Part shown: piece by piece, positions 1 to 64,000 of the stretch
Layout: every line of letters starts with the position of its first letter
Position numbering within the stretch: position 1 is the first letter of the stretch
Assembly (NCBI GenBank): GCA_903896045.1
Contig: CAITWD010000012.1
Span: 1 to 64,000, forward strand
Source of the DNA: an uncultured Actinomycetes bacterium
Lineage (GTDB): Bacteria; Actinomycetota; Thermoleophilia; Miltoncostaeales; Miltoncostaeaceae
DNA: 64,000 bases
Direction of reading: 5' to 3'
Translations under genes and position numbers: made by a program
The notes under the pieces: model-generated
What the model was told of the DNA's origin: nothing
Seen by the model: the letters and a program-made list of their open reading frames with translations, nothing else
Databases searched by the model: none

Positions 1-1
1 T

Positions 2-688
2 TGGACCGCGTATGCGTGTTTTCCGATTGCCATCGTGCACTCACTCGGCACCGGCTCCGATGCCTCGCGGTCGTGGATGCTCGCAGTGGTGATCGGCTCT
101 GTCGCGCTCGTCGCGATTGCGACGCTTGTGCGGTTGTGGCAAGGCCGTCAAGTGGTCCAATCAATTCGGTTTGCCGGAACCGCCGCAGTGGTCGTCTTGC
201 CGATTATTGCCCTGATTTGGGCAACCAATGGCCCCCTCGCCAAGGGCTGGGCATCTCGCGCCGGCACACCAACGCATTCGGGTGGCGCCTCGTCGAACCA
301 AACCACCGCGAGCAACGGATTACCATCGCCGCCATACACGGCACCCATCACCGGAACCATTAACGGCACGGCAGCTGATGCTGCAGGCAACACCACAATC
401 ACCCTCCAAGGGACTGCCCAGGGTTCCTCAACCACTGTGCTCAACTTCACCATCACCGGTCCATCAAATGGCAGCGGGGGCGTGACGAATCTCTCGAGCA
501 GCACGGCGCAATATGGCCCCCCCTCGCAGCCCGCGCTCTACTCCGGGACCGTCATCGGCCTCCAGAACAGTTCCATCAACATCAGCGTCTCGAACGTCGG
601 CGCCGCACCCCAGCATCTATTGATCGCGGCAACTCTGCGAATCAATTTCAGTGCCGGGACATTCTCCGGCCAAATTCAAGTCAACTAA
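2..688 (+). CDS. Ferric-reductase-like membrane protein, C-terminal part (5' end outside window)
   Basis: The reading frame is open from the first base, so the true start lies to the left. The visible part has the end of a cytochrome-b/ferric-reductase-like membrane domain (a HSLGTGSDA stretch followed by two hydrophobic segments, about residues 20-75). A Ser/Thr/Gly/Asn-rich segment of about 150 residues follows and looks extracytoplasmic. The gene ends 5 nt before the NuoF-like gene and two genes before a ferredoxin, so the three probably form one electron-transfer unit. I infer that the membrane part carries haem and exchanges electrons with the flavoprotein. The family call rests on a short motif and on context. 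Confidence 0.6.
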   Translation, partial: WTAYACFPIAIVHSLGTGSDASRSWMLAVVIGSVALVAIATLVRLWQGRQVVQSIRFAGTAAVVVLPIIALIWATNGPLAKGWASRAGTPTHSGGASSNQTTASNGLPSPPYTAPITGTINGTAADAAGNTTITLQGTAQGSSTTVLNFTITGPSNGSGGVTNLSSSTAQYGPPSQPALYSGTVIGLQNSSINISVSNVGAAPQHLLIAATLRINFSAGTFSGQIQVN

Positions 689-693
689 CGACG

Positions 694-2010
694 GTGACTC
701 CTGTGAATTCACTTGCCTCACCGCAACCCACAACCCTTCCTCGGCTTCTTCGTGGACTTGGTTCCGGTACCGCCACATTGTCGTTGGATGCCCACATTGC
801 AACCCATGGCCCCCTCCACATCGACATCGATGCAGGGAGCCCCAATACGACGCTCCACACAACGATTGCCAAGAGCGGCATCGGTGGACGGGGTGGCGCA
901 AATTTCCCCGTGAGCCGGAAGATTGATGCGGTCATTGCTGAGCGCCGCGCACCACATGTGTTGATCAACGCGACCGAAGGCGAGCCTCCGAGCCACAAGG
1001 ATCATGTGCTCTTGCGCAGCACACCTCATCTCGTGCTCGACGGAGCGCTGGTCTGTGCTGGTGTCGTGGGTGCCCGCGAGATCACGATCGCAGTTCAAGC
1101 GGGCTCAACCGCGGAACACGCGGCGCTCACCGCTGCACTCACGGAACGCCGATCCCAGCACATGCACCCAGGGATCGCCATCACGATCGCAACCGTTCCC
1201 GATGGATTCGTGATCGGCGAAGAACGTGCGGTCATCAGCGCGATTAATGGCGGCCCCGCAAAGCCCACAATCGCCCCACCACGACCCTTTCAAAAAGGTA
1301 TCAACGGCGCACCGACGCTTGTCCAAAATGCAGAGACCGCAGCGCATCTCGCGCTGATCGCCCGCTACGGCGCCGAATGGTTTCGCAGTGTCGGGACCCC
1401 AGATGAACCAGGCTCTGCTCTCGTCACACTCACCGGGGCGATCACAAAACCGGGCGTGTACGAGGTCGCGCTTGGCACCCGCCTCAACGATCTGGTCGCA
1501 ACCGCAGGCGGCCTGACTGAATCCGCGCGGGCATACCTTATCGGTGGATACTTTGGCACCTGGATTGATGCGCGCGATGCCCACGCACTCACCCTTTCTG
1601 ACGCTGACTTGCGCGCACGTGGTGGTGGGCTCGGCGCGCGCGCGATCATCGCCCTACCAGCACACGCCTGTGGTCTGCATGAGACTGCCCGCGTGGCGAA
1701 TTACCTATCGAACGAATCCGCTGGGCAGTGTGGCCCATGTGTGCACGGTTTACGGGCGATCGCCGACGCATTAGACGATCTGGCCAAAGGGAATGCACGC
1801 GCACAAGCAGACATCGAGCGCTGGCTCACCCTCGTCGCAGGTCGCGGCGCCTGCCGCCATCCCGATGGCGCCGCAAAACTTATCGCCAGTGCGCTTGACG
1901 TCTTCGCAGACGAGATCCGCGCGCATACTCGGGAGAAGCGCTGCACTGCGTCCGCAACGAAGATACTCCCGCTTCCCTCTCCATCATCACCCAAAAGGAA
2001 GCGCGCATGA
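694..2010 (+). CDS. NuoF-like NADH dehydrogenase flavoprotein subunit with SLBB domain
   Basis: A 438-residue homologue of the complex I 51-kDa subunit (NuoF/HoxF family). The FMN/NADH motif GRGGANFPV lies near residue 65, an IGEERAV segment corresponds to the family GEE region, an SLBB-type segment lies at about 240-320, and the iron-sulfur region is near 340-390. In NuoF the cluster is bound by four Cys; here the first is replaced (ESAGQCGPC instead of ESCGxCxPC), leaving two Cys at CGPC and one at GRGAC. The start is GTG, 5 nt after the previous stop. No other complex I genes are present, so it probably belongs to a dedicated flavin/Fe-S electron-transfer module and not to respiratory complex I. 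Confidence 0.8.
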   Translation: MTPVNSLASPQPTTLPRLLRGLGSGTATLSLDAHIATHGPLHIDIDAGSPNTTLHTTIAKSGIGGRGGANFPVSRKIDAVIAERRAPHVLINATEGEPPSHKDHVLLRSTPHLVLDGALVCAGVVGAREITIAVQAGSTAEHAALTAALTERRSQHMHPGIAITIATVPDGFVIGEERAVISAINGGPAKPTIAPPRPFQKGINGAPTLVQNAETAAHLALIARYGAEWFRSVGTPDEPGSALVTLTGAITKPGVYEVALGTRLNDLVATAGGLTESARAYLIGGYFGTWIDARDAHALTLSDADLRARGGGLGARAIIALPAHACGLHETARVANYLSNESAGQCGPCVHGLRAIADALDDLAKGNARAQADIERWLTLVAGRGACRHPDGAAKLIASALDVFADEIRAHTREKRCTASATKILPLPSPSSPKRKRA

Positions 2011-2231
2011 GCGATCAGCTTCGCGTGAACTGGATCCGATGCGATGCGCATGGGCTCTGTGCAGAACTTTTCCCCGAGCGCATCACACTTGACGAGTGGG
2101 GCTATCCGATCGTGGATCCGACGCCCATCCCGAAAGAGCTGCGCCGACATGCCGAGCGCGCAGTTTCGCAATGCCCCGTGCTCGCGCTCAGCATCGAGCG
2201 CATCGAGGATCCGCCTCGCCCTCCCCGCTAG
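2007..2231 (+). CDS. Small single-cluster ferredoxin
   Basis: A 74-residue acidic ferredoxin whose ATG overlaps the stop of the NuoF-like gene (ATGA), so it is translationally coupled. The Cys pattern is C-x5-C near residues 12-18 (CDAHGLC) and one Cys in QCP near residue 57, with a non-Cys (His/Ala) at the usual second ligand. This is the spacing of actinobacterial 3Fe-4S or single-cluster ferredoxins of the type that serves cytochrome P450s and other oxidoreductases. It probably shuttles electrons for the flavoprotein upstream. Its 3' end overlaps the 3' end of the opposing Nudix gene by 4 bp. Confidence 0.85.
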   Translation: MSDQLRVNWIRCDAHGLCAELFPERITLDEWGYPIVDPTPIPKELRRHAERAVSQCPVLALSIERIEDPPRPPR

Positions 2232-2746
2232 GCCGGTGACTCGCGCAAGCGAATCAAGCTTGACGAAAGAAATTCCTGTTCTGCGGGGTGGGTGAGCGCA
2301 CCCTCGGGGTCGGAGACCGGGTGCCAGCGCGCCCGCACGATCTCTGCCCGATCCGCCTCACTCAAGCGATCGATCTCTCCTGCGATCGGGATCATCAACC
2401 AAAACTGCGTGCGTTTGGCAATAGGCGCGCCATGTCGCATGACGGTGTACTCAAGAAATCCGAGGCCATCAGCGGCCTCACAAATCAGACCGGTCTCTTC
2501 CCGCACTTCGCGCAGCGCAGCCTGGAGAGGGGGTTCATCTTTGATCAGATGACCTTTTGGCAGACACCAACTCTCGGGGCCGTGACGGGATGGTTGCACG
2601 ACAGCGACACACAACTCATTCGACACCATTGCCAGCACAAGACCGCCCGCACCCTGCACCAGCTCAACCTGGTCCCCGGACTCACTTTCTGGCACCACAT
2701 ACCCCCTGACCGCAGCCTGTGTGGACACGGACGCTACCATTGACAC
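2228..2746 (-). CDS. Nudix hydrolase
   Basis: A 172-residue protein with a clear Nudix box: GHLIKDEPPLQ, then the REVREETGL core at about residues 78-86. The family hydrolyses nucleoside diphosphates linked to another moiety; the true substrate cannot be read from sequence. A sentence of N-terminal residues precedes the fold. The start is GTG at 2746 or the ATG two codons in, at 2740. Either start lies within 10 bp of the divergent phosphofructokinase start, so each gene's core promoter must overlap the other's 5' end. Confidence 0.85.
   Translation of the reverse strand: MSMVASVSTQAAVRGYVVPESESGDQVELVQGAGGLVLAMVSNELCVAVVQPSRHGPESWCLPKGHLIKDEPPLQAALREVREETGLICEAADGLGFLEYTVMRHGAPIAKRTQFWLMIPIAGEIDRLSEADRAEIVRARWHPVSDPEGALTHPAEQEFLSSSLIRLRESPA
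2735..2740 (+). promoter_or_regulatory. -10 element (TACCAT) for leaderless pfp
   Basis: A TAnnnT hexamer ends 8 nt before the pfp ATG, which would place transcription initiation at or within 1-2 nt of the start codon. No Shine-Dalgarno sequence is present. It lies inside the first codons of the opposing Nudix gene. Confidence 0.55.
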
Positions 2747-2748
2747 TT

Positions 2749-3777
2749 ATGCGCGTCGGAGTACTTACCGGTGGTGGTGACTGTCCCGGCCTGAATGCCG
2801 TGATTCGTGGAATCGTGTGCACCGGACACGACGCGTATCAGCATGAATATGTCGGGATTCGTCATGGTTGGCGCGGCCTTCTGACTGCTGAGACGCAACC
2901 CCTCACTCCGACCGATGTCCGGGGCATCGTCGACAAAGGCGGCACTATTCTGGGGAGTTCGCGCACAAATCCCTACGCCCATGATGGGGGCGCGCAGCTC
3001 GCCGCGACACAATTTCGGGCGCTTGAGCTCGATGCGCTGATTGCAATCGGCGGCGAGGATACTCTCGGGGCCGCAAACCGCCTTTTTCATGATGTGCAGA
3101 TCCCCGCGGTTGGGATCCCCAAAACCATCGATAACGACTTGTCGGGTACCGACTACACCTTCGGATTTTGGACAGCGGTGCAAATTGCTGTTGACGCGAT
3201 CGATCGGCTCAAGACCACCGCGGACTCGCATGACCGCATCATGGTGCTTGAGGTGATGGGTCGTCATGCCGGTTGGATCGCCTACGAATCGGGTCTTGCG
3301 GGTGGGGCCGACATCGTGCTGATTCCCGAACGCACAACGTCGATCGATTCAATCATCACCCATCTGACGACCCTTGCCGCACGCGGACAGCATTCCGCAA
3401 TCATCGTGGTGAGTGAAGGCGTGGATCTCGGTGCACCGCACACCGCGTTAAAAACAGACGAGTTCGGACACCACGCGCTTGCTGCGGCAGGTGTCGCAGA
3501 GCAACTCGCCCGCACCATCACCGAAACCACTGGCAAGGACGCGCGCGCAGTGGTGCTTGGCCATCTGCAACGCGGCGGCACCCCAACCGCCTTTGATCGC
3601 TCCCTTGCCAGCAATATGGGCGCGTATGCTGCACATATGGTTGCCAGGGGCGCATACGGCCGCATGGCCGCGCTCACGGGAACGAGCATCACCGATATAC
3701 CCATCGATGACGCTGTCGCGCAGCTGAAAACTGTGCCACCACAGCGCATCTCTGACTCGCAATTGTTCTTTGGCTGA
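2749..3777 (+). CDS. pfp: 6-phosphofructokinase, PPi-dependent type
   Basis: A 342-residue PFK that phosphorylates fructose 6-phosphate in glycolysis, probably with pyrophosphate. The phosphoryl-donor loop is GGGDCPG near residue 8. At the donor-selecting sites it has GGEDT with Asp at residue 104, where ATP-dependent PFK has Gly, and PKTIDND with Lys at 125, where ATP-PFK has Gly. Asp and Lys together are the established signature of PPi-dependent enzymes, as in actinomycete group III PFKs. MGRHAGW at about 174 contributes to sugar binding. The start at 2749 is chosen because MRVGVLTGGGD matches the family N-terminus and a -10 element lies just upstream. PPi use would make this step reversible. 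Confidence 0.9.
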   Translation: MRVGVLTGGGDCPGLNAVIRGIVCTGHDAYQHEYVGIRHGWRGLLTAETQPLTPTDVRGIVDKGGTILGSSRTNPYAHDGGAQLAATQFRALELDALIAIGGEDTLGAANRLFHDVQIPAVGIPKTIDNDLSGTDYTFGFWTAVQIAVDAIDRLKTTADSHDRIMVLEVMGRHAGWIAYESGLAGGADIVLIPERTTSIDSIITHLTTLAARGQHSAIIVVSEGVDLGAPHTALKTDEFGHHALAAAGVAEQLARTITETTGKDARAVVLGHLQRGGTPTAFDRSLASNMGAYAAHMVARGAYGRMAALTGTSITDIPIDDAVAQLKTVPPQRISDSQLFFG

Positions 3778-3856
3778 CATGCATTCTTTGCTGCCCACCA
3801 CCGATGTGCTCAGAGAATTTTCGCCAATGATCTGGCGCGTCACCCAGAGGCAGTGC

Positions 3857-3862
3857 TAACCT
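3857..3862 (+). promoter_or_regulatory. -10 element (TAACCT) for leaderless topB
   Basis: A TAnnnT hexamer ends 8 nt before ATG 3871, with no ribosome-binding site between. It supports 3871 as the start over the upstream GTG at 3853 or the ATG at 3880. Confidence 0.5.
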
Positions 3863-3870
3863 CGCCGCCC

Positions 3871-6438
3871 ATGGGTCGAATGCTCATCATCTGTGAAAAA
3901 CCATCGGTTGCCCGCGATGTCGCGTCGGCGCTCTATGGTCGTTCGGTCAAAAAGCTGGGTGACTTCTTCGAAGGCCCCGACGGGGTCGTCGCCTTTGCGG
4001 TCGGCCATTTGCTGGAGCAGGTCGACCCGGATGAATACGACGCAAAATTCAAGAAATGGCGCTATGAGGATCTTCCGATCCTCCCTGAGGCGTTCCAGTA
4101 CAAGGCGCGCGACGCCCGGGCAAAGACACAACTCAGCGCCTTGCACAAGCTCATGGGTGCGGCGACAACCGATGTCATCGTCAACGCATGCGATGCCGGT
4201 CGCGAAGGCGAGCTGATCTTCAAGCTCATCCTGCAGACCGCATCAAAGGCGGCACGGGCAAAGCCCGTCAAGCGCGCATGGTTTAGCTCGATGACGCAAA
4301 AGGCGATCACCGAAGCGTTCGCGGCGCTGCGCGATGACGAACAGATGCGTCCCCTTGAAGAGGCTGCGCGCGCACGCAGCGAGGCTGACTGGCTCGTGGG
4401 AATGAACGCCACCCGCGCCGCCACGACCAAGGCCGGCTCCGCACGTCGAGTGCTCTCGCTCGGTCGCGTACAAACGCCGACCTTGGCGCTGATCGTCAAT
4501 CGCGACCTCGCGATCTCTGCGTTCGTTTCAGAAGACTTCTGGGAAGTCGACGGCAATTTTGTGACCGCAGAGGGCATCACCTATGTCGGGAAATGGCACG
4601 AAGGATCCACGACCCGCCTGACAACAGAAGCAGCAGCCACCGCGATCGCTGCCGCCACCACCGGCAAGCCTGCGGTCATTGCCTCGGTGGAAACCAAGCC
4701 ACAGGTGTCCCAGCCGCCACTGCTCTACGACCTCACGACACTCCAGCGCGAAGCCAACAGTCGATTTGGGTTCTCCGCACAACGCACCCTTTCGACCGCC
4801 CAAGCGCTGTATGACCAGCACAAGTTGCTGACCTATCCGAGAACAAATTCCCGGTACTTATCTGGCGACATGGTGGGGCAACTCAAATCCATCGCATCAG
4901 GGGTTGGGGCAGCTGCACCGGAATACGCCCAAGGAGCGCGATATGTCCTCGGGCTTGACAAGCTTCCTTTGCGTCGCGTTGTCGACGACACCAAGGTCAC
5001 CGATCACCACGCGATCATTCCGACCGAGGGAGACCACGACCTGAGCGGGCTTTCCCGTGATGAGCGTCACCTCTACGACATGGTTGCCCGACGCTTTTTG
5101 GCGGTGTTTCACCCTGCCGCAAAGTTCGAGAACACCGTCGTGGAAACCGAGTGTGCGACACACCGTTTCCGCAGCCGCGGAAAGGTAATGATCGACGCGG
5201 GATGGCGGGCGGTCTATGGCGACGAAGCGGCGCTGACTCCGCGCACCGACGCGGAACCCGCAGAGGCAGCCGAAGGTACCGATACCGAGCAAGATCAGTC
5301 GCTTCCACCACTCAAGCTCGCACAAGCGGTGACCTGTCAGGACGCACCGGTCCTCGCGAAGGCCACCAAGCCGCCTGCGCGATATAGCGAAGGCACACTC
5401 CTTCGCGCGATGGAGACCGCCGGCAAACTTGTGGACGATGATGACGCTGCCGAGGCGATGAAGGACGCTGGCCTTGGCACCCCGGCAACGCGAGCTGCAA
5501 CCATTGAACGCCTTCTCGATGCCGACTACATCGATCGCGAAGGCCGTCAACTGCGCGCAACCGAAAAGGGTGTCGGACTGATCACCATGCTCGGAGATCA
5601 CGCACTCACAAAGCCGGAGCTCACTGGCCAGTGGGAACAGCGCCTCAATAAGATCGAGCGCGGTGAGGACGCCCACGCCAGTTTTCACAACGATGTCGAG
5701 CAATTCACCAGAGATATCGTCGCGTGGTTCGCCGACAAGGAACGCGACGACCTTCGTGTTGAACGGCGCGTCCTTGCCCCCTGCCCCACCGATGGCTGCG
5801 ACGGCCAAATCGTCGAATACCCAAAGAGCTATGGGTGCAACAGCTATAAGAGCAAAGATGACACCGGTTGCGGCTACACGCTCTGGAAGACGCAAAACGG
5901 CAAAACCATCACCCTCGATGAGGCGCTCGAATACATCGCGGCAGGACTCTCGAGCAAGGATCTCACTGTCGAGCGCGAGATCATTGGTCCCTGCCCAACC
6001 GATGGCTGCGACGGCGACATCATTGAACGCAGCAAAAGCTTTGGATGCACCAGCTGGAAGAGCCGGACGGAGACGGGTTGCGGCTTTGTGATCTGGAAGA
6101 AGGCGCGCGGCCAGGCAGAGGTCGATGCCGACACGGCGCGCGAAATGGTTGCCAAGGGCGAAACCAACGCGGCGCCGGCGCCGGCAAAGGAGCCAATTGG
6201 CATCTGTGCGACTCCCGGGTGCGGCGGGCAGATCATTGAGAATTCCCGCGCCTACGGGTGCTCGAGTTGGAAGAGCCGAAAGAACCCTGGCTGTGGCTTT
6301 GTGATCTGGAAGAAAGAGCGTGGACAGGAACCAATTACCCGCGAACAGGCGATTGAACGCCTTGAAACCGCGCAAGTCGAGAATGGGACCGTCCCTGTTC
6401 CCGCTGATAGCACTGCCGCAGCGCCGGTAAGCGCGTAA
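3871..6438 (+). CDS. topB: DNA topoisomerase III (type IA) with three C-terminal zinc repeats
   Basis: An 855-residue type IA topoisomerase of the TopB branch. The Toprim domain begins at MLIICEKPSVARD and contains the acidic metal triad in NACDAGREGELIF near residue 107. The catalytic Tyr is in LTYPRTNSRYL at about residue 321, and DHHAIIPT follows near 380. Three topoisomerase C-terminal repeats start near residues 636, 706 and 777, each with four Cys in the pattern C-x4-C, C, C and a KSKxxxGCG-like core. It cuts and passes single strands in replication, recombination and decatenation. The start at 3871 is supported by a leaderless -10 element. The main TopA is expected elsewhere. Confidence 0.92.
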   Translation: MGRMLIICEKPSVARDVASALYGRSVKKLGDFFEGPDGVVAFAVGHLLEQVDPDEYDAKFKKWRYEDLPILPEAFQYKARDARAKTQLSALHKLMGAATTDVIVNACDAGREGELIFKLILQTASKAARAKPVKRAWFSSMTQKAITEAFAALRDDEQMRPLEEAARARSEADWLVGMNATRAATTKAGSARRVLSLGRVQTPTLALIVNRDLAISAFVSEDFWEVDGNFVTAEGITYVGKWHEGSTTRLTTEAAATAIAAATTGKPAVIASVETKPQVSQPPLLYDLTTLQREANSRFGFSAQRTLSTAQALYDQHKLLTYPRTNSRYLSGDMVGQLKSIASGVGAAAPEYAQGARYVLGLDKLPLRRVVDDTKVTDHHAIIPTEGDHDLSGLSRDERHLYDMVARRFLAVFHPAAKFENTVVETECATHRFRSRGKVMIDAGWRAVYGDEAALTPRTDAEPAEAAEGTDTEQDQSLPPLKLAQAVTCQDAPVLAKATKPPARYSEGTLLRAMETAGKLVDDDDAAEAMKDAGLGTPATRAATIERLLDADYIDREGRQLRATEKGVGLITMLGDHALTKPELTGQWEQRLNKIERGEDAHASFHNDVEQFTRDIVAWFADKERDDLRVERRVLAPCPTDGCDGQIVEYPKSYGCNSYKSKDDTGCGYTLWKTQNGKTITLDEALEYIAAGLSSKDLTVEREIIGPCPTDGCDGDIIERSKSFGCTSWKSRTETGCGFVIWKKARGQAEVDADTAREMVAKGETNAAPAPAKEPIGICATPGCGGQIIENSRAYGCSSWKSRKNPGCGFVIWKKERGQEPITREQAIERLETAQVENGTVPVPADSTAAAPVSA

Positions 6439-6440
6439 GA

Positions 6441-6513
6441 TTGATCGAGCACCGGGCCGACGACACCATCACGCCCGGACACGAATACGACAACGACGGG
6501 CCCCCTCGATCAA
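6441..6513 (+). promoter_or_regulatory. Inverted repeat reaching the nitroreductase ribosome-binding site
   Basis: TTGATCGAG at 6441-6449 is matched by its reverse complement at 6505-6513, with a further GGGCC/GGCCC pairing inside. The right arm runs into the AAGGAG ribosome-binding site at 6512-6517. There is no T-run, so it is a poor intrinsic terminator but could hide the ribosome-binding site. Confidence 0.4.
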
Positions 6514-6522
6514 GGAGTAGAC

Positions 6523-7179
6523 GTGGAAGCTCTTGAAGCGATCCGCGCGCGACGCAGCGTACGCAGCTATACCGATCAACCTGTTGACGACCGCGATCTC
6601 AATGAACTGCTGCGGTTAGCACTGATGGCACCGACTGGCGGGATGGCCCAAGCGTGGTCACTCTTGGTGGTACGTGAGCCCACGCACCGTGCGGCGCTTG
6701 CCGACATCGTGATCGAAGGCGGGGGCCATTACTTTGCCTCGGTACGGCCGGCGCAACCCGACCACAGCCCGGAGCAGCACGCGCAGTGGGGCCAGGACTA
6801 CGCGAATGAGGTCCTCGGTAGCTACCGACACGTTCCACTCTGGATTTTAGGACTCGTCGTCCCGCGCGATGTCTTTCCCCCAGAGGATCGCGACAAGGAA
6901 GCGCTCGCCGATGAGATGTCTGTGGCATTCGCAATGGAAAATCTCTTTGTCGCTGCTCGCGCAAAAGGTCTCGGCACCGTTCCTACCGTGTTCCATTGGT
7001 ACAACGAGGGCGCACTCCGCGATCTCGTCGGACTCCCTCAAGAAATTCGCATTCCGGTGATCACACCGCTTGGCTACCCGACCGAGTTCCCAGTGGGGCT
7101 CCCTCCTCGACTCGCGGAAATTCGTCGGCCATGGCGCACCCTGGTACATGACGACACGTGGGGGAACACCCGCGCGTAA
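6523..7179 (+). CDS. Nitroreductase-family FMN oxidoreductase
   Basis: A 218-residue protein with the nitroreductase N-terminal signature: an AIRARRSVRSY FMN-phosphate contact, then LALMAPTGGMAQAW where the family has APSxxNxQPW. Near the C-terminus are the GLGTVPTV segment and an LGYPTE motif. These enzymes bind FMN and reduce nitro compounds, quinones or enones with NAD(P)H; the physiological substrate is unknown. The start is GTG with AAGGAG 5 nt upstream. A hairpin overlaps that ribosome-binding site. Confidence 0.85.
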   Translation: MEALEAIRARRSVRSYTDQPVDDRDLNELLRLALMAPTGGMAQAWSLLVVREPTHRAALADIVIEGGGHYFASVRPAQPDHSPEQHAQWGQDYANEVLGSYRHVPLWILGLVVPRDVFPPEDRDKEALADEMSVAFAMENLFVAARAKGLGTVPTVFHWYNEGALRDLVGLPQEIRIPVITPLGYPTEFPVGLPPRLAEIRRPWRTLVHDDTWGNTRA

Positions 7180-7237
7180 CGCACGGGCCCGCATACGGGT
7201 ACCGCCGACAGCGGATATTGCCTTTCCACTTCTGGTC

Positions 7238-7249
7238 AGCACGCGTGCT
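7238..7249. repeat. 12-bp perfect palindrome upstream of the permease gene
   Basis: AGCACGCGTGCT is a perfect palindrome about 90 bp before the KimA-like gene. It could be an operator for a dimeric regulator, but no second copy was noticed. The rest of 7180-7337 holds only short GC hairpins and no convincing open frame. Confidence 0.3.
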
Positions 7250-7337
7250 CGTGTCGCACATGCAGCATGCGAGACGTTCCGGCACTCATGATCAATGATA
7301 TTTCGTCCCCCGATTTCTCCGCCCTTCTTTCCTTGTG

Positions 7338-9716
7338 ATGGATATGAGCACTCGCGAACCAGATAACACTCCCCAGGGCTCGACGTCACCAGGCGCAGAC
7401 GCGCGCGACCGGCGGCGGCGGCGGCGTATGCGTGTCATTTACGACATCCCCGTGCGTGGCAAATGGCGCCAATCGCTCATTGGAGTCCCGCTTCCCACTG
7501 GTGCGCTTGAGGAGGAACTTCTTCCCAAGCGTCTTGCACTCCCCATCTTTGCCTCTGACGCCTTGTCGTCGGTCGCCTATGCGACCGAGGCCGCACTCGT
7601 GGTACTCGTGGTCGCATCTGCAACATCCGCGAAATATGTCGTCCCTGTCAGCATCGCGGTGGCATTGCTCCTTGCGATCGTCGTCGCCTCCTATCGGCAA
7701 ACCGTGCATGCCTACCCGCAAGGGGGCGGTGCATACGTGGTTGCGGGTGATCAACTTGGAGAGGTCCCTGGGCTGATCGCCGCCGCATCGCTGCTTGTCG
7801 ATTATGTGCTCACCGTGGCGGTATCGGTCGCGGCCGGGATCTTCGCCATTACCTCCGCGGTGTCGTGGCTTTCATCGTGGTTATTACCGCTTTCGCTGCT
7901 TGCCGTGGTGTTTCTCGCGCTGGTGAATCTGCGCGGCTTGCGTGAATCAGGGCGTGCGTTTGCCCTCCCTACCTACGGGTTCATCGTGTTACTCGGTGGC
8001 ACAATTCTTCTCGGAATCATTCGCGACATCACCGGCACGCTGCCACATGCAGTCACCCACTCACCAATCTCGACGGGAACTGCGACCACGATCGGAATCC
8101 TCGTGCTCTTGCGCGCATTCGCATCGGGATGCAGTGCATTAACTGGTGTGGAGGCAATCGCCAATGGGGTACAAGCCTTTCGGCAGCCACAACCGAAAAA
8201 TGCGGCAACAACACTTGGCGCCCTTGGCGCCATCGCCATTTTCTTATTCATGGGCGTGACCTATTTGGCCTATGTGACCCACGCAATGCCATCGGGAACG
8301 GAATCCGTGCTCTCCCAGGTCACGGCAGCGGTCTGGCATGGACCCGCCGCCGGTCGCATCGGGTACTACCTCGTGCAGGTCTTCACCTTCGGGGTGTTGG
8401 TCCTTGCGGCAAATACCGCCTTTCAAGGATTTCCGCGCCTCATTGGAATGATGGCCCAAAGCAATCACGCGCCAAAGTTGTTCCAGTTCGTCGGTGATCG
8501 ACTCGTCTACTCCAATGGGGTCACCGCACTTGCGGTGGTATCAGGGGTGTTGCTGATTGGATTCAATGCCAGCGTCGACAATCTCATCCACCTGTATCTG
8601 CTCGGCGTGTTTCTCGCGTTTACTCTGTCGCAGGTGGGGATGGTGCGATTCTGGCTCCGCAAGCGCCATGACGGTGCTGCGCTCGCATCGCTTGCATGGA
8701 AAATCGTCATCAATACGGCAGGCGCAGTGGCGACCGCTGTGGTCTTGGTGATCATTCTGGGAACAAAGTTTTATGAGGGAGCATGGATGGTGACGGTGAC
8801 CATCCCCGTCATTGTGGTGCTCTCAATGATTGTCCATCGCCATTACGCGCGCGTTGAGTCGCTCAAGGACGCATCACCCGATGACGAGCCCGAACAGAGT
8901 CAGCCACCATCTGCAATCACGGTGCTGGTAGATCGCCTCGATGAAGGTACCGCTGCGGCAGTTCAGGCCGCGCATCTGATTGCGCAAGGGGCGGCAGTCA
9001 CCGGTCTTTTTGTGGGGAGTCGTAGCGACTGGGAGTCGGTCTCTGACGCCTGGCGACGCGACCACGCAATCGATATTCCCCTCTCTCGCATCCCGCGCCG
9101 TGACGGGGAGGGCCCGGAAGGCGTGATCAATCACCTCAGGCGCACTACCGATGTCGCCTCGAGCGAGGTATTGGTTGTCTTGCCGTCCCATAATCGACGG
9201 GTCTCGCATTCGGCATTCCGCGCGTGGCGCGAATATCGCCAATTGCGTTCACGACTCCTGCGCCAGCCAAATATTGCCGTCGCTGAAATGCCGCATTCCA
9301 TCAGTGGAGCATGGTGGGAAGCCGATCACGTGGTCGGTCTGGTCGCAATGGCAAAGGCAAACAAACCGTCCCTGCATGCAGCAGCTGTCGCATGTGCAAT
9401 CTCTGGTGACGACACGTCGGCTGTACATATTGCCGGAAGTGAATCAGCGGTAGAAGCCGCTGAGAAGTGGCGCGACGAGGCACCTGTCCATCTTGAGATC
9501 ATCGAGTCCCCATACCGCGATTTGGGTGGGCCTCTTGCAACGGCAGTACGCGACATCACGCTCGCCGACACGAGCGCGATCTGCCTGCTGGTCGTACCGG
9601 AGATCGTCGTAAAGAAATGGCGCTTTCTGCACAACCAGCGCACCTCGCTGATTCGTCGCGCGCTTGTCGATCAAGAGCGGGCAATCTTGATCACCGTTCC
9701 CTACACCATTAGCTAG
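7338..9716 (+). CDS. APC-family permease, KimA-like (potential K+ importer), with C-terminal USP-like domains
   Basis: A 792-residue membrane protein. After an Arg-rich N-tail it has LPKRLALPIFASDALSSVAYATE near residues 55-80, the hallmark start of KimA-type APC transporters. About twelve hydrophobic segments follow to residue 510. The hydrophilic C-terminal 270 residues look like two universal-stress-protein-like units, the second ending with a HNQRTS segment typical of this group. KimA proteins import potassium with protons and in Bacillus are controlled by c-di-AMP; other members move amino acids, so the substrate is inferred. Three start codons lie close together (GTG 7335, ATG 7338, ATG 7344) and no ribosome-binding site is evident. 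I saw no ydaO-type riboswitch upstream. Confidence 0.8.
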   Translation: MDMSTREPDNTPQGSTSPGADARDRRRRRRMRVIYDIPVRGKWRQSLIGVPLPTGALEEELLPKRLALPIFASDALSSVAYATEAALVVLVVASATSAKYVVPVSIAVALLLAIVVASYRQTVHAYPQGGGAYVVAGDQLGEVPGLIAAASLLVDYVLTVAVSVAAGIFAITSAVSWLSSWLLPLSLLAVVFLALVNLRGLRESGRAFALPTYGFIVLLGGTILLGIIRDITGTLPHAVTHSPISTGTATTIGILVLLRAFASGCSALTGVEAIANGVQAFRQPQPKNAATTLGALGAIAIFLFMGVTYLAYVTHAMPSGTESVLSQVTAAVWHGPAAGRIGYYLVQVFTFGVLVLAANTAFQGFPRLIGMMAQSNHAPKLFQFVGDRLVYSNGVTALAVVSGVLLIGFNASVDNLIHLYLLGVFLAFTLSQVGMVRFWLRKRHDGAALASLAWKIVINTAGAVATAVVLVIILGTKFYEGAWMVTVTIPVIVVLSMIVHRHYARVESLKDASPDDEPEQSQPPSAITVLVDRLDEGTAAAVQAAHLIAQGAAVTGLFVGSRSDWESVSDAWRRDHAIDIPLSRIPRRDGEGPEGVINHLRRTTDVASSEVLVVLPSHNRRVSHSAFRAWREYRQLRSRLLRQPNIAVAEMPHSISGAWWEADHVVGLVAMAKANKPSLHAAAVACAISGDDTSAVHIAGSESAVEAAEKWRDEAPVHLEIIESPYRDLGGPLATAVRDITLADTSAICLLVVPEIVVKKWRFLHNQRTSLIRRALVDQERAILITVPYTIS

Positions 9717-9784
9717 CACTCCCGCTCACATGTAAGTCATTGTGATGACAACGGCAGGCCGCTTGACCTTCGGATGACATTCAT

Positions 9785-9798
9785 CGAACATATGTTCG
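9785..9798. promoter_or_regulatory. LexA (SOS) box abutting imuB
   Basis: The 14-bp perfect palindrome CGAACATATGTTCG matches the actinobacterial/Firmicute LexA consensus CGAACRNRYGTTCG. It ends on the base immediately before the ATG of imuB, so no ribosome-binding site can fit and translation is presumably leaderless or SD-independent. An identical 14-mer sits in the same position before dnaE2. Confidence 0.92.
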
Positions 9799-11007
9799 AT
9801 GATCATTGCCGTCGCACTCCCCCGCTTCTCGCTGCATATCGCGCTGCTCACGCATCGCGTCCCAGTCGACGCGCTCGCTGCGCTTGCCCCACGCCCAGAC
9901 GCCCCTCAGCACGTGGGAGTCTGCACACCGCATGCCGCAGCACGCGGCGTGCGGGCCGGACTTCGTGTTGCAGAAGCAATCGCGCGATGCCCAGAGCTTC
10001 TCTTACTTCCACCGGACCCAGATGCAACCGCAGCCGCACATGAGCGATTGCTCTCGCGTCTTGAACATCTCGGTGCGGCCGTTGTGTCGGACACTCCAGG
10101 CGAGGCATGCTTTGCCGCAGACGGGCTACTCCGCCTTCATGGTGGATACGAGGTGCTCATCCGTCGTGTGCATGCAGTGCTCCCCGTCGGAGCAATGGGA
10201 CGCATTGGGGTTGCGCCAACGCGCTTTGTTGCCCAACAGGCGGCCCATCATGCCCCTACCCAACTGCCGTGCATCGTCACACGCGATGAGATGGCTGCGT
10301 TTCTTGCACCCCTGTCAATGCACGCGCTCCCCATCAGTGCACCACGCGCACAGGGGTTTTGGGATGTCGGTATCCGCACGATCGGCGCAGTTGCCGCGCT
10401 CACACGGGGCGCCGCACTCGAACACCTTGGACGCAATGAACTGCGTGCGTGGCATATCGCACGCGGCGAAGACGACGAGCCATTGCTCCCCCGCACCCCG
10501 CCACAGCCACTGCGCGTACATGTGCGATTCGATGAGCCCGTCGACACCTTGGCCACAATTGAAATTGCAGCGCGCATCCTGTTGGAAGAGCTTGCACGCA
10601 CGGCACGTACGCGCGGCACATCACTCCGGGGACTCATCCTGCGCGCGCGATTGATTGGACACAGTTCATGGACGCGCGAGATCGCCCTGCGTGATGCAAC
10701 CACAGATGTCGCTCGTCTGACCCTCGCCACGCTCCCGCTATTGACCCACATTCCCGCACCAATCGAAGAGCTGGCAATCGATGCTGATGCCTCAGGGGGT
10801 CAAATTGCACAACAGCTTTCACTGGCATCTCTCGCACGCGATGAACGTGCGCGACGTACGCACGAAGCGGTTGCACATATACGTGCCGCGATGGGCGACG
10901 GCGCTGTCATGCGCGCAATCCCTCTTGAAACATGGTCCGACCTTCCGGAGCGACAATGGGCACTCATTCCTTACAGCAGCTCACCATCCCACATCCCACG
11001 CGAGTGA
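9799..11007 (+). CDS. imuB: ImuB-like Y-family polymerase-related protein (SOS mutagenesis)
   Basis: A 402-residue protein of the DinB/ImuB group. It has a Y-family N-terminal segment (AVALPRFSLHIAL), a palm-like region with VGAMGRIGVAPTRFVAQQAA near residues 130-150, a helix-hairpin-like thumb (about 195-225), and a little-finger-like C-terminal part. ImuB proteins are inactive polymerase paralogues that tether DnaE2 to the sliding clamp during damage-induced mutagenesis. A LexA box touches the ATG, and dnaE2 with the same box lies 2.4 kb downstream, which supports this role over DinB. The imuA/imuA' partner normally found upstream is absent. Confidence 0.82.
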   Translation: MIIAVALPRFSLHIALLTHRVPVDALAALAPRPDAPQHVGVCTPHAAARGVRAGLRVAEAIARCPELLLLPPDPDATAAAHERLLSRLEHLGAAVVSDTPGEACFAADGLLRLHGGYEVLIRRVHAVLPVGAMGRIGVAPTRFVAQQAAHHAPTQLPCIVTRDEMAAFLAPLSMHALPISAPRAQGFWDVGIRTIGAVAALTRGAALEHLGRNELRAWHIARGEDDEPLLPRTPPQPLRVHVRFDEPVDTLATIEIAARILLEELARTARTRGTSLRGLILRARLIGHSSWTREIALRDATTDVARLTLATLPLLTHIPAPIEELAIDADASGGQIAQQLSLASLARDERARRTHEAVAHIRAAMGDGAVMRAIPLETWSDLPERQWALIPYSSSPSHIPRE

Positions 11008-11237
11008 TCTGCGCACCGAACGGGGTGCCTCATGCAGTCGATATCGCAGGCCGTCGACGAACGGTCGTCGCAGTACGAGATCAGTGGATTGCACAAGATC
11101 GTTGGTGGACAGACGATCCGATTGAACGTCATTTTTATGAGCTCATCGTCGACCCTGGACGCGTTGTCTTCGTGTTTTGTGAGCTGCGCAGTAGTGAATG
11201 GTTTCTCTACGGACACCCACGCGCAGCCGCTGGATGA
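10956..11237 (+). CDS. DUF6504-like small protein linked to imuB
   Basis: A 93-residue protein overlapping the end of imuB by about 50 nt, with GGAG 5 nt before its ATG; a GTG at 11004 overlapping the imuB stop is an alternative start. It has the pattern of the DUF6504 family, known as a neighbour or C-terminal extension of ImuB in actinobacteria: ICAPNGVPHAV, RDQWIAQDRWW, then ERHFYELIVDPGRVVFVF. The function is unknown. Coupling to imuB under a LexA box suggests a part in the SOS mutasome. Confidence 0.7.
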   Translation: MGTHSLQQLTIPHPTRVICAPNGVPHAVDIAGRRRTVVAVRDQWIAQDRWWTDDPIERHFYELIVDPGRVVFVFCELRSSEWFLYGHPRAAAG

Positions 11238-11278
11238 GCAAGGGCACGCCACTCTCAATAACCTAAGCTTTAGAAATT

Positions 11279-11296
11279 GATTAGTGTAGGCTAATC
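11279..11296. promoter_or_regulatory. DtxR/MntR-type operator with embedded -10 element
   Basis: GATTAG-TGTAGG-CTAATC is an interrupted palindrome. Aligned with the DtxR consensus TTAGGTTAGGCTAACCTAA, most positions match (TTAGtgTAGGCTAAtC). TAGGCT at 11287-11292 is a TAnnnT -10 element ending 7 nt before the mntR ATG, so a bound regulator would cover the core promoter. It fits autoregulation of the mntR-mntH pair. Confidence 0.75.
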
Positions 11297-11299
11297 ACT

Positions 11300-12034
11300 A
11301 TGGCGCTGCCCCCTTCTGACGACACCTCGAATCGACAACGCACCCCGGGGACCGGACTGCGACGTGGAGGACTCCCTTTCACTCCCGCGGTTGAGGACTA
11401 CGCGAAGGCGCTGTATCGACTCGAGCAGTCAACCCATGACCCGGTGGCCACGGGCGCATTGGCAGCGCGACTGGAAATCTCTGCCCCATCCGCATCAAAT
11501 ATGTTGCGCAACCTCGAGCAACTCGGGCTTGCAACGGTCGCCCCTGGGCGTGGCGCCCGACTGACCGCTGCAGGACGCGATGTCGCACGGGGAGTCATTC
11601 GACGTCACCGCATTATTGAGTGCTTTCTCACCGACATCCTTCATATCCCGTGGGATTGCGTCCACGAGGAAGCGGATCTTTTAGAACACGCGGTCTCGGC
11701 ACGTGTTGCAGAGGCAATGTGGGAAGCGCTCGGCCGACCAGATCGCGATCCCCACGGAGACCCCATCACCGCAGTTGATGATGATGATCCCGATTTTGGG
11801 GTGCTTGAGGCGCTCGACACCTGGGAGGCGGGCGCAACGGGCGTACTCGTGCGTGTGTCGGACGCACGCCCAGAGGCATTGCGGTACATGGCAGCCCAGG
11901 GCATCTCTCCCGGGCTCGATGTGTCGGTACTCAGCACCGAGCCGTTTGGTGCAGGACAACGAGTACGCATTGGAGGGCTCGACCACATGGTTGGCCCCGA
12001 ACTCGGCCGATTGATTTTTGTGCAACGCATCTGA
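11300..12034 (+). CDS. mntR: DtxR/MntR-family metal-dependent regulator
   Basis: A 244-residue regulator. It has a winged helix (VEDYAKALYRLEQ, then LEISAPSASNMLRNLEQLGL) at about residues 28-90, a metal-binding dimerization domain with RRHRIIECFL and EEADLLEHAVS, and a C-terminal FeoA/SH3-like domain after residue 165. The family represses metal uptake genes when Mn2+ or Fe2+ is bound. Its stop overlaps the ATG of an NRAMP transporter, so Mn2+ is the likely effector. The transcript appears leaderless from a promoter inside its own operator. Confidence 0.88.
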   Translation: MALPPSDDTSNRQRTPGTGLRRGGLPFTPAVEDYAKALYRLEQSTHDPVATGALAARLEISAPSASNMLRNLEQLGLATVAPGRGARLTAAGRDVARGVIRRHRIIECFLTDILHIPWDCVHEEADLLEHAVSARVAEAMWEALGRPDRDPHGDPITAVDDDDPDFGVLEALDTWEAGATGVLVRVSDARPEALRYMAAQGISPGLDVSVLSTEPFGAGQRVRIGGLDHMVGPELGRLIFVQRI

Positions 12035-13359
12035 TGCCCAACACGCCCGACGCATCCCATCGCCACCTCATCCAGGCACATGACGTTCTCCCCGGAGAGT
12101 CGCGCGTCTTTGATGCCGCAGAGGATGCGCTCACGGGAACTCGGCATGGCGTACGGCGATATGTCCCATTTCTTGGCCCAGCCTTCATTGCCGCCGTTGC
12201 ATATATCGACCCAGGGAACTTCGCCGTCAACATGGCGGCCGGTGCCCAATTTGGCAACATGCTGCTCTGGGCGATCCTCGTCGCCAACCTTATGGCGATG
12301 CTCGTGCAAACCTTGAGCGCCAAGGTGGGAATTGCCACCGGTCGCAACCTTGCCGAGTTGTGCCGTGATGCGTTTCCGCGGCCTGTGGTCATCGGGCTTT
12401 GGATCCAAGCAGAGATCATCGCAATGGCAACCGATCTTGCGGAATTTGTGGGAGCAGCTCTTGGCATCTCCATTGTCTTTGGGTTCCCACTGCTCATCAG
12501 TGGCGTTCTGACGGCAATTGCCGCCTTTGGAATACTCGGGCTTCAATCCGCGGGATTTCGACGCCTTGAGGCAGCAATCAGCGCACTGGTCGGCGTCATC
12601 GTGGTCGCATTCGCGATTCAGGTGATTCTTGCGCGACCAGACGCACATCAATTCATTCAAGGGATGGCCATCCCCCGTATTTCTGGCACGTCCGGGCTCC
12701 TGCTCGCGGTTGGGATCGTTGGGGCAACCGTCATGCCGCATGTCATCTATTTGCACTCGGCACTCACCGCACAGCGTTTGGTTGGGCGCACCCCCGCCGC
12801 ACGCGCCAAAATCTTTCGATTTTCCATTGCGGATGTGGTGAGTGCGCTGGGGATCGCCGGCATCGTCAACATGGCAATGCTTGCGATTGCAGCTGCGGTG
12901 TTCCATGACCATGGCATGACGAGCGCAGGGAATAATCTCCAGACGGCCGCAGACGGCTTTGCTCACACGCTGCATCACCACAGTGGGCTGATCTTTGGCA
13001 TCGCGCTCCTCGCCTCGGGAATCTCATCGTCCTCGGTGGGGACCCTCGCCGGACAAATTGTTATGCAGGGATTTCTGGAGCGTCAAATCCCGGTCTTCGT
13101 CCGGCGCGCAATCACCATGGCACCGGCAATTGTGGTGCTGATATTTGCCGTCAACCCCGCCCGCGTACTCGTATTAAGTCAAGTCGTGCTGTCGTTTGGC
13201 ATTCCATTCGCCCTGATCCCGTTGGTCATTTTTTCTCGACGTCGCACGCTCATGGGCAATCTCACAAATAGCACCCTGACGACCTGCGCAAGCATTGCCA
13301 TTGCGACGGTAATTGTGGGGCTCAACATCATCCTGATCGGACAAGCGGTACTCGGCTAA
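12034..13359 (+). CDS. mntH: NRAMP-family Mn2+/divalent metal transporter
   Basis: A 441-residue integral membrane protein with the NRAMP signature DPGNF in transmembrane segment 1 (near residue 58), which supplies metal-coordinating Asp and Asn. MPHVIYLHS in segment 6 (near residue 232) is the second metal-site motif. About eleven hydrophobic segments are visible. It imports Mn2+ (possibly Fe2+) with protons across the plasma membrane. The ATG overlaps the mntR stop, so regulator and transporter are co-transcribed and the operator upstream gives feedback control. Confidence 0.92.
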   Translation: MPNTPDASHRHLIQAHDVLPGESRVFDAAEDALTGTRHGVRRYVPFLGPAFIAAVAYIDPGNFAVNMAAGAQFGNMLLWAILVANLMAMLVQTLSAKVGIATGRNLAELCRDAFPRPVVIGLWIQAEIIAMATDLAEFVGAALGISIVFGFPLLISGVLTAIAAFGILGLQSAGFRRLEAAISALVGVIVVAFAIQVILARPDAHQFIQGMAIPRISGTSGLLLAVGIVGATVMPHVIYLHSALTAQRLVGRTPAARAKIFRFSIADVVSALGIAGIVNMAMLAIAAAVFHDHGMTSAGNNLQTAADGFAHTLHHHSGLIFGIALLASGISSSSVGTLAGQIVMQGFLERQIPVFVRRAITMAPAIVVLIFAVNPARVLVLSQVVLSFGIPFALIPLVIFSRRRTLMGNLTNSTLTTCASIAIATVIVGLNIILIGQAVLG

Positions 13360-13413
13360 TACGCGCGTACGAGCGCGCGTCGATCTATACGTATCGATGA
13401 TCCCTCGCATATG

Positions 13414-13427
13414 CGAACATATGTTCG
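13414..13427. promoter_or_regulatory. LexA (SOS) box abutting dnaE2
   Basis: CGAACATATGTTCG, identical in all 14 bases to the imuB box, ends directly before the dnaE2 ATG at 13428. There is no room for a ribosome-binding site. Confidence 0.92.
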
Positions 13428-16400
13428 ATGTCTGCCCCCTATGTCGAACTCCATGCCCATTCCGCCTTCAGCTTTCTGGATGGCGCCTCTACTCCCGAAG
13501 AGCTTGCCGAAGCTGCCGCATCGCTCGGATACCACGCCATGGCCCTCACCGACCACGACGGCGTATCAGGGTCGCTCGCCTTTGCCCATGCGGCACGCGA
13601 TCGGGGGCTTCGCCCCATCACTGGATGCGAAATTACGCTCGCAACAGGCCATCATCTCACCCTCATTGCCGCGACCGCAGTCGGATATTCCAACCTCTGT
13701 CGGATCATCACCAGTGCGCATTCACATACGCGCGATACGCATAATCGGCGTGCAACATCACCTCAGATCCCCATCGAGCAATTGGCGCAGCGCACAGATG
13801 GGCTGATCTGTCTGACCGGATGTGCACGCAATGGCCTTCTGGCACAACCAATTACTGATGGGAACCGCAGCCAGGCATCAATATGGCTTACACGTCTGAC
13901 CGAATGGTTTGGCGCCGAGAATGTCTATGTCGAAATCCAGCAACCGCATACACGTGGCACACGCCATGTCATGCGTGATCTTTGTGCGCTGGCACGACAG
14001 GCAGGGCTTCGCACAGTCGCAACAGGCAACGTGCATGCCCATCACCCCCATCGCGCCTTTGTGCAGGACACATTTGTCGCAATTGCCAATCATCAAACAC
14101 TCGATGGTTCAACGCGTGCGCGTCGGGGAAATCGATCGGCAATCTTGCGATCGCCGGATGAGATGGCCGAGCTCTTTGCCGATATACCCGATGCCATTGC
14201 GGCGACATATGAGATCGCGGAACGCTGCACCTTTGATCTCACACGCGATTTGAGATACCGCTTCCCTGATTTTTTCGGCACGCATGCAGGACAATCAGCG
14301 CAGGATGCACTGGCGGGACTCTGCATTCATCAGCTCGGCGCCTACTATCCAAATGCCGCGCGTCGCGCGATTGCTCGTGCGCGCCTCGACCAAGAACTTG
14401 GACTGATCGCCCACCACGGGCTCGCCGGATTCTTTTTGCTGCATCGCGACATCCTTGAACTTGCGCGCGATGTCGCGCATCGAGTACGACCCCAGGGATC
14501 GGCGCGCTGCCAGCTCCCCCCAGGACGAGGGCGCGGATCATCGGTGGGGTCGATCATCTGTTATCTGACTGGCCTGTCGCACATTGACCCGATTGCCAAC
14601 AATCTCTTTTTGGGTCGCTTCTTGAATTACGACATGTCATCAGTGCCCGATATCGATCTCGATTTTCCGCGGGATATACGTGAACACCTCATCACCGCAG
14701 TCATCAAAAAATATGGCAGCGACCATGCCGCGCTGGTCGCGGCATTTCCGACTTTCAAGGCGCGTATGGCGATTCGCGAACTTGGGCGCGCGCTTGCACT
14801 TCCCGACACCGATCTCACCAGACTCTCGCGGCTTACCGACGGATGGTCGAGCGCAGAAGGGCTCGAGCGTGACATCACACGCCTTCCAGATGGCGCCGCA
14901 AAACTTCGTTCACCGCGATGGCGTGCCCTGGTGTTTTTGGCACAGCAGGCCTCAGGCCTGCCGCGTCATCTCTCCCAGCACTCAGGGGGAATGATCGTCA
15001 GTGCACAACCGCTAATTGACATGGTGCCGATCCTGCCCGCGGCAACACATGGTCGCCAAATATGCCAGTGGGATAAAAACTCATGCGCTGATGCGGGTTT
15101 CGTGAAAATCGACCTGCTGGGACTCGGAATGCTTTCGGCGGTGGAAGAGTGCGTCGATTTGATCGCCCGCAGCGCCAACACCAGTGTCAACCTGTCAAAA
15201 ATCGACTTCTTTGACCCCGATGTCTACACCCAGATCCAGGCCGCCGACACCGTCGGCACCTTCCAAATCGAATCACGTGCACAGATGCAAAGCCTTTTGC
15301 AGACCCGTCCTGAGAATCTCGATGATCTCACTGTGCAGGTGGCACTCATACGTCCCGGACCGGTATCTGGTGGTGCCGTACACCCCTATATTGCCCATCG
15401 CCGCGCCCGCCGCGCCGATCCGAACTTTGTCCCTCCATATGACCATCCGCTCCTAGCTCCGATACTCGAGGAAACTCTCGGGGTCATCGTCTTTCAAGAA
15501 CAGGTACTCGAGGTCGCGATGGCGCTCGCAGGATTTACCCCCGGCAAAGCAGAGGCCTTGCGCCGCGCAATGAGTCGTACCCGTAGTCGCGAGGCAATGC
15601 TCACCCTTTGGGATGAATTCCGTGATGGCGCGCGCGAGAAGGGGGTTGATGATCACACGATCGAGATCGTCTTCGCAAAGCTTGTGGGATTCGCCAACTT
15701 TGGCTTCCCAAAGGCCCATTCGGCAGCATTTGCGGTCCTTGCATACCAAAGCGCATGGCTGCGGCGGTACTACCCCGCGCAATTTCTCGCGGCACTCTTG
15801 AATGCGCAGCCAATGGGTTTCTATCCCCCCGCGAGCTTGGTCCGAGATGCGCAGCGCCGTGGAGTTCGTGTCGCATCTACATGCATCCAGGCATCACAGG
15901 CAATGTGCACGCTCACCGACGATGGCGCCGTGCGGATTGGATTGGCATATGTCCGCGATGTGCGACACGACGCCGCCGACACATTGGTTGCAGAGCGCGT
16001 TTCAGGCGGGCCATTTACCGATCTTGCCGATCTTGCTGCACGCAGCACACTCACGCGACCACAATTGGCGCAACTGATTCGTGCAGGCGCATGCGATGTC
16101 TTTGGCCACCCCCGACGAGAGCTGTTATGGCAGCTTGCGCATGCACAGCGCCCAACACGCCATGCCGCCCACACCCAGCTTGCGCTTCCACTCACGCTTG
16201 CAGATGCACCGGCGCTTGCACCACAGAGTCGTTTTGAGCGCACCGTCAGTGACTACGAAACGATGGGACTCTCCACGGGATGGCATCTGATCAGCTTGGT
16301 GCGGCCTCAGCTCCCACGCAGCACGCGCACGAATCGCGAACTTGCTGATCTTTCGACTGGCACCTCAGTGACGATTGCGGGCATGGTGACCGCTCGTCAA

Positions 16401-16721
16401 CGCCCCGCAACCGCACACGGAATTCTGTTCGTATTGATCGAGGACGAAACAGGTCTCGCAAATGTCATCGTGCGCCCCGAGTGCTACGAGCGCTATCGCT
16501 CGCTGTTACGGGCAGAACCACTCATCTTGGTTGAAGGACGCCTCGAGCGGCGAGGCCGCGTCATCAATGTCATTGCCGAGAAGATCTCTCGTATCGCTGC
16601 ACCGAACACGTCAGGCGAGGAGGATCCTGGTCGCGCACATAACGCCGTACCTGCAGGGCAACACTTTGGGCATGGCCGTCGGGGTGCGGCAGCGGGAGGT
16701 CGCCAGTCGCGCGGGAGCTAA
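13428..16721 (+). CDS. dnaE2: Error-prone DNA polymerase III alpha subunit
   Basis: A 1097-residue C-family polymerase. The PHP domain begins at YVELHAHSAFSFLDGAS, the DnaE2-type N-terminus. The polymerase core has PDIDLDFPRDIRE near residue 405 with catalytic acidic residues, FKARMAIRELGRA, and SQHSGGMIVS. The helix-hairpin-helix and OB-fold regions lie after residue 800, ending with VTIAGMVTARQRPATAHG. DnaE2 copies over lesions in the SOS response with ImuB. The LexA box touching the ATG confirms SOS control. The last 4 bp overlap the 3' end of the opposing thiolase gene. Confidence 0.93.
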   Translation: MSAPYVELHAHSAFSFLDGASTPEELAEAAASLGYHAMALTDHDGVSGSLAFAHAARDRGLRPITGCEITLATGHHLTLIAATAVGYSNLCRIITSAHSHTRDTHNRRATSPQIPIEQLAQRTDGLICLTGCARNGLLAQPITDGNRSQASIWLTRLTEWFGAENVYVEIQQPHTRGTRHVMRDLCALARQAGLRTVATGNVHAHHPHRAFVQDTFVAIANHQTLDGSTRARRGNRSAILRSPDEMAELFADIPDAIAATYEIAERCTFDLTRDLRYRFPDFFGTHAGQSAQDALAGLCIHQLGAYYPNAARRAIARARLDQELGLIAHHGLAGFFLLHRDILELARDVAHRVRPQGSARCQLPPGRGRGSSVGSIICYLTGLSHIDPIANNLFLGRFLNYDMSSVPDIDLDFPRDIREHLITAVIKKYGSDHAALVAAFPTFKARMAIRELGRALALPDTDLTRLSRLTDGWSSAEGLERDITRLPDGAAKLRSPRWRALVFLAQQASGLPRHLSQHSGGMIVSAQPLIDMVPILPAATHGRQICQWDKNSCADAGFVKIDLLGLGMLSAVEECVDLIARSANTSVNLSKIDFFDPDVYTQIQAADTVGTFQIESRAQMQSLLQTRPENLDDLTVQVALIRPGPVSGGAVHPYIAHRRARRADPNFVPPYDHPLLAPILEETLGVIVFQEQVLEVAMALAGFTPGKAEALRRAMSRTRSREAMLTLWDEFRDGAREKGVDDHTIEIVFAKLVGFANFGFPKAHSAAFAVLAYQSAWLRRYYPAQFLAALLNAQPMGFYPPASLVRDAQRRGVRVASTCIQASQAMCTLTDDGAVRIGLAYVRDVRHDAADTLVAERVSGGPFTDLADLAARSTLTRPQLAQLIRAGACDVFGHPRRELLWQLAHAQRPTRHAAHTQLALPLTLADAPALAPQSRFERTVSDYETMGLSTGWHLISLVRPQLPRSTRTNRELADLSTGTSVTIAGMVTARQRPATAHGILFVLIEDETGLANVIVRPECYERYRSLLRAEPLILVEGRLERRGRVINVIAEKISRIAAPNTSGEEDPGRAHNAVPAGQHFGHGRRGAAAGGRQSRGS

Positions 16722-17905
16722 TCGGTCGTGCGCTCGATCACCATTGCGATCCCTTGCCCCCCGCCAATGCACAGCGATGCAAGCCCATAGCGGACCTCGC
16801 GACGCTGCATTTCGTGGATCAGCGTCACCAGGACGCGTGCGCCCGACGCGCCGACGGGATGCCCAAGGGCGATTGCCCCACCGTTGACATTGGTGATACT
16901 CGGATCGATCCCCAGCTCACCAATCACCGCAAGACTTTGTGCGGCAAAAGCTTCGTTGAGCTCGATGAGATCGATATCCGACAGCGCGAGGCCGGCAGCA
17001 GCAAGGGCCAGCGGAATCGCCTTGACCGGCCCCATACCCATAATCCGTGGCGGAACGCCAGCGGTCGCCCATCCACGGATTGCGCACAGGGACGCAATCC
17101 CTTCGCGCTCGGCCGTCGCACGACTCATGACCAGTACTGCAGCTGCACCATCATTAATCCCAGAGGCATTCCCTGCGGTCACCGATCCATCTGCCTCGAA
17201 CGCCGGGCGTAGCTTGGCCAATTGCCCCGGAGAGGTCGATGGGCGTGGATACTCATCCGCACTGCACACCGTCAGCTCCCCGCGCCGATCAGGGATCTCG
17301 ACGGAGACGATCTCTGTCTGAAACCGTCCGCCCTCCACAGCATCAGCGGCACGCTGCTGACTCGTCACTGCAAATGCGTCTTGCGCATCGCGCGTGATCC
17401 CAAATTCACGCGCAATGTTTTCCGCGGTCGAGCCCATATGGACATCCGTTGCCGCACACCACAAACCATCTCGCAGCATGGAGTCATACATCTGTGCATG
17501 CCCCATGCGATATCCCTGTCGGGCGCGATCAAGCAGATACGGCGACGCACTCATATTTTCAGTGCCCCCGGCGACAACCGCTGCCGCATCACCAAGACGC
17601 ACCTGCTGGGCCGCCATGGCGATGGCCCGTAACCCCGAACCACACAATTGGTTAATCGCCGTCGCGGGGACATGATCGGGCAGCCCTGCTGCGAGCGCTG
17701 CCTGGCGGGCGACATTCTGTCCTGCCCCTGCAGAGAGCACATTTCCAAAAATCACATCATCGACAAGGGCGTCTGATGCGTTCGCGCGTACGATCACCTC
17801 GCGCGCAACGATGGCGCCAAGCCGCGTGACATGCACTCCTGAAAGCGCACCCTCAAATGCACCGATTGGTGTCCGCGCCGCACTCACAATCACTGCATCA
17901 GTCAC
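16718..17905 (-). CDS. Acetyl-CoA acetyltransferase (thiolase)
   Basis: A 395-residue thiolase, the usual length. The nucleophilic Cys is in NQLCGSGLRA near residue 88, the signature NVNGGAIALGHPVGASGAR supplies the catalytic His near 350, and the second Cys is in CIGGGQG near 380. It condenses two acetyl-CoA or cleaves 3-ketoacyl-CoA. No hydroxyacyl-CoA dehydrogenase or other beta-oxidation gene is adjacent, so biosynthetic and degradative roles cannot be separated. The start is GTG at 17905. Confidence 0.9.
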   Translation of the reverse strand: MTDAVIVSAARTPIGAFEGALSGVHVTRLGAIVAREVIVRANASDALVDDVIFGNVLSAGAGQNVARQAALAAGLPDHVPATAINQLCGSGLRAIAMAAQQVRLGDAAAVVAGGTENMSASPYLLDRARQGYRMGHAQMYDSMLRDGLWCAATDVHMGSTAENIAREFGITRDAQDAFAVTSQQRAADAVEGGRFQTEIVSVEIPDRRGELTVCSADEYPRPSTSPGQLAKLRPAFEADGSVTAGNASGINDGAAAVLVMSRATAEREGIASLCAIRGWATAGVPPRIMGMGPVKAIPLALAAAGLALSDIDLIELNEAFAAQSLAVIGELGIDPSITNVNGGAIALGHPVGASGARVLVTLIHEMQRREVRYGLASLCIGGGQGIAMVIERTTD

Positions 17906-17963
17906 TCGGAGCCCCCGTAGCGATACCCACAGGCCGCATATTCAACGACCCCTTCGTAACGAC

Positions 17964-18281
17964 TTACGCGGTGAAACTCTTCCCGCAACCACACGACGCC
18001 GATGCATTTGGATTCTTGATCACGAACCCCGCACCCTGAAAGCTCTCCTCGTAATCAACCTGGGCACCCAAGAGATATGGGACTGAGAACCGGTCGACGA
18101 TCACGACCGCGCCGTCGTCGGCGAGCACCTCGTCGCCATCTTCTGCAGCGCCGAGTGAGAGCGAATACTCAAACCCCGAGCACCCACCCGGGATGACCTG
18201 CAGGCGCAAACCCGCGCCCTCCTCGTGATCAACGACGAGTTCCTTCAGATGTGCGGCTGCTTGTGGCGTCAACGTGACCAT
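17964..18281 (-). CDS. erpA: HesB/IscA/ErpA-type iron-sulfur carrier
   Basis: A 105-residue A-type carrier with the three conserved Cys: one in PGGCSGFEY near residue 34 and two in ASCGCGKSF near the C-terminus. Such proteins bind a labile Fe-S cluster and insert it into client enzymes. AAGGA sits 8 nt before the ATG and a good -10 (TAGAAT) lies further upstream. It stands alone, without suf or isc genes. ErpA rather than IscA or SufA is a guess. Confidence 0.88.
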   Translation of the reverse strand: MVTLTPQAAAHLKELVVDHEEGAGLRLQVIPGGCSGFEYSLSLGAAEDGDEVLADDGAVVIVDRFSVPYLLGAQVDYEESFQGAGFVIKNPNASASCGCGKSFTA

Positions 18282-18314
18282 GGTGATGTGTCCTTACATG
18301 GTTCGATGCAAAGG

Positions 18315-18320
18315 ATTCTA
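18315..18320 (-). promoter_or_regulatory. -10 element (TAGAAT) for erpA
   Basis: TAGAAT on the minus strand lies 33 nt before the erpA ATG, leaving a leader of about 27 nt that contains AAGGA. An 11-bp TTACCCGGTAA palindrome lies further upstream around 18355-18365. No good -35 was seen. Confidence 0.45.
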
Positions 18321-18375
18321 TGAGTCAGCGTACTCCTGTGCGAGCGCAAACTCGTTACCCGGTAAACTATCACTC

Positions 18376-19419
18376 TCAGGCCCCATCGAGAAGCCCGCGC
18401 AGCGCGCGTACGAGCGCGACCGGATCACCGCCAAACGGGCGAGCGATCAACGTGGTCACGCCGGCCTGGATAAGCACCGTGAGTCGTTGGGCAATCTCCT
18501 CTTCGGTGCCAATGAGCGTGAGTGCATCAAGGAGATCGTCGGGGATCGCACGCGCCGCTTCGAGACGCGCTCCTGAGAGATAGAGCTCCTGGATCTGAAG
18601 CGCCTCTGTCGCCCAGCCCAAATCACCAATGACATCGGTATAGAAATTCATCCCACGGGCGCCCATTCCACCGACATACCGCGCAATTTCGTTGCGCGCC
18701 ACATCACGTGTCGCAGCGACGTCGTCGGGGCGACCGATCGCACATGGGAATTGCACATGTAATCCCAGGGGCGAGAGTGCCGGCGAGCGCCGGGTTGCCC
18801 CACGCGCCAAGGCCTGCCCCCACACAGAATCTGCGCGATCAGGGACAAAGAAGAGTGGATACCAGCCGTCGGCGTATTCTGCGCACACCTCCACCATCGA
18901 GGGTCGCATGACCGCAAGATGAACCGGGATTCGGCCAACCGGGCGCGACACCCCCAGCCGCAAGGCACGACCGCGACCGGTACTGGTCGGATCGATCGTT
19001 GGGATGTCAATCACCCTGCCGTGATACTCCGATGACCCTCCTGCCCACAACTGACGGCAGACGCCAATCGTGTCGATCAAAAGATCCTTCACATGGGTGT
19101 ACGGGATTCCGTGAAACCCCTCGATGACCTGGGGCCCCGATGTACCGAGCCCGAGCTCGCAGCGCCCATCACTCAACACATCAATCGTCGCTGCGGTTTG
19201 CGCAATCACCGATGCGGATCGTGTGCCCACCGGCAACACCCCCGACACAATCGCAATGCGCGTCGTGCATGCAGCCAGATATCCCATAATGCTGGGCGCG
19301 TCATACCCCCATACCTCAGGCACGAACACCGCATCCAAGCCCACGCCCTCGCAGGCGACAATCGTCGCGATTTCGGCGCGAGGATCACGGGTGTAGTCGA
19401 TGGTCATCGCGAGTCGCAT
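18376..19419 (-). CDS. LLM-class (F420-type) oxidoreductase
   Basis: A 347-residue luciferase-like TIM-barrel protein. Typical features are a FVPEVWGYDA segment near residue 32, TRIAIVSGVLPVGTRSA (the substrate/cofactor strand), GRCELGLGTSGPQVIEGFHG near residue 105, and LLIDTIGVCRQLW. In actinobacteria most such proteins use deazaflavin F420, though FMN use cannot be excluded. The substrate is unknown. It lies just upstream of erpA on the same strand and downstream of an aldo/keto reductase, forming a loose redox group. Confidence 0.85.
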   Translation of the reverse strand: MRLAMTIDYTRDPRAEIATIVACEGVGLDAVFVPEVWGYDAPSIMGYLAACTTRIAIVSGVLPVGTRSASVIAQTAATIDVLSDGRCELGLGTSGPQVIEGFHGIPYTHVKDLLIDTIGVCRQLWAGGSSEYHGRVIDIPTIDPTSTGRGRALRLGVSRPVGRIPVHLAVMRPSMVEVCAEYADGWYPLFFVPDRADSVWGQALARGATRRSPALSPLGLHVQFPCAIGRPDDVAATRDVARNEIARYVGGMGARGMNFYTDVIGDLGWATEALQIQELYLSGARLEAARAIPDDLLDALTLIGTEEEIAQRLTVLIQAGVTTLIARPFGGDPVALVRALRGLLDGA

Positions 19420-19467
19420 CAGGACCCCGCGGCGTACTGGGAAATCACACCTCGCAGGATACGCACA

Positions 19468-20442
19468 TCAGCGCTCGAGGCCGGCGCGATATTCCTCCGG
19501 ATAACGCTCCCCAACCCCGACCCCGATTGGTGCGATCTCTGCGATATGTGCAAGGTCATCTGCGTTGAGTACCACATCAGCAGCGGTCGCACTCTCTGCG
19601 ACATGCGTCGCCCGGCGCGCGCCAATCAGGGGAATGACATCCTCACCCTGGGCCAGTAGCCACCCCAATGCAAGCTGTACGAGACTGATGCCGCGCTGCG
19701 CAGCAAATTCTGCAAGGCGCGCGATGGTGACAGAGTTCGCCAACATGTCCTCCCCTTGAAAACGGGGTGCGTTCCGGCGCCAATCGGTCTCGTCCAGATC
19801 CTCGGGCCGACGAATGCGACCGCCCAACAGCCCTCGCGAGAGTGGGCTGTAGGCCACAAAGCTAATCCCAAGTTCGCGAGTCGTCGGCACGATCTCGCGT
19901 TCAACCTCGCGAGTCAGGAGCGACCATTCGCTCTGCAGGGCCGTCACCGGGAACACCGCATGGGCACGGCGGATGGTTGCGGCACTGGCTTCTGAAAGCC
20001 CGATAGAGCGCACCAACCCATCTCGCACCGCCGTGGCCATCGGCTCCCATGTCTCCTCAATCGGACGATCGGTGGGAACGCGATGAAGCGACCACACATC
20101 CACCACATCAACCCCGAGCCGCTCGAGACTTCCCTCGATCGAGGCCCGGACAACCTTGTCCCAGGGGCGATCATCATCGACGTATTGGCGGGGATTAAAT
20201 TTTGTCGACACGAGCACATCGTCTCGATACGCGGCAATTGCGCGCCCAACAAGGCGCTCGTTTGTTCCGCCCCCGTAGACCTCAGCGGTATCGATATGGA
20301 TAATCCCGCAGGCGCGCACCTGTTCCATCGTGGCAAACGCCTCACGTTCGTCAATCGCGCCATAAATGCCGCTCAGCGCCATCGCACCGAACGCGATTGC
20401 TGACGATTCGGGCCCGTTGCTGCCCAGTGCCCGCATCTGCAT
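19468..20442 (-). CDS. Aldo/keto reductase
   Basis: A 324-residue (beta/alpha)8 NADPH-dependent reductase. The catalytic tetrad is recognisable: Asp in HIDTAEVYGGG, whose Tyr is the proton donor near residue 57, Lys in VLVSTKFNP, and His in WSLHRVPTD. The cofactor region PLIGARRATHVAE is near residue 285. The sequence resembles the YghZ/IolS-like group that reduces aldehydes and ketones. A strong ribosome-binding site (GAGGGGGGAG) precedes the ATG. Confidence 0.9.
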   Translation of the reverse strand: MQMRALGSNGPESSAIAFGAMALSGIYGAIDEREAFATMEQVRACGIIHIDTAEVYGGGTNERLVGRAIAAYRDDVLVSTKFNPRQYVDDDRPWDKVVRASIEGSLERLGVDVVDVWSLHRVPTDRPIEETWEPMATAVRDGLVRSIGLSEASAATIRRAHAVFPVTALQSEWSLLTREVEREIVPTTRELGISFVAYSPLSRGLLGGRIRRPEDLDETDWRRNAPRFQGEDMLANSVTIARLAEFAAQRGISLVQLALGWLLAQGEDVIPLIGARRATHVAESATAADVVLNADDLAHIAEIAPIGVGVGERYPEEYRAGLER

Positions 20443-20600
20443 ATGCTCCCCCCTCGACGATGGTTGCCTGAGTACAACGTGGTGCGGTCATGTTTTCACG
20501 AATCACCCGCGGAATCGACCAATCGTCATTTGGTGATGGGCGCGATTCAGGGCATGAGCGTATGCTCTTCTGGTCTGCAGATGGCGAGGAAAGGTCCGTC

Positions 20601-20897
20601 ATGATCACGCTTTTACAGCTGCGCAAATGCCCGTGGTCGGCAGCGGTGCGCCAAACCCTCGCCAATGTCGAACAGCATTACGGCGTCGTGCAAGTGCCCT
20701 ACGATCGCGCACTGCGCCATGAGGTCATCGCACTCACCGGTCAAGATAAAACACCAGTGCTCATCGACGGTGACACGGTGCTGTGGGATTCGCGCACGAT
20801 TGTCGCCTATCTCTATGACACCTATGGCGATGCGCGCCAACACGAACGTGCCCACGAAATCCGAGATGAAATGCGCGACGCGGCACGGGCCGCATAA
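20601..20897 (+). CDS. Glutaredoxin/GST N-terminal-domain protein
   Basis: A 98-residue single-domain thioredoxin-fold protein. CPWS near residue 11 sits where glutaredoxins have CPYC, so only the N-terminal Cys of the pair is kept, as in monothiol or GST-type domains. The cis-Pro is in KTPVLIDG near residue 53, and WDSRTIVAYL follows as in GST N-terminal domains. The helical GST C-terminal domain is missing. GAGGAAAGG lies upstream of the chosen ATG. A cupin gene follows by 16 nt, probably co-transcribed. Confidence 0.75.
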   Translation: MITLLQLRKCPWSAAVRQTLANVEQHYGVVQVPYDRALRHEVIALTGQDKTPVLIDGDTVLWDSRTIVAYLYDTYGDARQHERAHEIRDEMRDAARAA

Positions 20898-20913
20898 TAC
20901 GAGGAGACGCAGA

Positions 20914-21318
20914 ATGGCCGAGCGATACGCAAAAGTAGATCCAATGACGCTCCAAGAGCGCGAACGCAAGGGTGGCGGAGCTGCCTCTCGCGACCTTGGG
21001 GGCGCGCTCGGCGCAGAGAACCTCGCTGCGCGGGTCTGGCGTTTCGGCCCCGGACATGAGATGGCCTATCACCGCCACCATGTCCAGGAAGAGTTCTACC
21101 ACTTGGTCTCAGGGGGCCCACAAGAGGTATTCATTGAGGGTGACGTCGTCACCGTCAATGATGGCGAATGGCTTCGCGTCGACAAGAACGCCGCGCGCAA
21201 GATTCAAAACCACACCGATCGCGACGCAATTTGGTTGACGATCGGAACCCCTCCCGGAGAGGGCATCACGGACGGCATTCGTATCGACATCGAAACGGGC
21301 CAAGAGATTCCGCGCTAA
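20914..21318 (+). CDS. Cupin-domain protein
   Basis: A 134-residue single-cupin protein. The metal-site motif is visible as HRHHVQEEFYHLVSGG (His, His, Glu) near residues 51-66, and the second cupin motif follows around IQNHTDRDAIWL. The start ATG has GAGGAG 7 nt upstream. Such small cupins may isomerise, oxygenate or just bind small molecules. It follows the glutaredoxin-like gene and ends close to the convergent DUF72 gene. Confidence 0.8.
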   Translation: MAERYAKVDPMTLQERERKGGGAASRDLGGALGAENLAARVWRFGPGHEMAYHRHHVQEEFYHLVSGGPQEVFIEGDVVTVNDGEWLRVDKNAARKIQNHTDRDAIWLTIGTPPGEGITDGIRIDIETGQEIPR

Positions 21319-21336
21319 CACGGCGAGCGACGAGGG

Positions 21337-22239
21337 TCAGTTCGTCCCGGTATCAAGGTGATCGCCGACAAGCTCGGACAGTTGCGTTGCATTGCGCAAC
21401 GCGTAGTCCCCGGCATTGTTATTGAACACCACCACGACGTCGGTGACCTTCGTCGCCATCTGCACCACATCCTTGGCCCACTCGGCGAGCTCGTCGGGTG
21501 AATAGATGTAGTCAAATCGTTCGGCCACGGTCCGCGCGCCCTGCCATGTCGCACCATTGCGCCCGTGGAGTCGCACATAGCCGAGGTCGTTTGAGGTGAT
21601 CTGGAGGAGTGGTGGCATCGCTGATGACACATCAATCCGAGGCGCATCAACACACACATATGCCGCCCCAAGGTCACCCAGCATCGCTCGAGTGCGATCG
21701 TAGTTCTGCCTACTTACCCAGGAACGGTGGCGAAATTCAACGGCAACGCGCAGGGGTGCAAACCGGGCAATGATCCGCGCGATCTCCCGTACCTGGGCAT
21801 CCCCGAATTCCACAGTTGGGGCCAACTGCACGAGTACCGCCGAAAGCTTGTGCCCCATTGGAGAAATTGCCTCACACAGATGGTCGATGACCGCATCACG
21901 TAATGCACGGGACGGCCGCACAACATGGCCACGGTGGTCGCTGGTGCACGGTAGGTCACGAAGTGCAGTCGGCAAACGCGCAGGATCGCTGCGATGCCCA
22001 CTGATGAGTTGGTGTGCCTTGACCACGAACCGAAAGTTGTCAGGCGTGCGATCGACCCATGCCTCGACCGTTCCCATCGCAGGAAGCGCATAAAAGCTGG
22101 CGTTTACCTCAACCAGAGAAAAGTGTTCGGCGTAGTAGCGCAGTCGCCCGGCAGCATCGCGTTTGACCTCATTCGGATACCACCCGGCCTTGATGAACTC
22201 TGGGTCCGTCCACGATGCCGTGCCGATCAGGATCGGCAC
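21337..22239 (-). CDS. DUF72/YecE-family protein
   Basis: A 300-residue protein with the family N-terminus IGTASWTDPEF, then YAEHFSLVEVNASFYALP near residue 37 and a VEFRHRSW segment near 170. DUF72 proteins have a TIM-barrel-like fold and no settled biochemical role. The start is GTG without an evident ribosome-binding site. Confidence 0.88.
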   Translation of the reverse strand: MPILIGTASWTDPEFIKAGWYPNEVKRDAAGRLRYYAEHFSLVEVNASFYALPAMGTVEAWVDRTPDNFRFVVKAHQLISGHRSDPARLPTALRDLPCTSDHRGHVVRPSRALRDAVIDHLCEAISPMGHKLSAVLVQLAPTVEFGDAQVREIARIIARFAPLRVAVEFRHRSWVSRQNYDRTRAMLGDLGAAYVCVDAPRIDVSSAMPPLLQITSNDLGYVRLHGRNGATWQGARTVAERFDYIYSPDELAEWAKDVVQMATKVTDVVVVFNNNAGDYALRNATQLSELVGDHLDTGTN

Positions 22240-22310
22240 GGATCGACACCACGATCAACTCGGGCCGGCTGCTCCAACACACATATCTGATGCCGCATCT
22301 GGGTCATGGG

Positions 22311-24317
22311 TCATCCGAGCCTACCTGGGATGTCAATATTCGTGGAGAGCACGGACAGATCAGACGCGAACAATTCCATCGGCGCGTCGCGCACACACCG
22401 TTCAAGCACCGCAACCACATCAGGACAAAACTGCACGCCGGTCATTTGACGAATCTCGCGCAATGCGTCGGCCAAGGACATCGCCCCCCGGTATGGACGG
22501 TCGTGGGTCATGGCATCAAGCGCATTGGCAACGCCGAGAATTCTGCTCTCAAGGGGAATCGCATCACCCGCGAGATGCGCAGGGTAGCCCGAACCGTCGA
22601 ACCACTCATGATGCGCCCGTACGAAATCACGTACTTCGCCGAGCGACGCACCCGACAACATTCGATAGCCGACTTCCGGGTGTTGATGGACTTCATCCCA
22701 CTCATCAGGCGCGAGTGGTCCTGGCCGGGAAAGCACCTCCGCGCTGATTCCTATTTTTCCAACATCATGCACAAGACCCGCAATACGCAATTGAGAGAGG
22801 CGCTCCTCTGACAACCCCATGTGCCGACCAATGACCACGCTGATATCCGCGACATGTTCGGAATGATGACGCGTGGTGGGGTGTCGATCATCCACAGCTG
22901 CTGCAACACCGATGATTGTCGTCAACAGTGATTGGGCGACCTCGTCGTCGCGGCGATCCTGATCGTCAATCATCGCAGCGACTTCCCTGTCAAAAAGGAA
23001 TGTACGATCGCCCCCGTGTCGGCGCCCAAGCGCCAATGCAGCAATCGCAAATCGTGCGGTTTGCTCTGCGTCCGACGCCTGTAAGGGGAAGCTCACAACC
23101 CCAGCCGTCAGTGCAATTGACTGCGGAAGGAGCCCGGCGATCCGCGCCTCGTGACGGAGGCGCTCGGCGATCCGAAAGGCATCAAGACCTCCCGAAGACG
23201 GCAGGATAATCGCAATCTCGTCATCGGAAATGCGACATCCCACATCCGTGGCTCGCAAGGCCGGTACGAACTGTTCAGTGAGATCGCGAAGCAGGAGATC
23301 AGCATCTGCGACACCCTCCCGAGCCCGCAACTCGTCAAGTCCATCGATTCCCACGACAATCAGCGACAGTTCCTCCCCGGTGCGAATCGCCCGCTGCACC
23401 TCCTGTGAGAGCCGCAGAGAAAAGTAATGCTGATTGAACAGACGCGTGATCGGATCGATCGTCGCAACACCAGCAGATTGCGCACGCAGTGCGGAGGCAT
23501 CCATTGTGGCAACACCGTGATCAACAAGGCTTTGCAGCGCCTCAAGATCATCTGCGCGCAATCCGCCGATGCGACTTGTCACCACCGCAAGCGTCCCCGA
23601 TGGACCATCTGGACTCGGCACACACACCACGGCGATACCCACGATTCCCCACTCGCGAAGGTGTGATTCACGCGGCAATGCCCCAGCCCAGGGACGCCCA
23701 TCGACACGCAGCCGATCGAGATCACGCGCCACATACCCGGCAAGCGTGTACTCGCTCAATGGATCGAGTCCGGTACTCGCAACAACATGTGCCTCGTCGA
23801 CCGCCCCAGACACCAGCACCGCTCCGGCGCCTTCCACCAGATCACATGCGGCCTCGGTGAGTCGCAGCAACCCTTGCCCATTCACACCGAGATCACGCAA
23901 GGATCGCACCCCGTGTGCAAGACGAGTGAAGCGTGCGCGATGGGCGGCGATGCTGCGAACCGCATTTTCGTGTGCGACAGCGTGCCCGAGCTGGTCGACA
24001 AGTGCAGCCATCAGTCCGGACTCAACGGGCGTCAGATCGAGGGCGTTGAGCATCAGCGTGCCGAGACGCGCACCCGCGACAACGAGCGGCAATGTGCACG
24101 AGAACGGACCCTCCCCACGCGCTGCCACCACGAAGTGCTCCCCGACATCATCGACAAGCACAATGCGGCCCTCGGCGGATCCGAGATACGCGCACGCGGC
24201 GTCAAGCGCAATCCGTGCACGCGCATCAAGCTCCGGTTCGTGTGCGATGGCTCCAAACTGTGCGATGAACTCTTCCATGCGCACAGCGTCTGTCTCATGG
24301 TGATCTCGTCCTGCCAC
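22311..24317 (-). CDS. GAF-GAF-GGDEF-HD-GYP signalling protein (c-di-GMP phosphodiesterase)
   Basis: A 668-residue cytoplasmic sensor. Two GAF-like regions lie at about residues 20-130 and 150-285, a GGDEF-like domain at 290-450, and an HD-GYP domain at 465-650. The HD-GYP part has all key motifs: HHSEHV, HDVGKIGI and HHEWFDGSGYP, so it should hydrolyse c-di-GMP. The GGDEF site reads RISDDEIAI, without the GG and with altered acidic residues, so cyclase activity is probably lost and it may bind GTP or act structurally. GTG 24317 has AAGGGGG upstream; ATG 24278 is an alternative. No membrane segment is seen. Confidence 0.87.
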   Translation of the reverse strand: MAGRDHHETDAVRMEEFIAQFGAIAHEPELDARARIALDAACAYLGSAEGRIVLVDDVGEHFVVAARGEGPFSCTLPLVVAGARLGTLMLNALDLTPVESGLMAALVDQLGHAVAHENAVRSIAAHRARFTRLAHGVRSLRDLGVNGQGLLRLTEAACDLVEGAGAVLVSGAVDEAHVVASTGLDPLSEYTLAGYVARDLDRLRVDGRPWAGALPRESHLREWGIVGIAVVCVPSPDGPSGTLAVVTSRIGGLRADDLEALQSLVDHGVATMDASALRAQSAGVATIDPITRLFNQHYFSLRLSQEVQRAIRTGEELSLIVVGIDGLDELRAREGVADADLLLRDLTEQFVPALRATDVGCRISDDEIAIILPSSGGLDAFRIAERLRHEARIAGLLPQSIALTAGVVSFPLQASDAEQTARFAIAALALGRRHGGDRTFLFDREVAAMIDDQDRRDDEVAQSLLTTIIGVAAAVDDRHPTTRHHSEHVADISVVIGRHMGLSEERLSQLRIAGLVHDVGKIGISAEVLSRPGPLAPDEWDEVHQHPEVGYRMLSGASLGEVRDFVRAHHEWFDGSGYPAHLAGDAIPLESRILGVANALDAMTHDRPYRGAMSLADALREIRQMTGVQFCPDVVAVLERCVRDAPMELFASDLSVLSTNIDIPGRLG

Positions 24318-24385
24318 ACGCCCCCCTTGCCGAAGTGTGAGTCCCTCCCAAGATCGGCAATGGGCACAAAAATCTCAACGCCACA

Positions 24386-24420
24386 CAATGAGGGGCGCAT
24401 ACGAATTGCACCCCTCATTG
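24386..24420 (-). terminator. Hairpin after trpB2
   Basis: CAATGAGGGG at 24386-24395 and CCCCTCATTG at 24411-24420 form a perfect 10-bp stem with a 15-nt loop, 6 bp past the trpB2 stop. On the minus strand a TTTTT run follows about 12 nt later, so termination may be inefficient. It separates trpB2 from the HD-GYP gene. Confidence 0.65.
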
Positions 24421-24426
24421 TCCGCG

Positions 24427-25791
24427 TTATGCGGGAAGTGCTGGCATTCCGGCAAGTTCGGCAGTCGCACGATCGAGCTCATCTTGCGAGTACGCAGAGT
24501 CAACCATCTCGCCCGACAGGTACGACGCATAGGCCGCCATATCGAAGTTTCCGTGACCGCAGAGGTTGAACAAGATATTGCGCGACACACCTTCCTGACG
24601 GGCACGCTCCACCTCGTCGACCACGGCGCGGATCGCGTGTGATGCTTCCGGGGCGGGGATAATGCCCTCAGCGCGACCAAATGCGACGGCTTGCGCAAAA
24701 CATTCACGCTGCTGATAGGCGCGCGCCTCAACCAACCCTGTGTGCACCAAATGCGACACAAGCGGAGCCATGCCGTGATACCGCAATCCACCAGAGTGAA
24801 TGGATGGCGGCACAAATGAGTGGCCCAAAGAATGCATCGGCAGCAGCGGTGTCATTCCCGCGGTGTCACCGAAGTCATACCCATAGACCCCCTGGGTCAA
24901 ACTCGGACATGATGCCGGCTCCGCCGCAATCACCTTAATGTCGGCTCCAGCGAACTTCTCGGCAAGGAACGGGAAGGCGAGACCGGCGAAGTTTGACCCA
25001 CCACCCACACAGCCCACGACAACGTCAGGCGATGCACCAGCCATCTTCATCTGCTCAACCGCCTCTTGACCAACAACGGTCTGGTGGAGCAACACGTGGT
25101 TCAAGACGCTCCCGAGTGCGTAATTTGTGTCTTCCCGAGTTGCCGCATCCTCGACAGCTTCGGAGATTGCGATCCCGAGGCTTCCCGTTGACGATGGGTT
25201 GGCTGCGAGAATTGTCCGCCCGGCATTCGTGTCGTTGGACGGGCTGGCAACGACCTCGCTGCCCCACGTCTCGATCATCACACGACGATATGGCTTTGCG
25301 TCATAACTGACCCGCACCATGTACACCTTGCACTCCAAGCCAAAGAGCTGGCATGCCAGCGATAAGGACGAACCCCATTGGCCGGCACCAGTCTCGGTGG
25401 CCAAACGCTTCACTCCCGCCTGGGCGTTGTAATACGCCTGTGGGATTGAGGTATTGGGCTTATGCGAGCCCGCGGGGCTTACACCCTCATACTTGTAGAA
25501 GATCTTGCAATTCGTGCCGAGGACCTTCTCAAAATTGATGGCACGATGCAGCGGGGTTGGCCGCCACAAGGCATAGACCTCCCGCACCGGATCGGGGATG
25601 CTGATCCAGCGATCCTGGCTGACCTCTTGCATGATGAGCTCCATCGGGAAGATGGGGGTCATCATCTCGGGCTGCAATGGGCTTCCATCCGGCGCTAATG
25701 GCGGAGGCATCGGGACGGGAAGATCCGCCGCGATGTTGTACCAATTGGTCGGAATCTGGTCTTCCCGAAGCAGATAACGATGCTGTGACAT
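24427..25791 (-). CDS. trpB2: Tryptophan synthase beta chain, TrpB2 type
   Basis: A 454-residue PLP enzyme, longer than the roughly 400 residues of TrpB1. The PLP lysine is in EGVSPAGSHKPNTS near residue 112, ATETGAGQWG follows near 132, and the phosphate-binding loop CVGGGSNFAG is near residue 240. TrpB2 enzymes make tryptophan from indole and serine and generally lack the TrpA interface. No trpA lies beside it, in agreement with that. GAGAGGA precedes the ATG. It sits downstream of ccmH on the strand of the trp cluster, separated from trpC by two cytochrome genes. Confidence 0.9.
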   Translation of the reverse strand: MSQHRYLLREDQIPTNWYNIAADLPVPMPPPLAPDGSPLQPEMMTPIFPMELIMQEVSQDRWISIPDPVREVYALWRPTPLHRAINFEKVLGTNCKIFYKYEGVSPAGSHKPNTSIPQAYYNAQAGVKRLATETGAGQWGSSLSLACQLFGLECKVYMVRVSYDAKPYRRVMIETWGSEVVASPSNDTNAGRTILAANPSSTGSLGIAISEAVEDAATREDTNYALGSVLNHVLLHQTVVGQEAVEQMKMAGASPDVVVGCVGGGSNFAGLAFPFLAEKFAGADIKVIAAEPASCPSLTQGVYGYDFGDTAGMTPLLPMHSLGHSFVPPSIHSGGLRYHGMAPLVSHLVHTGLVEARAYQQRECFAQAVAFGRAEGIIPAPEASHAIRAVVDEVERARQEGVSRNILFNLCGHGNFDMAAYASYLSGEMVDSAYSQDELDRATAELAGMPALPA

Positions 25792-25872
25792 TCAGTCCTC
25801 TCTCAGCCGTTGGCGCGGAATGGGGGAAAGTCTATTCGCTTCGCAACAAACCGCACAAGACAACCGAGACAA

Positions 25873-26325
25873 CTACTGGTCGAGTCTGCGCAATTCCTCA
25901 TCGAGGCGCTGCCGTTCCTCAAGGGTGACACCCGCCACGACCGGGGCCGCCGTTCTGGTCCGCGATGACCAGGAGCGCGCAATAAAGGGAAGCGCCCCAA
26001 GACCAGCAATCACGAACACCGCCGGAACGAGCCAAATGATCAAGTCAAAACCGGTCTTGGGCGGCGTCGCGAGGATATCGCGGCCAAATTGCGTTACCAA
26101 CGACTGTTCAATCTCGGATGTCGACCACCCTTGGGCGGCTTTTTCCTCGATAAAGGCCTTGATGCGCATCGCCGACGGCGCAGAGGAGACGTTCAACGGT
26201 GTATCGCATGTCGGGCATTTGAGCTGCTGCTCGAGATACAGCAAATCGACACTGGCAAACGCCGGCGCCACTGCCACGCACATGATGATCAGCGCGATCA
26301 CACCCGTCAGCCACCGACGCATCAC
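25873..26325 (-). CDS. ccmH: CcmH/NrfF-like cytochrome c biogenesis protein
   Basis: A 150-residue protein with an N-terminal signal/membrane segment (residues 6-24), the redox motif LKCPTCDTPL near residue 35 on the outer side, a TQFGRDILATPPKTG segment, and a second membrane helix near residues 95-115. CcmH keeps apocytochrome c thiols reduced for haem attachment. It overlaps the thioredoxin-like gene upstream by 4 bp, so both act together. Other ccm genes are not in the window. Confidence 0.85.
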   Translation of the reverse strand: MMRRWLTGVIALIIMCVAVAPAFASVDLLYLEQQLKCPTCDTPLNVSSAPSAMRIKAFIEEKAAQGWSTSEIEQSLVTQFGRDILATPPKTGFDLIIWLVPAVFVIAGLGALPFIARSWSSRTRTAAPVVAGVTLEERQRLDEELRRLDQ

Positions 26326-26972
26326 GTGGATGACCTCGGCTCCGCGAGCACTTGGTCAACAACCGCGAGAAAACTGGGCAGATTTGGCTGACTTCCCGAA
26401 TCCGACAATGGCCCACGAAGTGCGGCCGCCACGCGCCCTTGGCGATCAATCACAAAACTCTCCGGAACACCGGTCGTTCCGTACGGACCCTCAATATTGC
26501 CTTCACCGTCACGCACGCTGGGAAAGGTCAACCCGTAGGTGTTGTGAAAAGTAAGGGCGTCGCCAGTGAGGTCTTTCACGTCGACACCGAGCACCAGCAC
26601 CCCTTTCGCCCGATAGTGATCCCAGACCGACTGAAGAATCGGCGCCTCAGAGGTGCAGGGTCCGCACCACGACGCCCAAATGTTCAAAATGATCGGCCGC
26701 CCACGCAAGGACGAGAGGGTGAGCTTCTTGCCTGCTGTAGGCAGCCCGGGAACTGAGTTCAAGACCGGCAAGCTGAAATCTGGAGCGGGCGCGCGTTGAC
26801 CCTTTGCAATCGCCGAATCGATTGCATTGTTGACACCCCGATTGAGCAAACCCACCGTCAACACGCTGCCAAACACCACGAGGATCACCACGCAGACAAT
26901 TGCAACGACGATTTGGCGCCGCTCCCACCCGCGCCGCGGGGCCCGAGATGATGGGTCGAGTTGATCAGCCAC
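26322..26972 (-). CDS. TlpA/ResA/CcmG-type membrane-anchored thioredoxin
   Basis: About 216 residues. One membrane helix lies near residues 18-40, followed by an extracytoplasmic thioredoxin fold with ILNIWASWCGPCTSEAP (active site CGPC) near residue 105 and the cis-Pro region GVPESFVID near residue 160. It reduces cytochrome c or CcmH disulfides outside the membrane. I place the start at GTG 26972 because TACCCT lies 7 nt upstream, the leaderless arrangement; the in-frame ATG at 27002 would add ten residues. Confidence 0.87.
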   Translation of the reverse strand: MADQLDPSSRAPRRGWERRQIVVAIVCVVILVVFGSVLTVGLLNRGVNNAIDSAIAKGQRAPAPDFSLPVLNSVPGLPTAGKKLTLSSLRGRPIILNIWASWCGPCTSEAPILQSVWDHYRAKGVLVLGVDVKDLTGDALTFHNTYGLTFPSVRDGEGNIEGPYGTTGVPESFVIDRQGRVAAALRGPLSDSGSQPNLPSFLAVVDQVLAEPRSST

Positions 26973-26979
26973 GACACAC

Positions 26980-26985
26980 AGGGTA
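26980..26985 (-). promoter_or_regulatory. -10 element (TACCCT) for the tlpA-like gene
   Basis: A TAnnnT hexamer on the minus strand ends 7 nt before GTG 26972. It would give tlpA-ccmH (and perhaps trpB2) a promoter separate from the trp genes. Confidence 0.4.
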
Positions 26986-27048
26986 GCGGCAGCTGGCCGC
27001 AACAGAGACAGAACTCATCTGAATCCCACGAAATCGAGGGCGAGTGTC

Positions 27049-27837
27049 CTAGCTGGTGCGACCAAGGAGCTCTGCAGCGGTGGCGGCAGGATTCCCGACA
27101 CCCATCAGCGCCTCCCCTACAAGAATCGCATCCACGCCCGCCTCCTCAAGGGCACGCACATCATCACGCGTCGTGATCCCTGACTCTGCGACCACAATGG
27201 TCCCGGGCGCGATCTGTGCCCGCACGCGAAAACTTGTTGACAAGTCCACTTCAAGGCTATGCAAATCACGATTATTGATGCCAATAATCGCAGCACCGAC
27301 CGATTGAGCGATCGCCGCCTCGCGCTCGTCGTGCACCTCAACGAGTGTGTCGAGTCCAATCCGAGTAGCCATCTCAATCATGGCGGCAAGCTCTCTCGCG
27401 GTCGAAAATGCGGCCACAATCAGGAGCGCGGCGCTCGCACCAATCACACGCGCCTCGACCAACTGGTACTCATCGACGATGAAATCCTTGCGCAGGAGCG
27501 GGATATCGACGGTTGCATGCGCGGTCGCGAGGTCGTCTAAGCTGCCCTGGAACCACTTGGGCTCGGTGAGTACCGAAATCGCAGAGGCGCCGGCGTCCGC
27601 ATACGCCTGCACGATGGGAGCGACGCGCGCACCGGCCTGGATGGCGCCCTTCGACGGGCTTGCGCGCTTCATCTCGGCAATCAAACTCATTCCCGGTGCG
27701 GCAAGTCCATCAAAAAACCGTGGTGCGGGCGGCGGGCCCTCGATCTGCGCGCGCAATGCGTCGATCGGAACAGCGGCACGACGGCGAGACAACTCATCCT
27801 GGGTATGTGCGATGACCGTCTCTAAAAACGTTGTCAC
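27049..27837 (-). CDS. trpC: Indole-3-glycerol phosphate synthase
   Basis: A 262-residue TIM-barrel enzyme converting carboxyphenylaminodeoxyribulose phosphate to indole-3-glycerol phosphate. Family motifs are LIAEMKRASPSKG near residue 52 (catalytic Lys), SVLTEPKWFQGS, LLRKDFIVDEYQ near residue 112, GINNRDLHSLEVD near 185, and ESGI plus ILVGEALM at the end. It is monofunctional, with no fused TrpF. It overlaps trpD by 4 bp. Confidence 0.95.
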   Translation of the reverse strand: MTTFLETVIAHTQDELSRRRAAVPIDALRAQIEGPPPAPRFFDGLAAPGMSLIAEMKRASPSKGAIQAGARVAPIVQAYADAGASAISVLTEPKWFQGSLDDLATAHATVDIPLLRKDFIVDEYQLVEARVIGASAALLIVAAFSTARELAAMIEMATRIGLDTLVEVHDEREAAIAQSVGAAIIGINNRDLHSLEVDLSTSFRVRAQIAPGTIVVAESGITTRDDVRALEEAGVDAILVGEALMGVGNPAATAAELLGRTS

Positions 27838-28895
27838 GACGTGAGCCCGTGCCCATCAGCGCGTGCCTCCGCTGCCAATCGCGTGGTGGTGGCGCAAAAG
27901 GCTGCGAGTCGGGCGGCAGCAGCTCCTGAATCGATGCTGCTCTTGGCCAATGCGATTCCGTGGGCGATGTCATCGGCCACACCCGCAATCCAAATCGCGG
28001 CGCCGGCATTGACGACGACGATATCTCGAGCTGCACCAGCATCTCCAGACAACACCGACTCAATGACCGCGGCATTTTGGGCAGGCTCCCCGCCCGCGAG
28101 CACCTCGCTCGGACTCACGCTGATACCGAGTGATGCGGGATCGAATTCGTAGTGGCGGACGGATTGCCCCTCAATTTCATACACATCCGATGGCCCCGAC
28201 ACCGAAAGTTCATCAAGGCCTTCCCGCCCGCGCACGAGCAACGCCCGCTCTGTTCCAAGTTCACACAGTGCGTCGGCCATCCGCTCCATTGCGGTGAGAT
28301 CTGCAACGCCGATCAGCTGTCGCGGAGCCCCTGCGGGATTTGCCAAGGGGCCGAGCAGGTTGAACACAGTGCGCACGGCAAGCGCTCGACGGACCGGCAC
28401 AATATGGGCAAATGCAGGGTGATGATTTGGCGCGAACATGAATCCCACCCCCACCTCATCAAGGCAGGTTGCCACCGCGTCTGCAGACAGCATGATCTGG
28501 GCACCGAGCGCCTCAAGCACATCCGCGCTCCCGCTTTTACTGGTGTTGGAGCGATTGCCGTGCTTTGCGACGCGAACCCCAGCGCCCGCCGCAACGAAGG
28601 CGGCGGCAGTGGAGATGTTGAACGTCGAGATTCCGCCGCCCGTCCCGCAGGTATCGATGAATGGCCCCTCAGGCGCACGCACGGGCGTTGCCCGCGCACG
28701 CAGCACATCAACGCACCCCGCAAGTTCGTACGAAGACTCACCCTTTGCGCGCAGGGCAATCAAAAATCCGGCGGCCTGTATCTCCCCCGCCTCGCCACTC
28801 ATCACCAGATCAAGCACCTCGGCGGCACCCGCGCGCCCAAGGTCCTCACCGGCAAGAAGGCGATCAATTGCGGCTGAGACAACATTCGACGGCAT
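27834..28895 (-). CDS. trpD: Anthranilate phosphoribosyltransferase
   Basis: A 353-residue enzyme joining anthranilate with PRPP. The PRPP loop DTCGTGGGISTFNIST lies near residue 82, followed by KHGNRSNTSKSGSADVLEALG near 110, and the anthranilate/metal region is near RALLVRGREGLDE. The ATG overlaps the trpG stop by one base (TAATG) and the gene overlaps trpC by 4 bp, so trpG-D-C are translationally coupled. Confidence 0.95.
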   Translation of the reverse strand: MPSNVVSAAIDRLLAGEDLGRAGAAEVLDLVMSGEAGEIQAAGFLIALRAKGESSYELAGCVDVLRARATPVRAPEGPFIDTCGTGGGISTFNISTAAAFVAAGAGVRVAKHGNRSNTSKSGSADVLEALGAQIMLSADAVATCLDEVGVGFMFAPNHHPAFAHIVPVRRALAVRTVFNLLGPLANPAGAPRQLIGVADLTAMERMADALCELGTERALLVRGREGLDELSVSGPSDVYEIEGQSVRHYEFDPASLGISVSPSEVLAGGEPAQNAAVIESVLSGDAGAARDIVVVNAGAAIWIAGVADDIAHGIALAKSSIDSGAAAARLAAFCATTTRLAAEARADGHGLTS

Positions 28896-29467
28896 TAGGC
28901 CTCGAGAGTAAGAAAGTTTGCAAGCAGAGATTTGCCCGATTCTGTCAGGATCGATTCGGGATGGAATTGCACGCCCTCCACCGGAACATCACGGTGGCGG
29001 ATACCCATCACCACATCGCCGTCACACCATGCCGACATCTCAAGCCCGGGGGCGAGATCCTTTTCCACGATCAACGAGTGATAGCGGGTCGCCACCATTG
29101 GATCCTCAATTCCGCGGAAAATCGTGCGACCGTCATGGGTAATCAAACTTGTTTTTCCATGCACCGGGGCAGCTCCGCGCACCACGCGGGCCCCAAATGC
29201 CGCCCCGATTGCCTGATGGCCCAAGCACACCCCAAAAATCGGCACCTTTCCAGCGAAATGCCGGATTGCTTCAACCGAAATTCCCGCTTCAACGGGCGTT
29301 TTGGGACCCGGCGAGATCACGAGATGCGTCAGAGACGTCCGGGCAATCCCCTCGAGGTCGATCGCGTCATTGCGGTGGACAACCACCTCTGCGCCAAGCT
29401 CACCGAAATACTGCATGAGGTTGTAGGTGAAACTGTCGTAGTTATCGATGATCAGGACACGTGACAT
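28895..29467 (-). CDS. trpG: Anthranilate synthase glutamine amidotransferase subunit
   Basis: A 190-residue class I glutamine amidotransferase. The start motif is VLIIDNYDSFTYNL, the nucleophile Cys is in FGVCLGHQAIG near residue 81, and the His/Glu pair is in GVQFHPESILT near residue 170. It supplies ammonia to TrpE. GTG 29479 is an alternative start that would overlap the trpE stop; ATG 29467 lies 5 nt after that stop. Confidence 0.94.
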   Translation of the reverse strand: MSRVLIIDNYDSFTYNLMQYFGELGAEVVVHRNDAIDLEGIARTSLTHLVISPGPKTPVEAGISVEAIRHFAGKVPIFGVCLGHQAIGAAFGARVVRGAAPVHGKTSLITHDGRTIFRGIEDPMVATRYHSLIVEKDLAPGLEMSAWCDGDVVMGIRHRDVPVEGVQFHPESILTESGKSLLANFLTLEA

Positions 29468-29472
29468 CGCGT

Positions 29473-31005
29473 CTACCAATCCCGCTGTGCCGCAGCGACA
29501 TCGATTGCCCGAAAGAGTGCGGCAGCCTTATTTTGGGTTTCCTGATACTCAAGCTCGGCCACCGAGTCGGCGACAATCCCTGCGCCCGCCTGCACATGGA
29601 CGCGACCCTCACTGCACACGATCGTACGGATGGTGATTGCAGTGTCTAAATCACCCGTAAAACTCAAGTAGCCCACTGCGCCCCCGTATGGACCGCGCTT
29701 GGTGGTCTCGAGCTCATCAATGATCTGCATCGCCCTGACCTTTGGAGCGCCGGAGAGCGTGCCTGCCGGGAACGTTGACCGCAGGGCATCACATGCGCGG
29801 CGTCCGGGTGCAAGCTCCCCAGTCACGCTGCTTTCGATGTGCATCACATGGCTGTAGTGATGCACTTGCATCAGCTCATCCACACGTACCGTTCCGATCT
29901 CGCACACCCGACCTAAATCATTACGCCCCAGATCCACAAGCATCACGTGCTCCGCGCGCTCCTTGGGGTCGGAGAGCAGCTCCTCGGCATAGGCCCGATC
30001 ACGTTCTTCGGTGGCCCCACGCGGTCGCGTTCCGGCAATCGGACGGGTATGGACGGTGCGCCCTTCGACTTTGACAAGGGTCTCCGGCGATGAGCCCACA
30101 AGCGCGAAGTCATCGAACTCCAGAAAGAACATGTACGGCGATGGGTTCACCGCGCGTAGACCGCGATAGATCACAAATGGGTCCAAATCGACATCAGCCG
30201 AAAAGCGTTGTGAGGGAACGATCTGGAATGCGTCACCGGCGATGATGTATTCGCGACACCGTGCGACCGCCTCGTGAAATGCCTCTCGCGAGGTATTACT
30301 CACCACCTCGCCAAGGTGTATGGGCGCATCCGGTGGTGCAGCCGATGGCGGGAGCGGCGCGTTTAAGGTCGTCTTGATCTCTGCGAGTGTCGAGACCGCA
30401 TCACCGTAGGCGGTATCGATATCGGCAGCGGCATCCAAACTGCAGGGCACGCTGACCGTGAGCGTGTGCTGAAAGTGATCGAAGACCACGACCGGCCCGG
30501 TGATCATCACCATCAGATCAGGAAGCCCGAGGTCATCGTCGGGCCCTGGGCCGATCGGCTCCACATGCCGCACAAGGTCGTATCCAAAAAAGCCAACCGC
30601 TCCGCCGGCGAACGGCAAGGGCACACCGATCTCTGGCGACATGTGCACGGCCTCGACAACATCCTGGACCGCGGCAAAGGGATCACTCGCGTCAAGGTCG
30701 GTCGTGGTGCCATCTTTGGCGATGTGCACCAAATCGTCGCCGCGGCCGCGCACGAGCGCCTGCGGGCGCACGCCAATCATCGAATAGCGCCCCTGACGTC
30801 CATGCTCAGCAGATTCTAAGAGGAATGCAGGGCCGCCATCGCGCAGCTTCAAAAATGCGGCAACCGGCGTCTCGCAGTCGGCGATCCAGCTGTGGGTCAG
30901 TGCGACTTGGCCGGCAGTTCCCACCAACGCCCGCACGTCGTCGATACCCGGCATCACGGTTAATTCGGCGGCGGAGGGAAGCCTATGCAGTCGCAAATCG
31001 GTCAT
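29473..31005 (-). CDS. trpE: Anthranilate synthase component I
   Basis: A 510-residue chorismate-utilising enzyme, the usual length. The chorismate-binding region has FLEFDDFALVGSSPETLVK, the HTRPIAGTRPRGA motif near residue 320, LVDLGRNDLGRVC near 360, GTLSGAPKVRAMQ near 425 and a Mg-site YGGAVGYLSF. The N-terminal half carries the tryptophan feedback region, including a LLESAEHGRQGRYSMIG stretch near residue 60. With TrpG it makes anthranilate. It overlaps hisIE by 4 bp. Confidence 0.95.
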   Translation of the reverse strand: MTDLRLHRLPSAAELTVMPGIDDVRALVGTAGQVALTHSWIADCETPVAAFLKLRDGGPAFLLESAEHGRQGRYSMIGVRPQALVRGRGDDLVHIAKDGTTTDLDASDPFAAVQDVVEAVHMSPEIGVPLPFAGGAVGFFGYDLVRHVEPIGPGPDDDLGLPDLMVMITGPVVVFDHFQHTLTVSVPCSLDAAADIDTAYGDAVSTLAEIKTTLNAPLPPSAAPPDAPIHLGEVVSNTSREAFHEAVARCREYIIAGDAFQIVPSQRFSADVDLDPFVIYRGLRAVNPSPYMFFLEFDDFALVGSSPETLVKVEGRTVHTRPIAGTRPRGATEERDRAYAEELLSDPKERAEHVMLVDLGRNDLGRVCEIGTVRVDELMQVHHYSHVMHIESSVTGELAPGRRACDALRSTFPAGTLSGAPKVRAMQIIDELETTKRGPYGGAVGYLSFTGDLDTAITIRTIVCSEGRVHVQAGAGIVADSVAELEYQETQNKAAALFRAIDVAAAQRDW

Positions 31006-31667
31006 GCGGAACCATGCGTCGGTTCAGGCGCCTGGCGACGAGCGAGCTCGCTCGCCACTTCGACCGGGCGCACGCCTGCCGCCTCCCAGAGCACGGTGAG
31101 GTGATAGAGCAGATCAGCGCTTTCATAAATCACCTGACCCCGCTCATTCCCCTTGGCAGCGAGCACCACCTCTGTCGCCTCTTCGCCCACCTTCTTGCAG
31201 ACAGTATCGATACCGCGGGCAAGCAAGCTGGCCGTATACGACGACTGTGGATCTGCCGCGCGGGCGCGTTCGCCAACCGTCGTGGCAAGGTCGTCGAGGG
31301 CCGCGAATGGTTCGGTCGCCTCACCCGACAACCGACGAAAAAAACAGGTCTTGGCACCGGTGTGGCAGGCAGGGCCTTTCGGCGACACCAACACCACCAA
31401 CGCATCACCATCACAATCGACGAGGATCCCGCGCACATGCTGAATGTGCCCACTGGTCGCGCCTTTGTGCCACAGCTCGGCACGCGAACGGCTCCAGAGC
31501 CACGTCTGCCCCTCGGCAAGGGTGCGCTCAAGCGCGTCACGATTCATATATGCGACCGTGAGCACGCGTCCGGAGTCCGCATCCTGTAACACCGCAGGAA
31601 TCAGTCCATCCTCTCCAAATCGCACATCATCGATCTGCACCTGTGTACCGTCCTCGAGAGCACTCAT
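31002..31667 (-). CDS. hisIE: Phosphoribosyl-AMP cyclohydrolase / phosphoribosyl-ATP pyrophosphatase
   Basis: A 221-residue fusion for histidine steps 2 and 3. The cyclohydrolase half (residues 1-115) has VAYMNRDALERTL, SRSRAELWHKGATSGH, a metal-binding DCDGDALVVLV and the Cys of ACHTGAKTCFF. The pyrophosphatase half (125-215) has GEEATEVVLAAKG and ESADLLYHL. It overlaps trpE and deoC by 4 bp each, so it is part of one transcript. Placement of a his gene in front of trp genes fits coordinated use of PRPP. Confidence 0.94.
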   Translation of the reverse strand: MSALEDGTQVQIDDVRFGEDGLIPAVLQDADSGRVLTVAYMNRDALERTLAEGQTWLWSRSRAELWHKGATSGHIQHVRGILVDCDGDALVVLVSPKGPACHTGAKTCFFRRLSGEATEPFAALDDLATTVGERARAADPQSSYTASLLARGIDTVCKKVGEEATEVVLAAKGNERGQVIYESADLLYHLTVLWEAAGVRPVEVASELARRQAPEPTHGSA

Positions 31668-32365
31668 ATGTGTGGCCTACCGCTCGCAGTTCGAAGTTGA
31701 TCAAGGAGTTTGTCAGGGTGAGCGCTGCCGATTCTGGTTGCCCCAGCGAAAATCATTGCGTGGACATCCTCTGGCCCCCGCACCCCTCCCGACGCGCTCA
31801 CACCGATGTAGCCCGGCAACGAGGCGCGCAGTAGCTCCACATCGTGTGAGGATGCTCGCATATCGATACCACTGCAGGTCATCGCGAAGTCCACACCCAC
31901 GTCGGTGACAATCTTGCAGGCGAGTCGCACGTATGCCTCCTCGAGCAGCGGGGCATCAATAATCGCCTTTACCAATACTGTCCCGCGCGCATCATTTGTC
32001 GCCCGGGTACGCACTGCCTGCGCAATATGTGCCAACTCATGCCGGACGCCGGCAAAGTCCCCTGCCCGCATGGTAGAAACGCTCAGACACACATCGATCT
32101 CATTCGCCCCATGGCGCACAGCGCGTTCTGCAGCGGCGCTACGCCCTGCAACATCGGTGGACGATCCCGCGCCAATCCGTACACACGTCTGGACATCGCT
32201 CTGACGCAAACGATCTGCAACCAGTTGTCCATATTCCGGGCCCACGCACAATGCTGCGACGTGATAGTCCCGCGCAAGCGCACAGGCCCGCTCGACATCA
32301 TCACGCGTCACATCTGGCCCGAGCAGCGTGTGATCAAGCGTCTTCGATAGGTCCCCGCTGCGCAT
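31664..32365 (-). CDS. deoC: Deoxyribose-phosphate aldolase
   Basis: A 233-residue class I aldolase. Visible motifs are LDHTLLGPDVT at the N-terminus, a VLVKAIIDAPLL region with the catalytic Lys near residue 153, and the second Lys position replaced around FAMTCSG, where most DeoC have KTSTGF. GVRGPEDVHAMI near residue 193 fits the phosphate-binding end. It cleaves deoxyribose 5-phosphate to glyceraldehyde 3-phosphate and acetaldehyde. The CSG in place of TSTGF departs from the family, so activity is less certain. It heads the his-trp run. Confidence 0.85.
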   Translation of the reverse strand: MRSGDLSKTLDHTLLGPDVTRDDVERACALARDYHVAALCVGPEYGQLVADRLRQSDVQTCVRIGAGSSTDVAGRSAAAERAVRHGANEIDVCLSVSTMRAGDFAGVRHELAHIAQAVRTRATNDARGTVLVKAIIDAPLLEEAYVRLACKIVTDVGVDFAMTCSGIDMRASSHDVELLRASLPGYIGVSASGGVRGPEDVHAMIFAGATRIGSAHPDKLLDQLRTASGRPHI

Positions 32366-32392
32366 TACCGACGCTCAACCCTCATTGTGCGC

Positions 32393-32398
32393 AGTATA
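32393..32398 (-). promoter_or_regulatory. -10 element (TATACT) before deoC
   Basis: TATACT on the minus strand lies 27 nt before the deoC ATG, giving a short leader with GAGGG. This would start the deoC-hisIE-trpEGDC transcript. No -35 consensus was recognised. Confidence 0.45.
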
Positions 32399-32458
32399 TC
32401 CCGCACGACATCAGGGATTCGCGCGGGTCGCTACCCGCCTCGGGCGCAACACGACGAA

Positions 32459-33352
32459 CTAAAGCCCGAGGCGATTGAGCATCGCATCATCCTGACGCCA
32501 CCCGCGACGCACCTTCACCGTGAGATCAAGATGCACCGTCATTGCGAATGCATCGGCGAGGGCAGCACGCGCCGATATGCCGATCTCCTTAATCATCTGC
32601 CCGCCCTTACCCACCACAATTCCCTTTTGGGATTCGTGCTCAACCAATACCGACGCGATGATTCGTACTCCGTCCCGACTGATAGTCATCTCTTCGATCG
32701 ACACCGCCAGCGCGTGTGGCACCTCCTCGCGCAGTCGCTGAAGAGCGGCCTCTCGAATCAACTCGGCCGAAAGCTCCTCCGGGGTCTGGTCGGTCACAAG
32801 ATTGTCGGGAAAATATGCGGGGCCCACCGAGAGCAGCGGGGGAAGCTCGTCGCGAAGTGCATCGCATCCATCCTCGGTCATTGCACTGATCGGATGCACC
32901 GCAACAAAGTCCGGAATCAGCGCGACGGCCGACGTGATCGCGTCGGCGATCTGAGCCGGGGTCGCACGATCGGTTTTGTTGACGACGATCACGGTCGGCA
33001 GTTGCGCTTGAACCAATCGCTGCGCAATAAATTGATCACCCTTCCCCGTCGGTTCGGCAGCATTCACCACGAATAGCGCCGCGTCACAATCGGCAAGCGT
33101 TTGGTCGACGGTGTGCTGCATCCGCTCAGTCAGCGCATCACGCGGGGTCTGAAAACCCGGTACGTCCTGCAGAACCGCCTGCCATCCATCCCCGTGCACC
33201 ACCGCAGAAATCCGACGCCGTGTGGTCTGCGGGCGTGGCGATACCGCTGCGACATGTGCCCCCGCAAGCGTATTTGCGAGCGTTGATTTCCCCACGTTCG
33301 GGCGCCCCGCCAACACGATCAGCCCTGATTTATACGTCGGCTCAGATACCAC
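32459..33352 (-). CDS. era: GTPase Era
   Basis: A 297-residue ribosome-assembly GTPase. G1 is AGRPNVGKSTLAN near residue 15, G3 is DVPGF (usually DTPG), G4 is VNKTD near residue 120, and the C-terminal KH domain has VGKGGQMIKEIG near residue 255. It binds the 3' end of 16S rRNA during 30S maturation. I choose GTG 33352, preceded by AAGGG at good spacing, over a longer frame beginning at 33397. It closes the long housekeeping block. Confidence 0.93.
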   Translation of the reverse strand: MVSEPTYKSGLIVLAGRPNVGKSTLANTLAGAHVAAVSPRPQTTRRRISAVVHGDGWQAVLQDVPGFQTPRDALTERMQHTVDQTLADCDAALFVVNAAEPTGKGDQFIAQRLVQAQLPTVIVVNKTDRATPAQIADAITSAVALIPDFVAVHPISAMTEDGCDALRDELPPLLSVGPAYFPDNLVTDQTPEELSAELIREAALQRLREEVPHALAVSIEEMTISRDGVRIIASVLVEHESQKGIVVGKGGQMIKEIGISARAALADAFAMTVHLDLTVKVRRGWRQDDAMLNRLGL

Positions 33353-33455
33353 TGTTATTCCCTTCAACCGCACTATCAGACACCCTGCGCCCGACATGCG
33401 ATTGCGACATCGCCCGGAACGATCTGCACTCTCTCACACCAACGGGCGAGACCCG

Positions 33456-34265
33456 CTATCCGAAGACCCAAAACACCATAATGGTCAAGGCGACCCCCAA
33501 AACTGCCCCAGCAGCAACCTCAAACGCCGAATGGATGCCGGCCTCAATCCGCGATTGCGCAACCAAAATCGCCATCAAGAACGCCAACATGGAGACCAAT
33601 CCCGCATGCGGGTAGGCATCAGCCACAATGGTGATCGCTGCCCATCCAGCAAACGCCACTGCCGCATGCCCAGAGGGCAGACCACCGCGCAGGGCCGAAC
33701 CACTTCCCGTCGCCGCCTTGACCACAAGGACGGCCACGATGGTCAGCAGCAACGCCCCGGCAACCAGGAGTGTCGGTGCAGAGTGCAGCGCTGAGCCAAG
33801 GCGATGATGCGGGTCGGAGATGTGTGGGTAAAACACCAGATATGCCGTTGCGGCAGCATTGACTGCGGCAATCAGCACCGCGCCGGCAGCCACATCTTTG
33901 GCGATCTTGATCAACGGGTGATAGTCGGTAATCACCGCATCAATCGCTGCTTCAATCGCGGTATTGAACATCTCGGCAACCAACACCAGGCTGGTTGCCC
34001 CAATCACGGCAAGAAATTCCAGACGAGACAGATTCACCGCGAGGCCAAGCAGAAGTACGCCCGCAACCGCACCAATGTGCACCTGCATGTTGCGCTGCGT
34101 CCTGACGACGTACACGATCCCGTCAAATGCCCAGGTGAATGACCACCGAAGCGACCCTTGTCTCGGCAAACCCGTCGATGCCTCGGGTACTACAGCTGGG
34201 GCCTCCACCTCGCCGTCGGGCGGGTCGCTCCGGTCGCCGGGCGATTCGGTGGAGGAGTCACTCAT
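33456..34265 (-). CDS. DgkA-type lipid kinase fused to PAP2 phosphatase
   Basis: A 269-residue membrane protein joining two activities. Residues 35-145 match the diacylglycerol/undecaprenol kinase family: RTQRNMQVHIG, then LVLVAEMFNTAIEAAIDAV with the conserved Glu and Asn, and KIAKDVAAGAVL. Residues 150-265 match PAP2 acid phosphatase: K in KAATGSGSALRGG, then GLPSGHAAVAFAGW and SRIEAGIHSAFEV with the catalytic His residues. About seven membrane helices are seen. It could cycle undecaprenol and its phosphate for cell wall synthesis. It overlaps ybeY by 4 bp. Confidence 0.85.
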   Translation of the reverse strand: MSDSSTESPGDRSDPPDGEVEAPAVVPEASTGLPRQGSLRWSFTWAFDGIVYVVRTQRNMQVHIGAVAGVLLLGLAVNLSRLEFLAVIGATSLVLVAEMFNTAIEAAIDAVITDYHPLIKIAKDVAAGAVLIAAVNAAATAYLVFYPHISDPHHRLGSALHSAPTLLVAGALLLTIVAVLVVKAATGSGSALRGGLPSGHAAVAFAGWAAITIVADAYPHAGLVSMLAFLMAILVAQSRIEAGIHSAFEVAAGAVLGVALTIMVFWVFG

Positions 34266-34684
34266 GCGGCGCTTTGGGCTGCGTAGCGATCCATGAGATC
34301 GTCCTGCAACGACAGCATTTCTCCGCTATCGGTTTCATGGTCATATCCCAATAAGTGCAACAACCCATGGACAGCGAGTGTCTCCAACGACTCCTCGGCA
34401 GCCTCAGGGCAGATAATGATGTCCCCGAGCTCGGGCGCGGGCCCATCCTCCGGCCACTCCGCCAACTGCGCGATGCCCTCTTGTCCATCCACAGGGAAGG
34501 ACAAGACATCTGTCGGCTTTGGCGTATTGCGATGTGTCCCGTTGATTGCTGCCATCTCATCGGCGTCGACGATCATCAGCCCCAGAGTTGCTCGATCAAT
34601 TTCGAGCTCATCACAGACAAACAGCACCACGTCCATGAGCCGTCCGGCGACCTCTGGAGAGGCTTGGGTTTCAATCTCGATCAT
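34262..34684 (-). CDS. ybeY: Endoribonuclease YbeY
   Basis: A 140-residue zinc endoribonuclease for 16S rRNA 3'-end maturation. The metal site is HGLLHLLGYDHE near residue 105, with three His, and PTDVLSFPV lies near residue 60. It overlaps phoH upstream and the kinase-phosphatase gene downstream by 4 bp each. The phoH-ybeY-dgk-era order is conserved in many bacteria. Confidence 0.95.
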   Translation of the reverse strand: MIEIETQASPEVAGRLMDVVLFVCDELEIDRATLGLMIVDADEMAAINGTHRNTPKPTDVLSFPVDGQEGIAQLAEWPEDGPAPELGDIIICPEAAEESLETLAVHGLLHLLGYDHETDSGEMLSLQDDLMDRYAAQSAA

Positions 34685-35634
34685 TGTGACTCCACTGTGC
34701 CATCGGCTCGGGCATATGCATCGACAATGCGTTGCACCAAACGGTGCCGTACCACGTCGTTGCGATCAAAATCTACAAAGGCGATATCGGGGGTTGGATC
34801 TAAAATCTCTTTGACGCCGATTAAACCCGATCCCCGTTCCCGAGGCAGATCGACCTGGGTCACGTCGCCGGTAATCACCATCTTTGAACCGAAACCTAGG
34901 CGCGTCAGGATCATTCGCATCTGTTCCGGGGTCGTGTTTTGCGCCTCGTCCAAAATGATGAAACTGTCATTCAAGGTACGTCCACGCATGAACGCCAGCG
35001 GCGCGATCTCGATCTGCCCTCTGGCCATGAATGCCTCGATGCGTTCCCCATCAAGCATGTCGTGTAGGGCATCAAAGAGCGGCCGTAGATAGGGATCTAC
35101 CTTCGCGGCCAGATCACCCGGCAAGAAGCCCAGGCGCTCACCTGCCTCAACTGCGGGGCGGGTCAAAACAATGCGCCCGACATCGCGCCGCGTGAGTGCG
35201 GCAACTGCCAGCGCAACCGCCAGATAGGTCTTTCCGGTTCCTGCGGGCCCAATTCCGAAGGTAATCGTATTCGCCCGAATCGCATCGACGTAGCGCTTTT
35301 GTCCTGCGGTACGGGCGGTGACCGTCCGCTGACGATGGCGCCACACCACATCATCGAGCATGCTCGAGACAGGGGCTTTCACCGCTGCCGCATTTGCCAA
35401 CGCAGCGACCGTGCCCGCATCTACATGTGTACCGCGACCCATCAGCCCCGACAGCTCGTCGATGACTTCAAGTGTCGCCTCAACAGATTCCTCATCGCCG
35501 TTGAGTACAAGACGATTCCCGCGCAGAGAAATGGTCACGGCGAGACGCTCCTCGAGTTCATGCAGTACCCGGTCCTGCTCGCCTGCCAATTCCACGGCAA
35601 CCTCATCGGTTACCTCAATTGTTCGCTGAGACAT
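34681..35634 (-). CDS. phoH: PhoH-family ATPase
   Basis: A 317-residue ATPase. It has an N-terminal KH-like region up to about residue 90, Walker A in [16 protein letters not shown] near residue 130, and Walker B in [15 protein letters not shown] near residue 225. PhoH proteins act in RNA metabolism, often with YbeY. The start has a ribosome-binding region just after the HIT gene. Confidence 0.94.
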
Positions 35635-35643
35635 GGTGGCCGC

Positions 35644-35985
35644 CTACATCGAGTCCGACAACAGGGCACCTCCGAGAACATGCCAATGCAAATGAAACAC
35701 CGACTGGCGGCTGTCGGGGCCATGATTGGTAACGACGCGATAGCCGTCTTTCTCAAGACCCGCCTGTCGGGCGACCTCGCTCAACACGACCGGCATACGA
35801 GCACGATCCTCTGGCGGCAGCTGGTCGACCTCGCAGAGCGAGGTGATGTGCTGACGGGGAATCACGACGATGTGGATCGGCGACTTCGGAGATATGTCAT
35901 TGAAGGCAACGAATGCGTCATCATGAAATACCATATTTGCAGGTATTTCCCCCGAAGCGATTCCGCAAAAGACACATTCAGTCAT
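35644..35985 (-). CDS. HIT-family (HinT-like) nucleotide hydrolase
   Basis: A 113-residue histidine-triad protein: CVFCGIASGEIPA at the start and the catalytic HLHWHVLGG triad near residue 100. HinT-type enzymes hydrolyse adenosine phosphoramidates. ATG 35985 is chosen because AGGGGGA lies 7 nt upstream, inside the end of rsmE; ATG 35994 is an alternative. Confidence 0.93.
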   Translation of the reverse strand: MTECVFCGIASGEIPANMVFHDDAFVAFNDISPKSPIHIVVIPRQHITSLCEVDQLPPEDRARMPVVLSEVARQAGLEKDGYRVVTNHGPDSRQSVFHLHWHVLGGALLSDSM

Positions 35986-36760
35986 CAGGCGCATCCCCCT
36001 GCAGATGAGTGTTCACACGTGCATGCGACATGCGGCCCGTGACGGCGAGTACCACGCTCACCGCAACGATGGCAGCCGTCTCTGCACGCAACGTCGTGTC
36101 ACCAAGATGACACACCGCGATTCCCGCGTCGCGGGCAGCAGAAACCTCGTGTTCGCTCAGACCGGTATCTGGCCCAATGATCACAGCAATCGGATCATCG
36201 GCGTCATATCTGGCCGCAACATCTGCACAGGCCTGTGTACCCCGAGGGTCGAGCAAGATGGCATTGGTGCCGGCACAGGCGGCAACAACCTCATCAAAAC
36301 GCAACAGGTCGCCGCATTCAGGGAGCTGCCCACGCCCTGATTGCCGAGATGCAGCCTCCATGACGCGCCCGAAGCGTTCCCGACGCCGACGAAATGCCGC
36401 AGCATCGGGAATGCGCTGCGATCGTGTACCCGCAAAAAATGCGATCCGCGACAGGCCCAGTTCAACGCCCTTCTCAACAACGGTATCCAGGCGGCCCCAT
36501 TCACATAACCCCTGAAACAAGGTCAGTGCCCCATCCGCATGGACCGGACGCGGAGTGGTGCCAATCTCTGCGATCACCGAATCCCCGGTGGCGGTGACGA
36601 TCGCGGGCCACACCTGCCCATCGGACGAGATGATCTCAATCTCATCTCCAACACCACGCCGGACGATCCGAATGAGATGACGGGCATCCTGTTCCGAGAG
36701 CGCAATATGTTCCCCCGCAGAGATGCGCGTGCGTGCGACATATCGCGGGACATGCCTCAT
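35978..36760 (-). CDS. rsmE: 16S rRNA m3U1498 methyltransferase
   Basis: A 260-residue SPOUT methyltransferase. An N-terminal PUA-like domain (RHVPRYVARTRI, SEQDARHLIRIVR) is followed by the knotted SAM domain: VVEKGVELGLSRI, a KxxR-like RQSGRGQLPE stretch near residue 150, and VIIGPDTGLSEHE with TLRAETA at the C-terminus. The ATG overlaps the prmA stop (ATGA). Confidence 0.93.
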   Translation of the reverse strand: MRHVPRYVARTRISAGEHIALSEQDARHLIRIVRRGVGDEIEIISSDGQVWPAIVTATGDSVIAEIGTTPRPVHADGALTLFQGLCEWGRLDTVVEKGVELGLSRIAFFAGTRSQRIPDAAAFRRRRERFGRVMEAASRQSGRGQLPECGDLLRFDEVVAACAGTNAILLDPRGTQACADVAARYDADDPIAVIIGPDTGLSEHEVSAARDAGIAVCHLGDTTLRAETAAIVAVSVVLAVTGRMSHARVNTHLQGDAPDD

Positions 36761-37617
36761 TGGCGCACGAGTTTCACGCTGCACCACTCCGCCCCAAGGC
36801 GTCGATCGGCCGGGATCATCCCGATCTCGGCCCACGCCTCGCAGACTGGGCGTAGTTCATCCAAACGCATGCCACTCAAAATTGCCACCGAGGGCACGGA
36901 TTCTCCGAGCGCGACGGCAAGACTCGTCAATACGGTTGCCGTGAGATTGGCCAGAATCACATCGGCGCGAGGAAGCGGCGTCACGAGGACATCGCGCTGG
37001 GTGACCTCGATCTCAACCCCATTGATCTCGGCATTTTCTTCGGTGGCATCAATCGCCAAGGGGTCAATGTCACATGCCCATACCGGCGAAAATCCCAACT
37101 TCGACGCCGCAATCGCAAGCACTCCAGACCCACATCCGATGTCGAGTAATGCCCCTCCTGGCGCACATCCAAGGAGCAATTCAAGACATCCGCGCGTGGT
37201 GTCGTGTTGCCCGGTACCAAAGGCCATCGCTGGATCAATCACGATGTCCAACATCCCAGGCAGAGCGGGGTGCCATGGCGGGCGGACACGAATGCGCCCC
37301 ATCACATCGACCGGCTGATGGAAGGTACGCATCGCAGTGACCCACCCGGGATCCTCATCTGCCTCTTCGAGGATCGCATCCCCGACATTGGCAGCGAGAT
37401 CTGCCAACGCAGCGCGTACTCTGGAGAGGTCTGTCGACGTCGCCCAAAAATGCGCGGCGACACGACCGTCGGCGCGATGCTCCTCGCGGCACCCGACCCC
37501 AAGTTGTATGCACGCCCGGGCGATTACGACGTCGGCCTCCGACGCAGGCACAACAAGACTCAGACGAACAAGCTCAGCGGAAGACGTGGCGCAGCCTGTC
37601 GAAGAAGCCTCCGTCAT
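36757..37617 (-). CDS. prmA: Ribosomal protein L11 methyltransferase-like protein
   Basis: About 286 residues. The SAM motif LLDIGCGSGVLAIAA lies near residue 150, preceded by MAFGTGQHDTTRGC, and the methyltransferase NLTATV motif (NPPY-like) follows near 215, all in the PrmA pattern. It trimethylates L11. The start is uncertain: the frame runs into dnaJ; ATG 37617 would overlap dnaJ by 44 bp and no closer start with a good ribosome-binding site was found. Confidence 0.9.
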   Translation of the reverse strand: MTEASSTGCATSSAELVRLSLVVPASEADVVIARACIQLGVGCREEHRADGRVAAHFWATSTDLSRVRAALADLAANVGDAILEEADEDPGWVTAMRTFHQPVDVMGRIRVRPPWHPALPGMLDIVIDPAMAFGTGQHDTTRGCLELLLGCAPGGALLDIGCGSGVLAIAASKLGFSPVWACDIDPLAIDATEENAEINGVEIEVTQRDVLVTPLPRADVILANLTATVLTSLAVALGESVPSVAILSGMRLDELRPVCEAWAEIGMIPADRRLGAEWCSVKLVRQ

Positions 37618-38695
37618 CACGGTAGGCGCGTTCATCCAAGACGTCGGTGAGCTGCTCGACGATCGCCCGCGCGTCATCTGACTCTGCTCGCGGAATACGC
37701 ACATCGACGATCACCCGATGATCACCTTGGCCACGGCCTTGCAGCGCGGGAAATCCCTTGCCGCGCAACACCACCTGCTCACCAGACTGCGTTCCAGGAT
37801 GCAGATCGACTGACTCCTCACCGAACACCGTCGCGACGCCCACGGAGGTGCCGAGCATTGCCTGGGTGACCGGCACCTCAAGACGGCTCACCACATCGAG
37901 CTCATCGCGCCAGAATCGCGCATCCTCCTGCACGATGACCTCAACGTAGAGATCGCCAGCAGGGCCTCCACGGCTGCCGGCATGCCCGGCACCGGTGACC
38001 CGGATTTGCTGTCCTGAAAAAATACCGGCAGGAATCGACACCGTGTGGGTGCGCGGTGCCTTGACGCGGCCCTCTCCATGGCAGCTGCTGCACCGTTCCC
38101 GGGGAATGCGTCCGCTGCCCTGGCACGCCCCACACACCTGTGCCCGGACAAACTGACCAAACGGCCCACGCGAGACCTGGCGTACCTGCCCCTGGCCGGC
38201 ACAGGTCACACATGGATCAACCGGGGTCCCGGGAGGGTACCCCTGGCCACCGCACACGCCACATGCATCAATTCCATCAAATGCCAAATCACGATTGACA
38301 CCCACAGCGGATTCCACAAATGAAATCGACACTTGGATACCGAGGTCTTCCCCCTGCCCACTCGACTGCCCACCCCGACCAAACATGTCGCCGCCGCCAA
38401 ACACGGCATCAAACAGATCCTGAAATGATCCAAAGTCATTGAAATTCGTTGCGCCAGCGCGTTGCGAGAGCCCTTCGTGGCCATAGCGGTCATACATCTG
38501 ACGCGTCTCAGGGGATGAGAGCACCTCGTATGCCTCCGCGGCTTCCTTAAAGCGCGACTCAGCAGTCGGATCATCAGGGTTCACATCGGGATGCAACTCC
38601 CGCGCGCGACGCCTGAAGGCCTTCTTGATTTGGTCGTCGTCGGCATTGCGCTCAACACCGAGGACATCGTAGTAGTCACGTTTTTGATCGTTCAT
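37574..38695 (-). CDS. dnaJ: Chaperone DnaJ
   Basis: A 373-residue type I Hsp40. The J domain has HPD in ARELHPDVN near residue 35, then a G/F-rich linker (FGSFQDLFDAVFGG). Four zinc repeats of CxxCxGxG form are present: CGVCGGQG, CVTCAGQG, CGACQGSG and CSSCHGEG (residues 145-205). The C-terminal substrate domain ends at about residue 345. It stimulates DnaK. It follows hrcA and a hypothetical gene. Confidence 0.96.
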   Translation of the reverse strand: MNDQKRDYYDVLGVERNADDDQIKKAFRRRARELHPDVNPDDPTAESRFKEAAEAYEVLSSPETRQMYDRYGHEGLSQRAGATNFNDFGSFQDLFDAVFGGGDMFGRGGQSSGQGEDLGIQVSISFVESAVGVNRDLAFDGIDACGVCGGQGYPPGTPVDPCVTCAGQGQVRQVSRGPFGQFVRAQVCGACQGSGRIPRERCSSCHGEGRVKAPRTHTVSIPAGIFSGQQIRVTGAGHAGSRGGPAGDLYVEVIVQEDARFWRDELDVVSRLEVPVTQAMLGTSVGVATVFGEESVDLHPGTQSGEQVVLRGKGFPALQGRGQGDHRVIVDVRIPRAESDDARAIVEQLTDVLDERAYRDDGGFFDRLRHVFR

Positions 38696-38756
38696 CTGGC
38701 GGAGAAAACTGTATCAGTCGCCCATCCGCGACCCCGCCACCACTGGCCATCATGTG

Positions 38757-39350
38757 TCACGCGTCGTCGACATCCTCATCGTCATCGTCATCTGGATGGG
38801 TCGCCAGATTCGCCTGCGCCTGCTCGATCAAGGCATGTGCCTCATCCAGAGTTGCTGCGTTCAACAGCAGACGCGAGAGGCTTCTGGCATCACGGGCAAC
38901 CATGTGATCGACGGCCCCCTCTTCCACCCAAAATGGCGCGGCATCGGGATCTTGCCGAAGGAGCTCCACCGCCTGATGCCCGCATTCGAGTGTGTACGTG
39001 GCAATCGCGTATTGCCCAGAAGGGACTTCGCCGCCCTCGGGACGCCACGGCATCAGCGCAGATGAACGCACGCCTCCGGGCTCGATTACCTCGGATGCAA
39101 GCTCGATATCACGCCATGCGAGATCCACCGGCACGCGCAGATCAAACAGCAGATCCTCTGCCTCACCGACGCGATCGGCAGCGCTTGCAATCACCGCAGC
39201 AACCCAGTGGGCCTCAGCAAAGCTCAATCCCGTAAACAGATCGGCCTCATCGAGCATCGGTGCCAATTGCGCCTCGGGGAGCGTCGTAATGCCGACCGCA
39301 TATTCCTCCGGCCCCACCGCGCCCGCCTCAACTTTTGCGAGCACGCGCAC
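38757..39350 (-). CDS. Hypothetical acidic-tailed protein between hrcA and dnaJ
   Basis: A 197-residue protein I do not recognise, ending in an Asp/Glu-rich tail (residues 185-197). It contains YTLECGHQAVELLR and VEEGAVDHMVARDARSLSRL, and is mainly helical by eye. GTG 39350 is the first canonical start, but the frame stays open and protein-like upstream (RYEILEVWRRPLR) back to ATA at 39416, which overlaps the hrcA stop (ATAG). A non-standard ATA start with coupling to hrcA would give 219 residues. Position suggests a chaperone- or ribosome-related role, which is only inference. Confidence 0.7.
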   Translation of the reverse strand: MRVLAKVEAGAVGPEEYAVGITTLPEAQLAPMLDEADLFTGLSFAEAHWVAAVIASAADRVGEAEDLLFDLRVPVDLAWRDIELASEVIEPGGVRSSALMPWRPEGGEVPSGQYAIATYTLECGHQAVELLRQDPDAAPFWVEEGAVDHMVARDARSLSRLLLNAATLDEAHALIEQAQANLATHPDDDDDEDVDDA

Positions 39351-39412
39351 CGCGGCAGTCGATTCTGACCGTAACGGGCGCCGCCATACTTCGAGGATTT
39401 CATAGCGATCGT

Positions 39413-40471
39413 CTATTCGTACACCCCTTCGAGATAGCGCGAGAACACCATTGCGGCCTCGCGAACGGTCGACATCGCGAGTCGATAATCCATGCGCGTC
39501 GGACCAAACAGCGAGATCGTACCGAGATTCCCACGTGCAACACCATAATTGGCAGCAACCATCGACAAACCGTGTAATCCCGGCTCGGGCAATTCGCTTC
39601 CAATATGCAGATACACCTCGTTGCGTGACATTGCGCGACGCAGGAGCGCCAGAAGGCTGTAGCGCTCCTCGAGTTGCGCCATCAGGGCATCGATCGCGAC
39701 AATATCCTGCCGCGATTCGGACACAAATCGCGCACGACCGCCAACAAACAGATGATCCTGGGTCTCCTCGGCTATCTCGGTCAACGCCGGTGCGAGCGCA
39801 CCCAAAAACTCAGCCTCCTTCGCCGAGAGACTTGGCTCAGAGAGCCGCGCCTCGACCGTGCGCGCCCCAACCCCAAGCCCAACGACACGCTCATTGAGCA
39901 TCGATTTTGCCCAGTCGATAAGCCCCGGATCGACAGGGCGGTCAAAGGCGATCATCCGCTTGGTCACCGAACCCGATGAGCTGATCACGACAACGGTGAC
40001 CAATTGCGGCTGCAAGAGGACGACCTCGACGTGTCGAATCGTCGCGATCCGCGTTGCAGGAGCAGTCACCACGCCCAAGAGCGAGGTCAGCTGCGAGACC
40101 GCATCGGCGATGCGCTGCAACGCCCCATCGACCTCTTTGCGCATTTCCCCCAGATCGATCACGGTTGCAAGGGCATCCCCGGGGACCGTGACGCCACCGC
40201 TGCGCGGCACGAGCTCATCGACGTAGTACCGATAACCCATGTCGGTCGGTACACGTCCTGCCGAGGTATGCGGATGACTCAAAAAACCGAGCTCTTCGAG
40301 GCGCGCAAGTTCCGACCGCACAGTTGACGATGCAAAGTCGATGCCCGAGGTGCCTGCAATATGACTACTGCCCACCGGAGCCCCGCTCGCGATAAATCGA
40401 TCCACAACCGCACCGAGAATTGCCTCTTGACGAGGGCTCAATGGGCGAACGGGACCAACCGAGGTGCTCAT
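39413..40471 (-). CDS. hrcA: Heat-inducible transcription repressor HrcA
   Basis: A 352-residue repressor. The N-terminal winged helix has LSPRQEAILGAVVDRFIASG, then DFASSTVRSELARLEELGFL and HTSAGRVPTDMGYRYYVDEL, all diagnostic. The rest is the GAF-like dimerization part and a C-terminal GPTRMDYRLAM. HrcA binds CIRCE elements at groEL/dnaK operons; I saw no CIRCE copy in this window, so its targets are elsewhere. It overlaps hemW by 4 bp. Confidence 0.96.
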   Translation of the reverse strand: MSTSVGPVRPLSPRQEAILGAVVDRFIASGAPVGSSHIAGTSGIDFASSTVRSELARLEELGFLSHPHTSAGRVPTDMGYRYYVDELVPRSGGVTVPGDALATVIDLGEMRKEVDGALQRIADAVSQLTSLLGVVTAPATRIATIRHVEVVLLQPQLVTVVVISSSGSVTKRMIAFDRPVDPGLIDWAKSMLNERVVGLGVGARTVEARLSEPSLSAKEAEFLGALAPALTEIAEETQDHLFVGGRARFVSESRQDIVAIDALMAQLEERYSLLALLRRAMSRNEVYLHIGSELPEPGLHGLSMVAANYGVARGNLGTISLFGPTRMDYRLAMSTVREAAMVFSRYLEGVYE

Positions 40472-41562
40472 GCGTACTCCATCAACTCATGCAGTACTGC
40501 ATTTTGAACAAATCGGCCACGACGTGTCAGCCAAACCTGCCCATCGGCATGCTCGAGCAGTCCGGCTGCTGCAAGCTTTCCGAGAGCATCGGGGTAATCG
40601 GGAGGACCCGCCCACCCGGCATCGAGTGGGCCATCAAGCCGCAGACCGAGCATCCAGCGCTCGCGGCGCACCATGTCATCATCGAGCGTTTCCCGGGTGC
40701 GGGGTATCGCGTCATCACTGCCAAGTGCGGCGATGTAGCGGTGCAGATCGATCGGATTGCGCGAGCGCACATGATCAATCGTGCTCACCGCACCGACTCC
40801 GATACCCAAATAATCACGCGCGGACCAATAGGCCAGGCTATGGCGGCATTCATGGCCCGGCCGCGCGAAATTCGCCGTCTCGTACCAGCGATAGCCGTGC
40901 CCTTCTAATTCGCCAACGATGGCCTCATAGGCATCAGCTGCCCAATCCTCATCGGGAACCTGCGCGCCCATCCGGGAAAGCGCGGTCTCCGGCTTGATCT
41001 CAAGTTCGTACCAGGAGATGTGATCGACGCCGAGCGCCTGCACCTCGCGCATATCTGCGACAAGCTGCTCATGGGTCTGTCCCGGCACACCGAACAACAA
41101 ATCGACGCTGACTGAATCAAAACCGGCGTCTTGGGCGCATGCGACCACATCACGCACCTGATCGGGCTGGGCGTTACGTTCAAGGGATCGAAGGAGATCC
41201 TGTTGGAATGACTGTGCGCCGATCGAGATGCGCGTCACGCCCGCCGCCCGGAGTTGTCGTAGCGCTGCGCGGTCGACGGTCTCAGGATTCGCTTCGATAG
41301 AAATCTCCGCACTATCAGCCACGCGTGGCGCAATCTGATCAAGAAGACGGGCGATGCGATGCGGGCGCATCAAAGTCGGCGTTCCTCCGCCGAGATAGAC
41401 GGTCTCAAGCAGACCAAGATCAGACTGCTCGCGCCGAAACTCCTCACACAGCGCATCGAGATAGACATCTCTGAGCCCGAGCGATCCCACCTCGACAACG
41501 AATGCACAGTACCCGCACCGTGACGCACAAAACGGCAGGTGGACGTACAGGTGACGCACCAT
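40468..41562 (-). CDS. hemW: Heme chaperone HemW (radical SAM, coproporphyrinogen oxidase-like)
   Basis: A 364-residue radical SAM protein. The cluster motif CASRCGYC lies in HLPFCASRCGYCAF near residue 12, GGGTPTL near 58 and the EANPETV strand near 95. The absence of CPDH residues cannot be judged by eye, but the lepA-hemW-hrcA context strongly favours the haem chaperone HemW over HemN. It sits between lepA (5-nt gap) and hrcA (4-bp overlap). Confidence 0.92.
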   Translation of the reverse strand: MVRHLYVHLPFCASRCGYCAFVVEVGSLGLRDVYLDALCEEFRREQSDLGLLETVYLGGGTPTLMRPHRIARLLDQIAPRVADSAEISIEANPETVDRAALRQLRAAGVTRISIGAQSFQQDLLRSLERNAQPDQVRDVVACAQDAGFDSVSVDLLFGVPGQTHEQLVADMREVQALGVDHISWYELEIKPETALSRMGAQVPDEDWAADAYEAIVGELEGHGYRWYETANFARPGHECRHSLAYWSARDYLGIGVGAVSTIDHVRSRNPIDLHRYIAALGSDDAIPRTRETLDDDMVRRERWMLGLRLDGPLDAGWAGPPDYPDALGKLAAAGLLEHADGQVWLTRRGRFVQNAVLHELMEYA

Positions 41563-41567
41563 GGGGG

Positions 41568-43400
41568 TTACTTCTTCGTTCCGCTGTTCTCGGAGCTCGA
41601 TCCCAACGTCAGGACCGACAAGAACGCCTCCTGCGGAACCTCCACACTCCCCACTTGCTTCATCCGCTTCTTGCCCTCTTTCTGGCGCTCAAGAAGCTTG
41701 CGCTTGCGGCTGATGTCTCCGCCGTAGCACTTGGCAAGCACGTCCTTGCGACGAGCTTTGATCGTCTCGCGCGCAACGATCCGACCACCCACCGCAGCTT
41801 GAATCGGTACCTCAAAGAGCTGCCGGGGAATTGTCCCACGCAATGCCTCAACCAGCGCCTTCCCTCGCCCGTAGGCAAGATCCTTGTGCACAATCATCGA
41901 AAGGGCATCAACGGGATCGCCGGCGAGGAGAATGTCGAGCTTGACCAACGGGCTCTCGCGATATCCCGCGAGCTCGTAGTCGAGCGATGCATACCCGCGC
42001 GTCCGGCTTTTAAGTTGGTCAAAAAAGTCAGTGACGATCTCCGCGAGAGGGAGGTCATAGACGATCTGCTGCCGCTGCTCAATCGGGGTCATCGTGACGT
42101 AGTTGCCGCGACGCTCCTGACACAGCTGCATCACTGCGCCGACACCGTCGCTGGGAACAAGCACGGTGCATCGCACATATGGCTCACGAATACTTTCGAT
42201 GTTGGTCGGTGGTGGCAGATCCACAGGCGAGCGCACCAGCAACTCATCACCCGCAGTCGTCGTGACGTGGTACTCCACGTTCGGCGTCGTTGCGAGCAAC
42301 TCCAAGTCATATTCACGCTCGAGCCGTTCACGGATGATGTCCATGTGGAGTAAGCCCAAAAAGCCGCAGCGAAAGCCGAATCCCAACGCCTGGGAGGTCT
42401 CGGGCTCCCACTGCAACGATGCGTCATTCAACGACAGTTTTTCCAATGCATCACGCAGGTCTGCGTAGTCATCGGCGTCGAGCGGGAAGAGCCCACAAAA
42501 CACCATCGGCTTGACTTCGCGATACCCATCGAGGGCGATCTCAGCTGGTCGTCGGGCCAACGTGAAAGTGTCACCGACCTTCAGATCCCCCACGGATTTG
42601 AGCCCAGTCACCAAATAGCCAGACTCTCCGGCCCGCAGCAGTCCGGTCGGGGTCATCGCCGGACCCATCACGCCGACTTCTTCGGCGATCACTTCACGTC
42701 CGGTTTGCATCGCAAGCAACCGATCGCCCTTCTTGAACTCCCCATCGACAACACGCACGAATGCGACCACGCCACGGTACTGGTCGTAGACAGAGTCGAA
42801 GATCAACGCACGCGACGGGGCATCCGGATCACCGTGCGGAGGAGGAATGCGCGCGACGATGGCCTCAAGCACCTCGCCGATCCCCTCGCCGGTCTTGGCG
42901 GAAATCCGCAGCACGGAGTCGGGATCGACTCCGATCAGCTCAGCAACCGCGCCGCCATGCAAGTCGGGTTCTGCAGCAGGCAAGTCGATCTTGTTGAGCA
43001 CCGGAATCAATTCCAGATCGCCTTCGATCGCCAGATAGGTGTTGGCGAGCGTTTGCGCCTCGATGCCCTGGCTCGCATCGACCACCAAGAGCGCGCCCTC
43101 ACAGGCGGCAAGGCTTCGCGACACTTCGTAGCTGAAGTCAACGTGCCCTGGGGTATCGATCAGATTGAACTGATAGGTCACGCCATCAAGCGCGGTATAG
43201 AACACCCGAACAGCCTGGGCCTTGATGGTGATGCCGCGTTCGCGCTCAAGATCCATTGAATCAAGAATTTGCTCACGCATGTCGCGATCTTGAACGGCAC
43301 CGGTCAGCTGCAGAATCCGATCTGCAAGCGTCGATTTGCCGTGATCAATGTGGGCGATGATGCAGAAATTGCGAATGAGTTCTTGTGGCACGACAGTCAT
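41568..43400 (-). CDS. lepA: Elongation factor 4 (LepA)
   Basis: A 610-residue translational GTPase. G1 is [15 protein letters not shown] near residue 17, G3 is [14 protein letters not shown] near residue 80 and G4 is [11 protein letters not shown] near residue 135. EF-G-like domains II-V follow, then the LepA-specific C-terminal part with [19 protein letters not shown]. It acts on ribosomes in translation quality or assembly. It overlaps murJ by 4 bp. Confidence 0.97.
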
Positions 43401-44986
43401 CGTAGCGCTCGCACCAACCTCGTCAGCTGAGAAAGCTCTGACATTCGCAATGCATGCGCGGTCGCGAGGTACCCCACGCTGCCAACAGCTGCGGCGGAAC
43501 TGACCGAAATCATCTGGCTGATCAATGCGCGACCGACGACAGGATCAATTACCCGGTAGGTCGCCCACGCCATTATCCCAAGCACCAATGCGGACACCGC
43601 GCACTGCACGAAGCTACGAATCAGTTGCCCATTTGGCAAACCACCAATGCGACGACGCAGGGCCACCATCAAGAGGAAAAACGCGACCACACTGACAATC
43701 GACGTCGAAAGGGGGATTCCCGGGGCACCAAGCGGCCGAAAGAGCAAGAGGTCTCCAACGGCGTTGAGCACCAGACCGCAGACTGCGACCTTCGTCGCAA
43801 CCCATGACTCCTGCAAGCTAAAAAATGAGCGGATGAGCAGTAAGCTCGCGCCATTGAACACCAATCCAAGGGTGTAGGTCACAAGCGCCTGCGACGTGAG
43901 TGATGTCGATACCGCGTTAAAGGCGCCCCGCTGGTAGACCAGCCGCGTGATCGGCTCGGCCAGCACGATCAAAAACACCGATGCCGGAAGCAACATAAAA
44001 AAGATCTGGCGCAGCCCCGATGTGACGGTGTTACGCACCCCATCCATGTCGTTGCGCGATGCCATCCGCGCAATTGCGGGAAAGAGCACCGTAGAGATCG
44101 CCACCGAAAAAATGCCTTGGGGGAGGATGTAGAGGCGAAATGCTTTATCAATTGAGCTGACCGCATCGTCGCTGACAAGGCCCGCAAAGATGTTGTCGAC
44201 GCTGGCGTTGATATTAATCAGCCCCAGCCCCAGCGTGACCGGGAGCATCATCACGAACACCTTGCGTACCTCTGGGAAGCCGCGCCCGAACGACAGCGTG
44301 AACGGTCCGCGACCGCGCATGTAGGGCAGCAGCCACAACAGCTGCGCCACGGTGCCAAGGAGAATGCCGACCGCATACCCCGTCACCCGAGCGCCCGGCG
44401 GGAGCACGACCTCCCCGATCGCCAGGCAGATGATGATCACCACATTCCACAGCACCGGAATAAAGCCGGTGACGCCAAATTCCCCCGCCGCCTGGAGCAC
44501 TGCAGCAAGCAGCCCTGTCAGCGCGAGCAACAGGATGATTGGGAACATAATTTGCGCCAAATGAATCGACTCTGCCTTGAGTGCCGGTGAGAGTCCAAGC
44601 GAGAAGAACGGCATAAATACCGGGGCAAATACGATCGCCACGAGAGTGAGCGCACCCAGAATCATGGTGACCAATCCAATGAGTGCGCCAATTAACCGCT
44701 GCGCATCGCGCTTGCGCCCCTGCTCAATAAGATCGGTGTAGATCGGGATCACTGCTGCCGACAACGCCGAATCCGCGACAAGACTGCGAATCACGTTCGG
44801 CACATTGAATGCGATGACGAACGCGTTGATATTGCCTTGGGTCCCGAACATGGCTGCGGCAAGAATCTCGCGCGCAAGACCTGCGACGCGGCTTAATGCC
44901 GTCCAGAGGGCAAATACCGCCGCCGACCGGCCACTGCGGGGGGGTGCGGGCGGGGTTCGTACCTCATTCGCAGCCGTAGAACTCAT
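43397..44986 (-). CDS. murJ: Lipid II flippase MurJ
   Basis: About 529 residues, MviN/MurJ family, with around 14 membrane helices. The N-terminal signature is [20 protein letters not shown], then [22 protein letters not shown] near residue 50. MurJ moves lipid II across the membrane for peptidoglycan. ATG 44986 with GAAGGCG upstream is preferred to upstream in-frame starts that would run into the divergent rpsT promoter. Confidence 0.94.
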
Positions 44987-45015
44987 GAATGGTTCGCCTT
45001 CGGGCTCATCGGTGG

Positions 45016-45021
45016 TACCAT
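45016..45021 (+). promoter_or_regulatory. -10 element (TACCAT) for rpsT
   Basis: TACCAT lies 34 nt before the rpsT GTG, leaving a short leader that contains GGAGGA at 45041-45046. The murJ ATG is only 30 bp away on the other strand, so both promoters share this gap. Confidence 0.45.
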
Positions 45022-45055
45022 ACGCGGCCGGTCGACCGACGGAGGACATCGCCAA

Positions 45056-45322
45056 GTGGCGAATATCAAGCAACAGAAGAAGCGCATCCTGGTCTCAGAG
45101 CGCCAGCGCGCCCGCAATCTGCGGTATCGCTCCACGATTAAAACGCTGATGCGTAAGCTCATTGAAGAGTCACAAAACTCTGGAGCAGACCTGACTGAGA
45201 GCGCCCGCGCGCTCGAGCACTTGATCGATCGTGCCGCCGCTGAAGGGGTCATTCACCCCAACAACGCCGCTCGCAAGAAGAGCCGCGTCGCACGCATCGC
45301 ATCCGGCGCAGCAGGCGCATAG
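45056..45322 (+). CDS. rpsT: 30S ribosomal protein S20
   Basis: An 88-residue basic protein, standard for S20: MANIKQQKKRILVSERQR at the start and IHPNNAARKKSRVA near the end. The start codon is GTG with GGAGGA 9 nt upstream. It binds 16S rRNA. It is transcribed against its neighbours murJ and holA, although the order holA-rpsT-lepA is conserved. Confidence 0.97.
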   Translation: MANIKQQKKRILVSERQRARNLRYRSTIKTLMRKLIEESQNSGADLTESARALEHLIDRAAAEGVIHPNNAARKKSRVARIASGAAGA

Positions 45323-45331
45323 CACCACGTC

Positions 45332-46390
45332 TTACGCTGCGGTGTGCCCGCGCGTGATGTCAATCAGATCACGCGCGGCGCACTCCAGCACGAACCGTTG
45401 GCCGTCATCAGACGACTGACCAAGTTCGCGTTGCGCAGAGACGCGTAGGTCAATTTCCAGCCGCGCGAGGCGAACGACTGCCTGTGCAGCAGCACCAGGC
45501 GCCAGAACCCCTGCCTGTTCGGCAACTTTCTTTGCGGGATAACCCTTGATACCTGTTGCGGCGCTCACCTCATCTGGGCTGGGGTGTCGCCCAAGCTCCT
45601 GCGCACGGGAAAGCGCCCGATAGTGGCGCGCGAGTCCATTGACGATGACCACCGGGGCAGTACGATCATCACCTGCGCCAAGCTCACGCAGGCGATCGAA
45701 TGCAGATGCCACCGACCCTGTAACAAGGGCGTCCGCGAGCTCATATACCCGCGCCTCGGGATGCTCTGAGCACATCACTGCCACCATGTCCCGATCAATT
45801 GGTGCACCGCCGGCATAGGCAACGAGCTTTTCGGCCTCATTGGTCAGAAGGAGCGCATTCATCGCGGTCCGCTCTGCATCAGTTGCCTCAGTGCACACGC
45901 GCTCCACAACGGCGCGCGTCACGACGGGTGCAACCCGCCCTCCAAGACGCGTGACCTCTTGGGAAAAATGCTCCTCGAGCCACTTCTTGCGTTCACGCGC
46001 GCTCGCCTTCGGACCCGGACCACGGTGAAGCACGCGACCCACGCGTACCACCGCCTGCTGTAGGCGCTGCGGAAGGCTGCCATAGGACACGATGGCCAAC
46101 ACGGTCGCGGGATTTGGGTCATCGAGGTAGGCGACAATCTCATCGGCATCTGCGGCGCGCAACGCATCGGCGTGGGTGAATACAATTCCCTGCATTCCGC
46201 CGAAGGACAATGTCTGGCAGGCGGAGATGACATCGCCAACGACATCTTCGGCCGCAGAGAACCGCTCCGGCGCCCCTCCACCCTCACTGCCGACGCGCTG
46301 TATCAGCCGCGCGATCGCGCGGTCGACCCAGGGACGGTCTTCTCCCTGAATCGCATAGACCGGATGCAGCGGCTCACTCGTGGTCGACAT
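45332..46390 (-). CDS. holA: DNA polymerase III delta subunit
   Basis: A 352-residue clamp-loader subunit. It begins with VYAIQGEDRPWVDRAI in the position of the family FLYGEDxFL motif, followed by a degenerate AAA+ fold, a TNEAEKLVAYAGG helix region near residue 190 and the collar domain after about 225. Delta opens the sliding clamp. It converges on rpsT with a gap of 9 bp. Confidence 0.87.
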   Translation of the reverse strand: MSTTSEPLHPVYAIQGEDRPWVDRAIARLIQRVGSEGGGAPERFSAAEDVVGDVISACQTLSFGGMQGIVFTHADALRAADADEIVAYLDDPNPATVLAIVSYGSLPQRLQQAVVRVGRVLHRGPGPKASARERKKWLEEHFSQEVTRLGGRVAPVVTRAVVERVCTEATDAERTAMNALLLTNEAEKLVAYAGGAPIDRDMVAVMCSEHPEARVYELADALVTGSVASAFDRLRELGAGDDRTAPVVIVNGLARHYRALSRAQELGRHPSPDEVSAATGIKGYPAKKVAEQAGVLAPGAAAQAVVRLARLEIDLRVSAQRELGQSSDDGQRFVLECAARDLIDITRGHTAA

Positions 46391-46415
46391 GTGAGCTCAT
46401 CGTACTCGCCACCAC

Positions 46416-46431
46416 GGGCCCTGCGGGGCCC
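46416..46431. repeat. GC-rich hairpin between leuS and holA
   Basis: GGGCCC-TGCG-GGGCCC makes a 6-bp stem with a tetraloop just past the leuS stop. No T-run follows on either strand, so it is a weak candidate for termination or mRNA processing. Confidence 0.3.
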
Positions 46432-46437
46432 AGCTCG

Positions 46438-48972
46438 CTACTTGACGACGAAATTCACGAGTCGATCCGGGACAACCACATCGCGAATGACCTCTTTGCC
46501 CTCGAGTGCTGCAATTACCTTGGGGCGATCTCGCACTAATGCGAGTACGGCGTCATCCTCAAGGCCTGCAGCGGCCTCAAAGCGGTCGCGCACCTTGCCA
46601 TTGACCTGCACGACCAAGGTCACCTGATCGCGCACCAGCAACTCGGCATCGGCAGTTGGCCATGCAACTTCCCAGAGGCGCTCCCCACCAAGGGATTCCC
46701 ACAATTCACATGTCACGTGCGGTGCGAATGGGAAGAGCACCGACACTGCGGTCTGAATCGCGTACCGCAGTACGTCGGGTCCATGCGCCTCGGCGCTTCC
46801 ATTCTCGGCCTGATGGCGCACACACGCATTCACGAGTTCTTGCACCGCTGCAATTGCCGTATGGAACGAAAAGCGCTCGCCGATATCCGATGAGACCTTG
46901 GCAATTGTGGCCTCGGCGCGGCGCGCAAGTTCAAGCGATACCGGTGATCCCACGAGCGCTGCTGCACTTGGGCGCGGCGCTAATGGGCCAGGACCGACGG
47001 CACGGGTCAGGCTCCAGAGCCGATCAAGGAAACGTCGCGCGCCGACCACACCGCGATCGCTCCACTCGATGTCGTCGGCTGCAGGCCCCATGAACAGGAC
47101 GTACAGTCGCAAGGTGTCTGCGCCGTACTGCCCCACGATCTCGTCGGGCGACACCACATTGCCCTTGCTCTTGGACATCTTCGCGCCATCGCGATAGATC
47201 ATTCCTTGAGTAAAGAGTCGGGCAAATGGCTCACGAAATCCCACAAGCCCCAGATCGTGGAGCACCTTGGTGAAAAAGCGCGCGTAGAGCAGGTGCAACA
47301 CCGCGTGTTCAACCCCGCCGATGTATTGATCGACCGGGAGCCAATAGTCGGCCAACTCACGCTCAAATGGAGCACTCGACAGATGCGGGGCGGTGTAGCG
47401 CAGGTAGTACCACGATGAATCCACAAAGGTGTCCATCGTGTCGGTTTCACGACGCGCATCTGCCCCACACGACGGGCAGCTCACAGCAAGAAACTCTGCG
47501 TTTGTCGCCAGTGGACTCTGCCCCTTGGGGGCATAATCGTCGACCTCCGGCAGCAGCACAGGCAGCTGGGTATCCGGCACCGCGACGGGTCCACAATTCG
47601 GGCAATGCACGATCGGAATCGGGACACCCCAATAGCGCTGGCGGGAAATCAGCCAGTCGCGCAACCGGTAGCCAACGGTCGCCTCGCCAATCCCGTGCTC
47701 CGACAACCACGTGGCGGCGGCGCCCTTGGCCTCGGCAATCTCCAGACCATTCAGAAACTCTGAGTTCACCATGCGGCCGGGTCCGACATAGGCGGCCTCG
47801 ACAAGTGGGGTATCCGCGGCATCCTCGGGTCCCGCGACGACACGACGCACGGGTAATCCATGCTGCTGGGCGAACGCAAAGTCGCGCTCATCGTGTCCTG
47901 GTACCGCCATGATGGCGCCGGTCCCATAATCCATCAAGACATAATCTGCGACCCAGACGGGGATCTGCGCACCGTTGATGGGATTGATGACGTAACGCCC
48001 CGTGAAGACACCCGACTTTGGCTTATCTGTTGCGCTGCGCTCGGCCAGGGATGCGCGGGCGGCGGCACGGGCATACGACATCACCGCAGATGACTCCGGA
48101 CGACCCTCCACCAACGTCCCAAGCAAGGGATGCTCCGGAGCGAGCAAGAAGAATGTGGCGCCAAAGAGTGTGTCCGGGCGGGTCGTAAACACAGGGATCT
48201 CGTGGTCACCGTCCTCGGTGGAAAACATGACGCGCGCGCCTTCGGAGCGACCGATCCAGTTGCGCTGCATTGCCAATACGCGTTCAGGCCAGTCCTCAAG
48301 CAGCGCCATGTCGTCAAGCAAATCTTGCGCGTAATCGGTGATCCGCAAAAACCACTGGGTGAGTTGGCGCAGCTCGACGTCGGTGCCACACCGCTCACAG
48401 CGCCCGTCAAGAACTTGTTCATTCGCAAGCACGGTTTGATCCACAGGACACCAGTTCACGGCAGCCTCGCGACGCTCGACCAATCCCCGTTCGAACATCT
48501 TTACGAAGATCCACTGCGTCCAGCGGTAGTACTCGGGATCTGCCGTTGAGATCTCGGTATCCCAATCGATCGCAAATCCCAAACGCTGCAACTGCACACG
48601 AATGCGTGCAATGTTGCGCTGTGTGACAACAGATGGATGTTCACCGCTGCGGATCGCTGCATTTTCTGCCGGAAGCCCGAATGCGTCATAGCCCATCGGG
48701 TGAAACACCGCGGCGCCACACCGACGACGGTGATGCGCAATCACATCACCCATCGTGTAATTCTTGACATGCCCCATGTGGATCTCGCCCGATGGATACG
48801 GCAACATCTCTAACACGTACGATTTGGGTCGTTCCGAGCGCACAGTGTCGTGGCCATCTCGGGAGATGGTTGCGCCAAGAAAAGCGCGTTCGCGTTCCCA
48901 GATCTGCTGCCACCGCTCTTCAACGTCGGTAGCGTTGTAGCGATCAGGTAAGAGTTCGTATGAATCAGTCAT
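46438..48972 (-). CDS. leuS: Leucine-tRNA ligase
   Basis: About 844 residues, class I synthetase. The HIGH motif appears as PYPSGEIHMGHVKNYT near residue 65 and KMSKS as GAKMSKSKGNVV near residue 605. A CERCGTDVE zinc-type element lies near 170 and the CP1 editing domain near 220-410. GTDxxGT-like PDTLFGATF and DERDFAFA are the editing motifs. ATG 48972 is chosen because MTDSYELLPDRYN fits the family start and TATACT lies 9 nt upstream with no ribosome-binding site. Confidence 0.96.
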   Translation of the reverse strand: MTDSYELLPDRYNATDVEERWQQIWERERAFLGATISRDGHDTVRSERPKSYVLEMLPYPSGEIHMGHVKNYTMGDVIAHHRRRCGAAVFHPMGYDAFGLPAENAAIRSGEHPSVVTQRNIARIRVQLQRLGFAIDWDTEISTADPEYYRWTQWIFVKMFERGLVERREAAVNWCPVDQTVLANEQVLDGRCERCGTDVELRQLTQWFLRITDYAQDLLDDMALLEDWPERVLAMQRNWIGRSEGARVMFSTEDGDHEIPVFTTRPDTLFGATFFLLAPEHPLLGTLVEGRPESSAVMSYARAAARASLAERSATDKPKSGVFTGRYVINPINGAQIPVWVADYVLMDYGTGAIMAVPGHDERDFAFAQQHGLPVRRVVAGPEDAADTPLVEAAYVGPGRMVNSEFLNGLEIAEAKGAAATWLSEHGIGEATVGYRLRDWLISRQRYWGVPIPIVHCPNCGPVAVPDTQLPVLLPEVDDYAPKGQSPLATNAEFLAVSCPSCGADARRETDTMDTFVDSSWYYLRYTAPHLSSAPFERELADYWLPVDQYIGGVEHAVLHLLYARFFTKVLHDLGLVGFREPFARLFTQGMIYRDGAKMSKSKGNVVSPDEIVGQYGADTLRLYVLFMGPAADDIEWSDRGVVGARRFLDRLWSLTRAVGPGPLAPRPSAAALVGSPVSLELARRAEATIAKVSSDIGERFSFHTAIAAVQELVNACVRHQAENGSAEAHGPDVLRYAIQTAVSVLFPFAPHVTCELWESLGGERLWEVAWPTADAELLVRDQVTLVVQVNGKVRDRFEAAAGLEDDAVLALVRDRPKVIAALEGKEVIRDVVVPDRLVNFVVK

Positions 48973-48981
48973 GGGGTCGCG

Positions 48982-48987
48982 AGTATA
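48982..48987 (-). promoter_or_regulatory. -10 element (TATACT) for leaderless leuS
   Basis: A near-perfect -10 on the minus strand ends 9 nt before the leuS ATG, predicting a 5' leader of 0-3 nt. Confidence 0.55.
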
Positions 48988-49009
48988 TCGCCGCCCTCCG
49001 AACACCCCG

Positions 49010-49444
49010 ATGGTGATCGCCCTGTCCGAGAAGATTCACATCCGAGAAGTTGACCTCAGCCGTGACTTTCCGGCCATCTTGGACCTCTACCGAGCGCATG
49101 AGTGGAGCCATGCAAATGATCCTGAGCGCCTCGAGCGCGCAGTGCGCTGTTCCTCGTATGCGATTGTCGCCGTCGATGGGGAACGCATCATCGGTTTCGC
49201 CCGCGCAATGTCCGACGAGGCCTTCGCGGTCTATATCGCCGACATCTTGGTCGCACCTGAACGTCAACGCCAGGGCATCGGCCGTGCACTCACTCAGGAA
49301 ATTCACGATCACTACCCGCTCAATATCTTCCATCACCAGGTACTCATTGCCGAGCGCGGGGTCGACGGCTTCTATCGCAGTCTGGGCATGACGCCAGTTT
49401 CGGCATTTGGGCTTACGGCGTTCATTCGCACCCGCAGCGACTAG
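49010..49444 (+). CDS. GNAT-family N-acetyltransferase
   Basis: A 144-residue acetyltransferase. Acetyl-CoA motif A is ADILVAPERQRQGIGRAL near residues 75-95, followed by FYRSLGMTPV in motif B. The substrate is unknown. It is divergent from leuS with 37 bp between starts. ATG 49010 is chosen because upstream codons overlap the leuS promoter. Confidence 0.87.
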   Translation: MVIALSEKIHIREVDLSRDFPAILDLYRAHEWSHANDPERLERAVRCSSYAIVAVDGERIIGFARAMSDEAFAVYIADILVAPERQRQGIGRALTQEIHDHYPLNIFHHQVLIAERGVDGFYRSLGMTPVSAFGLTAFIRTRSD

Positions 49445-49456
49445 CGACTGCGCACA

Positions 49457-49684
49457 TCACAGCGGCTGGCTGGGAAACGCGATCTCGGTGGTGAAGACCG
49501 TCGTCGCGGACTGACGCTCAAAAATTGTTGCGACGTCGCCTTTGTGTTGCCAGACGTGCTGCTTGGCAAAGTCACGGGCGTCCTCGGCGAGCACGAACAC
49601 CTCTCGGCACACAATCTCGCCGGTCCCCTGTGTCACAACTTCGACACACCAACCATCGTTTGGCGGAAATACATCCTGTGACAT
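49457..49684 (-). CDS. Small hypothetical protein
   Basis: A 75-residue protein I do not recognise, with one central helix-like segment (VLAEDARDFAKQHVW) and an aromatic-rich N-terminal part. GAGGAG lies 6 nt before the ATG, which supports a real gene. It converges on the acetyltransferase gene. Confidence 0.6.
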   Translation of the reverse strand: MSQDVFPPNDGWCVEVVTQGTGEIVCREVFVLAEDARDFAKQHVWQHKGDVATIFERQSATTVFTTEIAFPSQPL

Positions 49685-49794
49685 CAGATCTCCTCGGACG
49701 ATTGCAGCTGCAGATTACCCATCGCAGCACCACCGACAAGGAGGAGCCCGAACGACACAGGCCAGAAAATGGCGTCGACCTCCGACATGGCCGC

Positions 49795-49800
49795 TAGCGT
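49795..49800 (+). promoter_or_regulatory. -10 element (TAGCGT) for the gene at 49808
   Basis: A TAnnnT hexamer ends 7 nt before ATG 49808, the leaderless arrangement. Confidence 0.4.
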
Positions 49801-49807
49801 TATGTGT

Positions 49808-50455
49808 ATGCACTGGCTCGACACCCATCAACCTTTGATCCTGACAATCGGGATCGGGATCATCGTCATCGCGTTGCTCTTGCTGATGAGGGCAGTTGTG
49901 CGAATTCTTCGCCAAGGACGGCGTGCGATGTTTGGCGCGCACCCGGTCATGGGGCCTCCGGAATTTGTCAATTCCAGCGACGGCGGCCTTGTGCTCGTGA
50001 TTTCTTTTGCAAATGCATCCGTTGATCCTGCAGTTGATTTTCGCGCACGGGTTCGCGCGGATGGCACGTCGATTGCCGCTCCAAAAGAGCAGATCACACT
50101 CTTCGGTTTCGGTGCCGCCCCTGAGGCCAGCAGAGTGCGCATGACCTTTGATTGGCCCGTCGGCACGCTCGAGGCACAGGTCACCATCAGCTGGCATTGG
50201 ACAGACGGCGCGGGTGAGTGGGATGACCGTTGGAGTGGCCAACTGCGTGTGCCGCTTCCGGAGCTTCCCCCGGATCCAGAAACCGTTCCGTCGTCAGGAA
50301 TCGATCTCGAGGACTTTGGTCGCCCAGACGATCCACTGTTTGGGGATGAACCGCCCGAAGAACCGACGACGGCGCGCGAGCCCCGCATAGACCCACTCAG
50401 TCAAATTCGGAGCGGCACGGCAAAGAAGCCCAAGCCCTCCGAATCCGGGGAGTAG
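49808..50455 (+). CDS. Single-pass membrane protein of unknown function
   Basis: A 215-residue protein. One membrane helix lies at about residues 8-30 (LILTIGIGIIVIALLLLM), then a basic RILRQGRRAMFG stop-transfer. A beta-rich domain of about 110 residues (LVLVISFANASVDPA, ISWHWTDGAGEWDD) and an acidic, Pro-rich tail follow. I recognise no family. The last 162 bp overlap antisense with the DCC-family gene; the tail there is low-complexity. Confidence 0.65.
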   Translation: MHWLDTHQPLILTIGIGIIVIALLLLMRAVVRILRQGRRAMFGAHPVMGPPEFVNSSDGGLVLVISFANASVDPAVDFRARVRADGTSIAAPKEQITLFGFGAAPEASRVRMTFDWPVGTLEAQVTISWHWTDGAGEWDDRWSGQLRVPLPELPPDPETVPSSGIDLEDFGRPDDPLFGDEPPEEPTTAREPRIDPLSQIRSGTAKKPKPSESGE

Positions 50456-50707
50456 ACCGCACACCACAATGACTGCACGGCCGGCCGAGTGCACTCTCCC
50501 GGATGGGGCGACAAGGTGCCAGGACGTCGCCCACTCGTGCGGGGGAACCTGTGCCAACAGACGCGGAACCGAAGGATCCGCCAGGGCGCGCGGGGCGAGC
50601 TGGTGGCGCCGATCGACCCGTACAAGCACGGCGGTACACCAGCGGCAAAACCCGCATTCACCGTCGTAGAGAACGATCCACTGACCGGTGCGCGCAGCTC
50701 GTGTCAT
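50294..50707 (-). CDS. DCC-family (DUF393) thiol-disulfide-like protein
   Basis: A 137-residue protein. The DxxCxxC motif YDGECGFCRWC near residue 15 defines the family, which has a thioredoxin-like fold. The family end is recognisable at YAGLARRRRFFGRF near residue 118; about 17 further residues lie entirely in the antisense overlap. Function is unknown, perhaps redox. It starts 4 bp inside the end of the GST-like gene upstream. Confidence 0.8.
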   Translation of the reverse strand: MTRAARTGQWIVLYDGECGFCRWCTAVLVRVDRRHQLAPRALADPSVPRLLAQVPPHEWATSWHLVAPSGRVHSAGRAVIVVCGLLPGFGGLGLLCRAAPNLTEWVYAGLARRRRFFGRFIPKQWIVWATKVLEIDS

Positions 50708-51663
50708 CCCGCGCTCAGTCGCTCCCTGCCATGCGGCTCGGTCAGGATCATGTGTGGCCCAACCGGGACGATGCGCGTTGGGTTAATCGTAGGGTGCGTT
50801 CGATAGTAGTGACGCTTAATGTGCGAAAAGCTCACGGTGTCGCCGACAAGGGGCTTTTGAAACAGATCGCAGAGGTAGCCGAACAGATTGGGGAAATCGA
50901 CAATCCTGCGCAGGTTGCATTTGAAGTGGCCGAAATACACCACATCGAAACGAATCAGGGTCGTAAACAATCGCCAATCGGCTTCGGTGATCTCAGAGCC
51001 CAGCAAATACCGCTGTGCCCCCAGTCGCCCCTCAACGGCCTGCAATGCCCCAAAAACATCCCGGAACGCCTCCTCATAGGCTTCTTGTGTGACCGCAAAG
51101 CCGCAACGGTAGACCCCGTTGTTGATGTGTTCATAGATCGACGCATTGATCTCATCGATCTCCGCTTCACGCTCAGGCGGGCAGTACACGGGCGCATCCT
51201 CTCGGGCAATCCCGACAAATTCGCGATCGAGCATTCGGATGATGTCTGCGGATTCATTGCTGATAATCCTCCCGGTGACGGTGTCCCACAGCACCGGCAC
51301 GGTGACGCGGCCGTCAAACTCAGGGACACTGGCCGCGTATGCCTCGAAAAGAAATGCAAACCCATTCACCGGATCGGGCGTGTTGCCTGGTCCGTCACAG
51401 ATCGCCCATCCACGCTCGTCGCGCTCCGGGTCGACCACCGTCATTGAGATGGCGTCCTCAAGCCCTTTGAGACGTCGATACAAAATTACCCGATGCGCCC
51501 ATGGACACGCCAACGACACGTAGAGGTGATAGCGCCCGGCCTGCGCGGGATATGCAGATTTCGGATCTGCACGTACCCAGTCACGAAATACCGATTCTTG
51601 GCGCACGAAGCTCCCATCAGGAGCAGTTTCACGTGGAAACGGCGCGGACGATGTTGTTGACAT
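50704..51663 (-). CDS. Glutathionyl-hydroquinone reductase-type GST (YqjG/ECM4 family)
   Basis: A 319-residue protein. The catalytic Cys is in YVSLACPWAHRVILYR near residue 55, the characteristic omega/Xi-class GST motif. LWDTVTGRIISNESADI (GST N-terminal end) and an all-helical C-terminal domain with AQRYLLGSEITEADW follow. The family uses glutathione or another thiol to reduce glutathionyl- or mycothiol-like hydroquinone conjugates; which thiol this organism uses is unknown. GAGGA lies before the ATG. Confidence 0.85.
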   Translation of the reverse strand: MSTTSSAPFPRETAPDGSFVRQESVFRDWVRADPKSAYPAQAGRYHLYVSLACPWAHRVILYRRLKGLEDAISMTVVDPERDERGWAICDGPGNTPDPVNGFAFLFEAYAASVPEFDGRVTVPVLWDTVTGRIISNESADIIRMLDREFVGIAREDAPVYCPPEREAEIDEINASIYEHINNGVYRCGFAVTQEAYEEAFRDVFGALQAVEGRLGAQRYLLGSEITEADWRLFTTLIRFDVVYFGHFKCNLRRIVDFPNLFGYLCDLFQKPLVGDTVSFSHIKRHYYRTHPTINPTRIVPVGPHMILTEPHGRERLSAG

Positions 51664-51811
51664 GCAGTCCTCAGATCACTGACGGAAAACGAACGATGCG
51701 TACACCATGTTAGTCAACGCGATCACACTCATTGCACCCACGCACAGCGAACAGAGGGCGATAACATGACCACCACACCACACATTTCACGCGCTCGACA
51801 AGGATTCAGGA

Positions 51812-52952
51812 ATGCAGATTGAGGTTGGCGTCTCACGGCTTACCCGCCCCCCAGTCGACGCACTCATTCCCCTCGCAAAGCAACTCGAGGCATCGGGGAT
51901 CGATGCCATGTGGTTTGCCGATCACTTTCTGAATTGGTATCCACCGAGCGTGTGGACGCCCGACATCTTTGCTCAGGCGGCCACCGAGCCATCTGCACAC
52001 ACATTCGTTGACCCCGCTCCATATATGGGGGCAGTCGCCACACACACACTGAGCGGATGATGCTGGGCACCGGTGTGACCGATGCCATTCGTCGACACCC
52101 TGCAGTCGTGGCCCAGACATTTTCCACCGTGCATCACATGAGCCACGGCCGAGCGCGTCTCGGGGTCGGTGTCGGTCAGGCAGAAAATGTCGTGCCCTAC
52201 GGACTTCCGTACGAACGCACCGCATCCCGCCTGATCGAATTCGTTGAGGTCGTGCGTCTGTTGTGGTCGACCACTGACCCAGTGTCATTTTCAGGTGAAT
52301 TCTTCGAGCTCAATGACGCAATTCTCGGACTTGGACCATATGCCGGGACTCATCCCGAGATCTGGATCCCCGCACACCGTCCTCGCGTGCTCGACGCCGT
52401 TGGCCGACTTGCAGATGGATGGATTCCGATCATCGCTGATCCAGGTGAATACCGCCGGATGCTCGCAACGATTCGTGCAGCGAGCGAGCGGGCCGCCTGA
52501 TCAATGCGGTTCGGCCAGGACTCTATGTCTGGATCGTCTGCGATGAAGACCGTGATGTAGCCGAACGGGCCCTCGATTCGATTGCGCTCAGGTTTGTGGC
52601 ACTCACCGCTCCTGCCGAACTGTTTGAGGCTGCGGGGGTCGCGCACCCACTCGCAACAAAATGGGGCTTGTTGGACTTTGTCCCGACCCAACTCTCGCGT
52701 GACGACGCCCTCGCTGCCGCGCGTGCCATTCCCGACGAGGTGCTGCGGGCCTACTACACCTGGGGAACTCCGGACGACATTGTCGCGCGCCTCGAGCCAT
52801 TCATGCAGGCCGGATGCGAAGTCTTTAATCTCAGCAACATGACTCCAGCAAGCAACCAATCCCTCGCCCCGCATGCCGGCGCCCGCAACCTCGACATCGC
52901 CGCGGGTTTGCGCGCGGCGGCGGCCTCCATCTCCCCAACATTTGCGATCTAA
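51812..52952 (+). pseudogene. LLM-class (F420-type) oxidoreductase broken by two frameshifts
   Basis: Three successive frames together read as one luciferase-like oxidoreductase of about 380 residues: IEVGVSRLTRPP to VATHT (frame A), MMLGTGVTDAIRRHPAVVAQT to RRMLATIRAASE (frame B), then RLINAVRPGLYVWIV to PTFAI (frame C). The first break is at an AC repeat (52040-52049), where five AC units occur and four would restore THTERMM. The second is near 52490-52497, where one missing base would give ERAGRLI. Two independent breaks suggest a real pseudogene, but assembly error in a long-read or metagenomic sequence is possible. Nothing else is broken nearby. Confidence 0.85.
52040..52049 (+). repeat. 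(AC)5 dinucleotide tract at a frameshift
   Basis: ACACACACAC within the broken oxidoreductase gene. Loss of one AC unit restores the frame, so this is either slippage or a sequencing artefact. Confidence 0.75.
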
Positions 52953-52956
52953 ACGG

Positions 52957-53319
52957 ATGCATCGCCGCCAGGGAGCGCTCATTGCCGATGTGATCGTCGT
53001 TCTGGGATTTGTTGCAATCGGCCGTGCCAATCACGGCGAGGGCAACGCAATTACGGAAACGTTGAGTGTGGCCGCGCCGTTTCTCATTGGACTTGCACTG
53101 GGGTGGCGACGCATCTGGCGTGCACCGAACCCCACAACGCCCGCAATGGGCCTGCGGGTACTCGTCCCCACAGTCGTTATTGGACTCTTGCTGCGAGCCC
53201 TGCTTTTCAATCGCGCGGTACCACTCGCCTTCGACATCGTCGCAACGGTATTTCTGGCAGCGACGTTGATTGGTTGGCGCGTGATCTGGTCCAAGTTCTC
53301 TCGGAAGCTCCTCGGCTAG
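52957..53319 (+). CDS. DUF3054-like membrane protein
   Basis: A 120-residue protein with four membrane helices and the DUF3054 pattern: DVIVVLGFVAIGRANHG, then APFLIGLALGWR and a C-terminal WR motif (LIGWRVIW). The function is unknown. It begins 4 bp after the end of the broken oxidoreductase. Confidence 0.78.
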   Translation: MHRRQGALIADVIVVLGFVAIGRANHGEGNAITETLSVAAPFLIGLALGWRRIWRAPNPTTPAMGLRVLVPTVVIGLLLRALLFNRAVPLAFDIVATVFLAATLIGWRVIWSKFSRKLLG

Positions 53320-53341
53320 CCGAAGGAGCACGGGCGCATGC

Positions 53342-54541
53342 CTACAGAGTGGGATCGGTGCTGGGCTCTGCTCCATTGAGCACGGCCACCCGCCCACGCC
53401 CGATCAGTTGGGCGAGAACGACAAGCACCACCATGATTGTGGCCGTGCACACAAAGAGGGCTGCGCCTCCCCAGTATTCGTACACCGGACCTGCAGCAAT
53501 CGCCGTGAGCCCTGCCCCAAGAAACCCCACACCGCGCGCAAGTCCTTGTCCGGCACCCGCACGACGTGCACCCGACGCACGCGCCATCGCTGCGGCAGAC
53601 CCAGGGCCCGCGAGTGCCTGCCCCACCGACTCGATCAAACTCACCAAGATGATCGCTGCCACTGAGGCCAACAGGCCATAGCTCACCACTGCGACCACCA
53701 CGATCCATATGCCAATCACCGAACCGCGAAGCGGACCGAACCGATCGATGAAACGTCCAGCGATCGGCGCAAGGATCATGAATGGCAGGGTAAAAATCGC
53801 CAGACTCAATGCGACCACGAACGGACTCGCACCTCGATCTGCAAGGAACTTCGGCCACAAGGCGCTATAGGTGCCCACCGGGGCAGTCACGGCGACAGAG
53901 AGGAGAAGCGCCACCCAGACCTCGCGGTGACGCAGGAGATCAAATGCAGCCCATGATGGACCAGCATCGTTCGTACTCTGGCCCACGCCATCACCCTTAG
54001 GCGGCACCCTGGCATCGCGGGGAATTTCGACCCCCAGTACGACGGGAACCAAAATCAAGGTGACAATTCCCGCAACGATCAGACCGTTTTGGGTCCCAAA
54101 TTGGGCCAGTAGCAACGCCCCGAGAAAGGGACCTGCTGCAAATCCTGCAAATTCAGCAACCTGTAGACGCGCGATGCGCTCCCCCACTCCCTGGGCGCGC
54201 AGACGGATCACCAATGCCGAGGCAGCAGGAACAAACATTCCATAGCCCACTCCCGCAACCGCCCGCCACAGGGTGAGCGTCACGACCGAATCCGCGAGCC
54301 CCGATCCAACCGATGAGATGCCCGCAAGCACCACGCTCGAAATGAGCAGTGCGCGCTCATGACCACGATCGGCCTGCGGTCCGAGAAATAACTCAGCGAC
54401 CACCCCGGTGAGCAAACTGACCCCAAAGATGATCCCCAGGCTGGCAACCGGAAATCTGTGCTCCTGTTGGATTGCGGGAGTCATCGGCGCGATGACGAGC
54501 ACCGCGCAGCTCATCATGAACATGGCCAGATAGAGCCGCAC
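53342..54541 (-). CDS. MFS transporter
   Basis: A 399-residue major facilitator protein with twelve hydrophobic segments. The motif-A-like GPQADRGHERALL lies between helices 2 and 3 near residue 52, and its repeat RFIDRFGPLRGS lies near residue 263. Substrates are unknown, but the family exports drugs or metabolites. The start is GTG, 6 nt after a good -10 (TATAGT), so the message is probably leaderless. Confidence 0.88.
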   Translation of the reverse strand: MRLYLAMFMMSCAVLVIAPMTPAIQQEHRFPVASLGIIFGVSLLTGVVAELFLGPQADRGHERALLISSVVLAGISSVGSGLADSVVTLTLWRAVAGVGYGMFVPAASALVIRLRAQGVGERIARLQVAEFAGFAAGPFLGALLLAQFGTQNGLIVAGIVTLILVPVVLGVEIPRDARVPPKGDGVGQSTNDAGPSWAAFDLLRHREVWVALLLSVAVTAPVGTYSALWPKFLADRGASPFVVALSLAIFTLPFMILAPIAGRFIDRFGPLRGSVIGIWIVVVAVVSYGLLASVAAIILVSLIESVGQALAGPGSAAAMARASGARRAGAGQGLARGVGFLGAGLTAIAAGPVYEYWGGAALFVCTATIMVVLVVLAQLIGRGRVAVLNGAEPSTDPTL

Positions 54542-54547
54542 TCATTG

Positions 54548-54553
54548 ACTATA
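54548..54553 (-). promoter_or_regulatory. -10 element (TATAGT) for leaderless MFS gene
   Basis: TATAGT on the minus strand ends 6 nt before the MFS gene GTG, predicting transcription from the start codon itself. Confidence 0.5.
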
Positions 54554-55002
54554 GAAGCACCCCTCGGACCACGACCCATACACCGTGTGCACTGCAACAC
54601 CTGGCTGGACGCCCAGAGCCAGGCAGTAACGCAGCGATTTCACGGAATTACACGCCCTTTTGCAGCAACTTCGTCGCCGCATGCTCCGGTGATCCAGCCG
54701 GGCGTGCAACACATGCTCTGCAAACCCCCAAAAACTCGCACGATGCATTTCACACCGCTGACGAGATCGCTTCTACCGTGGGATTACCGGAGAGGTGTCG
54801 AGCCAGCGGGGGCACTACGTGCCACCGCCAAGAATGGATTCTGTGGGTCGCCCGCACCGGTGGAACAGGACATACCATGATTGGAGTCGTTAGATGCCTC
54901 GTTTCTACTAGTGAGAACGTTGCACGATTCCGACGATTCGCTCACGGGGCCTGCCCCATCTCCCATCCATTCATGATCGGACGAGAGAGAGTAATCGTCT
55001 CC
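54554..55002. other. Non-coding stretch, candidate structured RNA (about 54786-55042, plus strand)
   Basis: No frame here looks like protein. On the plus strand a TACCGT at 54774-54779 could be a -10 element. Downstream are strong local stems: GCGG-G-GGCAC-TAC-GTGCC-A-CCGC around 54806-54828, a wobble-containing GGAGTCGT/ACGATTCC pair near 54882/54924 enclosing CGTT(T)CT/AGAACG, and GGGG-CCTG-CCCC near 54946. A strong intrinsic terminator closes the segment, although no plus-strand gene precedes it. It does not match tmRNA, RNase P RNA or SRP RNA motifs. Confidence 0.4.
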
Positions 55003-55042
55003 CGTTTGGGGTCGTGAAGGTGCGACCCCAAACGTGTTTTTT
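55003..55042 (+). terminator. Strong Rho-independent terminator (plus strand)
   Basis: CGTTTGGGGTCG at 55003-55014 and CGACCCCAAACG at 55023-55034 form a perfect 12-bp stem with an 8-nt loop, followed by TGTTTTTT. The T-run is only on the plus strand, so it serves a plus-strand transcript although the nearest plus-strand gene upstream ends at 53319. Confidence 0.9.
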
Positions 55043-55101
55043 CGCATCCCGCAGAACGCCCCCACAATCCGCACACGATCTTTTTTGTGCGCAGTCCCGG
55101 A

Positions 55102-55896
55102 CTAGGCGGGGGCCTTGTTCAGCGTTCGTTGTCTGCGCACCGCGTCATATACGTCGCTTCCCACAAGCCCCACGGCAATGGGCACCGTTGCGGGAAGCTC
55201 GGTGGTCCACAAAAATCCCACATCGCACGCGACTGCGAGCCCGACAATTACCAACGTCAATTTCCACTGACGCGCGGGCTGGCGCACCACAAGGGCCCCC
55301 ACCACACAGGCGATAAAAAAATCGCCATATCCCATCGCGGCCGAGCCAAAGAGCACTGCTTGAAGTCGCGGAAGTTGTGCAATCGGGTGCGCCTGGATGA
55401 GCAGATTGTTCGACACGGTGAGCTGATTACCAAACACTAAGACCGCATCAACGACGGCCATCACCACGACACCCACGCGCACAAGACCAGATGGGGCCAC
55501 TGCCACAAGCACTCCCGCCAGGCTGACGCAGGACAGCGCCGTCAACAGAGTCGCAGCCACTTGGCCAAGTAACGCGCTCGGCAGCGCCCACACAAGAGCA
55601 AAGAGCGGCAGAACGAGGACTCCATACATCGGCCGCGCCCCATGCATCGCCCACCCCAACGACACGGCCGCGCAGACGGGGACCGCCAAGAGCGCGAGAT
55701 ATGTCAGTTGATCTGGCGCAGCCGCGATCCGCGTCAGCCCAAATGCAACCGCAAGAAGTGAGCCCACAGGGATGAGTGCCCACCACCCAGACCGCAGACG
55801 CGAGAGATGGCGCTCAGGCCATTCCCATACCCCCGGGACTGCAACCAAAAGCCCCTGCAGCACCGACAAGATGAGAATGGATGGCCAAAATGGCAT
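55102..55896 (-). CDS. Multi-pass membrane protein with GxGD motif (presenilin/SPP-like candidate)
   Basis: A 264-residue protein with about eight or nine hydrophobic segments. Asp150 sits in VVVMAVVDAVLVFG, 42 residues before GYGD (189-192) in MGYGDFFIACVVG, and LPATVPIA (234-241) follows near the C-terminus. An intramembrane Asp, a GxGD motif and a PAL-like motif in this order are the hallmarks of presenilin/signal-peptide-peptidase-type proteases. The first Asp lacks the usual YD, so the assignment is tentative. The ATG overlaps the stop of the gene upstream (TGATG). Confidence 0.55.
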   Translation of the reverse strand: MPFWPSILILSVLQGLLVAVPGVWEWPERHLSRLRSGWWALIPVGSLLAVAFGLTRIAAAPDQLTYLALLAVPVCAAVSLGWAMHGARPMYGVLVLPLFALVWALPSALLGQVAATLLTALSCVSLAGVLVAVAPSGLVRVGVVVMAVVDAVLVFGNQLTVSNNLLIQAHPIAQLPRLQAVLFGSAAMGYGDFFIACVVGALVVRQPARQWKLTLVIVGLAVACDVGFLWTTELPATVPIAVGLVGSDVYDAVRRQRTLNKAPA

Positions 55897-56759
55897 CAGC
55901 CTGTGCGGCCCGCCACCGGCAGAGCGAACAGCTGATTGGTCATCTCGTGATGGGGACCACTCATGCCGGCCCACGCAACCTCACCGCTCGCCGGATCAAT
56001 GTCGAGCACCATCCATAGCGGTGCACCAATGACGACACCGGTGATCCGCACGAGATGTCGCTGCCCGCGTCGCACAGGACCGATAATCATTGACGATCCA
56101 ATCCCCGGGCTCACCCATTCGAATCCTGTGCGCCACCCCGGCCAGTTGAGCACCTGCACTGCACCGCGACTGCGCGAGGTCACCCGGTCACCAATGTAGG
56201 TGCTGGTGATGGTGGTCGCAGGTAGATCCAATGATGACCGACTCACGGTGATTTGCCCGGTCGCACCCAGCTGCAATGTGTGACGCGCTGCGCGCGCGAG
56301 CACAGATGCCCCTGACTCAGGCTGCACCGGAATATGAAAGGGCACGATGATCGGGGACCGTGTCGGTGTGATCACGTGTATCTGAGTACCCAAGAGCGCT
56401 GTCGCGGGTGCGATCCCTGTCCAGCATTCGGAGTTGGATCGTGTGAGTGCGATGTGCGCCACACCCACCCCGCTGAGCCACACCTGGGTCGGTGAATCAG
56501 ATGCTGCGCCAACATCAATTACCTCGACACTTAGGCGACGAGCGGGGGCTGACCCGGCAATGACATTCATCGCCACCACCCCCGAACCCACCCCCTGTCC
56601 AATACTGGTCACACCGACATCGCTGGCCCCAATGCACGACGGTGACGACGGAAATATCTCGGTAACGAGCCTAGGTCCGACCACGATGGCGGCAGCGACA
56701 CACATCGCGAGCGCGACCAGCGCCGCTGGCAGTTTGCGACGCACCCCTCGACCGCTCAT
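55896..56759 (-). CDS. Membrane-anchored extracytoplasmic protein of unknown function
   Basis: A 287-residue protein with an N-terminal basic stretch and one hydrophobic segment (about residues 10-30), then a mostly beta-type domain rich in Val, Ser and Gly with two Cys (near 42 and 113) that could pair. I recognise no family. It is translationally coupled to the GxGD membrane protein downstream, so it may be its partner or substrate. Confidence 0.65.
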   Translation of the reverse strand: MSGRGVRRKLPAALVALAMCVAAAIVVGPRLVTEIFPSSPSCIGASDVGVTSIGQGVGSGVVAMNVIAGSAPARRLSVEVIDVGAASDSPTQVWLSGVGVAHIALTRSNSECWTGIAPATALLGTQIHVITPTRSPIIVPFHIPVQPESGASVLARAARHTLQLGATGQITVSRSSLDLPATTITSTYIGDRVTSRSRGAVQVLNWPGWRTGFEWVSPGIGSSMIIGPVRRGQRHLVRITGVVIGAPLWMVLDIDPASGEVAWAGMSGPHHEMTNQLFALPVAGRTG

Positions 56760-57028
56760 CGAACGTGCGTCAATCTGTGTACGCCCATGTCATTCACACC
56801 ATCATTGTGACGATACTCATCGGATCGTGCGCCCACGTCGGTACGACACCCAGCGGTCGAATGAGCAACATCACGCACTCAATACGACATGTGTGGTGCC
56901 ATCTCGCCACCGTCAACATTGCAAATGATTGGTAGTTTTCGCGACGCATCGACACATGTGGTCGGTGAATCGGGGAACTCGCCGGGGGACACCGGCGCGA
57001 TTCTCTCCAGGCAAACAGGGGACGAGGT
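56760..57028. other. Divergent intergenic region before glnK-amt
   Basis: No gene is seen in these 269 bp. TAGTTT at 56933-56938 is a possible -10 for the PII gene, and GGGGACGAGG just before the ATG is its ribosome-binding site. Two related ACATGT-containing segments (near 56884 and 56949) could be regulator half-sites, but this is weak. Confidence 0.35.
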
Positions 57029-57403
57029 ATGAAACTCGTGATCGGTATCGTCCGTCCCGAACGGACGAATGACGTACTCGAAGCACTATTTCGCGCCCAA
57101 ATCCGTGGGTTTTCGCTCAGCCGGGTGCAGGGACACGGAGGCGAGCTTGAACGAGTTGAGACCTACCGTGGCACCACGGTGAAAATGAACCTCGCAGAAA
57201 AGGCCCGCTTCGAGGTCGCAGTCTCAGATGAATTTGTCCAGCCGACCATCGACGCGCTCTGCGCAGGTGGACGCACTGGAGAGGTTGGCGATGGAAAGGT
57301 CTTTGTGCTTGACCTCGAGCAGGCGGTGCGTATCCGCACGGGCGAAAGTGACAGCTCTGCCGTCACCCCGATCAACCCACAAGATGATCTGGAACAGCAA
57401 TGA
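57029..57403 (+). CDS. glnK: PII-family nitrogen regulator (atypical T-loop)
   Basis: A 124-residue PII protein. The ATP-binding GRTGEVGDGKVFV lies near residues 81-93 and the RIRTGESD C-terminal signature near 103. Counting aligns with E. coli GlnB: Tyr46 and Lys58 are kept, but residue 51 is Val and residue 39 is Glu, where GlnB has the uridylylated Tyr51 and 2-oxoglutarate-contacting Gln39. PII binds and plugs Amt. The gene overlaps amt by 4 bp (ATGA), and GGGGACGAGG is the ribosome-binding site. Confidence 0.92.
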   Translation: MKLVIGIVRPERTNDVLEALFRAQIRGFSLSRVQGHGGELERVETYRGTTVKMNLAEKARFEVAVSDEFVQPTIDALCAGGRTGEVGDGKVFVLDLEQAVRIRTGESDSSAVTPINPQDDLEQQ

Positions 57404-58689
57404 GCGGTCATATTGACTCAGGCGCAACCGCATGGATGATGACCGCCACTGCGCTTGTGCTGATGATGACGCCCGCCCTTGGGCTCTTTTATGCAGGCCT
57501 CGTGCGCTCCAAGAACACACTCAATACCTTCATGATGAGTATCGCTGCACTGGGTGTTGCCACCATCACATGGGCGCTCGTGGGGTATTCGTTGGCATTC
57601 GATTCGGGCGATGGATTTATCGGCGGCGGCAAGTTCTTTTTTATGAACCACATCGGTTTTGAGGCACAGCCCGGTACGCAAATCCCCCAGCTGTTGTTCT
57701 TTGCCTTTGAGGCATCGTTTTGCATCATCACGGCCGCGCTGGTATCTGGTGCAGTTGTCGAACGCATGAAGTTTTCAACCTTTTTGATCTTCATGGCGTT
57801 GTGGTCGACCCTCATCTATCCCGTACTCGCACATTGGGTCTGGGGCGGAGGATGGCTCCAAGCACATGGCGTACTGGATTTTGCCGGTGGTGTGCCCGTG
57901 GAAATGGCATCGGGCTTCTCGGCGCTCGCCGCGGCGCTCGCAGTTGGCGCACGCAAGGACTATGGGCGCCAGGCGCTCTTGCCCCACAATGTCGTCTTCG
58001 TGCTTCTCGGCGCGGGGCTGTTGTGGTTTGGGTGGTTTGGTTTTAACGGTGGAAGCGGCTACTCAACGGGTCACTCAAGCATTCTGGCCTTCACCAATAC
58101 CCTTCTGGCACCGGCATGCACGCTGGTGGTGTGGTTTGTGCTCGACCTATTACGCGATCAACGCGTCACCGCCATTGGCGCAGCAACGGCAATTGTGGTC
58201 GGAGCGGTCGGCATCACGCCCGCCTGCGGATACGTCAGCCCGATTGCTGCGATGCTCCTTGGAGGGCTCGCCGCGATCCCGAGCTATGCATTTATTACCT
58301 GGAGGACCCGGACCCGCCTCGATGAGTCACTTGATGTGCTCGGGGCCCACGGCCTTGCCGGGCTGACGGGCATTATCTTCATCGGATTCTTCGCCCAACG
58401 CAGCTGGAATGGTGTGACGAATGGACTGCTGCACGGCCACCCTGGCCTGCTCGGTTGGCAGGTTGTCGCCGCTCTGGCGGGTCCGGCATATGCATTCGTG
58501 GGAACATTCGCGATCCTGAAGGTCCTCAACGCGCTCATGCCGATGCGCGTAACTGCCCTTGAAGAATCGATCGGAATGGATGTCGTCGATCACGGGGAGC
58601 AGGCATACACCGATGGTGAAGGTGCGATCCTCGTCGCACACGAAGGATTTTTCGACTTCGATCGATCACGCCGGGACTCGGACGGATGA
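57400..58689 (+). CDS. amt: Ammonium transporter (Amt) with Glu at the first twin-His site
   Basis: A 429-residue Amt/Mep/Rh protein with eleven membrane helices. GLFYAGLVRSKNTLNTF lies near residue 28, and the pore Phe gate is near FEASFCIITAALVSGAVVER. The twin-His site is altered: VPVEMASG has Glu168 where AmtB has His168, while DVLGAHGLAG keeps the second (His317). It imports ammonium under low nitrogen and is coupled to the PII gene. A His-to-Glu change at this site is known in some fungal Mep proteins. Confidence 0.95.
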   Translation: MSGHIDSGATAWMMTATALVLMMTPALGLFYAGLVRSKNTLNTFMMSIAALGVATITWALVGYSLAFDSGDGFIGGGKFFFMNHIGFEAQPGTQIPQLLFFAFEASFCIITAALVSGAVVERMKFSTFLIFMALWSTLIYPVLAHWVWGGGWLQAHGVLDFAGGVPVEMASGFSALAAALAVGARKDYGRQALLPHNVVFVLLGAGLLWFGWFGFNGGSGYSTGHSSILAFTNTLLAPACTLVVWFVLDLLRDQRVTAIGAATAIVVGAVGITPACGYVSPIAAMLLGGLAAIPSYAFITWRTRTRLDESLDVLGAHGLAGLTGIIFIGFFAQRSWNGVTNGLLHGHPGLLGWQVVAALAGPAYAFVGTFAILKVLNALMPMRVTALEESIGMDVVDHGEQAYTDGEGAILVAHEGFFDFDRSRRDSDG

Positions 58690-58827
58690 CACCGTGCATG
58701 CGTGTCGCGGTGTCACCACAATGCGATACGCATGCACACCTCCGATCCGTGGAAAGGATCATCACCAGATGTGCCGCGCGTCATCATCCCTGGCCCCATC
58801 CGGTTTCCACGGCGTGGATGGCGGTTG

Positions 58828-60729
58828 ATGCGTAGGTCGTTCTCCCCCATGCACCTGCTCTGGGGCGCCCTCATTGCGCTCATATTCGTACTCGCCATCG
58901 GGCCGCACCCCGCACACGCAGCCGCATCCGAGACGACACTCGCCGACCGTTACGCACCGATTCTCAAGCTCAAGGCCCAGACTGGGTCGTGTGACGCAAC
59001 GGGCGAGCAATTTGTCCCGAGCCCTGTGGAGATCGTGCTCGGAAACCCCGAGGTGCAACTCCTTCGCGGAAGCGATCAATTGATCGCTTCCGCTCCAACC
59101 GCGCAGCAGATCGCGCCGCTTGGACCGAATTATTACCTTGATCTGCCCGGGAACCCACTTCACCCGGGATGCACCTATGAGCAGGCGAGCCAGCGACTCA
59201 TGCAGGGGCGCCAGCCGACGACCTATGCCCACATCGCGACGGAACCCGGCGTGACGGGCATCGTCGTGCAGTACTGGTTTTTCTACTACTTCAATCAGTT
59301 CAATGACTTGCATGAGGGCGACTGGGAAATGATGCAGGTGGTCTGGGACCACGTCTCGACGGTTGAGGGGGCGCTCCAGACTCCCCCGGATCGCGTGGCA
59401 CTTGCCCAACATGGGACCGGACAAACAGCCGCCTGGACCGACGCACTGCTCACCCGCGACGGCGACCATCCTGTCGTGTATCCCGCAAGCGGTTCACATG
59501 CCACCTATTTCGGACCGCACCTCTATCTCGGCTCCGGGCAGCAGGGTGCCGGCCTTGGGTGCGATAACGCACAGGGCCCGTCACGGGAGGTTCGTCCCGT
59601 CGTGATTACTGTTCCCACCATTCCCCCGGGTACCGGTCCGTTTGCATGGCTTGGATTCCAGGGGCACTGGGGACAGCAAGAGGTTGCCTTCAACACCGGT
59701 CCGACCGGACCGGTGCAGCATCTTCAGTGGAGCGAGCCGATCCGTTGGACCGATTCCTTGCATGGCGACAGCCCAATCGTTCCCTTGAGCTCGTCGTTTG
59801 GACCAAGTGTCACCGGAGTATTTTGTGCGACCGTTGCCAAGGGGTCATCGATCTTCAACACCCTCTCGCACTCACCATGGCTGCTTGCCGCTATCGTGCT
59901 TGCGATCCTCGGGCTCATCATCGCGGTCATTCGCTCCACCACGTGGGCACCGACACCGGTCTGGCCGCTGGCCCAGACACGCAGCTCTGGGCAAATCCTT
60001 GTCGCCGGGCTCATGCTCAGCCGTATTGCATGGCGACCATTTCTTGCGATTGGCGCAGTATTTGTGCCCTTGAGCGTGGTGTCGTTGGGACTCCAACACG
60101 CGCTCCTGTCATGGTCTGGCCTCGATGGAATTATTGGGGTCTCCGAGAACACTCCAGGAGCTGCGGTCGTATCGCTTGTGACGGGCACATTTGGCTTTGT
60201 GATCGCCTACAACATTGTCGTGGGGCTGGTCGTGGCCGGAATGTCACGTCATCTCACTGGTGGCCGCATCCGACTGCGTGAATCTCTCGTCACTACCGCG
60301 CGACGAATTGGACCACTCGTGGTGACCCAGCTTGGTGTCACTATTGCGCTGACCGGTATGGCACTGACCATCGTCGGCATTCCCCTTGCCATCAAAAAGG
60401 CAGTCGATTGGTCGTTCACGCCCATTGAGGTCATCGTCGAAGGATGCGGACCACGAGCAGCTCTCCGGGAAAGCACCCGCCTGGTGCACGGTGGCTGGTG
60501 GCGCAAGGCGATCTTCACCGCATCGTTAACCATTGCGATGCTCGCAATCGGCCCACTGATTGGATTCGTGATGATTTTTCTGACACCGATCCCATTGGGC
60601 TACATCAACATCCTCGGGTCGATTATCTACGCACTTGCGGTCCCGTATAGCGCCTGTTGTCTGGCACTGTTTTATCTTGCGGCGCGCCATGGTCGTGCAC
60701 ACGACCTATCACGCGACGTATCGAACTGA
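58828..60729 (+). CDS. Secreted Vps62-like domain fused to C-terminal membrane domain
   Basis: About 633 residues. A signal peptide (cut near AHA-A, residue 31) is followed by an extracellular domain with RYAPILKLKA, QYWFFYYFNQFNDLHEGDWE near residue 155 and YPASGSHATYF near 225, the pattern of Vps62/DUF946-like proteins. The last 250 residues have about six membrane helices. The start at 58828 is chosen for the signal peptide; the frame is open further upstream. The function is unknown. It follows amt by 138 bp on the same strand. Confidence 0.75.
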   Translation: MRRSFSPMHLLWGALIALIFVLAIGPHPAHAAASETTLADRYAPILKLKAQTGSCDATGEQFVPSPVEIVLGNPEVQLLRGSDQLIASAPTAQQIAPLGPNYYLDLPGNPLHPGCTYEQASQRLMQGRQPTTYAHIATEPGVTGIVVQYWFFYYFNQFNDLHEGDWEMMQVVWDHVSTVEGALQTPPDRVALAQHGTGQTAAWTDALLTRDGDHPVVYPASGSHATYFGPHLYLGSGQQGAGLGCDNAQGPSREVRPVVITVPTIPPGTGPFAWLGFQGHWGQQEVAFNTGPTGPVQHLQWSEPIRWTDSLHGDSPIVPLSSSFGPSVTGVFCATVAKGSSIFNTLSHSPWLLAAIVLAILGLIIAVIRSTTWAPTPVWPLAQTRSSGQILVAGLMLSRIAWRPFLAIGAVFVPLSVVSLGLQHALLSWSGLDGIIGVSENTPGAAVVSLVTGTFGFVIAYNIVVGLVVAGMSRHLTGGRIRLRESLVTTARRIGPLVVTQLGVTIALTGMALTIVGIPLAIKKAVDWSFTPIEVIVEGCGPRAALRESTRLVHGGWWRKAIFTASLTIAMLAIGPLIGFVMIFLTPIPLGYINILGSIIYALAVPYSACCLALFYLAARHGRAHDLSRDVSN

Positions 60730-60838
60730 CCGCACGCTCGGATCACATACCCGCGCCGTATGATCAGCTCACGCGCGCAGTACACGCCGGTCTGTGTGGG
60801 TCGGGTACCTCGCGCACACCATCAGAAAGGTGCATCCG

Positions 60839-61249
60839 TTGGAGATCACTCGTACACCTTCGGCAACCCGCCTCGGCCCCGACCACTGGTTTACCGGTCA
60901 GGTCTGGCTGGAGGAGCTCGCTGCCCCACCATCACCATCTCGCGTACACCTCCTTCGGGTGCATTTCACACCCGGCGCCCGGACCGCATGGCACAGCCAC
61001 GAACTCGGACAGATTCTCTACGTGACCGAAGGCGTTGGACTCGTGCAACGGCGCGGAGGAGCCGTACAGATCATTCGCGCGGGCGATGTTGTGCATTTCG
61101 CCCCAAATGAGGATCACTGGCATGGCGCGCACCCTGATCACTTCATGACGCATCTTGCCTTGCACGAGCTCGGCGATGACGGCGAGGTTGCCAACTGGGG
61201 ACCACACGTCACCGATGCCGAATACACGACAGCGCCCGTCGAGCCGTAG
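60839..61249 (+). CDS. Cupin-domain protein
   Basis: A 136-residue single-cupin protein with a metal site: TAWHSHELGQILYVTEG gives two His and a Gln near residue 56, and HFAPNEDHWHGAH gives further His near residue 92. It resembles quercetinase-like small cupins found near oxidoreductases. The start TTG 60839 follows GAAAGG by a few bases; GTG codons at 60794 and 60830 are alternatives. Confidence 0.8.
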   Translation: MEITRTPSATRLGPDHWFTGQVWLEELAAPPSPSRVHLLRVHFTPGARTAWHSHELGQILYVTEGVGLVQRRGGAVQIIRAGDVVHFAPNEDHWHGAHPDHFMTHLALHELGDDGEVANWGPHVTDAEYTTAPVEP

Positions 61250-61262
61250 CAATCAGACCAAT

Positions 61263-61300
61263 ACATACGGGCACCAGCACAAGTGCCGATGCCCGTATGT
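61263..61300. terminator. Inverted repeat between the cupin gene and tRNA-Ala
   Basis: ACATACGGGCA (61263-61273) and TGCCCGTATGT (61290-61300) form a perfect 11-bp stem between convergent transcription units. T-runs are weak, but its place suggests a bidirectional terminator. Confidence 0.6.
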
Positions 61301-61323
61301 GCGCGCCCTCGAGATGTTGTTTA

Positions 61324-61396
61324 TGGAGGATAGCGGGATCGAACCGCTGACCTTCGCGCTGCCAGCGCGACGCTCTCCCAGCTGAGCTAATCCCCC
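61324..61396 (-). tRNA. tRNA-Ala (anticodon GGC)
   Basis: A 73-nt cloverleaf on the minus strand. The acceptor GGGGGAT pairs with ATCCTCC (one G-U), the D arm has GCTC/GAGC, the anticodon stem TCGCG/CGCGA encloses loop CTGGCAG with anticodon GGC, and the T arm has AGCGG-TTCGATC-CCGCT. Discriminator A is present and CCA is not encoded. Confidence 0.95.
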
Positions 61397-61457
61397 GGGT
61401 GCGCATGGAAGTATAAGCAACGCACGCCAGCGCGCAACTCACCCTGTAGCACAGGAC

Positions 61458-62222
61458 CTACTTGATGAAGTAGACCGCCGCCACGACAAGCCCAATCACC
61501 ACAATCATCGCCCGAATCACATCAGGACGCACGTTGCGGACATATTTCCCGGCCGTCGCGCCACCGAGCAATGCGCCACACGCCATCACCACTGCCGCGA
61601 TCCAGACAACGTGCCCCGAAAACACAAAAAACAACGCGGCGGCAGTATTTGCCAAAAATGACGTGAACTGCTTCAGGGCATTGGTGCGCAAAAGCGATTG
61701 CGGGACGACGATCGCGTACAGCCCCAGCAACACGATACCCAGGCCCGCGCCAAAAAAACCTCCATACACACCGCCGAGAAACGCAACGACAGCAGCTGCG
61801 CGCATCGAGCCCTGTTTTGAAGGGTGCGAAACACGGGCGCGGACCCATCGTTTTGCCAACGGATCAATCGCCACCAGCGCCGTGGCAAGCAAAATCAACC
61901 ACGGCACGAGGTTACGAAAAACGTCTGCTCCTGTGGTCAACAGAAGCGCCCCACCGCCGACCCCCCCGAGCACCGCAGGAAGAGCGACCGCTCGTACCCG
62001 GACACGCTGGGGGACCAAATCCTCACGTTGGGCCAGCGTGCCACCCAAATACCCAGGACTCAACGCAACGGTATTGGTGATATTTGCCGAAATCGCTGGC
62101 ACACCCATGGCGGTCAACACCGGGAAGGTAATCAGTGTCCCGCCTCCCGCAAGGGCGTTGACACCCCCTGCAGCAATCGCGGCAGCTCCCACTCCCACAA
62201 GTTGCACAAGGGACAAGCTCAT
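61458..62222 (-). CDS. TauE/SafE-family membrane transporter
   Basis: About 254 residues with eight hydrophobic segments. The family start is AAGGVNALAGGGTLITFPVL, followed by ANITNTVALSPGYLGG near residue 50, and a second repeat with FGAGLGIVLLGLY near 140. Members export sulfite, sulfoacetate or other organic anions; the substrate here is unknown. ATG 62222 gives the usual N-terminus; the frame extends to 62246. Confidence 0.85.
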   Translation of the reverse strand: MSLSLVQLVGVGAAAIAAGGVNALAGGGTLITFPVLTAMGVPAISANITNTVALSPGYLGGTLAQREDLVPQRVRVRAVALPAVLGGVGGGALLLTTGADVFRNLVPWLILLATALVAIDPLAKRWVRARVSHPSKQGSMRAAAVVAFLGGVYGGFFGAGLGIVLLGLYAIVVPQSLLRTNALKQFTSFLANTAAALFFVFSGHVVWIAAVVMACGALLGGATAGKYVRNVRPDVIRAMIVVIGLVVAAVYFIK

Positions 62223-62302
62223 CACATACGCTCCGTCGATTGCCAATGCCGGCTCGCGGAGGCCATTCGGTCACATGCTCCGCAGCGCCACATCGTCAGT
62301 CG

Positions 62303-62644
62303 TTACAGCGCGCTTGGCTCAAGCACCTGTTGCGGTGCTTCTCCCCAGAGACGATCGAGACGATAGAAGTCACGTGCAGTTGGGGTAAAGATGTGCACCA
62401 CGATGTCGAGGTAATCCATCAAGATCCACTCGGCCTCGCGCTCACCTTCAACGCGACGCGCACTGATCTTGTGGTCCTCTTTGAGGACCCGACGGATTTC
62501 ATCGGAGATCGCCTTGGTCTGACGAGCCGTGGAGCCCGTGCAGACAACCATGTAATCGGTGTAGACGACGATCCCGCGCATATCGATCAGGACAATGTCA
62601 CGTGCTTTTTTCTCTGCAGCTGCCTGTGCGGCTGCCAATGCCAT
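62303..62644 (-). CDS. rsfS: Ribosome silencing factor RsfS
   Basis: A 113-residue DUF143 protein: IVLIDMRGIVVYTDYMVVCTG near residue 18, STARQTKAISDEI and GEREAEWILMDYLDIVVHIF near residue 70. RsfS binds L14 and blocks subunit joining in stationary phase. The conserved order proB-nadD-rsfS supports the call. Confidence 0.94.
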   Translation of the reverse strand: MALAAAQAAAEKKARDIVLIDMRGIVVYTDYMVVCTGSTARQTKAISDEIRRVLKEDHKISARRVEGEREAEWILMDYLDIVVHIFTPTARDFYRLDRLWGEAPQQVLEPSAL

Positions 62645-62727
62645 CTCATGAGGGGACGCGGGAAGACTCCTGTGTCGGTAGGGCGCGTGTCGAGGTTAGG
62701 GGTCCGAATACGACCTGGCAAGCCCGT

Positions 62728-63324
62728 TTACCTCGCATCGGGCGAATCCTTATGAGCAGACAATAGCCGAGCGACACTCTCGGGGACCAGATCATTCAAC
62801 GCTCCGCCAGCCGCAAGGCGCTCTCGCACCATTGTGGAGGACGCATCGAGATCTTCGGTGTGAAGGATATCTACCCGCCCCGGAGCGACGCTGTCCGCGA
62901 TTGCCTCAAGCATCATCGGGGCGATTCCGTCACGCGAGATCACCGCAAGTCGCGCGCGCGACAGAATGCGCTCAGGCGTGCGCCAGCCAGAAAATCCCTG
63001 AAGGCGATCGGCGCCCATCACGAACCACAGATCCGCACCCGGGTAGTCATTGGCAATCTCCTCAAGCGTCTCGGCGGTATAACTCGGTCGCCCCCGATCA
63101 ATCTCGGTGCGGGAGCAGGACCACTCCGGCCGGCCTGAGATGGCCGCAGACACCATGGCAACCCTCAGATCGCCGTCATATTGCGGAGCAGGGCGGTCGG
63201 CAGGGATCCCGACAGGCACAAAGATCAACTTGTCGAGCGAGAGATGCTGCCACGCAGACTGCGCCACCATCAGGTGGCCGAAATGCGGCGGATCGAACCG
63301 CCCACCGAGTACCCCGACCCGCAT
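62728..63324 (-). CDS. nadD: Nicotinate-nucleotide adenylyltransferase
   Basis: About 198 residues. The nucleotidyltransferase motif GGRFDPPHFGH lies near residue 8 and the second motif near the end reads DASSTMVRERL (the SSTxxR-like site). NadD makes deamido-NAD. ATG 63324 is preferred to the GTG-like start at 63336, which would overlap proB. Confidence 0.94.
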   Translation of the reverse strand: MRVGVLGGRFDPPHFGHLMVAQSAWQHLSLDKLIFVPVGIPADRPAPQYDGDLRVAMVSAAISGRPEWSCSRTEIDRGRPSYTAETLEEIANDYPGADLWFVMGADRLQGFSGWRTPERILSRARLAVISRDGIAPMMLEAIADSVAPGRVDILHTEDLDASSTMVRERLAAGGALNDLVPESVARLLSAHKDSPDAR

Positions 63325-63332
63325 GGACGTGG

Positions 63333-64000
63333 TCACAGCACCTGCGATGACTCGACAAGGACAAATTGATCACGGTGGATCAGCTCGGCAATCGCCTCAG
63401 GAAATACGGCAAGGACCTCTGCGGTCTGCATGCCCGCCACCTGACGAAGTTCCTCGGAGGAATAACTGGTAACTCCCTTACCGACAACACGTTTGGTGTC
63501 ATCGACCACGTCGACTGCGTCTCCCGCGACAAATGTTCCATCGACCGCTCGTACGCCCACCGGAAGGAGCGAGGTACCCTGAATACGAAGCGCGCGTGCC
63601 GCTCCTGCATCGATATGAATGACCCCTTGCGCGGGTTTGGTGTGGCGCAGCCACAATTTGTAGGCAGACTCCTTGCGGTTTCCAGGACGAAACCGCGTGC
63701 CCACGTGGTGACCAGATGCAACAGACGACAGCACACCGTCGCGATGGCCGGACGCGATCACGCAGGTCACACCTGCAGAGGTCGCCATCGTGGCGGCCGC
63801 AATCTTTGAGGTAATGCCGCCTCGTCCGATCCCCGAGCCACGCATATCGGCAAGCGGCACATCCTCGGGATACACCTCAGGATCAACGTCGGTAATGAGC
63901 TTTGGCTCCCCGTGAGGGCCCACGCCATAGAGGCCATCCCGATCGGTCAATAGCACCAGCCAGGTCGCCGACATCAGCATCGCGACTTGGGCGGCAAGCA
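63333..64000 (-). CDS. proB: Glutamate 5-kinase, C-terminal part (5' end outside window)
   Basis: The frame is open to the window edge (LAAQVAM before MSATWLVLLTDRDGLYG), so the N-terminal half of the amino-acid kinase domain is missing. Visible are SGIGRGGITSKIAAA (the GTGGMxTKxxAA-like motif) and IASGHRDGVL. A C-terminal PUA domain of about 75 residues begins near ARALRIQGTSLLPVGV. ProB phosphorylates glutamate for proline. It ends 9 nt before nadD starts downstream on the same strand. Confidence 0.92.
   Translation of the reverse strand, partial: LAAQVAMLMSATWLVLLTDRDGLYGVGPHGEPKLITDVDPEVYPEDVPLADMRGSGIGRGGITSKIAAATMATSAGVTCVIASGHRDGVLSSVASGHHVGTRFRPGNRKESAYKLWLRHTKPAQGVIHIDAGAARALRIQGTSLLPVGVRAVDGTFVAGDAVDVVDDTKRVVGKGVTSYSSEELRQVAGMQTAEVLAVFPEAIAELIHRDQFVLVESSQVL

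Follow-up and report, generated by a model that had tools for sequence, protein, structure and literature searches.

The window (the whole 64,000-nucleotide stretch of DNA analysed here) contains, at 54785-55042 on the plus strand, an element that is likely to be a real, genus-specific, stand-alone small-RNA gene. In the reading that we favour, with less confidence, its product would act in trans by base-pairing with the mRNA of an efflux pump. The support comes at the level of sequence from conservation, covariation, complementarity, and promoter-like and terminator sequences, and the element has at this level the attributes of trans-encoded small RNAs: a promoter and terminator of its own, independence from its neighbors and conserved complementarity to a distant mRNA. 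Its host belongs to a genus of uncultured soil bacteria in the Thermoleophilia, a class known mostly from metagenomes, from which our literature search found no described small RNA; the one proposed here was found from the sequence by itself and comes with one probable target, with compensatory change between its own locus and that of the target. If true, it would serve as a test case for how small RNAs regulate in Actinobacteria that lack Hfq, and for the control of an efflux pump of the multidrug type by an RNA. The features of the locus are:

54732-54755, plus strand: conserved upstream box AACTCGCACGATGCATTTCACAC, including the -35-like TTCACA (54749-54754); three genomes agree in almost every column
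54774-54779, plus strand: -10-like TACCGT (TAGCGT and TAGGCT in the relatives), from the three-genome alignment
54785-55042, plus strand: proposed small RNA of ~257 nt, from promoter, conservation, covariation and terminator; in the relatives the length up to the 3' hairpin is comparable
54785-54862, plus strand: helix P1 (54785-54789 with 54858-54862) closing P2, P3 (54806-54828) and P4 (54831-54842), from covariation
54831-54842, plus strand: P4 hairpin with an invariant AUGGA loop (ANGGAN hexaloop), from alignment and covariation
54858-54870, plus strand: pairing block I, CGGTGGAACAGGA, 13 nt with complementarity to the leader of the efflux mRNA, from core match and duplex
54869-54888, plus strand: P5 hairpin (GAC..UCCA-UGAU-UGGA..GUC in the relatives) presenting block II, predicted in the alignment
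54875-54883, plus strand: pairing block II, CCATGATTG, 9 nt with complementarity to that leader, from core match and duplex
55003-55042, plus strand: intrinsic terminator (stem-loop and T6), from stem search and Markov control

The sequence-only reading had pointed to a 12-bp perfect stem with a T-run as the end of a possible free-standing small RNA. This was borne out: the stem at 55003-55034 has 12 perfect pairs (14 when the inner G-T pairs are counted) and is followed by TG and then T6 at 55037-55042. It is the sole perfect stem of at least 9 pairs followed by at least five Ts on either strand of the window, as against a mean of 0.0 in 30 Markov sequences. The distance of 1.7 kb given from the last plus-strand gene is roughly right, the plus-strand ORF 52873-53319 ending about 1.7 kb before 55003. 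The 3' hairpin (GGGGTCG..CGACCCC) is retained in the three-genome alignment and the T-run is present in the window copy only, which has the strongest terminator among the copies of the element. Compared with shuffled sequences, 54774-55042 folds with unusual stability on the plus strand (z -2.8) and on the minus strand (z -4.0); since both strands are more stable than shuffles, the stability of the single sequence is no evidence for strand.

The window genome (1.67 Mb in 41 contigs) is placed in a genus of the Thermoleophilia that otherwise consists of the Chersky assemblies, and DNA similarity was found within this genus only. The element adjoins an MFS transporter gene at the same place in three of the four genus genomes (the window genome G000, G003 and G001). 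In the fourth, G002, contig C200 ends at 6274, inside the MFS gene, so the lack of the element there is uninformative. A model of the element (R1) searched against 399 genomes of the class recovered the genus only, plus one match at chance level (E 0.0099). The flanking genes, both on the minus strand, are the MFS transporter (53342-54541) and an unnamed membrane protein (55102-55974) without a match in Pfam or NCBIfam. The MFS gene has TATAGT, TATAGT or TAATAT exactly 6 nt before its GTG start (window 54541) in the three genomes, and its mRNA is likely to be leaderless. Further away, a gene for a luciferase-like (LLM-class) oxidoreductase at 51812-52952 (plus strand) is spread over three adjacent frames; its counterpart in G001 is a single 393-aa ORF, and the window version appears to be a frameshifted pseudogene or the product of assembly errors. 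On the other side, a glnK-amtB pair (P-II nitrogen regulator, then ammonium transporter) occupies 57029-58689 on the plus strand.

The possible -10 (TACCGT) of the sequence-only reading is present and conserved as TANNNT after the conserved TTCACA, at exactly 19 nt in all three genomes; the letters of the spacer are largely unconserved and its length is fixed. A single instance of the motif TTTCACAC-N18-TANNNT is present in the window, and from the position of the -10 the RNA would start near 54785-54787. Intergenic DNA in decay, with a terminator arisen by chance, would suit the eroding neighborhood, in which a fabF-like gene has been lost and the oxidoreductase gene is frameshifted, and is contradicted by conservation, covariation and the fixed-spacing promoter in the relatives; we consider it very improbable.

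Comparison of the three genomes revealed a 5' domain at 54785-54889 in which P1 closes P2, P3 and P4 and a short linker leads on to P5. Two-sided changes are seen at 6 of its 29 pairs, a level reached in 2 of 500 shuffles and compared with 0-2 in slid controls, these counts being small as they derive from only three small-RNA sequences. The P4 stem, for instance, is AGA/UCU in the window and CGA/UCG in the relatives; the pairs of P5 are invariant in the three-sequence alignment and carry no covariation support. The alifold program gave -36.9 kcal/mol with a covariance contribution of +0.44 for the plus strand, as against -31.0 and 0 for the minus strand, and seven cells are wobble-paired on the plus strand only versus one on the minus strand only, three of the seven representing one invariant terminal pair. 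The several nested stems noted earlier are borne out in part: the comparison yields P1 to P5 within 54785-54889, and the middle of the RNA (54912-55000) is unconserved. The most conserved stretch is 54858-54883.

No known RNA class had been recognized in the region, and this holds: a scan with Rfam covariance models, including those for 6S RNA, tmRNA, RNase P and riboswitches, produced nothing in the region at the gathering threshold or at E-values up to 5, the sole Rfam match in the whole window being a tRNA. The idea of a free-standing small RNA is likewise supported by the conserved promoter, the 5' domain with its compensatory changes and the conserved 3' hairpin, and by persistence of the element where no co-directional gene follows. 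Conservation and covariation in relatives, the absence of which had been named as telling against that idea, are both found in the congeneric genomes.

Just 3' of P5 lies a five-codon ORF (54894-54911, plus strand) with GGAG at a constant distance before it, which reads MPRFY-stop in the window and MPKIW-stop and MPRHW-stop in the relatives (M-P-x-x-aromatic-stop); it could be a translated mini-ORF within the small RNA. We also considered an ORF starting at the AUG of the core sequence described below and rejected it as unconserved, its length being 46, 17 and 39 aa in the three genomes, with a frameshift in one copy at the second locus. The conserved small ORF with its GGAG, together with the position of the element directly upstream of a co-directional fabF-like ketosynthase ortholog on the plus strand in G001 and G003 (the two proteins being 67 percent identical), would also fit a leader RNA of the attenuator or uORF type that was orphaned in the window genome by loss of fabF. 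This genome has no fabF ortholog (best remaining match 46 percent) and keeps the element with the strongest terminator of all copies, and no element motif was found upstream of the fabF orthologs in 12 other genomes of the family that were scanned. Moreover, the window element is unaccelerated: it has 12 unique changes over 104 sites against 103 at third positions of the MFS gene, as compared with 7 against 58 and 16 against 60 in the relatives, the window lineage being the longest branch in that gene. Given this persistence without acceleration in a genome that has lost fabF, the leader explanation is weakened, and we hold it to be doubtful.

The conserved core, CGGYGGAACAGGA-N-AY-CCATGA, occurs at one further place in each of the four genus genomes, in every case between a TPR gene and a gene for a DHA2/EmrB-type efflux protein, both on the opposite strand; in the window genome this second locus is on another contig (C10, minus strand). 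The efflux protein scores above the cut-off of TIGR00711 (efflux_EmrB). A search with a model of the core (R2) found only these two places per genome, the small RNA and the region before the efflux gene, and when widened it likewise stayed within the genus. The exact core pattern, searched in 84,980 species, was recovered from three genus genomes and as four isolated matches in unrelated species, a number about that expected by chance; none was found in viral contigs.

Examination of the second locus on both strands gave -32.5 with a covariance contribution of +0.94 for the minus strand and -28.0 with -0.06 for the plus strand in alifold. Wobbles specific to one strand (C-A mismatches on one being G-U on the other) number 6 on the minus and 3 on the plus, a count that includes cells from imperfect alignment, some of the 3 being alignment shifts; counts of pair changes are barely above shuffles. 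Before the efflux gene, all four genomes carry CTYAAGT-N13-GCCGA, with fixed spacing and an unconserved spacer. The motif precedes the leader's 5' hairpin by 7-8 nt, immediately ahead of the complementary segment, and the eleven main sequences scanned contain it at no other place. These sigma28-like two-block promoters are located as follows:

L022, from 6277, minus strand: before the DHA2 efflux gene
L021, from 2524, minus strand: before the DHA2 efflux gene
L064, from 2111, plus strand: before the DHA2 efflux gene
L065, from 1483, minus strand: before the DHA2 efflux gene

The sigma28 consensus is TAAAGTTT-n11-GCCGATAA (PMC2859248), and the spacing in CTYAAGT-N13-GCCGAnnT is equivalent to n11; the putative promoter matches the consensus in arrangement. 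The better minus-strand fold, the wobbles and this promoter together suggest that the efflux mRNA probably has its 5' leader at the second locus, and that the shared core is a complementarity between two RNAs.

Our first reading of the second locus was as a paralog of the small RNA, that is, two related small RNAs on the same plus strand sharing a functional core without any antisense relation. The core does have the same sense when both loci are read on the plus strand, the second locus also folds on that strand, and every genome in which both contigs are complete has exactly two copies. This reading was dropped after the alifold and wobble tests of strand, which, with the fixed-spacing promoter, support the minus strand of the second locus better; furthermore, the similarity stops sharply at the core and the flanking structures are unrelated. 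We now regard it as unlikely. Somewhat less credence still is due to a riboswitch-like cis-regulatory element on the minus strand before two MFS transporter genes. Both loci are upstream of such genes in the same relative orientation, and 54774-55042 also has an unusual folding energy on the minus strand; against this, the window MFS gene has its -10-like sequence 6 nt before the start codon in all three genomes, as leaderless genes do, the pairs of the small RNA favor the plus strand in alifold and wobbles, and the element has both its promoter and its terminator on the plus strand, its minus strand being free of a sigma28-like block.

For a small RNA acting on the efflux mRNA, the duplex predicted in the window genome comprises about 24 of 26 bp (-37.9 kcal/mol), arranged as helices of 13 and 9 bp with a short, interrupted stretch between them. 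Across three genomes the best local duplexes range from -38.6 to -42.7 against a null mean of about -28 (sd 1.5-2.6), these energies being taken from local windows since those of whole-length RNAs ignore intramolecular folding and are uninformative. Within block I there is a co-change from T to C: CGGCGG is found in both RNAs of G001 and CGGTGG in both RNAs elsewhere, and the small RNA of G001 pairs at -37.7 with its own target as against -28.9 to -30.2 with the other three, in a comparison of only four target sequences. The base before block I is C in both RNAs of G000 and T in both of G003, and disagrees in G001; one position of block II is without a pair in G001, and the C-C mismatch in the middle is constant. 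In the predicted folds the complementary segment has a hairpin-linker-hairpin arrangement in both RNAs, and contacts between loops and linkers are likely to start the pairing. The pairing site precedes the start codon of the pump by ~170-250 nt and is away from the ribosome-binding site.

We infer that both RNAs are transcribed and pair in the cell, and propose the following course. The small RNA of ~257 nt would be made from its own promoter and end at the intrinsic terminator. Its 5' domain would present the linker GGAACAG and hairpin P5, a combined segment (CGGUGGAACAGGAcAUaCCAUGAUUG) complementary to the first ~30 nt of the predicted DHA2/EmrB-type efflux permease mRNA, which would begin on the minus strand just after GCCGANNT, downstream of the GCCGA block. 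Pairing would set in by loop-loop and linker-linker contact, and the extended duplex would replace the 5' hairpin of the efflux mRNA, which might thereby be destabilized or refolded, with less synthesis of the pump as the outcome; between repression and activation we lean slightly to the former.

All four genus genomes encode CsrA, and Hfq was found in none of them. In one, csrA (L087, 9697-9900, plus strand) is beside an rpoZ-like gene, with no fliW or flagellar genes recognized near csrA in the stretches read. P4 (AUGGAN hexaloop on a stem that covaries) and, in the target leader, the inner hairpin (ANGGA, N being the sole variable base of the motif), both on their proposed functional strands, resemble the ANGGA apical loops of CsrA/RsmE sites in Csr/Rsm targets and sponges (PMC4005645). 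CsrA as the protein partner of the pairing is a lead rather than a result. We rejected a CsrA sponge of the CsrB/RsmZ type: the window RNA has 6 GGA motifs versus 4.5 expected and 1 ANGGA versus 0.95. The fullest version of the proposal, with small RNA and target at separate loci co-evolving in trans through mirror-image hairpin-linker-hairpin folds, ANGGA hairpins allowing CsrA to act as matchmaker without Hfq, and an EmrB-type pump tied to a sigma28-type regulon, is as a whole speculative and rather unlikely.

Among known systems, ANTAR-target RNAs have two adjacent hairpins, each with a hexaloop bearing A1 and G4 (PMC8164766); this candidate was set aside, such a hexaloop being present in P4 and in neither the adjacent P3 nor P5. 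Ms1 and 6S RNA are, like the window RNA, free-standing structured RNAs of 200-300 nt in Actinobacteria (PMC9130861). Unlike them, the window RNA is genus-restricted and has no Rfam match, and its P1-P5 form a short multibranched domain in place of their long bulged hairpin. In Bacillus subtilis, the pairing of the small RNA SR1 with ahrC mRNA is promoted by CsrA; like the window RNA, SR1 is a separate gene with its own promoter and intrinsic terminator, and has an extended imperfect complementarity to the leader of a distant mRNA (PMC8501984). CsrA is present there as in this genus, where Hfq was not found. The two systems have no known sequence similarity, coding of a peptide by the window RNA is putative, and unlike SR1-ahrC the pairing here would involve the extreme 5' end of a long leader, a long way from the start codon. 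In the CopA/CopT pair, both partners are hairpin-linker-hairpin structures with complementary loops and linkers, as predicted here. Such antisense pairs are cis-encoded and fully complementary, whereas the partners described here reside on different contigs and are complementary over ~26 nt only.
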